41,614 nucleotides of DNA from Zoogloea sp. (lineage in GTDB: Bacteria > Pseudomonadota > Gammaproteobacteria > Burkholderiales > Rhodocyclaceae). Positions 1 through 41,614 of the stretch are shown one piece after another. A program made the translations under genes and the position numbers. Within the stretch, counting starts at the first letter, position 1, and each line of letters begins with the position of its first letter. The stretch covers positions 1-41,614 of the forward strand of contig NZ_JAFLDT010000033.1 of assembly GCF_017302315.1 (NCBI RefSeq), given 5' to 3'. The notes under the pieces are model-generated. The model was not told the DNA's origin, ran no database searches, and saw nothing but the letters and a program-made list of their open reading frames with translations.

Positions 1-17
1 CGACGCTCTTCCGATCT
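1..17 (+). other. Residual Illumina adapter sequence
   Basis: The first 17 bases read CGACGCTCTTCCGATCT. This is identical to the 3' end of the Illumina read-1 (TruSeq) adapter. It is not genomic, and it means the left end of this window is an untrimmed contig end. Biological sequence starts at about base 18. Confidence 0.95.
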
Positions 18-84
18 GGCCCAGGCCCAGTGCCAGCAGCCAGGGTCGCCAGTGTTGCGGTATCGCCTCCTGCAGTGGGGGCAT
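18..84 (-). CDS. Partial N-terminus of an unknown, possibly membrane, protein
   Basis: Minus-strand reading from the ATG at 84-82 gives about 22 residues beginning MPPLQEAIPQHWRPWLLALG before the frame runs into the adapter. The last visible part is hydrophobic (WLLALGLG) after a Trp/Arg/Pro stretch, as in an N-terminal membrane segment. It begins 36 bases downstream of the cysteine-rich protein gene, on the same strand, so it could be the next gene of that operon. No strong ribosome binding site is visible. Too little is present to name it, and it may not be a gene. Confidence 0.3.
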
Positions 85-120
85 GGTGCGTGATCCGTGG
101 CTGAACGCGCGCGGGGCCGG

Positions 121-483
121 TCAGGGCACCGCCAGTTGCGAGCGGCACGATGCGGAGAGTGCCTCGCGCTGCTGCTGCAGGCATTCACGCATGGCCTTGC
201 GATCCGGCCCCTTGCCGTCGCCGCCGCAGAGCTGGCGGGCCTGGTCGGCGCAGGCCTGGGCCGTCTCAAGGCTGGCCTTGCAGTCGGCGGAGATCTGGTC
301 CTGGTGTTGGCGCAGGCAGGCCAGCACGCGCCCTTCCCCGGGCGTGGTGCCTTTGCAGAACTTCGTGAAGTCGGCCCGACAGGCCCGGTTGGCCGCCTGG
401 GCGTGGGCGGTGGGCGCCAGGCCGGCGCCGAGCAAGGCCAGCACCAGGGCCGCCGTTGTGGTGGTGAGATGGAATGGGCGCAT
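121..483 (-). CDS. Secreted cysteine-rich repeat protein (GCR1/Cys_rich_FGFR-like)
   Basis: This is a small exported protein of 120 residues. Residues 1-29 form a signal peptide (hydrophobic core LVLALLGAGLA, then AHAQA). The mature part has two related blocks with regularly spaced cysteines: one from CRADF through CLRQH to DCKASL, the second from CADQARQLC through ECLQQQ to SCRSQL. This matches the bacterial 'cysteine rich repeat' family related to the Golgi glycoprotein 1/FGFR repeat. The cysteines probably form disulfides in the periplasm; the function is not known. The ATG at 483 is chosen because it starts directly at the signal peptide. A GTG at 492 overlaps the TGA of the upstream repeat protein gene (GTGA) and is an alternative. 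Either way the two genes are probably translationally coupled. Confidence 0.75.
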   Translation of the reverse strand: MRPFHLTTTTAALVLALLGAGLAPTAHAQAANRACRADFTKFCKGTTPGEGRVLACLRQHQDQISADCKASLETAQACADQARQLCGGDGKGPDRKAMRECLQQQREALSASCRSQLAVP

Positions 484-488
484 GGTGA

Positions 489-851
489 TCACGGCTGGCG
501 GGTGGTGGAGCGGGTCATGGTCTGGCCGTTGGGCAGGGTGACGACCGCGTCCGTCGCCTCCGGCGTGCGCGCCACGGTGCGGGTGGCGCTCTGGCCGTTG
601 GGGCCGGTGACCGAGCTATCCACGTGGCCGTCGCCCCGCACCGTCTGACGGCTCATGCTCCGCCCCCCGGGGCCGGTGGTGCTGGAAGACACATCGCCGT
701 GGGCGCGGCTGACGTTGCGGGTCATGGTCTGACCCTGGGGGCCGCTGAAGCTGGTGCTGCGGTCGCGGGCGCTGGCCGTCGTGGACAAGGTGGATAGGGA
801 CAGCAGGACAGCACAGCAGACAAGGCTGGATCGGATGGCAGTGGTTTTCAT
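489..851 (-). CDS. Secreted protein with four 23-residue tandem repeats
   Basis: A 120-residue protein with a signal peptide (Lys-containing start, then VCCAVLLSLSTLSTTASA). The mature region consists almost wholly of four tandem units of 23 residues with the core G-P-x-G-Q-x-M-T-R-x-x-x-R; the last unit has LPNGQ. The units are rich in Ser/Thr/Gly/Arg and contain no cysteine after the signal peptide. I do not recognise a named family, and a structural or surface role is only a guess. The start at 851 is supported by an AGGAG ribosome binding site seven bases upstream; the frame is open further upstream but lacks such a site. The gene overlaps or abuts the cysteine-rich protein gene downstream and is divergent from the response regulator gene, which makes it a plausible target of that system. 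Confidence 0.7.
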   Translation of the reverse strand: MKTTAIRSSLVCCAVLLSLSTLSTTASARDRSTSFSGPQGQTMTRNVSRAHGDVSSSTTGPGGRSMSRQTVRGDGHVDSSVTGPNGQSATRTVARTPEATDAVVTLPNGQTMTRSTTRQP

Positions 852-1035
852 GGCATGACTCCTGGAAAATGGATGAAACAGTCGGTGGCCCGAAGGCCTG
901 CGGGTGTGTCCTGCAGCCGGTGACGGCAGGTCTGGCACGACTGCATTACAGGCCATGGGCCGGCGTCCGTGCCTGTCGTTGTGCGACGAAATATGTCAGT
1001 GTTGAAACATCAAAGGCCGCCACGCCCGGCCGGCG

Positions 1036-1041
1036 TAAACT
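1036..1041 (+). promoter_or_regulatory. Possible -10 element (TAAACT) of the response regulator operon
   Basis: TAAACT lies seven bases before the ATG at 1049. If it is a -10 box, transcription would start at or next to the start codon, giving a leaderless mRNA; no ribosome binding site is visible before this ATG. No -35 box is seen at the normal distance. A TTGAAA at about 1002 is too far away and forms part of the small palindrome TGTTGAAACA. The same GTAAACT string occurs before thiS and ridA. Confidence 0.3.
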
Positions 1042-1048
1042 GCATGCC

Positions 1049-1759
1049 ATGCCTGTTGCTCTTCCCCAAGACCCCCTCACCGTCCTGATGGTGGACGACG
1101 ACGCCGAGCTCGCGGCCATGGTGGCCGAGCTGCTGCACGCGCACGGGATGCGTGTGCATTGCGCCGGCACCGCGGCCCAGGGGCTGGCCGATCTGACCCG
1201 GCTCGAACCCGACGTGCTGCTGCTGGACCTGATGCTGCCCGACGCCAACGGCATCGACCTGTGCCGGCGTCTGCGGGAGAGCGGCCACGAGCTGCCGGTG
1301 CTCATGCTGACGGCGCGGGGCGATCCCTTCGACCGCGTGCTGGGTCTTGAGCTGGGCGCCGACGACTACCTGGGCAAGCCCTTCGAGCCACGGGAGCTGG
1401 TGGCGCGGGTGCGCGCGCTGGCAAGGCGTCAGCAGGCGGTCATGCGCCGGACCCAGCTCCGCTTTGACGGACTGACGCTGGACCTGCTGGCGCGGCGCGT
1501 GAAGTGCCAGGGAGAACCGCTGTCTCTGACCTCCACCGAATTCAAACTGCTGCTGGCCCTGGCCAGCCAGCCCGGCGTGTGTGTGTCCCGCCAGGCCTTG
1601 TCCGCGGCGGTGCAGCCGGGCAACTATGTGCCCATGGACCGCGCAGTGGATGTGCAGGTGGCGCGCCTGCGCAAGAAGCTCTCCGCCGCACCCGGCGGGC
1701 GCGACTGGATCGAGACCGTGCGTGGAGAAGGCTATGTGTTCACCGGCAGCCGGCTTTGA
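1049..1759 (+). CDS. OmpR-family response regulator
   Basis: A 236-residue two-component response regulator. The receiver domain (residues about 10-120) has the acidic pocket D16-D17-D18, the phospho-acceptor D60 (LLLDLMLPD), T88 and K110. A winged-helix OmpR/PhoB DNA-binding domain follows (about 138-233), with the typical TSTEFKLL, DVQVARLRKKL and VRGEGYVF segments. It should be phosphorylated by the kinase encoded 18 bases downstream and then bind promoter DNA. ATG 1049 is chosen because the receiver domain begins a few residues later; the open frame further upstream has no domain similarity. The signal and targets are unknown. The divergent secreted-protein genes are the nearest candidates. 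Overall it resembles the OmpR branch, but calling it OmpR would be a guess. Confidence 0.93.
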   Translation: MPVALPQDPLTVLMVDDDAELAAMVAELLHAHGMRVHCAGTAAQGLADLTRLEPDVLLLDLMLPDANGIDLCRRLRESGHELPVLMLTARGDPFDRVLGLELGADDYLGKPFEPRELVARVRALARRQQAVMRRTQLRFDGLTLDLLARRVKCQGEPLSLTSTEFKLLLALASQPGVCVSRQALSAAVQPGNYVPMDRAVDVQVARLRKKLSAAPGGRDWIETVRGEGYVFTGSRL

Positions 1760-1777
1760 TCGCCGTGTGAGTGCGCC

Positions 1778-3100
1778 ATGAGGGCGCCCTGGTTCGACAC
1801 CCTCTTTGCGCGGATCTTCCTGCTTCAGGTGGGGGTGGCCGCGTTGCTGGTGGCGATGCTCGTGCTGGTGCTCTTCAATGATCAGGCCAGCGTGTTTGCC
1901 AAGGCAGCGCTCCCGACCTGGTCGGCGGCCCTGAAGCCCTTGCAGGCGCAGCTGCTGCGCGGCGAAGCACCCGTCCTGCCCCAGGGAGTGGACGTGCTGG
2001 TGCCCGTCGATCTGGAGCCGGGGCCACCGCCGTTGCGGGCACGTTTCATCGAACCGACGGCCTTGGCACCGCGCTACACGGCCTTGCGCGAGGGGCTGCG
2101 CGAACAGGGTATCCAGGTGGGGCGAATGGCAGTCAGCGGCGAGCATGGCGAATCCATCACCTGGCTGGAACTCGGATCGGCGGACCAGACGGCCGTTTGG
2201 GTGGGAATCCACGGCGCACTGGAAAATCCCGGCCTGCGCGCCCGCGGTGCCATCGGGCTGGGCTTGGCGGTGGTGGTCTTTCTGCTCGCGGCGGCATGGC
2301 TAAGCCGCATCGTGGCCCGCCCCCTTCAGGAATTGCAGCGCAGCGTCAGGCTCTTTGCCGAGACCGGCGAGCCGCCGCCGCCGCTCAAACCGCGCGGGCC
2401 GCAGGAGCTGCGCCAGCTGGCGCAGCAATTCGACGCCTTTGCCGCCCAGCGCGTGCAGCAGGACGATGCCCGCGCCATGATGCTCGCCGGCATCTCCCAC
2501 GATCTGCGCTCACCGCTGGGACGCATCCGGCTGGCCGCCGAACTGCTGCCCGAGGCCCCCGGCGTTGCCGCGCGGCGCGAGAGCATCGTGCGCAACGCGC
2601 AACTGGCCGACGAGTTGGTGGGCTCCTTCATCGCCCTGGTGCGTACCGCCACCGAGCCGCTGGACGAAAGGGTGGAGCTGCACGCCCTGGTGCGCGAGCT
2701 GCTGGGCAATGGCGACCACGCCGACGTGCACGCCCGGCTACCCGCCGAAGGCGAAGCCCTGTGGGTCGAGCCAGCCTCGCGCATCGTGTTGCAGCGCTGC
2801 CTGCTCAACCTGCTGGACAACGCCCGCCGCTACGGGCGCCCACCGCTGGAAGTGGACCTGCAGGCGCAGGGGGGCGAGGCCGTGCTGAGCGTGCGCGACC
2901 ACGGCCCGGGCATGCCCCCGGCGCAGCGCGAAACCTTGCTCCAACCCTTTTATCGGGGCACGAAAGACCGCGGCCAGCCCGGCACCGGCCTGGGCCTGCC
3001 GGTGGTCGAACGCGCCGTGCGCCGCCACGGCGGGCAGATGGCGCTGCACGATGCCGAGCCGGGGCTGCGGGTCACGCTGCGTCTGCCCTTGGCGGGGTGA
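1778..3100 (+). CDS. EnvZ-like sensor histidine kinase
   Basis: A 440-residue membrane sensor kinase. It has a transmembrane segment at about 12-34, a periplasmic domain of roughly 120 residues, a second membrane segment at about 158-180, a HAMP linker, a dimerisation/phosphoacceptor domain with H241 (ISHDLRSPLGRIRLA), and an ATPase domain with N box (NLLDNARRYG), G1 (DHGPGMP) and G2 (GTGLGLPVV) motifs. The sequence around the phospho-histidine resembles EnvZ (SHDLRTPLTRIRLA). It is the obvious partner of the OmpR-type regulator directly upstream, with 18 bases between them and one operon implied. The input signal cannot be read from the sequence. No truncation or missing catalytic motif is seen. 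Confidence 0.93.
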   Translation: MRAPWFDTLFARIFLLQVGVAALLVAMLVLVLFNDQASVFAKAALPTWSAALKPLQAQLLRGEAPVLPQGVDVLVPVDLEPGPPPLRARFIEPTALAPRYTALREGLREQGIQVGRMAVSGEHGESITWLELGSADQTAVWVGIHGALENPGLRARGAIGLGLAVVVFLLAAAWLSRIVARPLQELQRSVRLFAETGEPPPPLKPRGPQELRQLAQQFDAFAAQRVQQDDARAMMLAGISHDLRSPLGRIRLAAELLPEAPGVAARRESIVRNAQLADELVGSFIALVRTATEPLDERVELHALVRELLGNGDHADVHARLPAEGEALWVEPASRIVLQRCLLNLLDNARRYGRPPLEVDLQAQGGEAVLSVRDHGPGMPPAQRETLLQPFYRGTKDRGQPGTGLGLPVVERAVRRHGGQMALHDAEPGLRVTLRLPLAG

Positions 3101-3172
3101 CGAGCGGCGGCATCGCAAGGGGAGGTGCCGGGTGGGTGTCATTGGCAGGGGGGCGCCCCGGGGCCGTGTGAC

Positions 3173-3355
3173 ACGCCATGCGCTGGCCGTGCCATCCTTG
3201 GCATCGACCATCAGGGCGTAGGCCGCAATTCCTGACCGGATGGCCCGCTCAAGCGCATCGGCGAGTAGCGCACCACCCAGGCCCTGCCCGGTGAAGGCTT
3301 CATCGACCGCCAGTCGCCCCATGCGAACGGCTGGCGCGGTCGGGTAGCCATCCAG
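3173..3355 (-). pseudogene. Fragment of a GNAT acetyltransferase (TacT-like toxin family)
   Basis: About 60 codons on the minus strand read YPTAPAVRMGRLAVDEAFTG, then QGLGGALLADALERA and a segment ending MVDAKDGTAS. This is the acetyl-CoA-binding core (Q-G-x-G-x-A/G) of GNAT enzymes, and YPxxPAVRxGRLAVD is typical of the TacT-like toxins paired with DUF1778 antitoxins. The N-terminal third is missing: a TGA lies in frame four codons before YPT. The C-terminal FY-x-x-x-GF part is also missing, with similarity ending at about 3173. No antitoxin gene is visible. It is a remnant at the edge of the restriction island, between the sensor kinase and mrr. The rest of 3101-3425 shows nothing recognisable. 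Confidence 0.7.
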
Positions 3356-3425
3356 TCATGCTCGAAGCGTTCGTTGATGTCTTCGAGGCGCACACAATCC
3401 GCAGCCCCCCGAAGACAGCCCCGTC

Positions 3426-4376
3426 TCAGACACTGTCCCCCTCGAAGTAGTCCGAATCGACCCGCTTGATTTCGAATCGACTAAGCGGAGAAACCCCGAC
3501 GTTGTGATCGACCATCAAGGCGGCCAACTGCTCGCCTCCCACAAGAATGATCTTCAAGGGAATGATTCCCGCATACTCATGGGCCTCTCGCGAGAATCCT
3601 GACGTAGTGATGAACACCCCCTTGTTCGCACGCTGTCCTTGAAGAGCTCCAGCGAACTTCTGTATTTCCGGACGCCCGACGGTACCCTCCCATCGCTTGG
3701 CCTGCACGTAGATCACGTCGAGGCCCAGCTTGTCCTCCTTGATGATCCCGTCGATGCCGCCATCGCCGCTTCTGCCTATCGCCCTGCCCGCGTCCTGGCG
3801 TGAGCCGCCGTAGCCCATCGCGACCAGCAGATCGATGACCAGGCGCTCGAAGAAGGCGGGCGTGGCGGCCTTCACCTGCTCCAGCACCTCGGCTTCGAGA
3901 TTGCTGCGCAGTCGCTGATAGGCCTGCGAGAAGAGCTCCTCCGGTGTGGCTTCCGGCGTCGCTGGTGTCGCGGTCTGGGGCGGGGAGGTCATCGGGAAGT
4001 CAGCTTGCAGCACGCCGTTGCCCTCACTTCTGCGTGACCTGAACGCCCTGAATTCGTGATACTTCTCTGCCAGCAGGGCACTGTCGATCTGGTCCGGGCG
4101 TGTTCCGAGAAGCTCGGTACCCCGCGGCGTGATCCGGAAGTAGCCCCGCCGAGTGGCATCGATCAACCCCGCCTGCTTCAGGTAGGTCTTTGCCCATCCG
4201 ACCCTGTTGTCGAACATCGGTGCCGTACCACTGGGCAGCATCGTGGCCCGCTCGTCATCGGACAATTCGAACCTGGCGGCCAGTTGCTCGACTGCGTTGC
4301 GGAAGCGATGCTCATTGCCGTCTGCAGCCAGGGCCAAGAGCGGCAGCATCAGGGATTGATAGTCGGGAATGGACAT
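3426..4376 (-). CDS. mrr: Mrr-type restriction endonuclease
   Basis: A 316-residue protein of the Mrr family, type IV restriction enzymes that cut modified DNA (E. coli Mrr has 304 residues). Residues 1-95 are the Mrr N-terminal winged-helix domain (MSIPDYQSLMLPLL, GYFRITPRGTELL). Residues about 170-290 are the PD-(D/E)xK nuclease domain: F176-E-R-L-V-I-D-L-L, then GDGGIDG with D209, YVQAKRW with Q225 and K227, and KGVFITTSGFS. All expected catalytic positions are present, so it is probably active. It is divergent from hsdR; the 237-base gap between the two starts must hold both promoters, though I see no clear consensus boxes there. Ribosome binding is weak. Its neighbours make it part of a defence island. 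It could alternatively act as an accessory to the type I system. Confidence 0.9.
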   Translation of the reverse strand: MSIPDYQSLMLPLLALAADGNEHRFRNAVEQLAARFELSDDERATMLPSGTAPMFDNRVGWAKTYLKQAGLIDATRRGYFRITPRGTELLGTRPDQIDSALLAEKYHEFRAFRSRRSEGNGVLQADFPMTSPPQTATPATPEATPEELFSQAYQRLRSNLEAEVLEQVKAATPAFFERLVIDLLVAMGYGGSRQDAGRAIGRSGDGGIDGIIKEDKLGLDVIYVQAKRWEGTVGRPEIQKFAGALQGQRANKGVFITTSGFSREAHEYAGIIPLKIILVGGEQLAALMVDHNVGVSPLSRFEIKRVDSDYFEGDSV

Positions 4377-4613
4377 GGTGAGCGCGGAAGTGTGCTTATG
4401 GATTCAACATCTGCTGCATGTCGCGGATGGTATCCGACGCGATGTCTGTTGCTGCGCGAAATTTCAGTGTTCGTTAGCTGCTGCAGGTGCTGACTTGAGC
4501 GAACGGCTGCCTATTGCCGAGAATCTTCTGTAATGGAAGTGCCGGTGTCAGCCTATCGCCACTAAAATATTCCCTGAACATCAACAAACAAGCGACGAGC
4601 GCAGAAGAAAACG

Positions 4614-7394
4614 ATGACTCCGGAATCTCTGGCCAGGATCGAGATCGACAGTCGGCTGGAGAAGGCCGGCTGGGTCGTGCAGGATTTGAAAAAGCTCGAC
4701 CTGTCGGCGGGTCTGGGCGTCGCGGTGCGCGAGTACCCCACCGATAGCGGGCCGGCGGATTACGTGTTGTTTGTTGCCCGACATGCCGTGGGCGTGATCG
4801 AAGCCAAGAGAGACAGCGCCGGTGAAAACCTGACCGCCACCGAGGCCCAGACCGAGCGCTATGCCTCCGCCCGGCTCAAGTGGCGCAAGGATGACAGCCC
4901 GCTGCGCTTCCTGTTCGAGGCCACCGGCCAGATCATCCGCTTCACTGACGGCGCCGACCCGGCGCCGAGGTCCCGCGAGATCTTCCACTTCTTCAAACCC
5001 GAAACCCTGGCTGAGTGGCTGGCGCAGCCGGACACCCTGCGCGGCAGGCTTGCCGGTCAGATGCCTGCGTTGCCCGAGGAAAACCTGCGGGACTGCCAGA
5101 TCGGCGCCGTCACCGGGCTGGAACACTCGCTGGCACTCAACAAACCCCGCGCCCTGGTGCATATGGCCACCGGCGCGGGCAAGACCTTTACCGCCATCAC
5201 CTCGGTCTATCGCCTGCTGAGGTTTGGCGGGGCGAAGCGCATCCTGTTTCTGGTGGATACCCGCAACCTCGGCAAGCAGGCCCACCAGGAGTTCATGGCC
5301 TACACGCCGCCCGACGATGGCCGCAATTTCACCGAGCTCTATAACGTGCAGCGGCTCGCCTCGCCCAGCATCGACCCGCATTCGAAGGTGTGCATCAGCA
5401 CCATCCAGCGCATGTACTCCATCCTCAGCGGCGAGCCGATCGACGAATCGGCCGAGGATGTCTCGCTCAACGAAGTGCAGCAAACCGCAAAACAGGAAAA
5501 GCTCGTCCGCTACAACCCGGCGGTGCCCGTCGAGACTTTCGATTTCATCATCATCGACGAATGCCACCGCAGCATCTACAACCTGTGGAAGCAGGTGCTC
5601 GACTACTTCGATGCCAGCCTGATCGGCCTCACCGCCACCCCCGACAAGCGCACCTTCGGCTTCTTCAACGAGAACATCGTCGCCGAATACACCTATGAGC
5701 AATCCGTCGCCGACGGCGTCAACGTCGGCTACGACGTCTACACCATCGAAACCGAGATCACCCGGAAAGGTGCCCGGCTGAAAGCCCGGGAGTGGGTAGA
5801 CCACCGTGATCGTCAGACCCGCAAGCGGCGTTGGGCCCAGACCGAGGACGACACCGCCTACGCCGGTAAGGCCCTCGACAAGTCTGTGGTCAACCCGAGC
5901 CAGATCCGCAAGGTGATCCAGGCCATGAAAACCGCCGTCGAGACGGAGATCTTCCCAACCCGCAAAGAGACGCCCAAGACGCTCATCTTTGCCAAGACCG
6001 ACAGCCACGCCGACGACATCATCAACATCGTGCGCGAGGTCTATGGCCAGGGGAACGCCTTCTGCAAGAAGGTCACCTACCGCGCCGAGGAGGACGCCGA
6101 CAGCGTGCTGAGCAGCTTCCGCAACGACTACAACCCGCGCATCGCCGTGACCGTGGACATGATCGCCACCGGCACCGACGTCAAACCCCTCGAAGTGCTG
6201 CTGTTCATGCGCGATGTGCGCAGCAAAGGCTACTACGAACAGATGAAGGGCCGCGGCGTGCGCAGCCTCGATGGCGACGGCCTCCGGCGCGTGAGCAACA
6301 GCGCGGACGGTGCCAAGACCCGCTTCGTGCTGATCGACGCCGTGGGTGTGGAGAAATCCCTCAAGACCGAAAGCCGGCAGTTGGAAAAGAAGCCCGGCGT
6401 GCCCCTCAAGGACCTGCTGCAAGGCGTGGCCATGGGCAGCCGCGACGACGACACCGTGCTCTCCCTCGCCAACCGTTTGGTGCGCCTCGCCAAGCAGCTC
6501 GACGACAAGGCCCGCTCCCGCATCGAGAAAGCCAGCGGCGGCATCCCGGTGGGCGAGCTGGGCAAAAGCCTGATTGCCGCGCTCGATCCGGACGCCATCG
6601 TCGAGGCCGCACTGGCCACCGCCAGAGCCGCCGGTATCACCCGTTCCGAAGACACCCTGCTCCCCGCGGAGATCGCCGCTGCCCGCGCCCAACGCGTGGC
6701 CGCCGCCTGCGCGCCCTTTGACAAACCCGAGCTGCGCGACGAGGTCGAGAACGCCCGCCGCGAGCGCGAGCAGATCATCGACCACATCAACGTCGATGAG
6801 CTCATCTTCTCGGGCTATGCCGAGCAGGCCGAGGAAGAGGCCAAGGCCGTGATCCAGCGCTTTGCCGACTATATTCAGCAGCACAAGGACGAGATCGCCG
6901 CGCTGGACTTCTTCTACCAGCAGCCCTATCAGCGCCGGGCGCTGAGCTTCGAGATGATCGAAGAACTCCACGCCCACCTCGCCAAGCCGCCGCTGATGCT
7001 CACCACCGAGCGCCTGTGGAGCGCCTACGCCCGCGTGCATGCCAGCCAGGTGAAGGGCATGAACAGCAGGCGCCAGCTCACCGACCTGGTCTCGCTGCTG
7101 CGCTTTGCGCTGGGGCTGGACGGCGAACTCAGGCCCTTCGCCGACGAGGTGGATAAACGCTTCCAGGCCTGGATCTTCCGTCACAATGCGCGCCGCGCCA
7201 CTGCCTTCACCCCCGAGCAGACCGAATGGCTGCGGATGATGAAGGACCACATCGCCAGCGCCTGCGCCATCCACCGGGATGACTTCGACTACGCCGAGCT
7301 GGCGGACAAGGGCGGGCTGCAGAAGGCCTGGGGGCTGTTTGGCAAGGAACTGGACAGGTTGATGGATGAGATGAATGGGGAGTTGGTGGCGTGA
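4614..7394 (+). CDS. hsdR: Type I restriction enzyme, R (motor/nuclease) subunit HsdR
   Basis: A 926-residue HsdR subunit, the DNA translocase and nuclease of a type I restriction-modification complex (R2M2S1). The N-terminal PD-(D/E)xK nuclease has D49 (GPADY) and E63-x-K65 (VIEAKR). Helicase motor domains follow: Walker A ATGAGKT at 185-191, DECH at 315-318, LTATP at 339-343, and C-terminal RecA-fold motifs around DMIATGTDVKPLEVLLFMR. A long C-terminal region of the EcoEI_R type then binds the methylase core. Length and layout fit the EcoEI-like (type IB) group. The gene overlaps hsdS by four bases (GTGA). Ribosome binding before the ATG is weak (AGAAGA). I see no frame disruption, so restriction activity is expected as long as HsdM and HsdS are made. 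Confidence 0.95.
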   Translation: MTPESLARIEIDSRLEKAGWVVQDLKKLDLSAGLGVAVREYPTDSGPADYVLFVARHAVGVIEAKRDSAGENLTATEAQTERYASARLKWRKDDSPLRFLFEATGQIIRFTDGADPAPRSREIFHFFKPETLAEWLAQPDTLRGRLAGQMPALPEENLRDCQIGAVTGLEHSLALNKPRALVHMATGAGKTFTAITSVYRLLRFGGAKRILFLVDTRNLGKQAHQEFMAYTPPDDGRNFTELYNVQRLASPSIDPHSKVCISTIQRMYSILSGEPIDESAEDVSLNEVQQTAKQEKLVRYNPAVPVETFDFIIIDECHRSIYNLWKQVLDYFDASLIGLTATPDKRTFGFFNENIVAEYTYEQSVADGVNVGYDVYTIETEITRKGARLKAREWVDHRDRQTRKRRWAQTEDDTAYAGKALDKSVVNPSQIRKVIQAMKTAVETEIFPTRKETPKTLIFAKTDSHADDIINIVREVYGQGNAFCKKVTYRAEEDADSVLSSFRNDYNPRIAVTVDMIATGTDVKPLEVLLFMRDVRSKGYYEQMKGRGVRSLDGDGLRRVSNSADGAKTRFVLIDAVGVEKSLKTESRQLEKKPGVPLKDLLQGVAMGSRDDDTVLSLANRLVRLAKQLDDKARSRIEKASGGIPVGELGKSLIAALDPDAIVEAALATARAAGITRSEDTLLPAEIAAARAQRVAAACAPFDKPELRDEVENARREREQIIDHINVDELIFSGYAEQAEEEAKAVIQRFADYIQQHKDEIAALDFFYQQPYQRRALSFEMIEELHAHLAKPPLMLTTERLWSAYARVHASQVKGMNSRRQLTDLVSLLRFALGLDGELRPFADEVDKRFQAWIFRHNARRATAFTPEQTEWLRMMKDHIASACAIHRDDFDYAELADKGGLQKAWGLFGKELDRLMDEMNGELVA

Positions 7395-8938
7395 GGGAGT
7401 TTGTGAAGTTGCCCGGGACGTGGGTGCTTGCTCCACTGTCGGATATTGCAGAGATCAATCCACGCGCGTTCTGCCTGGTTCCAAGTGCTGTCGGTAAACC
7501 TGTGCACTTTGTGCCAATGAGCGCCGTGACCGAGGAGTTTGGTGGAATTGACGTTTCAGCAAGGCGGCCGCTTGGCGATGTGCAGAAGGGTTACACGTCG
7601 TTTTTGGCCAATGACGTGCTGCTTGCGAAAATCACCCCCTGCATGGAAAACGGCAAACTGGCTGTGGTGCCGCCATTGCCGGACCAACTTGCTTTTGGGT
7701 CCACCGAGTTTCACGTCTTGCGGGCGATGAGTCAGGTCCGGCCAAGCTGGCTGGCGCATTTCTTGTCTCAATCAGCCTTCCGAAAACACGCACGGCAGAA
7801 CATGACAGGGAGCGCGGGTCAGTTGCGTGTCTCAACCAAGTGGTTAGCTGACGCACAGATCCCCGTTGCGCCCGCAGCCGAGCAAACCCGCATCGTTGGC
7901 AAACTCGAAGAACTGCTCTCCGATCTCGATGCCGGCGTGGCCGAGCTCAAGGCGGCCCAAAAGAAGCTCACCCAATACCGCCAATCCCTCCTGAAAGCCG
8001 CCGTCGAAGGCGCGCTCACCGCCGACTGGCGCCGACACAACCGCCCCACCGAGACCGGCGCGCAACTGCTCGAACGCATCCTCACCGAACGCCGCGCCCG
8101 CTGGGAGGCCGGGCAACTTGCCAAATTCAAGGAGCAGGGCAAGACGCCGCCGAAGGACTGGCAGAAGAAATACCCCGAGCCAGTGCAGCCCGATACCGCT
8201 GACTTGCCGAAACTGCCGGAAGGGTGGGTGTGGGCGAGTGTGGATCAGCTTTCACCCGGTGACCTTGCTAATGGGCGCTCCGTTCCGACCGCAGATAACG
8301 GGGCAAAGGTCTTGAGACTAACGGCTGTTCGTGATGGGCAGATAGACCTGAAGGAGTTTAAATGTGGGGCGTGGACGGACAAGGATGCTCGTCCTTTCGC
8401 GTTAAGCAAGGGGGATCTGCTAGTAGTTCGAGGAAATGGGTCTTTGTCTCTTTTAGGGCGTATGGGCTTGGTTCCGGCGGTTACTGAGCCTATTGCATAC
8501 CCCGATACGTTAATCAGGCTGCGAGTATTGGAAAGCATCGTGACTCCAGGCTGGATTTCGACGCTTTGGGATAGTGCCCTAGTGCGTCTTCACCTTGAAA
8601 GACGTGCGCGAACGTCTGCCGGCATCTACAAGATCTCGCAACCTGACATCGTCTCTGTAGCGATTCCCGTCCCTCCAATCAGTGAGCAAATGACGGCCTT
8701 GAGAGTCTTAGATCTTGTGAGACAAGAAGCTCTTTCGAGCGCGATTGCGATAGACCACGCACTCCACCAGTCCACAGCCCAACGCCAGAACATCCTCCGC
8801 GCCGCCTTCTCCGGCCAGCTGGTTCCCCAAGACCCCGACGACGAACCGGCCGCCGTGCTGCTCGAACGCATCCGCGCCGAGCGTGCCACACAGCGCGGCA
8901 CGCTAACCCGCCGGGGGCGGAAGAAGAAAGCCGCATGA
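7391..8938 (+). CDS. hsdS: Type I restriction-modification specificity subunit HsdS
   Basis: A 515-residue specificity subunit that decides the DNA target of both methylation and cleavage. It starts with GTG inside the hsdR stop. Target recognition domain 1 spans about residues 5-155 (begins LPGTWVLAPLSDIAEINPRA). A central conserved helix follows at about 157-215 (EQTRIVGKLEELLSDLDAGV ... RQSLLKAAVEGALT). Domain 2 spans about 275-440 (begins LPEGWVWASVDQL), then a distal helix with a matching segment (RQNILRAAFSGQLV). The repeated LLERI-x-x-E-R motif after each helix shows the internal two-fold symmetry of the family. Both recognition domains are visibly richer in A/T than the flanking helices, as expected for segments exchanged by recombination. 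The target sequence cannot be deduced. Confidence 0.95.
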   Translation: MREFVKLPGTWVLAPLSDIAEINPRAFCLVPSAVGKPVHFVPMSAVTEEFGGIDVSARRPLGDVQKGYTSFLANDVLLAKITPCMENGKLAVVPPLPDQLAFGSTEFHVLRAMSQVRPSWLAHFLSQSAFRKHARQNMTGSAGQLRVSTKWLADAQIPVAPAAEQTRIVGKLEELLSDLDAGVAELKAAQKKLTQYRQSLLKAAVEGALTADWRRHNRPTETGAQLLERILTERRARWEAGQLAKFKEQGKTPPKDWQKKYPEPVQPDTADLPKLPEGWVWASVDQLSPGDLANGRSVPTADNGAKVLRLTAVRDGQIDLKEFKCGAWTDKDARPFALSKGDLLVVRGNGSLSLLGRMGLVPAVTEPIAYPDTLIRLRVLESIVTPGWISTLWDSALVRLHLERRARTSAGIYKISQPDIVSVAIPVPPISEQMTALRVLDLVRQEALSSAIAIDHALHQSTAQRQNILRAAFSGQLVPQDPDDEPAAVLLERIRAERATQRGTLTRRGRKKKAA

Positions 8939-9063
8939 TCACGCTATCGCAAGCGGACGCGCATTGGGCTCGGCAGCTTCTGGACTGGGTCTTGCCCCGG
9001 GCCGAGTCAGACACGCTGGAAACCAAGCGCGTGTCCGGCAAGATGGTGGGCAAGGCGCTGGGT
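8935..9063 (+). pseudogene. Truncated AlbA_2-domain gene (N-terminal fragment)
   Basis: The ATG overlaps the hsdS stop (ATGA). The first 43 residues, including LDWVLPRAESDTLETKRVSG and KMVGKAL, match the start of AlbA_2 (Schlafen-type) DNA-binding proteins, in which 'E-x-x-x-L-E-x-K-R-V-S-G-K-M-x-x-K-A-L-E-T-V-C-A-F-A-N' is a common opening. Similarity stops at about 9063; the frame then runs through unrelated residues to a stop at 9150. The coupling to hsdS suggests it was once the third gene of this operon and was cut off by a rearrangement. It is different from the intact AlbA_2 gene at 9447. Confidence 0.65.
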
Positions 9064-9144
9064 GGATCAAGGCCTGCTCATCTTTGTTTTCTTTCGGTGC
9101 TTCGAGCGCGCGCTCCGCGCTCTGCGTTTACTATCTTCCGCCGA

Positions 9145-9211
9145 GGATAACAACTCGCACAGCAAGCCTAAGCAATTGAATGAAATAAGTTTTCAGGGTC
9201 AGTTGTTATCC
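9145..9211. repeat. 11-bp perfect inverted repeat around a 45-base AT-rich segment
   Basis: GGATAACAACT at 9145-9155 and AGTTGTTATCC at 9201-9211 are perfect reverse complements. The whole stretch 9064-9217 is lower in GC than its surroundings and carries no gene. It lies exactly between the truncated AlbA_2 gene and the truncated hsdM copy, so it may be the scar of an inserted element or a regulatory palindrome. No target-site duplication is visible outside the arms. Confidence 0.5.
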
Positions 9212-9217
9212 CCGCTC

Positions 9218-9454
9218 ATGAATACCTTCTCCCTCATCCAGAAAGTCTGGAACTTCTGCCACACCCTGCGCGACGACGGCGTGGGCTACGGTGACGGTCT
9301 GGAGCAGCTCACCTACCTGCTGTTCCTCAAGCTCGCCCCTGAATACGTGCAGGAGCCCTACAAGCGCGTCACCCGCATCCGCAGCGAGCAGTCCGCCCGG
9401 GCCATCATGAAGAAGCCCCGCACATGCAGAGCGAAGGAAGCCTCCCATGCGTGA
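9218..9454 (+). pseudogene. hsdM: 5' fragment of hsdM (partial duplicate)
   Basis: Bases 9218-9381 repeat the first 164 bases of the intact hsdM (11037 onward) with about a dozen differences, roughly 93% identity. The protein starts MNTFSLIQKVWNFCHTLRDD and stays homologous as far as PYKRVTRIR, about residue 54. After that the frame continues with unrelated residues and stops at 9454, overlapping the start of the next gene. All methylase motifs are missing, so it cannot methylate. Many of the differences are third-position changes, which suggests an old duplication or a copy acquired from a related allele. No ribosome binding site precedes the ATG. Confidence 0.85.
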
Positions 9455-10904
9455 CGAACAGTATTGGGTCAGCCTGGCTCACGAACTGCGTGCCCTGCCC
9501 CGCGAAACGGGCTGGCTGGAGTTCAAGCACAACAATGCGGAGCCGCGGGAGATCGGCGAGTACATCTCGGCGCTGGCCAACACCGCGGCACTGGAAGGCA
9601 AGGCCCATGCCTATCTGCTCTGGGGCGTGGATGACACGACACATCGGGCGATAGGCACGACTTTCGACCCCGCTCACAAACGCGTCGGCAACGAAGAACT
9701 GGAGAGCTGGCTGCTGCGCCAGCTAGCCCCAAAGATTGGCTTTCACTTCGTCCAGCTGGCCCTGGATGGCTTGCCGCTGGTACTGCTGGAGATTGATTGC
9801 GCGTATCGCCACCCCGTGCAGTTCGGTGGGGCCGAATTCATCCGCATCGGTTCCTACAAGAAGCGCCTGAAAGACTTTCAGGAAAAGGAGCGTGAGCTTT
9901 GGCGCGTGCTCGATGCCACCCCCTTCGAGCGCTTGCCAGCCGTGGAAAAGCTGAGTGCGGAAGAAGTACTGAAACGGCTGGATTACCCGAGCTACTTTGA
10001 CCTGATCGACCGCTCCTTACCCGATGGCCGGGCTGCCATTCTGGACGCCCTTGCCGCCGACCGGCTGATCGAGCCTGCTGGCGGTGGCTACTGGAATGTG
10101 ATGAATCTCGGCGCAATCCTGCTAGCCAAGCAGTTGTCAGATTTCGGGCGACTGCAGCGCAAAGCCGTGCGTGTGATTGTTTACAAGGGTAAAGGCCGTG
10201 TAGAGACCTTGCGGGAGCAGACGGGCAACAAGGGCTATGCGGCAGGCTTCGAAGGGCTGATCGGCTTCATCAACGGACTTCTTCCGGTCAATGAAGTGAT
10301 CGGGCAAGCGCTGCGCAAGGCGGTGCCGGTGTATCCGGAGCTGGCGATTCGGGAGCTGGTTGCCAATGCGCTGATCCACCAGGATTTCTCAATTACCGGC
10401 AGCGGTCCCATGGTGGAGATCTTTGATGACCGGATGGAGATCACCAACCCGGGCCTGCCCCTGGTGGACACCGCCCGGATGCTGGACAGTCCGCCGCGCT
10501 CCCGCAATGAGGCGCTGGCTTCGCTGATGCGGCGCATGGGCATCTGTGAAGAGCGTGGCAGCGGAGTGGACAAGGTGGTGTCCCAGGCCGAGTTCTACCA
10601 GCTACCTGCGCCGGCATTCGACGTAGTGGGCGACTCGACCCGCAGCACTTTGTTCGCCCCGCGCAGCCTGACGCAGATGGATCAGGCGGATCGCGTCCGT
10701 GCCGTGTATCTGCACGCCTGCCTGCGGTATGTGCAGCGGGAATTCATGACCAATAGCTCTCTGCGGGAACGCTTCGGGATCGATACGAGGAACAGCGCCA
10801 CCGCCTCCCGCCTCATCAAGGAGGCTTTGGGTGCGGGAATGGTTCGTCTGCATGACCCGGACGCGGCACCCAAGCTCAGGCGTTACGTGCCGAACTGGGC
10901 GTGA
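9447..10904 (+). CDS. AlbA_2 DNA-binding / HATPase_c_4 protein embedded in the hsd locus
   Basis: A 485-residue protein. Residues about 10-160 form an AlbA_2 (Schlafen AlbA) domain: GWLEFKHNN, IGEYISALANTAAL, LLWGVDD, then FIRIGSYKKRL. Residues about 290-390 form a HATPase_c_4 module (PELAIRELVANALIHQDFS, RMEITNPGLPL, RNEALASLMRRMGICEERGSG). The C-terminus looks like a winged-helix region. Such proteins are often encoded within type I restriction loci, either as putative regulators or as accessory defence factors; no activity can be read from the sequence. A good ribosome binding site (AAGGAAG) lies seven bases before the ATG. It sits between a broken and an intact copy of the start of hsdM, so its arrival may have caused the partial duplication. 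It could instead be a separate defence gene. Confidence 0.85.
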   Translation: MRDEQYWVSLAHELRALPRETGWLEFKHNNAEPREIGEYISALANTAALEGKAHAYLLWGVDDTTHRAIGTTFDPAHKRVGNEELESWLLRQLAPKIGFHFVQLALDGLPLVLLEIDCAYRHPVQFGGAEFIRIGSYKKRLKDFQEKERELWRVLDATPFERLPAVEKLSAEEVLKRLDYPSYFDLIDRSLPDGRAAILDALAADRLIEPAGGGYWNVMNLGAILLAKQLSDFGRLQRKAVRVIVYKGKGRVETLREQTGNKGYAAGFEGLIGFINGLLPVNEVIGQALRKAVPVYPELAIRELVANALIHQDFSITGSGPMVEIFDDRMEITNPGLPLVDTARMLDSPPRSRNEALASLMRRMGICEERGSGVDKVVSQAEFYQLPAPAFDVVGDSTRSTLFAPRSLTQMDQADRVRAVYLHACLRYVQREFMTNSSLRERFGIDTRNSATASRLIKEALGAGMVRLHDPDAAPKLRRYVPNWA

Positions 10905-10906
10905 TT

Positions 10907-11013
10907 TACTTGATGGGTACTTGATGGAACACCCGATACCTGTCGCACAAGAAAATAAATCCATTAAAAAACAATGCGGTGCGGAGAGAACGCTACTTGA
11001 TGGGTATTTGATG
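10907..11013 (+). repeat. Pair of 20-bp direct repeats upstream of hsdM
   Basis: TACTTGATGGGTACTTGATG at 10907-10926 recurs at 10994-11013 with one change (C to T). Each copy is itself nearly a tandem of TACTTGATGG. The two copies are 87 bases apart, a multiple of three, and an A-rich segment lies between them. They may be operator sites for a regulator of hsdM, possibly the AlbA_2 protein encoded next door, or the product of slippage. No convincing -35/-10 pair is seen in the interval. Confidence 0.6.
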
Positions 11014-11034
11014 CCCGCCGCAACGGAACGCTGA
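10924..11034 (+). CDS. Possible 36-residue small ORF directly upstream of hsdM
   Basis: The ATG at 10924 lies inside the first 20-bp repeat and opens a frame of 36 residues (starting MEHPIPVAQENKSIKKQ, ending DGYLMPAATER) that stops two bases before the hsdM ATG. The second 20-bp repeat is inside it and encodes LLDGYLM. The tight spacing would allow translational coupling or a leader-peptide role. Ribosome binding is weak and there is no known family, so it may be only a chance frame. Confidence 0.25.
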   Translation: MEHPIPVAQENKSIKKQCGAERTLLDGYLMPAATER

Positions 11035-11036
11035 AG

Positions 11037-12560
11037 ATGAACACCTCCTCCCTCATCCAGAAGGTCTGGAACTTTTGCCACACCCTGCGCGACGACGGCG
11101 TGGGCTATGGCGACTATCTGGAGCAGCTCACCTACCTGCTGTTCCTCAAGCTGGCCCATGAATACGCGCAGGAGCCCTACAAGCGCGACACCCGCATCCC
11201 CGCGGGCTACGACTGGGCGAGCCTGCGCGGCAAGACCGGCGAGCCGCTGGAGGCCCACTATCTGGCGATCCTGCACAAGCTCGGTACGGAGTCCGGCATG
11301 CTGGGCGCCATCTTCTTCAAGGCGCAGAACAAGATCCAGGACCCGGCCAAGCTGGCGCGCCTGGTGCAGATGATCGATGCCGAGAGCTGGATCGGGCTGG
11401 ATGCCGACACCAAGGGCGACCTCTACGAAGGCCTGCTGCAGAAGAACGCGGAAGACACCAAGAGCGGCGCCGGGCAGTACTTCACGCCCCGGGCGATCAT
11501 CCAGGCGATGGTGGCCTGCGTCCGCCCCCAGCCGGAAAAGACCATCGCCGACCCGGCCTGTGGCACAGGTGGGTTCTTCCTGACGGCCAACGAATGGCTG
11601 TCGGGTTCCGGGCAATGGCTGAAGGACAACGCGGCGTGGCTGCACCGGGATCTGCTCCCGCTGAACCCGAGGCAGAAGCGCTTCCTGCGCGAGCAGACCT
11701 TCCACGGCAACGAGATCGTGCCCAACACGCGCCGCCTGTGCCTGATGAACCTGTTCCTGCACAATATCGGCGAGCTGGATGGCGAGCCCTCGGTAGCGCG
11801 CGCGGATGCGCTGATCGCCGAGCCGAAGATCAGGGTGGATTACGTGCTGGCCAACCCGCCCTTCGGCAAGAAGAGCAGCATGACCATCACCAACGAGGAG
11901 GGCGACGAAGACCGCGACGCGCTCACCTACGAGCGGCAGGACTTCTGGCAGACCACGTCCAACAAGCAGCTCAACTTCCTGCAGCACATCGTGAGCATGC
12001 TCAAAGTGGACGGCAAGGCGGCGGTGGTGCTGCCCGACAACGTGCTCTTCGAAGGCGGTGCCGGCGAGAAGATCCGCCGCAAACTGCTGGAGAACTGCGA
12101 TGTGCACACCATCCTGCGGTTGCCCACCGGCATCTTCTACGCCCAGGGCGTGAAGGCCAACGTGGTGTTCTTCGACAACGCGCCGAAGGACGGGCGGGGG
12201 CATACGAAGGGCGTGTGGTTCTACGACCTGCGCACGAACAAGCATTTCACCCTCAAGACCCGTCAGCTGAGGCTGGACGATCTGAAGGACTTTGTCGTCT
12301 CCTACAACCCCGAGAACCGGCACGAGCGCCAGGAAACCGAGCGCTTCAAGTTCTTTGCTTACGATGAACTGATAGCCCGAGACAAGGCGAGCCTGGATAT
12401 CTTCTGGCTGAAGGACGACAGCCTGGAAAATCTGGACGACCTGCCACCCCCGGACGTGTTACAGCAGGAGATCATCGAACACCTGGAGGCCGCGCTGGCC
12501 GCGTTCCGTGATGTTGCATCGGGCCTGCCGAGCTTTGCACGGGTTGAGGGCGGGAAATGA
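11037..12560 (+). CDS. hsdM: Type I restriction-modification methylase subunit HsdM
   Basis: A 507-residue N6-adenine methyltransferase that, with HsdS, methylates the host's recognition sites and, with HsdR, forms the restriction complex. The N-terminal HsdM helical domain spans about residues 1-125. The Rossmann methylase domain has YFTPR (148-152), the AdoMet-binding motif DPACGTGGF (172-180) and the catalytic NPPF (273-276). It ends shortly after a helix typical of the family. The start has a GGAA ribosome binding site about nine bases upstream. It is unusual in lying last, separated from hsdS by about 2.1 kb of fragments and an AlbA_2 gene. Unless it has its own promoter in 10905-11036, it relies on read-through from hsdR. 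It is followed by a strong terminator. Confidence 0.95.
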   Translation: MNTSSLIQKVWNFCHTLRDDGVGYGDYLEQLTYLLFLKLAHEYAQEPYKRDTRIPAGYDWASLRGKTGEPLEAHYLAILHKLGTESGMLGAIFFKAQNKIQDPAKLARLVQMIDAESWIGLDADTKGDLYEGLLQKNAEDTKSGAGQYFTPRAIIQAMVACVRPQPEKTIADPACGTGGFFLTANEWLSGSGQWLKDNAAWLHRDLLPLNPRQKRFLREQTFHGNEIVPNTRRLCLMNLFLHNIGELDGEPSVARADALIAEPKIRVDYVLANPPFGKKSSMTITNEEGDEDRDALTYERQDFWQTTSNKQLNFLQHIVSMLKVDGKAAVVLPDNVLFEGGAGEKIRRKLLENCDVHTILRLPTGIFYAQGVKANVVFFDNAPKDGRGHTKGVWFYDLRTNKHFTLKTRQLRLDDLKDFVVSYNPENRHERQETERFKFFAYDELIARDKASLDIFWLKDDSLENLDDLPPPDVLQQEIIEHLEAALAAFRDVASGLPSFARVEGGK

Positions 12561-12639
12561 ATGTTACGGCGTGCCGTTGATCGGTGGCACGGCCGCCATG
12601 TGACCTGATCGAGCCCTGCCCACCCCCCGACCAGACAAC

Positions 12640-12671
12640 AAAAAGGCCAACCCTCTCAGGTTGGCCTTTTT
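12640..12671. terminator. Bidirectional intrinsic terminator after hsdM
   Basis: AAAAAGGCCAACC (12640-12652) and GGTTGGCCTTTTT (12659-12671) form a perfect 13-bp stem with a six-base loop. The A and T tracts on the two sides make it work in both directions, ending hsdM from the left and the tRNA-Gly transcript from the right. The preceding 12561-12639 holds no gene; CGTGCC/GGCACG there can form a weaker hairpin. Confidence 0.9.
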
Positions 12672-12702
12672 GCTTGCAGATCAACGACCTGCCGGAATCC
12701 GG

Positions 12703-12776
12703 TGGAGCGGGCGATGGGAATCGAACCCACGGCTCTAGCTTGGGAAGCTAGGGTATTACCATTATACGACGCCCGC
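12703..12776 (-). tRNA. tRNA-Gly (anticodon CCC)
   Basis: On the minus strand the gene runs from GCGGGCG (acceptor, 12776-12770) to CGCCCGC-T-CCA (12713-12703). The 7-bp acceptor stem is perfect, a D arm with AATGGTAA follows, the anticodon stem CTAGC/GCTAG encloses the loop TTCCCAA (anticodon CCC), and the T arm contains GGTTCGATTCC. The CCA end is encoded. Length is 74 bases. It reads the glycine codon GGG. Its 3' end faces the restriction island, the usual orientation for island insertion, but I found no duplicated tRNA end at the other side of the island. Confidence 0.97.
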
Positions 12777-12829
12777 TCGAAGAGCCGGGATTGTACGCAG
12801 GCCGGAGGCGGAGGGCAACCGGTGGGCGT

Positions 12830-12837
12830 GGTAAACT
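12830..12837 (+). promoter_or_regulatory. Possible extended -10 element in front of thiS
   Basis: TGGTAAACT fits an extended -10 box (TGn then TAAACT at 12832-12837) six bases before the thiS ATG, with no ribosome binding site between. If it is used, the mRNA would start at the ATG (leaderless). No matching -35 box is seen, and no TPP riboswitch fits in the 67-base gap after the tRNA. Confidence 0.35.
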
Positions 12838-12843
12838 CTTGCC

Positions 12844-13074
12844 ATGTCTGCCCAAGCCGCTTCTTCCGCATCCCTTACCGTCACCGTCAATGGCGAGGCC
12901 CGTGCCCTTGCGGCACCTGTCTCGGTGGCGGGCCTGCTTGACCAGATGGGCCTCACCGGCAAGCGGCTGGCGGTGGAGCGCAACGGTGAGATCGTGCCCA
13001 GGGGCTTGCATGCCGCGACGCTGCTGGCGGAGGGTGACACCCTCGAGATCGTCGTTGCCGTGGGCGGCGGTTAG
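12844..13074 (+). CDS. thiS: Sulfur carrier protein ThiS
   Basis: A 76-residue ubiquitin-like sulfur carrier for the thiazole part of thiamine. The family features are [11 protein letters not shown] near the start, the central [13 protein letters not shown]-like block (here [13 protein letters not shown]), and the C-terminal VVAVGGG, whose final Gly-Gly is thiocarboxylated by ThiF and read by ThiG. It is about ten residues longer at the N-terminus than typical ThiS (about 66); no later in-frame ATG offers a better start. It is followed after 72 bases by thiG, so the pair probably forms one transcript. A GGGGC/GCCCC hairpin (13094-13111) with a T-rich tail between the two genes could weaken read-through. 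Confidence 0.93.
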
Positions 13075-13146
13075 ACTCCGCAACGGGGTTTTTGGGGCGG
13101 CGGGCAGCCCCTTCATTTTTCCTTTCCCTTTCAGACTGGCGCTTCG

Positions 13147-13932
13147 ATGGACGATTTGCTGACGATTGCAGGCTTGGCCTATTCCTCCCGGCTGCTGGTG
13201 GGCACCGGCAAGTACAAGGATTTCACCGAGACCCGCGCGGCGGTGCGGGCCAGCGGGGCGCAGATCGTCACCGTGGCGATCCGCCGGACCAACATCGGGC
13301 AGGATCCAAACGCGCCCAGCCTGCTGGATGCGCTGCCCCCGTCCGAGTTCACCTACCTGCCCAACACGGCGGGCTGCTATTCGGCCGATGATGCGGTGCG
13401 CACCCTGCGCCTGGCGCGGGAGCTGCTGGATGACCACAAGCTGGTGAAGCTGGAGGTGCTGGGTGATCCCCATACCCTCTTCCCCAACATGCCCGAAACC
13501 CTCAAGGCGGCGCAGACGCTGGTGAAGGAGGGCTTCGAGGTGATGGTCTACTGCTCCGACGACCCCATCCAGGCCAAGATGCTGGAAGACATCGGTTGTG
13601 TGGCGGTGATGCCGCTGGCGAGCCTCATCGGTTCCGGCATGGGCGTGCTCAACCCCTGGAACGTGCAACTGGTGCGCGATGCGGTGAAGGTGCCGGTGCT
13701 GCTGGATGCGGGCGTGGGTACCGCGTCGGATGCGGCCATCGCCATGGAGCTGGGTTGCGACGGAGTGTTGATGAACACAGCCATTGCCCTGGCGAAGGAT
13801 CCGGTGCTGATGGCCCGCGCCATGAAGAAGGGGGTCGAGGCCGGCCGCGAGGCTTTCCTGGCCGGGCGCATGCCCCGCAAGTTCTACACTGCCAGCCCGA
13901 GCTCGCCGACCACGGGCATGATCGGCAGCTGA
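13147..13932 (+). CDS. thiG: Thiazole synthase ThiG
   Basis: A 261-residue TIM-barrel enzyme that condenses deoxyxylulose-5-phosphate, dehydroglycine and the ThiS thiocarboxylate into thiazole phosphate. The Schiff-base lysine is K101 (VKLEVLGD). Other family blocks are [36 protein letters not shown], the phosphate-binding [16 protein letters not shown] and [20 protein letters not shown], and the C-terminal SPTTGMI. The start ATG is directly followed by the conserved fold, though the ribosome binding site is poor. The other thiamine genes (thiC, thiE, thiD) are not in this window. The gene is intact. Confidence 0.96.
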
Positions 13933-13957
13933 ACACCGGGTAATTGGGGCAACTGCA

Positions 13958-14032
13958 GGGGCGACTTCAGTCGCCCGCCTTCCGCCTTCCCCCTTTCCAT
14001 CATCAACCTCCGCGGGCGACTGAAGTCGCCCC
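13958..14032. repeat. REP-like inverted palindrome pair between thiG and trmB
   Basis: GGGGCGACTTCAGTCGCCCG at 13958-13977 is nearly palindromic itself and is repeated as its perfect reverse complement at 14013-14032, with a 35-base C/T-rich spacer. This is the head-to-head layout of REP/BIME elements that are spread by REP-associated tyrosine transposases. It lies in the 121-base gap between thiG and trmB and can fold into one long or two short hairpins in RNA. No transposase gene is present here. Confidence 0.8.
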
Positions 14033-14053
14033 TACATATTTCGGATTTGCGGC

Positions 14054-14755
14054 ATGAGCGAAGAAGAACAGGTTCCGGGCTCGCGCCTGACCTCCCAGTC
14101 CATCCGCAGCTTCGTGCTGCGCCAGGGGCGCATGTCGGATGCGCAGCACCGCTTTCTCGACGAGATGATGCCCAAGGTCGGCATCGATTTCCGCCCCGAG
14201 CCCATCGATCTGGCCCAGGTCTTCGGGCGCAAGGCGCCGCAGATCGTGGAGATCGGTTTTGGCATGGGGCAGGCCACGGCCCAGATCGCCCAGGCGCGGC
14301 CGGGTGACGACTTCGTCGGCATCGAGGTGCATGCACCCGGCGTCGGCGGCCTGTGCAAGCTGATCGAGGAGGGCGGCATCACCAACCTGCGCATCGTCCA
14401 GCACGACGCCGTGGAGGTGCTGCGCGACATGATCCCCGAAGGTTCGCTGGCCGGCGTGCACATCTACTTTCCCGATCCCTGGCCCAAGAAGCGCCACCAC
14501 AAGCGCCGTCTGGTGCAGGGGCCCTTCGTCAAGCTGATCGCCTCGCGCCTGGCGCCGGGTGGCTACCTGCACTGCGCCACCGACTGGGAGGAATACGCCC
14601 AGCAGATGCTGGAGGTGCTGTCCGCCGAGCCGATGCTGGCCAACACGGCCGAGGGCTTTGCGCCAAAGCCTGATTATCGCCCCCTCACCAAGTTCGAAAA
14701 CCGTGGCATCAAGCTCGGCCACGGGGTGTGGGACGTGGTTTTCCGGAAGGTGTGA
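14054..14755 (+). CDS. trmB: tRNA (guanine-N7-)-methyltransferase TrmB
   Basis: A 233-residue SAM-dependent enzyme that makes m7G46 in the tRNA variable loop. The AdoMet-binding motif is IVEIGFGMG (64-72), followed by [10 protein letters not shown] and the catalytic/tRNA-binding block [14 protein letters not shown] (139-152). [11 protein letters not shown] and the C-terminal TKFENRG-x-K-L-GH-x-V-WD segment are also typical. Length fits the family (about 230-240). A small membrane protein gene follows two bases after the stop and is probably cotranscribed. The REP-like hairpins upstream separate it from thiG, which may limit read-through. Confidence 0.95.
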
Positions 14756-14757
14756 GC

Positions 14758-14985
14758 ATGGCCCTCAAGCGCTTGCCGGCCGGTGCGTGGCTGCTGGGGG
14801 TTCCCGGCCTGCTCTGTCTGATCGCCGGTGGCCTGCTGCTGGCAGGCCTGGGGGCCGATCTGCACCCCTTGTTGCAGGAGTCGGGGGCCGGGCTGGTGCT
14901 GCTGGTGTCGGGTGTGGCGCTGGTGGGCAGCGCGGCCTTTCCGCTGGTGCTGGCCGAGCTGGCGGCGAAGGACGAGCAGGGCTGA
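14758..14985 (+). CDS. Small two-helix membrane protein, unknown
   Basis: A 75-residue protein with two hydrophobic segments, at about 9-29 (GAWLLGVPGLLCLIAGGLLL) and about 42-64 (GAGLVLLVSGVALVGSAAFP), and a short charged tail (AELAAKDEQG). This is the pattern of a small inner-membrane hairpin protein. It begins two bases after trmB with GGAAGG as ribosome binding site, so it is cotranscribed with trmB; a functional link is not implied. I do not recognise a family. Confidence 0.65.
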   Translation: MALKRLPAGAWLLGVPGLLCLIAGGLLLAGLGADLHPLLQESGAGLVLLVSGVALVGSAAFPLVLAELAAKDEQG

Positions 14986-15028
14986 GGGTTGTTCCCTTCA
15001 GCATCGGCGTGCCTGTGCTCATCGTCTG

Positions 15029-15101
15029 CGGGCGAATGAATTCGCCCCTACAGGCAAATCCCCGCAGCCCAGGCAAGCGTCGCCCGGGGGCGAATTCATC
15101 G
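15029..15101. repeat. Second REP-like palindrome cluster (GAATTC type)
   Basis: CGGGCGAATGAATTCGCCCC at 15029-15048 is a hairpin-forming near-palindrome. A partial inverted copy, GGGGGCGAATTCATCG, lies at 15086-15101. Same architecture as the GACTTCAGTC pair at 13958-14032 but a different core, so two sub-types of one REP-like family bracket trmB and the small membrane protein gene. The cluster separates these genes from the convergent acyltransferase gene. Nothing else is recognisable in 14986-15164. Confidence 0.7.
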
Positions 15102-15164
15102 ACCTGCCCGGGTTGAACCACCAGCCGGCCGTTGCGCAAAGCCGGTAACTGCGGCTTGCGCGCC

Positions 15165-16037
15165 TCAATACACCTTCGCCTCGCCCTCCGGCCGGGTCTT
15201 GAAGCGGCGGTGCACCCAGTAATACTGGGCCGGCATGGTGCGCACCAGGTCTTCGATGGCGGCGTTCATGCGATGCACGTCCGCCTCCACGTCGCCACTC
15301 GGAAAGTCCGTCCACGGTTCGCTCAGCGTAAGGACATAGCCCTGGCCGCCGGGGAGCATGCGGGTCACGCAGGTCACCACCACCGCGCCACCCAGACGGG
15401 TGAGGCGGGGCAGGGCGGAGAGGGTGGCCGCCTGCACGCCGAAGAAGGGCGAGAAGATGGAGTCCTCCATGCCGTTGTCCATGTCCGGCAGGTAGTAGAA
15501 GGGCCGCATTTCCTTCATGGCCTTGATGGAGGCGCGCACGCTTTCGTCCCTGCGCAGCAGCACCTGGCTGCCGAAACGGCTGCGTCCATGGAACAGCCAG
15601 TGGTCGATCACCGGGTCGCGCTGGCGGGCGTAGATGCTCACGCAGTCGAAGCTGGCGGCCAGCCGGGTGCCGCCCAGATCCAGGCCGAGGAAGTGGGGCG
15701 TCAGCATGATCACCGGCTGGCGCTGCGCGATCAGGCGGGCCAGGATCTCCTCGCCCTCCACGCGTACGATCCGGCGGATGCGCGCCTCCGGCGCAAACCA
15801 GGCCAGTCCGCGCTCGATCAGGCTGCGGCCGGCCAAGGCGAAGTGTTCCCTGGCCAGGGTGCGGCGTTGGGCTTCGGACAGATCGGGAAAGCACAGGCGC
15901 AGGTTGGTGTGCACCACCCGGCGGCGGGGCGCGATGATCCAGTACAGCAGTAGGCCGATGCCGCGGCCGATGGGGGCCTGGATGGACAAGGGCAGCCAGT
16001 GCAGCAGCCACAGCAGGGCAACGATGAGTCGACTCAT
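15165..16037 (-). CDS. LpxL/HtrB-family lipid A acyltransferase (second copy)
   Basis: A 290-residue membrane-bound acyltransferase of the LpxL/LpxM family, which adds secondary acyl chains to Kdo-lipid A at the inner membrane. An N-terminal hydrophobic segment (LIVALLWLLHWLPL) anchors it. The catalytic HX4D motif is H115-FLGL-D120. Other family blocks are APRRRVVHTNLRLCFPDLS, RSLIERGLAW, FYYLPDMDNG-MEDS and the C-terminal YYWVHRRFKTRP. It starts nine bases after the stop of a paralogous gene on the same strand, so the two are cotranscribed and may act one after the other on lipid A. The exact acyl chain and position cannot be read. Confidence 0.9.
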   Translation of the reverse strand: MSRLIVALLWLLHWLPLSIQAPIGRGIGLLLYWIIAPRRRVVHTNLRLCFPDLSEAQRRTLAREHFALAGRSLIERGLAWFAPEARIRRIVRVEGEEILARLIAQRQPVIMLTPHFLGLDLGGTRLAASFDCVSIYARQRDPVIDHWLFHGRSRFGSQVLLRRDESVRASIKAMKEMRPFYYLPDMDNGMEDSIFSPFFGVQAATLSALPRLTRLGGAVVVTCVTRMLPGGQGYVLTLSEPWTDFPSGDVEADVHRMNAAIEDLVRTMPAQYYWVHRRFKTRPEGEAKVY

Positions 16038-16046
16038 TAAGGGGGA

Positions 16047-16907
16047 TTACCGGGTTGCAGGTGCGGGCGGTGCGCCGGACGGGCGCTTGTAGCGGTTGTA
16101 GCCCCACAGGTACTGGGCAGGATTCTCGCGGATCTGGGCTTCGAGTTCGTGGTTGATGGCAGCAGCCCGGGCGGGTGTGTCGCCGTTGAGGGGCGTCAGC
16201 GGCGGGCGCAGGTGCAGGTGAAAGCCCTTGCCGGCGGGCAGGCGTTCGGCCCAGGCAAAGAGGGTGCTCACGCCGGCGACTTCCGAGAGGCGGGCCGCCA
16301 GGGTCATCGTATACGCCGGACGGCTGAAGAAGGGCAGCCAGGCACCTTCTCCGCCACCGGGCACCTGGTCGGGCAGCATGCCCACCGCCTCGCCGGCCCG
16401 CAGGGCCTTGATCAGACGGCGCACACCGCTCACGTCGGCCGGCGCCAGGTGCATGTTGCCGCGGCGACGCCCGGCATCAATCACCGGTTGCAGCACCGCC
16501 TTCTTCGGAGCCCGGTAGAGCACGGTGATCGGCTTGTGCAGGGAGAAGTACTGGGCCGAGATTTCGAAGCAGCCCAGGTGCGGGGTGATGAACAGGATGC
16601 CGCCACCGCTCGCTTCCGCCGCCTCCACATGCTCCCAGCCGCTTACCTGCACTACCTTGGCAGCAATCTCGTCCTGGGGGCGCAGGAGCACCCAGGGCAG
16701 TTCCAGGGCTTGCTTGCCGATCTCGCCGACGCAGCGTCGCCAGAGGCGCCCCGCTTCGTCCTGGCCAAGGGCCTGCTCAAGATTCGCGCGCAGGCGCCGT
16801 CGATAGGTGGGTGACAGGGCGTAGGTGAGCCAGCCAGCGAGAACGCCCAGGGACTGCAGGAGTCCGAGGGGAAGACCGGCAAGAAACTTGAATATCAGGG
16901 ACGCCAT
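16047..16907 (-). CDS. LpxL/HtrB-family lipid A acyltransferase (first copy)
   Basis: A 286-residue paralogue of the downstream acyltransferase. The ATG at 16907 is chosen because the hydrophobic anchor (LIFKFLAGLPLGLLQSLGVL) starts at once; upstream codons in this frame cover the metK promoter and are not similar to the family. The HX4(D/E) catalytic motif is H110-LGCF-E115. Also typical are LSPTYRRRLRANLEQAL, LPDQVPGGGEGAWLPFF and the terminal NPAQYLWGYNRYKRP. It probably adds a secondary acyl chain to lipid A. It is divergent from metK, a neighbourhood also seen in other Betaproteobacteria. Its own promoter must lie in 16908-17000, overlapping the metK promoter region. Confidence 0.9.
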   Translation of the reverse strand: MASLIFKFLAGLPLGLLQSLGVLAGWLTYALSPTYRRRLRANLEQALGQDEAGRLWRRCVGEIGKQALELPWVLLRPQDEIAAKVVQVSGWEHVEAAEASGGGILFITPHLGCFEISAQYFSLHKPITVLYRAPKKAVLQPVIDAGRRRGNMHLAPADVSGVRRLIKALRAGEAVGMLPDQVPGGGEGAWLPFFSRPAYTMTLAARLSEVAGVSTLFAWAERLPAGKGFHLHLRPPLTPLNGDTPARAAAINHELEAQIRENPAQYLWGYNRYKRPSGAPPAPATR

Positions 16908-16932
16908 CAGCCAGTGCCGGGTAGCGGCCGAA

Positions 16933-16960
16933 TTGACGGCCGGGTGCGCAAAGTTATAAT
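16933..16960 (+). promoter_or_regulatory. Near-consensus sigma-70 promoter of metK
   Basis: TTGACG at 16933-16938 and a perfect TATAAT at 16955-16960 are separated by 16 bases. This is the best promoter match in the window. Transcription would begin near 16967, leaving about 156 bases of untranslated leader before the metK ATG at 17123. Confidence 0.8.
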
Positions 16961-17047
16961 TGTGATTCCGCCGAGTTAATCCGACAACTTGCAGGGCGGG
17001 GGCACAGCGCAGCCAGGCTGCCAGGGCGCCCAAAGAATACTGCTAAA

Positions 17048-17110
17048 GCGTCGCCGCTCCGATGATCCCCAGAGACGGCAACGCCGAACCACTGGGGATT
17101 TTTGTTTTTT
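17048..17110 (+). promoter_or_regulatory. Candidate metK leader RNA: H-type pseudoknot plus terminator
   Basis: Stem A: GCGTCGCCG (17048-17056) pairs with CGGCAACGC (17076-17084), eight pairs and one C-A mismatch. Stem B: ATCCCCAG (17065-17072), in the loop of A, pairs with CTGGGGAT (17092-17099), eight perfect pairs. Together they form a compact H-type pseudoknot with loops of 8, 3 and 7 bases. Stem B is followed at once by TTTTTGTTTTTT, so on its own it reads as an intrinsic terminator; a small hairpin CGGC-AAC-GCCG (17076-17086) inside it competes with stem A. The ribosome binding site GAGGAG begins just behind the T tract. Such a leader before an AdoMet synthetase gene suggests AdoMet- or SAH-responsive control, but it does not match the SAM/SAH riboswitch consensus sequences I can recall. 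Confidence 0.55.
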
Positions 17111-17122
17111 GAGGAGCGTTGC

Positions 17123-18289
17123 ATGGCCCGTGAATTCCTATTTACTTCTGAGTCCGTCTCCGAAGGCCATCCGGACAAGGTCGCCGACCAGATCTCCGAT
17201 GCGGTGCTCGACGCCATCCTGGCCCAGGATCCCCGCGGCCGGGTGGCCTGCGAGACCCTGGTGTCCACCGGCCTGGTAGTGATTTCCGGCGAGATCACCA
17301 CCAACGCCGACATCAACTACATGGATCTCGCCCGCGAGACCATCAAGCGCATCGGCTACGACGATTCCGACATCGGTTTCGACTACAAGAGCTGTGCGGT
17401 GCTCACCGCCATCAACCGCCAGTCTTCCGACATCGCCCAGGGTGTGAATGAAGGCGAAGGCCTCGACCTGGACCAGGGCGCCGGCGACCAGGGGCTGATG
17501 TTCGGCTACGCCACCAAGGAAACGCCGAGTCTGATGCCCTTCCCCATCTACTACGCCCACCGCATCATGCAGCGGCAGGCCGAAGTGCGGAAGGACGGCC
17601 GTCTGCCCTGGCTGCGCCCCGATGCCAAGAGCCAGCTCACTGTGAAGTACGTGGACGGCAAGCCGGTGGCCATCGACACCGTGGTTGTGTCCACCCAGCA
17701 TCATCCGGACATCTCCCATGCCGATCTGACCGAGGCGGTGATTGAGGAGGTCATCAAGCCGGTGCTGCCCAAGGACATGCTCACCGCCAGCACCCGCTTC
17801 CTCATCAACCCCACGGGGCGTTTCGTGATTGGCGGCCCGAACGGTGACTGCGGCCTGACCGGCCGCAAGATCATTGTCGACACCTATGGCGGTGCCGCCC
17901 ACCATGGCGGCGGTGCCTTCTCGGGCAAGGATCCGTCCAAGGTGGATCGCTCCGCCGCTTACGCCGGCCGTTACGTGGCCAAGAACATCGTGGCTGCCGG
18001 CCTGGCCGACAAGTGCGAGGTGCAGGTGGCCTACGCCATCGGCGTGGCCCAGCCGGTCAGCCTGATGGTGGAAACCTACGGCACGGGCAAGATTTCCGAC
18101 GACCGCATTGTCGAGCTGGTGCGTGCCCACTTCGATCTGCGCCCCAAGGGCATCATCGCGGCCCTGGATCTGCTGCGCCCGATCTATTCACGTACCGCCG
18201 CCTATGGCCACTTTGGTCGTGACGAGGTGGATTTCACCTGGGAACATACCGACAAGGCCGCTGCACTGCGTTCCGACGCCGGCCTGTAA
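17123..18289 (+). CDS. metK: S-adenosylmethionine synthetase MetK
   Basis: A 388-residue methionine adenosyltransferase making AdoMet from methionine and ATP. Family signatures are [18 protein letters not shown] near the start (catalytic His and metal ligand), the ATP-binding [12 protein letters not shown], the P-loop-like [19 protein letters not shown], and the C-terminal YGHFGR. ATG 17123 is chosen because [17 protein letters not shown] is the canonical start and GAGGAG lies seven bases upstream. The gene has its own strong promoter and a long structured leader, and is followed by a strong terminator, so it is a single-gene unit. It is intact. Confidence 0.98.
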
Positions 18290-18307
18290 GCCGACCTGAT
18301 GTGGACT

Positions 18308-18339
18308 GCAAAAGAGCGACCCGTGGGTCGCCCTTTTGC
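18308..18339. terminator. Bidirectional terminator after metK
   Basis: GCAAAAGAGCGACCC (18308-18322) and GGGTCGCCCTTTTGC (18325-18339) form a stem with a single mismatch (A/C) and a two-base apex, flanked by A and T runs. It ends metK and, read the other way, the metallo-hydrolase gene that converges on it. Confidence 0.85.
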
Positions 18340-18358
18340 ATGGGTAGGCAGAAAAGGC

Positions 18359-19336
18359 CTATTTGTCGCTGCGGATCGGGCTGAATTCCACCGGTACCCA
18401 GGCGTAGCCCTTGCCTTCGGTACGCACGTGGCCGAGGCCCGGGAAGGGCAGGTGCATGCCGGCGAGGGCGAGCTTCTCCCTGGCGGCGCGGGCGAAGAGC
18501 TGCTTGCGGGCGGCCACGGCTTTCTTCTTGTCGCTGTCAAACTCGATGGCCACTTCCGGCCGGGCAAACTGGACGGCGTGGCTGTGCACCACATCGCCGA
18601 TGATCAGCAGTTGCTGACCCTTCGATTCGACCAGATAGGCTGTGTGGCCGGGGGTGTGACCGTGGGTGTCGACGGCCTTGATGCCTGGTGCCAGTTCCAC
18701 GTCGCCGCTGAAGGGCTTCCAGTGCCCCGCGGCCTGGTAGGGGGCGGCGGCGTCCCGCGCCAGCTTGAAGAAGGGCTTGAAGCCTTCCGGTGCCTTGGCG
18801 GCGATGTCCTCGGAGAGTCAGAAATCGTGGTCGGCCTGGGCAACCCGGATGTCGGCGTTGGGGAAGAGGGGCTTGCCGTCAGCGCCGAGCAAGCCGGCGG
18901 CGTGGTCGGCGTGCAGGTGGGTGAGCAGCACCATGTCCACCTGCTCGGGGCTGTAGCCGGCGGCTTTGAGGTTGTCGCCGATGAAGCCGAGGGTGGGTCC
19001 GAAGGCTTTGGCGGCGCCCGCATCCACCAGCACGAGCTTGCCACCGGCGTTGATCAGGAAGGCATTGACGGCGGTCTGGACCTTCTGGCCGCCCAGGAAC
19101 ATGCGGGTCAGCAGGCGCTGGACTTCGGCCGGGCTCGCGTTGCTCAGGACTTTGGTGTCGAGATCGATGAAGCCATCGTAGAGGGCGGTCACTTCCATCT
19201 CGCCGACAGCCATGCGGTAGTAACCGGGCACCTGGGTGCGCACAGCGGGGGCTTCGGCGAATGCCGGCACGGAGGGAGCGAGTGCGCTGCCAAGCGCCAG
19301 GGCCAGTACCAGGCGGGTGAGGCGATGACGGACCAT
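18359..19336 (-). pseudogene. Periplasmic MBL-fold metallo-hydrolase interrupted by one TGA
   Basis: The minus-strand frame from the ATG at 19336 (good GGAG site) to 18359 would encode about 325 residues with a signal peptide (LVLALALGSALAPSVPAFA). The metallo-beta-lactamase metal site is H140-x-H142-x-D144-H145 (LLTHLHADHAAGLL), followed by GHTPGHTAYLV and GDVVHSHAVQF. The frame is open on both sides of one TGA at codon 173 (18818-18820), in 'QADHDF*LSEDIAAKAPEG'. Relatives usually have Trp there (DFWLSE), so a single TGG-to-TGA change explains it. Both halves otherwise look conserved and in frame, which points to a recent inactivation or a sequencing error. Substrate unknown; relatives include lactonase-like enzymes. 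Confidence 0.85.
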
Positions 19337-19399
19337 TGGGGGAGGACTCCTGCTTGGAAAAGGACAATAGCTTACCGAAGAGTTGTCCGCTTGCGGGCG

Positions 19400-19717
19400 T
19401 CAGGGCGTCAAGTGGATGGCCAGCCAGACAGTGTCCGGGCCGGTTGCGGCTACCCGGTGGCGCCGTCCCGCCGGGATCAGCAGCCAGTCGCCGGGGCTGA
19501 GGGCAAGGAGCTCGCCATCGTCGAATTCCAGCTCGGCACTGCCGCGGGCCAGCATCACCCATTCGTCTTCGGTCTGGTCAAACCAGAAATCCGCGGGGCT
19601 GGCATGGTAGTGGGAAACGATGCGCTCAATGCGCAAGCCGGGTCGGCACAGCAAGGGTTCAAAGTGCTCTTCCGTGCCAGCGGGCGGCAGCGGAAAGAAG
19701 AGATTCTGGCAGGGCAA
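19400..19717 (-). CDS. Small cupin-domain protein
   Basis: A 105-residue single-domain cupin. It contains the usual features of a compact beta-barrel: ERIVSHYHASPADFWFDQTE (first cupin box with H and E/Q-type ligands), DEWVMLARGSAELEF, LALSPGDWLLIPAGRRHRV (second box with the PGD turn and a His ligand) and a final VWLAIHL. Cupins of this kind bind a metal and often have regulatory or small-molecule-binding roles; the ligand is unknown. The start given is a TTG whose following residues (LFFPLPPAGTEEHFEPLL) look like the family N-terminus; no in-frame ATG is nearby and no ribosome binding site is clear. It lies 63 bases upstream of the interrupted MBL gene, possibly in one operon. Confidence 0.75.
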   Translation of the reverse strand: MPCQNLFFPLPPAGTEEHFEPLLCRPGLRIERIVSHYHASPADFWFDQTEDEWVMLARGSAELEFDDGELLALSPGDWLLIPAGRRHRVAATGPDTVWLAIHLTP

Positions 19718-19841
19718 TTGGGGGCCTGGGAAGCCTGGTGCCCGAACGGGCGGATGAATGAAAAAAGGCTGCGCCGGGATGAAATCTCTGTGGGGTTCTG
19801 GGGGTCTTTGTTGTGCCCCGGCGCGCCGCTCAAGCCAACCC

Positions 19842-19861
19842 CATTGACCGACGGGTCAATG
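19842..19861. promoter_or_regulatory. Perfect 8-bp inverted repeat, candidate operator
   Basis: CATTGACC-GACG-GGTCAATG is a perfect palindrome with a four-base centre, in the 305-base gap between the cupin and the diguanylate cyclase gene. It is a typical size for a dimeric repressor site or a small hairpin; no T run follows, so it is not a terminator. The rest of 19718-20022 holds no gene and no clear promoter. Confidence 0.4.
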
Positions 19862-19995
19862 AAGCTGCAGAGGATCATACGACGTGTGGTCGGCCGAGGC
19901 CAATTGAAAGTAGGCATGCACTACATAGTTCATCCCTATCGGGACTTGGGTAATGATCTGCCCGAAATGGGCGCGATTGCAACCCGTGTCGGGTC

Positions 19996-20013
19996 ATCAG
20001 GGAATACCCTGAT
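19996..20013 (+). promoter_or_regulatory. Hairpin directly before the diguanylate cyclase start
   Basis: ATCAGGG and CCCTGAT form a perfect 7-bp stem with loop AATA, immediately followed by the AGAGGAGG ribosome binding site. The hairpin could limit ribosome access or stabilise the mRNA end. It is short and no T run follows. Confidence 0.4.
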
Positions 20014-20022
20014 CAGAGGAGG

Positions 20023-22518
20023 ATGAAGAAAACAATGGGGACGCTGAAGGATCGCGCTCGCGCTGCGCTCAAGCCCCTGTCGGGGTCGCTGCGGACGCGT
20101 GTGGTGTTGGGCTTGTTGCTTGGGGTGATGGTGGCCTTGTGGCTGACCACGCTCGCGCTGATGTATTTTCTGAAACAGGAGATGCTGGCGACCCTGGCGG
20201 CCCAGCAGTATTCGGTGGTGTCGCTTCTCGCCAACGACATCGATCGTTCCGTGACCGAGCGCATCCGGGCGCTGGAGGGGGTTGCCGCCACCCTTGACGC
20301 AAAGACCATGGAGCAGCCTGCCCGTCTGGACGCATCCGTGCGCGGGCAGACCGTGTTATTGACGCTTTTCAATTGGGGCGTGCTGGTCACCGACCGGAAG
20401 GGGACTACGCTGGTCAGCTTGCCGGAGGCCCATGGCCGGCAGGGGGTCAACTATGCGGATGTGGAGGCGGTGAGGGAAACGCTCGAAACCGGGCGCACCA
20501 CTGTCGGGGCGGCATTGCTGGGCAAGACCACCCATCAACCCGTGGTGCCCATGATCGTGCCCATCCGCGATGGCAACGGACAGGTGATCGGCAGCCTGAT
20601 CGGCCTGACCAATCTGGCCGCGTCCAACTTTCTCGACGAGATCGGCGCCAACCGGTTTGGGCGCCAGGGTGGCTACCTGATCACCGATCCCTCGCAGAGG
20701 ATCTTCATTGCGGCCACGGACAAGACCCGCGTCATGCAGCCCGGGCCGCCGGTGGGCGTCAATCCCGTCTACGACCGCTATATTGATGGTCATGAAGGGT
20801 CCGGTGTGGCGCGCAGTTCCCGAGGCGTGGTGGAGCTTTCGTCCAGCCGCAAGGTGCGATCCACAGGCTGGCTGATGCAGTCCGTGCTGCCTGCGGATGA
20901 AGCCTTTGCGCCTTTCTACGCACTGCGCTGGCGCCTGCTGGCGTCGGCCCTGATCCTCAGCGTGCTGGCAGCGGGCATGGGCTGGTGGTGGTTGCGGCGT
21001 GAGCTCAGGCCCCTTGGCGAGGCGGTGGACATGCTCGGTGCCATGCGTGATGGCGTGATTCCCCGCCAGCCGCTGCCGGTGCGCCGGGATGACGAGATCG
21101 GTGCCCTGGCCGGGGCATTCAATGGCCTGCTGCAAAGGCTTATCGAAGGCGAGGCGCGGGCCGCCGAGCACAGTTTCAACCAGCGCCTCCGGGTGATCGT
21201 GTCGCAGATCCCCGGGGTGGTTTTCCAGTACCGTATCGGGGCCGACGGACGCCATAGCCTGCCCTTTGTCAGTGATGCCGCCCGGGAGGTATGGGGGCTT
21301 GCACCCGATGGGCTGGCGGAGGACTCGGAGGGTTTCCTGGTCACGCTTGAAGGCGAGGACCGGGTGGCGTTCCTGGCGTCCCTGTTTGCTTCGGCCTGCA
21401 CACTCGGGCCCTGGCATCTGGAGTGCCGCATCCAGCACCCGCGTCGCGGGGTGCGCTGGATGCACATGGACGGGATTCCCGAGGCCGCTGCCGACGGTAG
21501 CCTGACCTGGCAGGGCTTTGCCATGGACATCACCGACGCGAAGGACGCGGAGAGCGAACTGCGTATCGCCGCTGCGACCTTCGAGACCCAGGAAGGCATT
21601 TTCATCACCGATGCCCAGACGCGCATCGTGCGGGTGAACCAGGCCTTCACGACCATGACCGGCTATACGGCGCGGGAGGCCATCGGACAGACGCCACGCC
21701 TGCTCCGCTCGGGTCGTCACGATGCGGAGTTCTATGGACGATTGCGCGAAGGGCTGGCGCGAAACGGCTTCTGGCAGGGCGAGATCTGGAATCGCAGGAA
21801 GAGCGGTGAAGTGTTTGCCGAATGGGTCACCATTTCGACCGTGCGGGATCGATCAGGCGAGGTGACCCACTACGTGGCCGCCTTCTCGGACATCACCGAG
21901 CACAAGCGCGCGGAGGAGCAGATCGAGCAATTGGCGTTCTACGATCCGCTTACCCGCCTGCCCAACCGCCGGCTGTTCCATGACCGTTTCGACCAGGCCC
22001 TGGCGGCGAGCGCCCGCAACAACACCCGGGGCGCGTTGATGTTCCTGGATCTGGACGGATTCAAGGGCCTCAACGACCAGCACGGGCATGTCATGGGGGA
22101 TGCCCTGCTGGCCGAGGTGGCCCGGCGTCTGACGGCATCCGTCCGCGAGACGGACACCGTGGCCCGTCTTGGCGGGGACGAGTTCGTGGTGGTCCTGGAG
22201 AGCCTGGATGAAGGTCGCGCCGCGGCCGCGGCCCATGCGGGACGGGTGGCAGAGAAACTACGGGAAGCCCTGGCCCGGCCTTATCTGCTGGTGCTGCCCA
22301 CCGGCGGGGCGGAGGTGAGCCACCACTGCACGGCGAGCATCGGCATCAGCCTGTTCAACGGCCATGGAGAGAGCCGCGACGAGCTCCTCAAGCAGGCGGA
22401 TATCGCCATGTACCGGGCCAAGTCGGCGGGGCGCAACGCGATATGCTTTTTCGGAGACCATACGGCATCGGCCCCCGGCAGCCCGGAAGGATGTCCGCAA
22501 TCGGCCGGGTCGGCCTGA
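20023..22518 (+). CDS. Membrane-bound PAS-PAS-GGDEF diguanylate cyclase
   Basis: An 831-residue sensor that makes the second messenger cyclic di-GMP. It has a transmembrane segment at about 27-48 (VVLGLLLGVMVALWLTTLAL), a periplasmic sensing domain of about 250 residues (Cache-like, with GGYLITDPSQRIFIAATD), a second membrane segment at about 305-325, HAMP, a first PAS fold (VIVSQIPGVVFQYRIGADGR), a second PAS (ATFETQEGIFITDAQTRIVR), and a GGDEF domain with the catalytic GGDEF at 717-721 and an inhibitory RxxD site (RETD, 708-711). No EAL domain follows, so it should be a cyclase, with product inhibition. Start uncertain: AGGAGG touches the ATG at 20023, and an ATG at 20035 is twelve bases away. 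Input signal unknown. Confidence 0.93.
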   Translation: MKKTMGTLKDRARAALKPLSGSLRTRVVLGLLLGVMVALWLTTLALMYFLKQEMLATLAAQQYSVVSLLANDIDRSVTERIRALEGVAATLDAKTMEQPARLDASVRGQTVLLTLFNWGVLVTDRKGTTLVSLPEAHGRQGVNYADVEAVRETLETGRTTVGAALLGKTTHQPVVPMIVPIRDGNGQVIGSLIGLTNLAASNFLDEIGANRFGRQGGYLITDPSQRIFIAATDKTRVMQPGPPVGVNPVYDRYIDGHEGSGVARSSRGVVELSSSRKVRSTGWLMQSVLPADEAFAPFYALRWRLLASALILSVLAAGMGWWWLRRELRPLGEAVDMLGAMRDGVIPRQPLPVRRDDEIGALAGAFNGLLQRLIEGEARAAEHSFNQRLRVIVSQIPGVVFQYRIGADGRHSLPFVSDAAREVWGLAPDGLAEDSEGFLVTLEGEDRVAFLASLFASACTLGPWHLECRIQHPRRGVRWMHMDGIPEAAADGSLTWQGFAMDITDAKDAESELRIAAATFETQEGIFITDAQTRIVRVNQAFTTMTGYTAREAIGQTPRLLRSGRHDAEFYGRLREGLARNGFWQGEIWNRRKSGEVFAEWVTISTVRDRSGEVTHYVAAFSDITEHKRAEEQIEQLAFYDPLTRLPNRRLFHDRFDQALAASARNNTRGALMFLDLDGFKGLNDQHGHVMGDALLAEVARRLTASVRETDTVARLGGDEFVVVLESLDEGRAAAAAHAGRVAEKLREALARPYLLVLPTGGAEVSHHCTASIGISLFNGHGESRDELLKQADIAMYRAKSAGRNAICFFGDHTASAPGSPEGCPQSAGSA

Positions 22519-22580
22519 CGCCCCCGTGTGCCGGCAAAGAGGCGCAGGCATGGATGCCGGCTCAGCGCGTGTGAAGGAAT

Positions 22581-22615
22581 CGTTGCGCGCGGTGCGAGTT
22601 TCGCGCCGCGCAACG
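22581..22615. terminator. Probable hairpin between converging cyclase and ccm genes
   Basis: CGTTGCGCG... (22581-22597) pairs with ...CGCGCAACG (22601-22615) with small bulges to give a GC-rich stem of about 14 pairs. It lies in the 114-base gap between convergent genes. Only a short T run follows, so it is a weak or factor-assisted terminator. Confidence 0.45.
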
Positions 22616-22632
22616 GATTTACTCGCGTGCGC

Positions 22633-23856
22633 TCAGGGCAGGGTCTTGTCGATGACGATTTTCAGGCCGTTGGCGCCCGGCTTCACCGATGACACTTCGC
22701 CGCTCAGGTCACCCGGCTTGGCAATGGCATCGCCCCCCTTGGAGACGCGCGCCTCGATGCGCAGCTCGCTGGCGGAAGACAGCTTGGTGTCAGGGCTCAT
22801 GGCCATGCTGTCGTCCAGGGTGAAGTCCTTGGGCAGGTCGGCCACGCGCGTGCGCAGCACGGCCAGGGGCATGCGCGGCCCGTTGGTGGGGCGGGCGAAG
22901 ATGAAGACCACGTCGTCCGGGTTGGTCTTGTCCTTGAGCGCGGGCGACAGGCTGACCGTACCACTGACGGCGGCGGCCTTGCCGGTGGGGGCGGGTTTGG
23001 CCGCCGGTGCGGGGGTGGATGCGCCCTGGCCCATGAGGCTACGCACTTTCTCGATACCCGCGCCCAGGTTGCGGGCATCCTCCGAATCCGGCGGCACCTG
23101 GGCCAGCACCCGCTCCCAGTGACGCAGGGCAGCGGGATAATCCTGGCGGAAGTAGGCGTCGGTCCCCGCCAGCACCAGCGCCTGGGGGTTGTCCGGCTGG
23201 GCCTGCAGCACCTTCTTCAGCAGCGCGGCGCCGCGGCCCTCCACCTTGCCCTGGTTGAGTTCCGCCGACAATTCGGCCACTTCGAGCATCAGCTCGGGCT
23301 CCGACTCCATGAAGGCCCCTGCTTTGTCGAAAGCCTTGCCGGCTTCCTCAAGACGGCCCATGACCTTGTAGCTGCGGCCCAACATGGCCCAGCCCTGGGG
23401 GTTTTCCGGATTCTTCTCGAGCCTGGCGGCCAGGGTGGAGACCATCTGCTCCACTTCGGCCTGACTCGGCATGTTGCCTTGCTGGGCAGCCGGATCCAGG
23501 GCGGCCGGATTGCCCAGCACGAAGTAAAGGGCCACCGCCGCCACGGGCAGGCTCAGGCCCAGGCTGATCGCTGTGCGCGGCAGGCGTTTTGGTGCCTCGG
23601 CTGCGGGGCTGCCGTCATCGGCCACGTCTTCGAGAACACGCCGTTCGAGTTCGTCCCGGGCGGTGGCGTAGTCGTCCCGCGACAGGGTTCCGGAGGCCAG
23701 ATCCCGTTCCAGGTCGGCCAGCTGGTCACGGAAGATGGCGGCATTGATGGCGCGCCGGGAGGCACTGGTGTTTTCCCGGCGGCGTAGCAGCGGCCAGCAC
23801 AGCACGGCAAGGGACAGGGCGGTGAGCAGCCCGGCGGCGATCCAGAAGGCGGTCAT
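22633..23856 (-). CDS. ccmI: Cytochrome c maturation protein CcmI
   Basis: A 407-residue apocytochrome c chaperone, the last gene of the ccm operon. The N-terminus has two membrane segments (FWIAAGLLTALSLAVLCWPLL at the start and a second at about 100-118), with a cytoplasmic CcmI-type linker between them (INAAIFRDQLADLERDLASG, YATARDELERRVLEDV). A periplasmic TPR region follows (WAMLGRSYKVMGRLEEAGKA) that holds the C-terminus of apocytochrome, then a domain resembling CycH C-termini (VFIFARPTNGPRMPLAVLR). ATG 23856 overlaps the ccmH stop by four bases (ATGA), fixing the start. It presents apocytochrome to CcmH/CcmF for heme ligation. Confidence 0.93.
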   Translation of the reverse strand: MTAFWIAAGLLTALSLAVLCWPLLRRRENTSASRRAINAAIFRDQLADLERDLASGTLSRDDYATARDELERRVLEDVADDGSPAAEAPKRLPRTAISLGLSLPVAAVALYFVLGNPAALDPAAQQGNMPSQAEVEQMVSTLAARLEKNPENPQGWAMLGRSYKVMGRLEEAGKAFDKAGAFMESEPELMLEVAELSAELNQGKVEGRGAALLKKVLQAQPDNPQALVLAGTDAYFRQDYPAALRHWERVLAQVPPDSEDARNLGAGIEKVRSLMGQGASTPAPAAKPAPTGKAAAVSGTVSLSPALKDKTNPDDVVFIFARPTNGPRMPLAVLRTRVADLPKDFTLDDSMAMSPDTKLSSASELRIEARVSKGGDAIAKPGDLSGEVSSVKPGANGLKIVIDKTLP

Positions 23857-24353
23857 GCGGGGTCTTTCGGACGGGGGGGCGTATCGGCGAGAAGGGCTTC
23901 GGCGGAGGCCTTGTCGGCAGCGGAGAGATGCGCCGGCTGGACCCGGGAGGCGCGCCGGCGGAGGTAGGCGACCAGACCGGCAACGGCGCCGGCCAAAAGG
24001 GCAAACGGGCCGAACCACAGCAGCCAGGTGGTTGGCTTGACGGGTGGGCGGTAGAGCACGAAGTCACCGTAGCGGGCCACCAGGTAATCCTTGATCTCGG
24101 TATCGCTCTTGCCATCCTGGATCAGCTTGCGCACCTCCCGCCGCAGGTCTTCGGCCAGCTCGGCGCGGGAGCCGGCCAGGCTTTCGTTCTGGCACACCAG
24201 GCAGCGCAGCTCTTCGGAAATGGCGATCAGACGGGCTTCGACAACCGGATTGTCGGCCATCGGCGTGGCTTCGCCGGCCAGGGCAGTGAGGCCCAGGGGG
24301 CCCAGCAGCAGGGCGGTGGCGCAGGTGGTGAGGGTACGGCGGAGTGCCTTCAT
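23853..24353 (-). CDS. ccmH: Cytochrome c maturation protein CcmH
   Basis: A 166-residue membrane-anchored thiol protein that keeps apocytochrome CXXCH cysteines reduced for heme attachment. It has a signal/anchor (ALLLGPLGLTALAGEA), the LRCxxC motif with C51 and C54 (LRCLVCQN), the typical three-helix segment (DLRREVRKLIQDGKSDTEI, YLVARYGDFVLYRPP), and a C-terminal membrane helix (WLLWFGPFALLAGAVAGLVAYL). This is the short CcmH form; the TPR part is encoded separately as ccmI. One base separates it from ccmG, and it overlaps ccmI by four bases. Confidence 0.95.
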   Translation of the reverse strand: MKALRRTLTTCATALLLGPLGLTALAGEATPMADNPVVEARLIAISEELRCLVCQNESLAGSRAELAEDLRREVRKLIQDGKSDTEIKDYLVARYGDFVLYRPPVKPTTWLLWFGPFALLAGAVAGLVAYLRRRASRVQPAHLSAADKASAEALLADTPPRPKDPA

Positions 24354-24354
24354 G

Positions 24355-24945
24355 TCAGGACTCCGTGGCCAGCTGACGGGCCAGGGGGAGGATCTTCTTC
24401 TCCAGGGCGTCGGGGGTGATGGGGCCGATCTGCTTGAAGCGGATCACGCCCTTTTTGTCGATCAGATAGGTTTCAGGGACGCCATACACCCCGTAATCGA
24501 TGCCGACCCGGCCATCCATGTCGAGGACCGACAGGGTGTAGGGGTCGCCGTGCTGGCTCAACCAGGCGCCCGCGCGCTGGCGGGTCAGGCTGGCTTCGTC
24601 GGCGGGGGACAGTTTCTTCGCATCGATGCCGCCGTCGCCGCGCACTTCCTTGTAGTTGAGGCCCACGATGGGCAGCCCGCCCTGCCTGGAAAAGGCCACC
24701 AGCAGCGGGTGTTCGGCCCGGCACGACACGCACCAGGATGCCCACACGTTGAGCAGCCAGACCTGGCCCTGCATGTCGGTCGGGGAGAAGGTCTTGCCGG
24801 GTTCGGCGAGTTTTTCGACGCTGAAGGCCGGGGCCGGCTTGCCCACCAGCGGTGAGGGGACTTCGTGGGGGTCGCGGTTGAGGCCGATGGCCAGGAAGAC
24901 GACCAGGACCAGGAAGAGGCCGAGGGGAATCAGGAAACGTTTCAA
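24355..24945 (-). CDS. ccmG: Thiol:disulfide interchange protein CcmG/DsbE
   Basis: A 196-residue periplasmic thioredoxin-fold reductase tethered by an N-terminal helix (FLIPLGLFLVLVVFLAIGL). The active site is C72-VS-C75 in NVWASWCVSCRAEHP, and the family-specific GVYGVPETYLIDKKG (cis-Pro loop) is present. It receives electrons from DsbD and reduces CcmH or apocytochrome during heme attachment. The ATG overlaps the ccmF stop by four bases, so translation is coupled. It is intact and of normal length. Confidence 0.95.
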   Translation of the reverse strand: MKRFLIPLGLFLVLVVFLAIGLNRDPHEVPSPLVGKPAPAFSVEKLAEPGKTFSPTDMQGQVWLLNVWASWCVSCRAEHPLLVAFSRQGGLPIVGLNYKEVRGDGGIDAKKLSPADEASLTRQRAGAWLSQHGDPYTLSVLDMDGRVGIDYGVYGVPETYLIDKKGVIRFKQIGPITPDALEKKILPLARQLATES

Positions 24946-26897
24946 GATGCGGCTCCCTGGGCGGCCAGCTTGCCGGCCCGTGCTGCGGTGGATTTGAGGC
25001 GATAGCGCCGGTCGCTGGCGGCAAGCAGGCCACCCAGGGCCATCAGCACGGCGCCACCCCAGATCCAGCTGACGAAAGGTTTGTAGTAAACACGCACGCT
25101 CCAGGCTCCGTCACCGCCCTCCAGCGGATCACCGAGGGAGACGTAGATGTCGCGGGTCAGGCCCGGGTCGATGAAGGCTTCGGTCATGGGCATGGCCGAC
25201 GACAGGTACTTGCGCTTTTCCGGGTGCAGCGGCATCACCAGCTGGCCGTCCTTGAGCAGCTCCAGGTTGCCGCGGGCCGCGTTGTAGTTGGGGCCGCTGA
25301 TGCCCTCGACACCCAGGAAGCGGATCTGGTAGCCGCCGGTCTTGACCGTGTCACCGGGGGCCATGCGCACGTCCCGTTCGGACTCGTACTGGGTGACCAT
25401 GACGATGCCGACCACCGTGACGGCTACACCCATGTGGGCCAGGTGCATGCCCCAGAAGGCCCGCGGCGGCAGGCCCGAACGGGTGCGGGCGAGGATCTGC
25501 AGCACCGAGGCGCCGACGATCCAGATGGCCAGCCCCATCCCCAGGGCCACGCTGCCGGACCAGCCGCCGTAAAAGAAGGGGATGCTGACCCCGGCGGCCA
25601 CGGCGATGCCGAAGGCCCAGCGCAGGGGGCGGGCGATCTCGGCCAGGCTGGTGTGCTTCCAGCGCGCCACCGGGCCGACGGCCATCAGGAACAGCAGGGG
25701 CACCATCAGCGGGGTGAACACGGCGTTGAAGTAGGGGGGGCCGACGGACAGTTTGCCCAGGTTGAGGGCGTCGATCACCAGCGGGTAGAGGGTGCCCAGC
25801 AGCACCGCGCCTGCGGCGGACAGCAGCAGCACGTTGTTGATCAGCAGCAGGGTTTCCCGGGACATCAGGGCGAAGGCGCCGCCCAGGCTGACCTTGGGGG
25901 CACGCCAGGCGAAGAGGGTCAAGGACGAGCCCACCACCACGGCCAGGAAGACCAGGATGAAGATGCCGCGCTTGGGGTCGGAGGCGAAGGCATGCACCGA
26001 GCTCAGCACCCCGGAACGGACCAGGAAGGTGCCCAGCAGGGACAGGGAGAAGGCGCCGATGGCCAGCAGGACGGTCCAGTTCTTGAAGCTGCCGCGCTTC
26101 TCTGTGACGGCCAGGGAGTGGATTAGTGCGGTGCCCACCAGCCAGGGCAGGAAGGAGGCGTTCTCCACCGGATCCCAGAACCACCAGCCGCCCCAGCCCA
26201 GCTCGTAATAGGCCCAGATGGAGCCGAGGCCGATGCCCAGGGTGAGGAAGATCCAGGCTGCCGTGGTCCACGGCCGTGACCAGCGCGCCCAGGCGGCATC
26301 CAGCCGGCCCGACAGCAGGGCGGCGATGGCGAAGGCAAAGGCGACGGAGAAGCCCACGTAGCCCATGTAAAGCATGGGTGGGTGGAAGATCAGCCCCGGA
26401 TCCTGCAGCAGGGGGTTCAGGTCGCGGCCATCCTCGGCGCCGGGGAGCAGGCGCTCGAAGGGGCTGGATGTGAGCAGGATGAACAGGATGAAGCCCGCCG
26501 CCACCAGACCCAGCACGCCCTGCACCCGGGCCACCATGTCGTCGGGCAGGCTGCGGGAGAAGGCCGCCACGGCCAGGGACCACAGGGACAGCATCAGCAC
26601 CCACAGCAGCAGGGAGCCCTCATGGCCGCCCCACACGCCGGAAATGCGGTATTCCAGGGGGAGGCGTGAATTGGAGTGCTGGGCGACATAGACGACCGAG
26701 AAGTCGTTGTTGATGAAGCTCGCGGTGAGGCAGCCGAAGGCCACGGCGATGAGCAGGAACAGCATCGACGAGGCCGGGCGGGCCAGGGCGATCCAGGCGG
26801 GGATGCCGCGCTGGGCACCGATCAGCGGCAGACTGCCCTGCACGAGGGCGACCAGCAGGGCGAGGACGAGGGCAAAACTGCCGATTTCCGGGATCAT
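24942..26897 (-). CDS. ccmF: Cytochrome c heme lyase subunit CcmF
   Basis: A 651-residue polytopic membrane protein, the core of the heme lyase that joins heme to apocytochrome c. It contains many transmembrane segments, the periplasmic WWD heme-handling domain (GWGGWWFWDPVENASFLPW, about residues 230-250), conserved histidines in GVWGGHEGSLLLW and the later loops, and a C-terminal soluble loop (RKYLSSAMPMTEAFIDPGLT) before the last helix (WIWGGAVLMALGGLLAASDRRYR). It receives holo-CcmE. Length is normal (about 650). It is 16 bases downstream of ccmE. No clear ribosome binding site precedes the ATG. Confidence 0.96.
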   Translation of the reverse strand: MIPEIGSFALVLALLVALVQGSLPLIGAQRGIPAWIALARPASSMLFLLIAVAFGCLTASFINNDFSVVYVAQHSNSRLPLEYRISGVWGGHEGSLLLWVLMLSLWSLAVAAFSRSLPDDMVARVQGVLGLVAAGFILFILLTSSPFERLLPGAEDGRDLNPLLQDPGLIFHPPMLYMGYVGFSVAFAFAIAALLSGRLDAAWARWSRPWTTAAWIFLTLGIGLGSIWAYYELGWGGWWFWDPVENASFLPWLVGTALIHSLAVTEKRGSFKNWTVLLAIGAFSLSLLGTFLVRSGVLSSVHAFASDPKRGIFILVFLAVVVGSSLTLFAWRAPKVSLGGAFALMSRETLLLINNVLLLSAAGAVLLGTLYPLVIDALNLGKLSVGPPYFNAVFTPLMVPLLFLMAVGPVARWKHTSLAEIARPLRWAFGIAVAAGVSIPFFYGGWSGSVALGMGLAIWIVGASVLQILARTRSGLPPRAFWGMHLAHMGVAVTVVGIVMVTQYESERDVRMAPGDTVKTGGYQIRFLGVEGISGPNYNAARGNLELLKDGQLVMPLHPEKRKYLSSAMPMTEAFIDPGLTRDIYVSLGDPLEGGDGAWSVRVYYKPFVSWIWGGAVLMALGGLLAASDRRYRLKSTAARAGKLAAQGAAS

Positions 26898-26913
26898 GGG
26901 GGAGCCTCCGGGC

Positions 26914-27354
26914 TTACTGCTTGAGGGTACGGGTGGCTTCGTGGGCCTTGTTCACGGCAGCCTGGGCTTCCGGTGGCATGTAGTTTTCGTCGTGCTTGGC
27001 GAGCACCTCGGTGGCGGTGAATTTTCCGTCGGCGCTCAGTACGCCCTGGGCGACTACGCCCTTACCCTCGCTGAAGAGATCGGGCAGGATGCCCTGGTAG
27101 GAAACCGGGATCTCCTTGGCGGTGTCGGTGACGATGAAGCGGGCGACGATGTCGCTGCGTTGGAGGCTGCCCTCCTTGACCAGCCCTCCGATACGGAAGG
27201 CGCGCTCCTTAGGTGCTTCTCCGTTGGCCACCTGGGTGGGGGTGAAGAAGAACACCAGGTTGCTCTGGAAGGCGTTGAGGATGAGGGTGGCGGCGATGCC
27301 GAGGGTGGCAAGCCCGCCGACGATGATGGCGAGGCGTTTCTGACGTGGTTTCAT
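26914..27354 (-). CDS. ccmE: Heme chaperone CcmE
   Basis: A 146-residue periplasmic heme carrier with an N-terminal membrane anchor ([19 protein letters not shown]). Heme is bound covalently at H121 in the conserved [12 protein letters not shown] motif, where Y125 is the axial ligand. SNLVFFFTP and [11 protein letters not shown] are also family blocks. It accepts heme from CcmC/CcmD, is released by the CcmAB ATPase, and hands heme to CcmF. The stop-start distances to ccmD (3 bases) and ccmF (16 bases) place it in one operon. Confidence 0.96.
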
Positions 27355-27357
27355 GAT

Positions 27358-27540
27358 TCAGTCCTGAGTGTCCCGGTCGGCAGCAAGTTCCCGGCGCAGA
27401 CTGCGCCGCACGGCGGAAAAGCGCTGGCGCACCAGCACCACCTCGATCAGGAGCGCTGCGGCCGTGACACCGAAGCTGCCCCAAACGTAGAGGCCGTAGC
27501 CCCCCATGGCGAAGAACTCGCCGGCGCTGCCCCAGTTCAT
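27358..27540 (-). CDS. ccmD: Heme exporter protein CcmD
   Basis: A 60-residue single-span membrane protein. The family pattern is seen: FFAMGGYGLYVWGSFGVTAAALLIEVVL followed by a basic cytoplasmic tail (RQRFSAVRRSLRRELA). It stabilises the CcmC-heme-CcmE complex. Its ATG overlaps the ccmC stop by four bases. Confidence 0.93.
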   Translation of the reverse strand: MNWGSAGEFFAMGGYGLYVWGSFGVTAAALLIEVVLVRQRFSAVRRSLRRELAADRDTQD

Positions 27541-28286
27541 CGTTGCATCTCCGGCAGTTCGGCCACCCAGGTGGTGTGGCGTTCCCGTTCAAGGATGATG
27601 GCCCGCACCCGGTAGAGGGCGATGGCGATGCTGTACATCCAGAAGGCCAGGGCCATGATCAGCATGCCCCACAGCATGGTGGCGGCCATGGACGGCGCCT
27701 TGGTGAGGGACACCGAGGCGCCCTGGTGCAGGGTGTTCCACCACTTCACCGAGAAATAGATGATGGGTACGTTCACCACGCCGACCAGGGAGATGATGGC
27801 CCCGGCCTTGTCCGCCCGGCGCGGGTCGTCGATGGCGGCGGTGAGGGCGATGTAGCCGATATAAAGGAAGAACAGGATCAGCTCGGAGGTGAGGCGCGCG
27901 TCCCACACCCACCAGGCGCCCCACATGGGTTTGCCCCACAGGGCACCGGTCCACAGGGACAGGAAGGCGAAGAGGGCGCCGGTGGGCGCCAGGGCCGAGC
28001 TCATCATGCCCGACAGGCGGGTGTTGAAGGTGATGCCGATTGCCGCCCAGAAGGCCATCACGCAATAGATGAACATGGACATCCACGAGGCCGGCACGTG
28101 GATGAAGATGATCCGGTAGCCCTCGCCCTGCTGGAAGTCGGTGGGGGCGACAAAAAAGCTGATCCACAGGCCGGCGGCGGCCAGTACGGTGCCGATGGCC
28201 GCAAACCAGGGCCACATCTTCCCGGCGAGGGGGTAGAAGCTGGCCGGCGAGGCAAACTTGAACCAATTGACGAGACGCTGACTCAT
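27537..28286 (-). CDS. ccmC: Heme exporter protein CcmC
   Basis: A 249-residue six-span membrane protein of the heme-handling protein family. The WWD motif is MWGAWWVWDARLTSE (about residues 118-132), and periplasmic histidines in the flanking loops (for example FIHVPASWMSMF and NTLHQGASVSL) serve as heme ligands. It loads heme onto CcmE together with CcmD. ATG 28286 is chosen because MSQRLVNWFKFASPASFY is the usual N-terminus; the longer upstream frame overlaps ccmB and is a shadow. A 31-base gap separates it from ccmB. Confidence 0.95.
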   Translation of the reverse strand: MSQRLVNWFKFASPASFYPLAGKMWPWFAAIGTVLAAAGLWISFFVAPTDFQQGEGYRIIFIHVPASWMSMFIYCVMAFWAAIGITFNTRLSGMMSSALAPTGALFAFLSLWTGALWGKPMWGAWWVWDARLTSELILFFLYIGYIALTAAIDDPRRADKAGAIISLVGVVNVPIIYFSVKWWNTLHQGASVSLTKAPSMAATMLWGMLIMALAFWMYSIAIALYRVRAIILERERHTTWVAELPEMQR

Positions 28287-28317
28287 GGATGAATCCGGTT
28301 GATTGGATCGGGGTGCC

Positions 28318-28983
28318 CTACTCGAGGGCGATTCGCAGGGCAGCGGTGGCCGCCCAGGGGGCAAAGAACACGCCCAGCGCCAGCAGCGCGCCGAGCAGTG
28401 ACAGATGACCGCCGGCCCCCAGGCCGGCCACGTCCGCTTCCACTGCACCGGCACCGAAAATGAGCGCAGGAATATACAGGGGCAGCACCAGCAGGGACAG
28501 CAGCACGCCACCGCCGCGAACTCCGAGGGTCAGGGCCGCGCCAATGGCACCCACCAGGGACAGGACCGGCGTGCCCAGCAGGAGACTGACCATCAGCACA
28601 CCCAGGGCCCGGGGCGAGAGGTCGAACTGCAGACCCAACACCGGTGCCAGCAGCACCAGGGGCAGGCCGGAGGTCAGCCAGTGGGCCAGCACCTTGCCAC
28701 TCACCAGCAGGGCCAGCGGAGTGGGAGACAGGCTCATCTGCTCGAGAGTTCCGTCCTGGTGGTCGGCGGCGAACAGGCGGTTGAGGGACAGCATCGCGGC
28801 CAGCAGGGCGGCGACCCACAGCACGCCCGGGGCAATGCGCCGCAGCATGGCGGTTTCCGGCCCGATGCCGAGGGGAAACAGGCTGACCACGATCATGAAG
28901 AAGAACAGGGCGGTGAACACTTCGCTCTTGCGCCGGGCGGCGAGCAGCAGGTCACGGCGGACGATGGCGATGAAGGCGTTCAC
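28318..28983 (-). CDS. ccmB: Heme exporter protein CcmB (ABC membrane subunit)
   Basis: A 221-residue six-span permease subunit that pairs with CcmA. Family blocks are VRRDLLLAARRKSE at the start, then VVSLFPLGIGPE, IAPGVLWVAALLAAMLSLNR, DGTLEQMSLSP, and LLSLLVLPLYIPALIFGAG. The start is a GTG at 28983, with GGAGG seven bases upstream, because the protein then aligns with the E. coli CcmB start; longer in-frame codons overlap ccmA. CcmAB uses ATP to release holo-CcmE from CcmCD. Confidence 0.93.
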   Translation of the reverse strand: MNAFIAIVRRDLLLAARRKSEVFTALFFFMIVVSLFPLGIGPETAMLRRIAPGVLWVAALLAAMLSLNRLFAADHQDGTLEQMSLSPTPLALLVSGKVLAHWLTSGLPLVLLAPVLGLQFDLSPRALGVLMVSLLLGTPVLSLVGAIGAALTLGVRGGGVLLSLLVLPLYIPALIFGAGAVEADVAGLGAGGHLSLLGALLALGVFFAPWAATAALRIALE

Positions 28984-29038
28984 TGGACGCCCTCCACGCC
29001 GTGCACCGCGGGACGGCGCCCAGGCCGGCCCGGTGCGC

Positions 29039-29701
29039 TCATGCCTGCACCTCCGCGATAGTGGGGCGAGGCCGTGATGCATCCGGGTCCGGGCCGAGCC
29101 GGAGGGTGTTGCCGATGCCGCCGAGCTGCACCGCCTGGTGGCTGGTGAAGACCAGCAGCCCACCCCGGGACAGGTGCTCGTCGAGGATGCTGCATAGCTG
29201 TGACACGGCCGCCACGTCCAGGGCCACGAAGGGTTCGTCGAGGATCCACAGGCGGGCCTGGCTGCACAGCAGGCGGGCCAGGGCCACGCGGCGCTTCTGG
29301 CCCTGTGAAAGAACCCGGGCGGGCAGATCCTCGCGACCCTTCAGGCCGATGCGGCGCAGGGCGGCGAGGGCAGTGGCCTCGTCCAGGGGGCGGCCGGCCA
29401 CGGCGGCGGCGGTCTGCAGGTTCTCGAGGGCGGAGAGATCTTCCTTGATGGCGGGGGCGTGGCCCAGGTACAGCAGGCGGGCATGGAACTCATCGCGCAC
29501 ATTGCTCACCGGCTGGCCGTCCCATTCGATATGCCCGTCGGCACTGGGCGCCAGACCGGCCAGCATGCGCAGCAGGCTGGTCTTGCCGGCCCCGTTGGCG
29601 CCCTCCACCTGCAGCCATTCCCCGGGGGCGAGGGAAAAGTCCACGGCAGAGAACAGGCGGCGGTCGCCGCGGTCGCAGGCCAGGCCGTGGGCACGAAGCA
29701 T
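29039..29701 (-). CDS. ccmA: Heme export ATPase CcmA
   Basis: A 220-residue ABC ATPase, the first gene of the ccm operon. Walker A is GANGAGKTS (34-42), the signature is LSQGQKRR (131-138), and Walker B is LWILDEP (151-157), followed by the D-loop (ALD). ATG 29701 matches the usual N-terminus (MLRAHGLACDRGDRRLFS); a GTG at 29713 is possible. It drives holo-CcmE release with CcmB. The operon promoter should lie in 29702-29796; a weak TTTACC-17-CAGAAT pair on the minus strand is the best candidate I see. Confidence 0.95.
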   Translation of the reverse strand: MLRAHGLACDRGDRRLFSAVDFSLAPGEWLQVEGANGAGKTSLLRMLAGLAPSADGHIEWDGQPVSNVRDEFHARLLYLGHAPAIKEDLSALENLQTAAAVAGRPLDEATALAALRRIGLKGREDLPARVLSQGQKRRVALARLLCSQARLWILDEPFVALDVAAVSQLCSILDEHLSRGGLLVFTSHQAVQLGGIGNTLRLGPDPDASRPRPTIAEVQA

Positions 29702-29796
29702 CAGGAGGCACACCGGGAAGTCGAAGGTCGGCGCATTCTGCCCGACCCACCCCGGTGGGTAAACCGCCTAGGTCAAGGAAACGTCTTGGTGCGGCG

Positions 29797-30504
29797 TCAG
29801 TGATGGGCGGTGCTGGCGTAGCTTTCGGGAAGAACCGTGGGCGGGGGTGGGGCGGCGGGCGTGTCCTGGTGTGCGGGATGGGGCGTGTTGCGGGCGCTGT
29901 CTTCGATCTCCAGCACGTCCATCACCTGCCGCGCCAGTGCCCGGCAGGCGTTGCCCACATTGGACGGCAGGCCGTCGGGGATGTGCTTCTGGAGCAGCAG
30001 TTTGGTGGCCGAGAGGCTGGCGACGGGGTGCAGGAGGCGGTCGCGGTGGGCGCCGAGCATCTGCGCCACGCTACGGTCGGCGGCGTCCCGTGCCCAGGCG
30101 TTGGTGGGCCACTGGGAGGGCAGGGCGTAGGCGTTGGGGAAGGCTTCCAGGTCGCGCAGCACGGTGCGCAGGTCTTCGTGGGAGTCGCGGAAGGGCAGCA
30201 GCACGATGTCGGCGAGGCCATTGAGGGTGCGGTCCATCTCGGCGCGGTTGCCGCCGCCGTCGATGACGCCGATCCAGCCATTCATGGTGCGCAGCTTGCC
30301 CACGACCTTGTGCAGGGCTTCCGGGGTGCGTGCGTCGGCGGTGACGTAGCGGCGACCGTCGGGGCTCAGGGGTTCGCGTGAGGTATCCGTGAGGACGCAG
30401 GCGGAGCGTTGGCCGAGCAGGCCGAGGCCCTGGCAGAGCATGTGGGACAAGGTGGTCTTGCCGGTGCCGCCCTTGTTGCCGATGATGCAGATGATCCGGG
30501 ACAT
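29797..30504 (-). CDS. Orphan ParA/MinD-like ATPase
   Basis: A 235-residue P-loop ATPase of the ParA/MinD type. The deviant Walker A is KGGTGKTT (MSRIICIIGNKGGTGKTTLS), with VLTDTS and IGVIDGGGN at the A' and B positions. The C-terminus is a proline-rich tail (PAAPPPPTVLP). No parB gene or centromere-like repeat is near, so it is an orphan that may position a complex or act as a switch. ATG 30504 is chosen from the canonical start; AGAGG lies some eleven bases upstream. It lies 95 bases upstream of ccmA on the same strand; whether it is linked to cytochrome maturation is unknown. Confidence 0.8.
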   Translation of the reverse strand: MSRIICIIGNKGGTGKTTLSHMLCQGLGLLGQRSACVLTDTSREPLSPDGRRYVTADARTPEALHKVVGKLRTMNGWIGVIDGGGNRAEMDRTLNGLADIVLLPFRDSHEDLRTVLRDLEAFPNAYALPSQWPTNAWARDAADRSVAQMLGAHRDRLLHPVASLSATKLLLQKHIPDGLPSNVGNACRALARQVMDVLEIEDSARNTPHPAHQDTPAAPPPPTVLPESYASTAHH

Positions 30505-30588
30505 GGTGGAAATCCTCTCGCTGAACGCCAGGCGCGATGGCGCCATTATTCGGGCTATAACGGCCGCGGGAGGCGCGGAATTGAGGGG

Positions 30589-31371
30589 CTATCGGCCGGT
30601 AATTCCGGATTTTTGCAGGTAGGCGGGCCCGGCGGGGCGGTAGCAGTAAAGGCGGGTATGGCGCCGGTCCTCCACTTCGATGACCTGTTCCGGTTCAACG
30701 CCCTCGATGGGAAAGCTGTTGCTGACCAGGAGGGCACCGGGGCGCAGTTCGGCGCTGGCCTTGTGCCACACGGCGTTCATGGGGACGGGCGACAGGAAGG
30801 CATAGACCAGATCGTAGTCGTGCCAGGGTATGGCGAAGAAGTCTCCCCGCGCCACGGCAATGGTGGGTTGTCGGCGGGACAGCAGGACCGACAGGGCATA
30901 GGGCGCGGGGGCGGATTCGATGCCCTCAAGGCGGCAATCGGGGCGCATTCGTGCCAGGGGGCGCAGTAACGAGCCCGTGCCGCTGCCCAGGTCGAGGAGG
31001 CGGGCCGGGCGCCCATGGGGGAGCAGTGTTGCGACAGCCGCTGCGGTGGCCCGGTTGGACAGGAACAGGGGAACCTGGGTGCGGAAACTGCTCCAGAACA
31101 CCAGCGCGAAGCCCACGAAGGCAGCCAGATACCAGCCAGGGGCGATGTGCAGTTGCAGGGCCACCACCACCAGGGGGGCGAAGCCCAGGTGGATCCAGCG
31201 CCACCAGGGGGCGCTGCCGAGTGCGATGGCAACGACCGTGGCCGCCAGTGCCTGGATCACGGTGACGGGCCACAGGCCGCCCGGCAACAGGCCGCTGCGG
31301 GCAATGGCGAGGGCCGCCGCGGTTCCGATGACCTGGGCCAGCAGGGCCTTCAGGGCGGGAGGGAGCTTCAT
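30589..31371 (-). CDS. Membrane-anchored class I SAM-dependent methyltransferase
   Basis: A 260-residue protein. The N-terminal third has about four hydrophobic segments (AQVIGTAAALAIARSGLL, VIQALAATVVAIALG, HLGFAPLVVVALQLHI, LAAFVGFALVFWSSF). A Rossmann methyltransferase domain follows with motif I LLDLGSGTGSLL, then LEGIESAP and a motif IV-like region (YDLVYAFLSPVPMNAVW). It probably methylates a lipid-linked or membrane-near substrate, but the substrate is not known. ATG 31371 is chosen because the hydrophobic part begins there. It precedes the ParA-like gene on the same strand. Confidence 0.8.
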   Translation of the reverse strand: MKLPPALKALLAQVIGTAAALAIARSGLLPGGLWPVTVIQALAATVVAIALGSAPWWRWIHLGFAPLVVVALQLHIAPGWYLAAFVGFALVFWSSFRTQVPLFLSNRATAAAVATLLPHGRPARLLDLGSGTGSLLRPLARMRPDCRLEGIESAPAPYALSVLLSRRQPTIAVARGDFFAIPWHDYDLVYAFLSPVPMNAVWHKASAELRPGALLVSNSFPIEGVEPEQVIEVEDRRHTRLYCYRPAGPAYLQKSGITGR

Positions 31372-31408
31372 GCCGTCAGTGCGCCGGGCGGAGCCTGGCG
31401 CCAGAGGC

Positions 31409-31906
31409 TTACTTGGCTGCCTTGGCATCCTCGACGGTCTTTGCCATGGAGGCCTTGAGCTTTTCCACCAGGGGGACAATGCGCGCCTGGGTGATGGCGG
31501 CTGACTTCTGGGTGACCTGGGGCATCTTTTCCAGCAGTGCCACGCCGGCCGGGCTGCGGTAGAAGGCCAGCAGACCGTCCACCTCTTCCTGGGTGAAGGT
31601 TTCTCCGTACAGTTTGAGGTAGGCGCCCTTCAGATCCGCCCAGTTGATCTCCTTGCGGATGATGGCGCCCGCCTCGGAGGTGAACTTGTCGACGACCTTC
31701 TGGCCCTGGGGGGTGAGGGTCTTGCCCTGCAGCCCCTGGTTGATGGAGTTGCGTACCGCCTGCTCCAGGTTCTGCTGGGCAACGCCCACAGAGCGTTCCA
31801 TCCGGGTGGCGACCAGAAGTTGGTTGAGGGATTCTGTGCTGGGTGGGGCGGCGAAGGCCGAAGTGCCGAGAAGGAGGGTGGCGACCAGCAGGGACACGTG
31901 TTTCAT
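31409..31906 (-). CDS. DUF2059-family periplasmic protein
   Basis: A 165-residue exported protein. It has a signal peptide (HVSLLVATLLLGTSAFA) and then a helical DUF2059 domain: the conserved end segment is LYGETFTQEEVDGLLAFYRS-PAGVALLEKMP. The domain has no known biochemical role. ATG 31906 starts at the signal peptide; 17 upstream codons are open but have no such feature. It is on the same strand as the methyltransferase and ends 37 bases before it. Confidence 0.8.
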   Translation of the reverse strand: MKHVSLLVATLLLGTSAFAAPPSTESLNQLLVATRMERSVGVAQQNLEQAVRNSINQGLQGKTLTPQGQKVVDKFTSEAGAIIRKEINWADLKGAYLKLYGETFTQEEVDGLLAFYRSPAGVALLEKMPQVTQKSAAITQARIVPLVEKLKASMAKTVEDAKAAK

Positions 31907-31985
31907 GGGGGGCTTTCGTAGGGCAGGGGGAATGAGGTTCCCGGATGATGAAGCCATTTCGCGATGCTGGAAAGCCTGCTGTCGT

Positions 31986-34900
31986 TCATGCGGCCCGGCT
32001 GCGTGAGTCGGTCGCGTCCGACCAGCGGGCCAGCACGGCCTTGCGTTGTTGCGCCACGCGGTGCATCGCGGCTGCCTTCACATGACCATAGCCCCGGATA
32101 CCCTCGGGCAGGCTGGCAATTTCCACTGCCAGGGGCAGGCGGCCAGCGTCGAGGCCCGCAAGGAGGAGGGCGATGTCCTGCTCGTACTCGACGATCAGGG
32201 CCCGCTCGGCCTTGCGTTCCGGGTGATAACCGAAGACATCGAAGGGCGTGCCGCGCAGGCGCCGCAGCCTGGCCAGCCAGCTGAAGGCGGTGAGCATCCA
32301 GGGGCCGAAGGCGAGCTTGCGGATGCGCCCGGAGGCCGGGTCGGGCCGGGCCAGGAAGGTCGGAGCGAGGTGGAAGCGCAGGCGGAAGTCGCCCTCGAAC
32401 TGGCTGTCCACCGCCTCGCGGAAGCCCGGATCGCTGAACAGGCGGGCCACTTCGTATTCGTCCTTGTAGGCAAGCAGCTTGAAGTAATGGCGCAGCACCG
32501 CGTCGGTGAGGCGCTCGCTGCCCAGGGGGGCTTCGGCGGCGCGGACGCGGGCCACCAGGTCGGTGTAGCGACGGGCGTAGGCGGCGTCCTGGTAGGTGGT
32601 GAGCACGGCCGCCCGGCGGGCGATGCGGTCATCCAGGGTTTCGGGGCGGATGGGGATCACCGGCGCCGGCTTCACCTCCCGTTCGACGGCGCTCAGGTCC
32701 ACGGCCGCCCGGCGGCCCCACAGGAAGGCCTGGCGGTTCATGTCCACGGCCGCGCCGTTGAGTTCGATGGCCTGGTCCAGGCTGGCGGCGCTGACCGGCA
32801 CCCAGCCCTTCTGCCAGGCGTAGCCGAGCAGGAAAAGGTTGGTGGCGATGGCGTCGCCGAGCAGGCGGGTGGCCAGGAACTGGGCGTCCAGGAACGCGCA
32901 GCCGTCATTGCCCACGGCCTCGACGATGGCGGCCTGCATCTTTTCCAGTGGGAACTGCCAGTCCGGGTTGCGGGTGAATTCCGAGGTCGGCGTTTCGGCG
33001 CAATTGACCACGCCGCGGGTGCGCCCGACGGCCATCTTGGCTAGGGCGTCGACGCTGGCGGTGACCACCACGTCACCGCCGATCACCGCGTTGGCTTCGC
33101 CAGCGGCGATGCGCACGGCGTGCAGGTCGTCCGGCCGGTCGGCAATGCGGATATGGCTGAACACGGAGCCGCCCTTCTGGGCCAGGCCGGTCATGTCGAG
33201 CACGGTGACACCTTTGCCGTCCAGGTGGGCGGCCATGCCGATCAGGGCACCGATAGTGACCACCCCGGTGCCACCCACGCCGGTGACGAGAATGCCCCAG
33301 GGCTCGCGGGTGGCCGGCAGGGTGGGCTCGGGCAGGGGGGCGAAGCGCTGCTCGTCGGACTGCAGGGCGCGCCCCTTGCGCACCCGGCCGCCTTCGATGG
33401 TGACGAAACTCGGGCAGAAGCCGTTCATGCACGAGTAGTCCTTGTTGCAGGCCGACTGGTCGATCTGGCGCTTGCGCCCGAACTCGGTTTCTACCGGCAG
33501 GATGGCCATGCAGTTGGATTCCCGGCCGCAGTCACCGCAGCCCTCGCACACCGCCTCGTTGATGAAGACGCGGGTCTGCGGGTCGGGGAAGGTGCCGCGC
33601 TTCCTGCGCCGGCGCTTCTCGGCGGCGCAGGTCTGGTCGAAGACCAGGGCCGACACGCCGGGCACGGTGCGCAGCTCGCGCTGGATCACGTCCAGTTCGT
33701 CGCGCTGGCGGATCGGGATACCGTGGGGAATGTCGGCCACATGCCAGGCCCGGTCGGTGCCGTCGGTGACCAGCACGATGGTGTGCACCCCTTCGCCTTG
33801 CAACTGGCGCAGCAGCTTTGGCACCGTCAGGTCACCGTCCACCGGCTGGCCGCCGGTCATGGCGACGGCGTCGTTGAAGAGGATCTTGTAGGTGATGCCA
33901 CTGGTCGCCGGCCCGCTGCCACCGGGGCGGTTGAAGGCCGCCACGGCCTGGCGGATGGCCAGCAGGCCGGAGTGGAAGTAGGTGCCGTCGCCCAGGTTGG
34001 CAAAGATGTGGGGCTCGTCGATGAAGGGCGCCTGGCCGACCCAGGGCACGCCTTCGCCGCCCATGTGGGTGAAGGTGCCTGTCTTGCGGTCGGGCATGAA
34101 GGTGGCCATGTAGTGGCAGCCGATGCCGGCCATGGCGCGGCTGCCTTCGGGCACCACCGTGGAGGTGTTGTGGGGGCAGCCGGGGCAGAAGGTGGGTACC
34201 CGGTCGATGGCAAAGACGCGGCGGCCTAGGGTGGCCTCCTTGGCCTGCAGGAAGGCCAGGCGGGCCTCGATGCGCTCCGAGGTGAAGAAGCGCCCGATGC
34301 GGGCAGCGATGACCCGGGCGATCATCGCCGGGGTCAGCTCACCGGCGGCGGGGAGCAGCCATTCGCCATGGTCAACAGTGGTACGGCCGTCCGCGCCCAG
34401 GGTAGTGAGCAGCGACCACTCGCCCTTCTCGTCGAACTTGCCGACAACGCGGGGGCGCACGTCCTCGCGCCAGTTGTAGAGCTCTTCCTTGAGCTGATAC
34501 TCGAGGAGCTGGCGCTTCTCTTCGATCACCAGGATCTCGTCCAGCCCTTCGGCGAAGTGGCGCACGCCTTCTGCCTCCAGGGGCCACACCATGCCCACCT
34601 TGTACAGGCGGATGCCGATCTCGGCGGCGAGCTCCTCGTCGATGCCCAGGTCGTCGAAGGCCTGGCGCACATCCAGGTAGCTCTTGCCGCTGGTGATGAT
34701 GCCCAAGCGCGGCTGGGGCGAGTCGATGACGATACGGTTGAGGCCGTTGGCCCGGCAGTAGGCCAGGGCGGCGTAGAGCTTGGCGTGGAGCAGGCGCTTC
34801 TCCTGCACCAGCGGCGGGTCGGGCCAGCGGATGTTGAGGCCATCGGGGGGCAGGGCGAAGTCGTCGGGGATCTTCGTGGTGACGCGCAGCGGATCCACGT

Positions 34901-35573
34901 CCACCGAGGCCGAGGTCTCCACGGTGTCGGCCAGGGCCTTGAAGGCCACCCAGCAGCCGGAATAGCGCGACAGGGCCCAGCCATGCACACCGAAGTCGAG
35001 ATAGTCCTGCACGCCGGCGGGGGCCAGCACCGGCATCATCATCGACTTGAAGAAGTGGTCGGTCTGATGGGGCAGGGTGGAGGATTTGGCGGCGTGGTCG
35101 TCACCGGCGATCACCAGCACGCCACCATACTGCGAGCTGCCGGCGGCGTTGGCGTGGCGGAACACGTCGCCACAGCGATCCACGCCCGGCCCCTTGCCGT
35201 ACCACATGCCGAACACGCCCTGCACGCGGGCCTTGGCGGACAGGGCGACTTGCTGGCTGCCCCACACGGCGGTGGCCGCCATGTCCTCGTTGATGCCCGG
35301 CTGGAAGACGATGTCGTGGCTGGCCAGGTGGGCCTTGGCCTTCCACAGGGTCTGGTCGAGCCCGCCCAGGGGCGAGCCCCGGTAGCCGGAGACAAAGCCG
35401 GCGGTGTTGAGCCCGGCGGCCCGGTCGCGATCACGCTGAATCATCAGCAGGCGCACCAGCGCCTGGTAACCGGTCAGATAAATGCGCCCGGAGGGGGTGG
35501 TGTATTTGTCGTCGAGAAGCGTGCTGCCCGGAGTGGGCACGGAAAGCGCGCGGACGGGGTCCTGCTCGGCCAT
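31986..35573 (-). CDS. Fused indolepyruvate:ferredoxin oxidoreductase
   Basis: A 1195-residue enzyme that oxidatively decarboxylates aryl-pyruvates (indolepyruvate, phenylpyruvate) to the acyl-CoA with ferredoxin as electron acceptor. The N-terminal half is the alpha-type TPP enzyme: SGYRGSPLGGLDQ near the start, FCPGCPHNTS and GIGCHYMATF (about 470-490), LGDGTYFHSG (about 525). A ferredoxin-like part with clustered cysteines (CEGCGDCGRESNC, then CNKDYSCMNGFC) lies at about 675-720. The C-terminal beta/gamma domain has GVGGTGVVTIG (about 765) and GLAQKGGSVFSHI. This fused layout is typical of proteobacterial isozymes used in aromatic amino acid and phenylacetate metabolism. GAGGAA lies eight bases before the ATG. 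Confidence 0.93.
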   Translation of the reverse strand: MAEQDPVRALSVPTPGSTLLDDKYTTPSGRIYLTGYQALVRLLMIQRDRDRAAGLNTAGFVSGYRGSPLGGLDQTLWKAKAHLASHDIVFQPGINEDMAATAVWGSQQVALSAKARVQGVFGMWYGKGPGVDRCGDVFRHANAAGSSQYGGVLVIAGDDHAAKSSTLPHQTDHFFKSMMMPVLAPAGVQDYLDFGVHGWALSRYSGCWVAFKALADTVETSASVDVDPLRVTTKIPDDFALPPDGLNIRWPDPPLVQEKRLLHAKLYAALAYCRANGLNRIVIDSPQPRLGIITSGKSYLDVRQAFDDLGIDEELAAEIGIRLYKVGMVWPLEAEGVRHFAEGLDEILVIEEKRQLLEYQLKEELYNWREDVRPRVVGKFDEKGEWSLLTTLGADGRTTVDHGEWLLPAAGELTPAMIARVIAARIGRFFTSERIEARLAFLQAKEATLGRRVFAIDRVPTFCPGCPHNTSTVVPEGSRAMAGIGCHYMATFMPDRKTGTFTHMGGEGVPWVGQAPFIDEPHIFANLGDGTYFHSGLLAIRQAVAAFNRPGGSGPATSGITYKILFNDAVAMTGGQPVDGDLTVPKLLRQLQGEGVHTIVLVTDGTDRAWHVADIPHGIPIRQRDELDVIQRELRTVPGVSALVFDQTCAAEKRRRRKRGTFPDPQTRVFINEAVCEGCGDCGRESNCMAILPVETEFGRKRQIDQSACNKDYSCMNGFCPSFVTIEGGRVRKGRALQSDEQRFAPLPEPTLPATREPWGILVTGVGGTGVVTIGALIGMAAHLDGKGVTVLDMTGLAQKGGSVFSHIRIADRPDDLHAVRIAAGEANAVIGGDVVVTASVDALAKMAVGRTRGVVNCAETPTSEFTRNPDWQFPLEKMQAAIVEAVGNDGCAFLDAQFLATRLLGDAIATNLFLLGYAWQKGWVPVSAASLDQAIELNGAAVDMNRQAFLWGRRAAVDLSAVEREVKPAPVIPIRPETLDDRIARRAAVLTTYQDAAYARRYTDLVARVRAAEAPLGSERLTDAVLRHYFKLLAYKDEYEVARLFSDPGFREAVDSQFEGDFRLRFHLAPTFLARPDPASGRIRKLAFGPWMLTAFSWLARLRRLRGTPFDVFGYHPERKAERALIVEYEQDIALLLAGLDAGRLPLAVEIASLPEGIRGYGHVKAAAMHRVAQQRKAVLARWSDATDSRSRAA

Positions 35574-35736
35574 GGTGGGTTTCCTCGCAAAAATCGTGTT
35601 TTTGATCCGTTCGCGGGTCGGGCCTTGTGGGCCCGGTCGCGGAGGTGTTGCAAGGCGAGTCTGGCTGCCGGGGCGCGGCAGCTCAATGCTTGGATACCCT
35701 GATGGCGGCGGGGGTTCCGGTGTGCTGGGTGGGGAT

Positions 35737-37632
35737 TCAGAAGTAATGCTGCCAGCCTACCGTGAGGCGGCGTTCCTGCGTGTCGGTGTCGGGGAGTTCG
35801 ATGTGCGTCCATTCGTAGCCGGCGACGAGGTTGTCGCGGGGGCTGAGGCGGGTGCGCAGGTGGGCGCGGGCGGTGCTGCGGTCGAGGCGCCGGTCGAGGC
35901 GCCGGTCGTTGAACCACTGGCGGCCGGCTTCGAGCTGCAGGCGGTTGCCGGCACCCACGTCCCACAGCAGGCCGGCCAGGGGGCCGCTGCCGATGGCCCA
36001 GTGCTTCTGCAGGTCGCCGTGGCCGAGGAGCTGGTTCTCGAGGAAGATGTAGCCTAGCAGACCCTTCCACTCCCAGGCGGCACCGGGGCCACCGGCCACC
36101 ATCGGTCCGGTGGCGTGACGCGCGCCCAGGACGCGCTCCCAGCCGAAGCGGACTTTCCAGGACAGGGGCTGGGTCCAGCTCAGACGGGGCGCGACGGAAA
36201 CGATGTCCACCGGCAGGAAACGGTCGAGCCGCCAGCCCTGCCCTTCGCGCTGGCTCGCCCCCAGGTCGAGGAAGCGGATCTGGGCACCGCGGGCGTAGCC
36301 GGTTTCGGGGTCGAGGAGGTCGTGGTAGGCCGGTCGCAGATCGAGGAAGAGGGCGTTGGCGCCGTCCAGCCGGCCGGCGGCGAGGCCGAAGCGCCCGGAA
36401 GCGTGGCCGCTCTCGGGGCGAGGCGGCACCGGGACCGTGCCGGTGTCGATGGTTGGAAGCTGGCTGCGGGTGATCTGGATGGTTTTCAGGCGGGCCAGGG
36501 CGTCGTTCTGGCCGAGCTTGCCCGCATGCCCGCGGAAGGACACCAGGCGGTCGGCGAACTCGAGCTGTTCGATGGCCTGCGGGTCGGTGCCAAGGCTCTG
36601 CGGGGTGCGCCGGCCGTCGGCCACGGCGACGGCCGCGTCCAGGCTGGCGGGGTCGAGGCGGCTGGCGCGATGGCTCAGTTCAGTGCCGGTGGAGGGGCGG
36701 AAGGTGATGTCGGTGACCAGATCCGGCACAGCCACCACCCCCTTTACGGTGTCCACGGGAATGGCGGTCCAGTAGAACTGCTTTGCCACCTGCAGGCCCG
36801 GTCGGGCCACATCGAGGAGGCGCAGGATCATGTAGGAGCAGTTCTCGTCAAAGAACCAGTAGTCGAAGCGGGTGGCGCCGATCTCCCAGGCGTGGCGCAG
36901 TAGTTGGCGGGTTTCGGCGGGCGTCAGGTTGAGCCTGTACTCCCAGACGTCGCGGCTCTCCATGTCACTGTACTCGCGCACCTTGGCGTAGTAGGGCGAG
37001 CTGGACAGGGCGCCGGGGTAGAGGCCGGTGAGGCCCTTCAGTGCGAAGGTGAAGCCGTCGGTGGCGTCGGCTTTGGCGGCGTAGTTGATGGTATAGGCGA
37101 GCAGGCGGGTGGCTTCGGTCTGCCCCGGGGTGTCGATGCGCAGCAGGGTGTGGCCGAACATGGACGCCGGGCTATTCACGTAGGCAGAGGGAAAGACCAG
37201 GGTCACGCCGGCGGGGTTGATCTCGGCCGCCCACTTTTCCAGGCGCGGGCAGGGCTGCTCGGGTAGCTGCGCGGGGGTCAGGGCAAGGCGCTGGCGCAAC
37301 CAGTGATGGCGCGCCGGGAAGCGGCATTGGGGGTGCTCGTCGGGCGCCTCGGGCCGGGCCGGCTCGAACAGGCGGGCCAGGGTGACGTCGAGTTCGGCAG
37401 TCGGGTTGCGGGCACCGTCGGGGGCATTGAAGAAGCCCGTGTCGTCGGCCAGGCTGCGACGGTGGCCGGTGATGGGGTAGGGCTCGTACTGGAGCAGGTC
37501 GGCCCAGGCCGGGTCATCGGCCAGACGCGCGTCGCGCGCCGCAGCCTGCGCATCGGCCAGGGGGTCGGCCTGGACGGCGTGCGCGGCCAGGCTCAGGCTC
37601 AGGACGGTGCCGAGGGCGATCAGTATCTTCAT
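35737..37632 (-). CDS. DUF4105 (Lnb N-terminal periplasmic domain) protein
   Basis: A 631-residue exported protein. A signal peptide (ILIALGTVLSLSLAAHAVQA) is followed by an N-terminal helical part, the DUF4105/Lnb-like catalytic-type domain at about 130-300 (LVFPSAYVNSPASMFGHTLLRID with the conserved Ser/His region, FDYWFFDENCSYMILRLLD with a Cys), and a C-terminal region rich in alternating residues that looks like an outer-membrane barrel (GWRLDRFLPV through RRLTVGWQHYF, ending in Phe). The conserved His and Cys suggest a papain-like hydrolase, as proposed for this family; substrate unknown. No ribosome binding site is visible before the ATG, which lies only 13 bases after a terminator. 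Confidence 0.85.
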   Translation of the reverse strand: MKILIALGTVLSLSLAAHAVQADPLADAQAAARDARLADDPAWADLLQYEPYPITGHRRSLADDTGFFNAPDGARNPTAELDVTLARLFEPARPEAPDEHPQCRFPARHHWLRQRLALTPAQLPEQPCPRLEKWAAEINPAGVTLVFPSAYVNSPASMFGHTLLRIDTPGQTEATRLLAYTINYAAKADATDGFTFALKGLTGLYPGALSSSPYYAKVREYSDMESRDVWEYRLNLTPAETRQLLRHAWEIGATRFDYWFFDENCSYMILRLLDVARPGLQVAKQFYWTAIPVDTVKGVVAVPDLVTDITFRPSTGTELSHRASRLDPASLDAAVAVADGRRTPQSLGTDPQAIEQLEFADRLVSFRGHAGKLGQNDALARLKTIQITRSQLPTIDTGTVPVPPRPESGHASGRFGLAAGRLDGANALFLDLRPAYHDLLDPETGYARGAQIRFLDLGASQREGQGWRLDRFLPVDIVSVAPRLSWTQPLSWKVRFGWERVLGARHATGPMVAGGPGAAWEWKGLLGYIFLENQLLGHGDLQKHWAIGSGPLAGLLWDVGAGNRLQLEAGRQWFNDRRLDRRLDRSTARAHLRTRLSPRDNLVAGYEWTHIELPDTDTQERRLTVGWQHYF

Positions 37633-37645
37633 GGGTGGGGCGGGT

Positions 37646-37679
37646 GCAAAAAGAAAAGCCCTGTGCAGGCACAGGGCTT
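37646..37679 (-). terminator. Terminator between the DUF3015 and DUF4105 genes
   Basis: On the minus strand AAGCCCTGTG-CCTG-CACAGGGCTT forms a perfect 10-bp stem (37679-37656) followed by TTTTCTTTTT. It ends the DUF3015 transcript, yet its T tract stops only about 13 bases before the DUF4105 start codon. Confidence 0.9.
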
Positions 37680-37726
37680 GGCGTGGCGCGGGTCGGGGAA
37701 GGTCCGTCGACCCGCAGCCCCGTGGC

Positions 37727-38209
37727 TTACACCGCGTCGGCGTACTTGGCGAGGCGGGCGTCGGACTGCAGGGCAGCCTTAAGCTGGGTGGCGATGGTTT
37801 CAGCCGAGTCGACGGAAGCGAAGATTTCGGCGTGACGGGTTTTGGTCAGGCTGACGAAGGCGGCCTTGTCCTGGGCGTCGATCTTCAGCAGGGCAGCCAG
37901 TGCATCCAGGGTTTCGCCCTGGCCGGAGGCGGCGTCGCGGGCGAGCTGCGACTTGTTGCCGTCAATGAACATGGCGGTCTTCCAGGCGGAGGTGACGACG
38001 CCGTCCTGGGAGCAGCCGAGGGTGCCGGAGGTGATGCCGAAGGTCTGGTTGCCAAAGGTGCCGTTGGTGGTGACTGCGAGAACCTGCGGGGCGACGCCCT
38101 TCTGGCCTTCGAAAACCTTGGAGCCGAGGCCACAGGAGCCCACGTTGTTGGCGGCGGCGAAAGCCGTTACGGGCAGGAATACGACCAGCGGAAACAGCAG
38201 TTTTTTCAT
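37727..38209 (-). CDS. DUF3015-family periplasmic protein
   Basis: A 160-residue exported protein of the DUF3015 family. The signal peptide (LLFPLVVFLPVTAFA) is followed by the family core NNVGSCGLGSKVFEGQKG, VLAVTTNGTFGNQTFGITSG and TLGC, and a helical C-terminal part (LKIDAQDKAAFVSL). Two conserved cysteines may form a disulfide. The role is unknown; relatives lie beside DUF4105 genes in other Proteobacteria, as here. ATG 38209 has GAGG nine bases upstream. Confidence 0.87.
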   Translation of the reverse strand: MKKLLFPLVVFLPVTAFAAANNVGSCGLGSKVFEGQKGVAPQVLAVTTNGTFGNQTFGITSGTLGCSQDGVVTSAWKTAMFIDGNKSQLARDAASGQGETLDALAALLKIDAQDKAAFVSLTKTRHAEIFASVDSAETIATQLKAALQSDARLAKYADAV

Positions 38210-38349
38210 GGTGCTTACCCTCAGTCTATGTTTGTTTGATGGCAGATGCTTGGTGCAATGCCGAGGGAATGGTAGCGCGTTCGCACTTTGGGGCAAGGCT
38301 TCGTCGGGGGGCGAGTGTTGTTTTTCTGCACATGGCCGCAAAGGGCCGT

Positions 38350-39576
38350 TCAGAACAGATCCACCGCGCCCGCGTCGACGCCGGTCTGGCGCACGGAGTC
38401 GAAACGGATTTCCTCGGCGGAGCGGTTTGAGGCTTGCAGCAGCTCCGACAGGATGGTGTTGCGACGCTGGATGCGGGCAAGGCCGTCGCGCTCCGCCACG
38501 TCGCGATGCACATCGAAGAAGCCGTGCGCGTACTCGCTCATGAATTCGGTGTGCTGGCGCAGCTTGCCGAGGAGCTGGCTGACGATGTCCTCGAACTGCA
38601 TTGACAGCACGCCCTGCATGACCAGCCGGTGGATGGCCGCCGATACTTCGTTGATGCGCCGGGACTGCTCGGCGGCAAGGGTGGTCAGATCCTGCATTTC
38701 CCGGCCCATTGCCGTGACGCTGGCCTGGGAGGCCTCGGCCTTGCTGACGTCGGTGGACGCGGAGACATCCACGGCGCTGCCCACGTCGTTGATGGCCGTA
38801 TGGATTTCGGCCAGCAGGGTGTCGATCTGCTCACTGAACTTCTCGGTGCGCTGGGCCAGCTTGCGCACTTCGTCGGCGACCACCGCGAAGCCGCGTCCCG
38901 CCTCGCCGGCCCGGGCGGCTTCGATGGCTGCGTTGAGGGCCAGCAGTTCGGTCTGGTTGTTGATCTGGCTGACTTCGGTCATCAGCCGGCTGACGGCGTC
39001 GACCTTGCCGCGCATGGTTGAAAAGCGCTCGGCGATGTCGGCGCCGCTGGCCTTGAGCTGCTGCACGGTGCTGACGAAAGCATTGAGGGTGTCGCGGGTT
39101 TCCTCCGCAAAGCGGGTCAGCCCGCTATTGCGGGCCGAGCTCTCCTGGGCGCCCGCCAGGGCGAGGAGTTCATCGGCCAGATGGCGGAGTGAGTCGGACT
39201 GACTGCTGTTACTGCCGGTGAGGCTGCGATTGAGATCGGCCAGGGCGTTGGAGAAGACCTCCTGGATCTGGCCCAGGGATTCCTTCAGGCGCTGATATTG
39301 CTGCTCGCTGCTGCCCGCGATGCGTTCGCACAGGGTGTCGTACTCCTGCACGCTGCCGTCGATCCGTTCGCGCTGCAACTGCTGATTGCGCCGGGCGCGG
39401 GCCCGGGCGCGATGGCTGATCGCGGTTGCTGCCAGCAGGGACAGGATGGTTCCCGCACCCAGCGCATAGGCCAGCCATCCGGGGCCATCAAACGCGGTGG
39501 TAATGATGCTGGCAATGGACAGGGCGATGCCAGAGAAGGTGGCGACGTCGTCGGCGCGAATGGTCGTGGCGTGCAT
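38350..39576 (-). CDS. Methyl-accepting chemotaxis-type receptor without periplasmic domain
   Basis: A 408-residue protein with two hydrophobic segments near the N-terminus ([15 protein letters not shown] and [21 protein letters not shown]) and no room for a periplasmic sensor. A long coiled-coil region leads to the conserved signalling hairpin, with [34 protein letters not shown] at about 215-250. The C-terminus ends DRRVDLF-like (GAVDLF), with no CheB/CheR docking pentapeptide. It should act on a CheA/CheW array or a chemosensory-like pathway, with cytoplasmic or membrane-state sensing. ATG 39576 is preferred; a GTG at 39657 would add 27 residues. No chemotaxis genes are nearby. Confidence 0.88.
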
Positions 39577-39670
39577 GGGCGGGAACGGTTGCGGACGGGG
39601 CAATTCCTTAACGGCGACCTTTGGGGTGACTTGATGATTGACTATGACAAGAATCACAATTTGACAGGAA

Positions 39671-41056
39671 CTAGGTCGCTTTTCCGGAGAGTACTTTTCC
39701 GGGGTTCATGAGATCCAGGGGGTCCAGGGCGGCCTTCAGGGCCGTCATCACGGCGACGCCTTCGCCGTGCTCGGCCAGCAGGAAATCCCGTTTTCCGATA
39801 CCGATGCCGTGCTCGCCGGAGCAGGTTCCGTCCAGGGCAAGCGCGCATTCCACGATGCGCCGGCCGAGCGCTTCGGCGGCGTGCACCTGGGCCGGATCGT
39901 CCGGGGTGGTGAGGATCACCACATGAAAGTTGCCGTCGCCCACGTGGCCCACCACCGGCGCGATCAGGCCGCTCTCCGCGATGGCTGCCTGGGCGCCGGC
40001 AATGGCGTCGGCGAGACGCGAGATGGGGACGCAGACGTCGGTAGAGATGCCCCGGCTGCCCGGTTTGAGGGCCAGGCTGGCGTAGAGCACGTCGTGACGG
40101 GCCTGCCAAAGGCGGCTGCGGTCTTCCGGGCGGGTGGCCCACTCGAAGCCTTCGCCGCCGTTGTCGGCCGCGATCTCCTGCACCGTGCGGGCCTGCTCCT
40201 CGACGCCGTTGGGGGAGCCGTGGAATTCGAAGAACAACATCGGCGATTCGCGCAGGCTGGTCTTGCTGTAGCGGTTCACCGCGTGCACGGTGAGGGCGTC
40301 GAGGAGTTCGATGCGCGCCACCGGCACGCCCAGCTGGATGGTCTGGATCACTGTCTGCACGGCGCTGGCCACGTCCGGGAAGGAGCAGGTGGCGCTGGAG
40401 ATGGCTTCGGGCAGCGGGTGCAGGCGCACCGTGACTTCGGTGATGACGCCCAGGGTACCTTCCGAGCCGACGAACAGGCGGGTCAGGTCGTAGCCCGCAG
40501 CCGACTTGCGGGCGCGGCCACCGGTGCGGATAACCCGACCGTCGGCGAGCACCACTTCCAGGGCCAGCACGTTCTCGCGCATGGTGCCGTAGCGCACGGC
40601 GTTGGTGCCCGAAGCGCGGGTGGCCGTCATGCCGCCGAGGGAGGCGTCGGCGCCCGGGTCGATGGGAAAGAACAGGCCGCTGCCATGCAGCGCTGCGTTG
40701 AGCGTCTTGCGGGTCACGCCGGGCTGCACCACGGCATCCATGTCTTCGTTGTGGATGGCCAGTACCTGATTCATCTCGGACATGTCCAGGCTGAGGCCGC
40801 CGCGGGTGGCCAGGATGTGGCCCTCCAGGGAGCTGCCGACACCGAAGGGAATCAGCGGCACCCGGTGTTCCCGGCACAGGTTAACCACCTCGACCACTTC
40901 GGCGGTGCTGTGGGGCCACACCACGCCGTCCGGCAGGGCGTCAGGGAAGTGGGATTCGTCATGGCCGTGGTGGGCGCGCACGGCTTCGGCGGTGGAGAAG
41001 CGCTTGCCGAAGCGTTCGGTGAGCTGCTGGACGAGGGGGGCGGGCAGGGCAGGCAT
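39671..41056 (-). CDS. FAD-binding D-lactate dehydrogenase-type oxidoreductase
   Basis: A 461-residue flavoprotein of the GlcD/LDHD family, which oxidises D-2-hydroxy acids (D-lactate and related) and passes electrons to the respiratory chain or cytochrome c. The FAD_binding_4 domain is seen at about 35-215 ([52 protein letters not shown]). The C-terminal domain has [11 protein letters not shown] and the family-final [15 protein letters not shown] block with catalytic histidines. ATG 41056 has GGAAAG a few bases upstream. Substrate choice within the 2-hydroxy acids is uncertain. Confidence 0.92.
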
Positions 41057-41124
41057 GGTGTCTTTCCGGTTCGAACGGGGCAAACCCGAATCTTGCCACC
41101 GGCGTGCGCCGGGCAGGAGCAGGG

Positions 41125-41130
41125 TAAACT
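41125..41130 (+). promoter_or_regulatory. Possible -10 element of ridA
   Basis: GGGTAAACTCC carries the same TAAACT as the elements before thiS and the response regulator gene. Here it lies 55 bases before the ATG, a normal distance giving a short leader. No convincing -35 is seen at 16-18 bases. Confidence 0.3.
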
Positions 41131-41185
41131 CCGGCGCGAGCAGAGTCCGCCGGATTGCCGGCCTTTTTTCACCCGGAGCCCATTC

Positions 41186-41566
41186 ATGAGCAAGCAGATC
41201 ATTGCCACGCCCAGCGCCCCCGCCGCCATTGGCACTTATTCCCAGGCCGTCAAGGCCGGCAACACCGTCTACCTGTCCGGCCAGATCGGCCTCGACCCGG
41301 TCAGCATGCAGATGGTCGAGGGTTTCGAAGCCCAGACCGTGCGTGTTTTCGAGAACCTCAAGGCGGTGGCCGAGGCGGCCGGCGGCTCCCTGGCCGATGC
41401 GGTCAAGCTCAACATCTACCTCACCGACCTGGCCAACTTTGCCAAGGTGAATGAAGTCATGGCCCGTTACTTCTCCGAGCCCTACCCGGCCCGGGCTGCC
41501 GTGGGCGTGAAGGAGCTGCCCCGCGGCGCCGTCGTCGAAGCTGACGCCATCCTGGTCATCGGCTGA
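41186..41566 (+). CDS. ridA: RidA family reactive intermediate deaminase
   Basis: A 126-residue YjgF/YER057c/UK114 protein that hydrolyses enamine/imine intermediates (for example from threonine dehydratase) and so protects PLP enzymes. The family features are [66 protein letters not shown], and the final [23 protein letters not shown] with the substrate-binding Arg in PARAAV. ATG 41186 has GGAG eight bases upstream. It is divergent from the flavoprotein gene. Nothing is recognisable in the remaining 48 bases of the window. Confidence 0.96.
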
Positions 41567-41614
41567 GCACCCGGGCCCGTGCCGGTCGAGTCTGCCGCCG
41601 CGCCCCCGGCTGCG

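Follow-up and report, generated by a model that had tools for sequence, protein, structure and literature searches.

The leader of metK in the window (the whole 41,614-nucleotide stretch of Zoogloea sp. DNA that was analysed) is, on comparative sequence evidence, very probably a SAM-sensing OFF switch, namely a variant of the SAM-II-type riboswitch that is uncatalogued in Rfam; we give this reading a probability of about 0.85. Four observations carry it: (i), three helices, P1, P2 and P2a, are conserved and covary; (ii), outer terminator and anti-Shine-Dalgarno stems are supported by comparison among relatives; (iii), a promoter is positioned at P1 and, (iv) covariance models relate the element and SAM-II in both directions. 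The ligand, the direction of switching and the pairing that would compete with the aptamer are what we infer. The initial annotation had proposed an AdoMet-responsive H-type pseudoknot overlapping a terminator. It had the right gene, leader and terminator, and an H-type pseudoknot aptamer is indeed present in the leader, which is probably AdoMet-responsive, but the pseudoknot drawn was the wrong one: the sensor is an upstream element (16967-17053), in which hairpin P1, pseudoknot P2 and helix P2a are laid out as in SAM-II and SAM-V aptamers. Statements taken from the literature below refer to the accessible portions of the cited articles.

Promoter, leader and aptamer

By inspection of the sequence, the leader extends over about 156 bases up to the metK ATG at 17123, and the promoter, leader, stems, T-run and ribosome binding site of the initial annotation are all found where it had placed them. 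The promoter described as near-consensus matches at 11/12 positions, a level reached by 0.2 sites on average in shuffled sequences, and would let transcription start at about 16967, where P1 begins. Among relatives, 109/140 metK-linked leaders have a -10 hexamer (at least 5/6 of TATAAT) that ends 3-15 nt upstream of P1, as against 0-4/140 in five control windows. The upstream regions of metK share the block CGCC-GAGUUAA-n-GACAACUUGC-(A/G)GGGCG, then a variable stretch and then AAAUaCUGCUAAAGCGUC, which corresponds to 16967-17053 in the window. The features of this part are:

16933..16960, + strand: sigma-70-type promoter, TTGACG-16-TATAAT
16967..16972, + strand: P1 5' strand, partner 16995-17000; 5/6 pairs with two-sided changes, 96.9% paired, 54 distinct sequences
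16973..16979, + strand: third strand GAGUUAA, aligned by motif to SAM-V
16983..16985, + strand: P2a 5' strand GAC, partner 17050-17052
16989..16994, + strand: P2 pseudoknot 5' strand UUGCAG, 100% of cells paired
16995..17000, + strand: P1 3' strand, partner 16967-16972; covariation on 55 metK leaders
17000..17031, + strand: insert hairpin between P1 and P2, varying widely in length among relatives
17040..17047, + strand: P2 3' strand CUGC, bulged U17044 and A17045-A17047, placed by alignment with SAM-V contacts from PMC6061858
17050..17052, + strand: P2a 3' strand GUC, partner 16983-16985
17123..18289, + strand: metK, S-adenosylmethionine synthetase, 388 aa; NCBIfam TIGR01034, 615.3 bits (cut-off 309.4)

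Covariation was examined in alignment A1, which holds 55 of the 58 metK loci with a match to our covariance model R1 (L039 was omitted for too little upstream sequence, L041 and L078 because the pattern was unmatched). Across P1 (columns 3-8/32-37), P2 (26-31/106-112, with the bulged U) and P2a (19-22/116-119), 97.4% of 862 cells are paired, and two-sided changes number 112, against 37.8 (sd 7.8) in shuffled alignments and 2-18 when the partners are slid. On four of five measures the observed covariation beats 500/500 shuffles; the fifth, the number of further pair types, shows no excess over shuffles. A1 was collected by a motif pattern that fixes G(A/G)GUUA, ACUUGC and GCUAAAGC, so the invariance of these letters is no evidence of conservation. 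Four of the P2 pairs are fixed in this way; P1, the two variable P2 pairs and the variable pairs of P2a are not. In the 55 leaders the two variable P2 pairs occur as AU28/GC23/GU3 and as GC48/AU6, and the strands of P2a change together, GAC being found with GUC, and GAAC or GAGC with GUUC in 22/22 cases. In a model-found relative, L133, a U-A replaces the otherwise constant P2 pair G-C. The insert measures 0 to 53 in 55/56 listed leaders and 114 in the remaining one. In a nested fold, the leader as a whole shows no gain in stability over shuffled sequences (z -0.57). The "further complementary GC-rich segments" that had been seen upstream thus fall in the region that holds the conserved P1/P2/P2a element, and it is in this element, rather than in the first stem of the pseudoknot drawn, that the suggested covariation test gives clear support.

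Relation to SAM-II and other riboswitch families

No Rfam family reaches its cut-off on the leader (four sub-threshold matches at E≤10), in agreement with the earlier remark that it does not match the consensus of the SAM-II, SAM-V and SAM/SAH riboswitches. RF00521 (gathering score 36 bits) gives no match at E≤10 to the leader or to its compact relative L058, RF01726 gives none to either even at E 10, and Rfam matches of RF01826 (SAM-V) and RF01727 (SAM/SAH) to these two sequences are likewise absent. The metK leader is also absent among the RF00521 matches listed for the whole genome, where 134/679 candidates were scored, and in one tandem RF00521 gives the first copy 35 bits and leaves the second, metK-like copy unrecognised. 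A match to the SAH riboswitch RF01057 was rejected: it reaches 14.4 bits at 17105-17193 against a cut-off of 37 and lies on the ribosome binding site GAGGAGCGUUGC, which as a whole is not common to the aligned relatives.

Three covariance models were used. R1 was trained on A1, the window leader included. R2 was trained on the 39 of the 55 A1 leaders that lie outside the window's family by title or likeness; it omits the window, L001-L006, L024, L038, L052 and L058, which belong to that family by the same standard, and L022, L037, L045, L053 and L067, whose titles are doubtful. R3 was trained on 26 SAM-II copies located before metX, metZ, metH and other genes, none of them at metK; the metX leader of the window genome (L090) belongs to set A6, from which L212, L142 and other intermediate copies were excluded. 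Searching the 4.5-Mb genome, R2 returned the window leader as its sole significant match (60.2 bits, E 1.7e-13; the next had 11.4 bits, E 8). R3 found the metK leader at 34.3 bits (E 1.1e-5); its other significant match was the metX leader (73.4 bits), itself a training row, and the next had an E of 2.5. With the filters off, the R3 match to the window splits into pieces of 27.9 and 10.2 bits because of the insert, the stronger piece taking part of the insert as P1, and R3 scores some long-insert metK leaders poorly (L003, L029, L047 and L075, under 15 bits). Conversely, R1 assigns SAM-II copies scores of about 12-39 bits, in most cases significant. R1 thus finds the SAM-II copies and R3 finds the metK leader, and the element and SAM-II are therefore related.

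The likeness extends to an H-type pseudoknot formed by P1 and P2, an A-rich linker, a bulged U followed by AAA in GCUAAA, a terminator, a gene of the SAM pathway downstream and a promoter just before P1, which has been described for SAM-II as well (PMC1273637). The two also differ: the metK form has GAGUUAA with CAACUUGC and a P2a of GAC/GUC, whereas SAM-II has GAUUUGA with CAGCUUGC; and the metK form is found at metK and carries a variable insert hairpin, whereas the SAM-II copies examined are at metX, metZ and metH. SAM-V (RF01826) shares the pocket letters of the metK element at most aligned positions and, in tandems, takes the place after SAM-II (PMC9481103), an arrangement also seen for metK-like copies in some relatives; SAM-V has a U where the metK form has a G, and a helix P3 that SAM-II lacks (PMC6061858). 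The SAM/SAH riboswitch (RF01727) is, like the metK element, an H-type pseudoknot before metK (PMC2864571).

The window genome also carries, upstream of metX (G000:C122:55168-55247, L090), a SAM_alpha match of 29.6 bits, against a cut-off of 36, with a terminator-like hairpin after it. By its context it looks like the published "metXZ" element, that is, a SAM-II riboswitch. The metXZ RNA element of beta-proteobacteria, a pseudoknot with a terminator before metX and metZ, present in one copy per genome (Leyn et al. 2014, PMC4239095), resembles the metK element in its lineages, its pseudoknot and terminator and its association with methionine genes; its gene context suggests that it is the RF00521-like SAM-II form detected before metX and metZ. 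The accessible part of the same regulon survey, which covers about 200 proteobacterial genomes, names no RNA element for beta-proteobacterial metK and states that SAH riboswitches do not control this gene. Likewise, the report of 44 tandem SAM-II riboswitches (PMC9481103) does not, in its accessible part, mention the metK form, and we found no description of the element in the openly licensed literature.

The proposed binding pocket

The bulged U47 of SAM-V is held by U8 and pairs with the adenine of SAM, the triple U20:A48.U9 surrounds the sulfonium, U19:A49.U10 forms a further triple and A50 contacts the aminoacyl end (PMC6061858). Aligned by motif, the metK form keeps U47, A48-A50, U9, U10, U19 and U20: U17044 takes the position that contacts the SAM adenine, A17045-A17047 the triple-forming and aminoacyl-contact positions, and U16976-U16977 are the equivalents of U9 and U10. 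At the position of SAM-V A18 the metK form has a C, as do the SAM-II copies examined. The change lies at G16975, which stands at the position of SAM-V U8 (the equivalent of SAM-II U10). In other words, the SAM-II pocket set (third strand UUU, P2 UU, bulged U and AAA) is kept except that the first U of the third strand is a G, and the changed position is listed among the conserved SAM-II binding sites (accessible part of PMC11508383), which weighs against the reading proposed here. This G is found in 79/85 model-found metK copies (1 U, 2 A, 3 not read), and U in 27/27 metX/metZ/metH copies (the gene names of the query fragments were checked), a contrast that is less independent than the counts imply because a single genus supplies most of the 12 metX copies and because G-bearing copies served to train the model. 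R1, which may favour G for the latter reason, nevertheless recovered the U-bearing copies. Since a G could donate a hydrogen bond in place of U8, SAM is still the likely ligand of the metK element. Three AT-rich metK leaders from one genus outside the order (L208, L209 and L215) have the same layout with a variant third strand, AAUUUAA or UAUUUAA, and GCUU/AAGC as P2.

Expression platform

Downstream of the aptamer, the leader carries the following features:

17048..17056, + strand: 5' strand GCGTCGCCG of the first stem of the initial annotation, partner CGGCAACGC (17076-17084), one mismatch; a possible antiterminator that competes with P2a
17055..17060, + strand: anti-Shine-Dalgarno CGCUCC, pairing with GGAGCG (17113-17118)
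17064..17100, + strand: terminator hairpin, outer stem 17064-17072/17092-17100, inner stem 17076-17079/17083-17086; -17.5 kcal/mol
17065-17072/17092-17099, + strand: second stem of the initial annotation, ATCCCCAG/CTGGGGAT, present in the sequence
17099..17110, + strand: U-tract TTTTTGTTTTTT, a T-run with one G interruption, with GAGGAG next
17111..17118, + strand: ribosome binding site GAGGAGCG, 3' partner of the anti-Shine-Dalgarno

These stems were compared in 89 leaders (91 collected, L169 and L186 being excluded for lack of a start codon by pattern), and by alignment columns in the 85 rows of A2, from which L004, L102, L112 and L129 were also excluded for long loops. When native partners are compared with swapped ones, the terminator stem scores 18.9 against 15.15 (sd 0.28) and the anti-Shine-Dalgarno stem 14.97 against 13.65 (sd 0.19), whereas the first stem of the initial annotation gains nothing (11.91 against 12.10, sd 0.12). 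This score counts ungapped helices only and therefore undervalues a stem with a mismatch; repeated with duplex energies, the comparison ranks the stems in the same way: -14.41 against -12.09 (sd 0.26) for the terminator and -10.03 against -8.88 (sd 0.15) for the anti-Shine-Dalgarno, with 0/200 swaps as good in either case, and -8.44 against -8.26 (sd 0.13) for the first stem, with 23/200 swaps as good. By alignment columns, the outer and inner terminator stems are 88.7% and 73.8% paired, together 82.5% against 74.9% in shuffles, with 49 two-sided cells against 15.8; the number of terminator pairs with two-sided changes shows no excess (125/500 shuffles). For the first stem, pairing reaches 78.3% (77.3% in shuffles), two-sided cells number 11 (6.7) and covariation is 0.167 (0.139). 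Of the two stems drawn at the outset, the second is therefore retained as part of the terminator, and the first, with its slight excess over column shuffles and no gain in score or duplex energy over swapped partners, was rejected as an aptamer stem.

The hairpin is stable, a U-tract follows it directly and its stem is kept across relatives, as expected of an intrinsic terminator. A simple terminator scan of the leader reported no site, probably since its upper limit for loops, 8, is exceeded here. A strong U-tract (6 T or more within 8 nt) occurs in 51/89 leaders of the family and is missing from the other 38/89; termination is therefore not the sole mechanism in the family. Some relatives probably act on translation.

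Proposed mechanism and alternative explanations

We propose that transcription of metK begins at P1 of an aptamer of the SAM-II type and that the major groove of P2 would receive SAM, U16976-U16977 (and G16975) serving as the third strand. Binding would stabilise P2 and the adjoining P2a, which would occupy GUC (17050-17052), and the RNA downstream would then be free to fold into the terminator hairpin, followed by its U-tract, and into the stem in which the ribosome binding site is masked, so that plentiful SAM would turn metK off. Without SAM, P2/P2a would open and GCGUC would become free; its likely, though unproven, partner is GGCAACGC (17077-17084), and this pairing would break the inner terminator stem. 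Because it shares 17050-17052 with P2a, the first stem of the initial annotation can be at most such a competing ON-state pairing. It overlaps P2a, folds on its own at -15.5 kcal/mol and can form before the terminator is complete, and therefore remains a candidate antiterminator. As this candidate ON-state partner is weakly supported by comparison, the coupling of aptamer to platform is the weakest step of the model.

The third-strand G admits two other readings. It may build a ligand-free hairpin in which GAGUU pairs with AACUU, extending P1, competing with P2 and sharpening the switch. This is compatible with the SAM-sensing switch proposed here, and we regard it as a tentative possibility: the first four pairs can form in 55/55 metK copies, whereas the G-C pair is possible in 0/26 SAM-II copies, and the extension appears in the minimum-energy fold of 20/55 metK copies against 0/26 SAM-II copies; however, it is not favoured in the remaining 35/55, and the paired letters belong to the collection pattern and so lie beyond covariation testing. 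A more radical reading is that the U to G change together with P2a has shifted the ligand preference of a SAM-II relative, for example towards SAH, towards SAM and SAH alike or towards some other derivative of SAM. The near-complete split of G and U between the metK and metX/metZ/metH copies speaks for it, subject to the limited independence noted above, as do the small changes in the SAM-I pocket known to switch the ligand to spermidine (accessible part of PMC10853860) and the SAM/SAH riboswitch that likewise precedes metK (PMC2864571). Yet the metK form retains both uridines that in SAM-V lie opposite the sulfonium and contribute to discrimination against SAH, the G may itself donate a hydrogen bond to the bulged U, and the controlled gene is metK; we consider the shift improbable.

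Readings that dispense with the upstream aptamer fare far worse. That the pseudoknot first drawn (17048-17056/17076-17084 with 17065-17072/17092-17099) is itself the ligand-binding aptamer is hardly credible: both stems exist in the window, the first is stable alone and slightly above column shuffles, but this stem has no clear native-over-swapped advantage in the 89 leaders, the inner hairpin and P2a compete for its strands, and the conserved pocket letters lie upstream. We find it equally implausible that, instead of being a riboswitch, the element is a site for protein binding or transcriptional control or works by leader-peptide attenuation. Covariation acts at the RNA level and includes the pseudoknot, the element has a fixed position just after the -10 box, the model matches with SAM-II run both ways, and the only ATG frame noticed by eye in the leader (17062) is short and not methionine-rich.

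Distribution and gene context

A scan of one-per-species genomes gave 592 metK loci, of which the best 80 were taken and the window added. R1 matches just upstream of metK in 58 of these 81 and not in 23; the element-free loci include records titled Nitrosomonas, Gallionella, Ferrovum, Chromobacterium, Aquitalea, Neisseriaceae and Gammaproteobacteria. By genome, R1 matches in 117/121 members of the window's family at E≤0.01 (105/105 good genomes), in 168/300 of the order (E≤1e-4), in 36/369 of the class (E≤1e-4) and in 44/398 of the phylum (E≤1e-5), counts that include weaker SAM-II matches before other genes, such as the only match in G055, before metX. At the fetched family loci the gene is metK in 80/90, and several of the other ten were chosen deliberately as second copies. 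In one genome outside the window's order (L204, G453:C79), a metK-type element precedes an ORF with a metK-like start (76.8 bits against metK on the 100 residues read).

Other copies were met outside this context. In ten loci (L132, L142, L151, L098, L195, L196, L198, L199, L200 and L205) a metK-like copy lies about 100 nt beyond a SAM-II copy; the tandem of L098 is upstream of metZ, and the ORFs read beside the others include no recognised methionine genes. In L273 (G470:C57), and by likeness in L200, the gene immediately after the tandem codes for an AAA ATPase of the MoxR type (Pfam AAA_5, bpMoxR). L276-L279 have two SAM-II-like copies in tandem, then a small ORF (MYDC...) and then a gene for a MATE-family transporter, as judged by a Pfam run on L276 (no match for the small ORF, MatE for the second) and by eye for L277, L278 and L279. 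In six of the 16 matched genomes of family f170 (L261-L266), a conserved protein of about 100 aa is encoded after a SAM-II-like element with GAUUUA...ACUUGC or AAUUGC, itself preceded at a short distance by TTGACA; the protein had no Pfam match in the one copy scanned. SAM-II-like elements also occur in several copies, with five matches in G386 (L269, L270) and three within about 3 kb in G499 (L268); an HD-domain gene near L269 and, by eye, a recombinase-like ORF in L270 make mobile DNA possible at such sites. L140, L141 and L149 are SAM-II copies with terminator-like hairpins upstream of metH, and the fragment of L140 matches metH.

It is tempting, if rather speculative, to see in GAGUUAA, CAACUUGC and P2a the marks of a separate SAM-II/SAM-V subclass that would be the standard regulator of beta-proteobacterial metK, with a pocket retuned by the U to G change in affinity or in SAM/SAH preference, and whose close relatives, in tandems behind SAM-II, would control genes outside methionine metabolism; we think this doubtful as it stands. 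Rfam-based annotation misses the element because it lies outside the current Rfam models. As a SAM-II-type variant, the element provides a natural single-letter pocket change in a riboswitch type of known structure, with the metX copy of the same genome for comparison, and it would fill a gap in the regulation of metK in many Burkholderiales and in nearly the whole family of the window.
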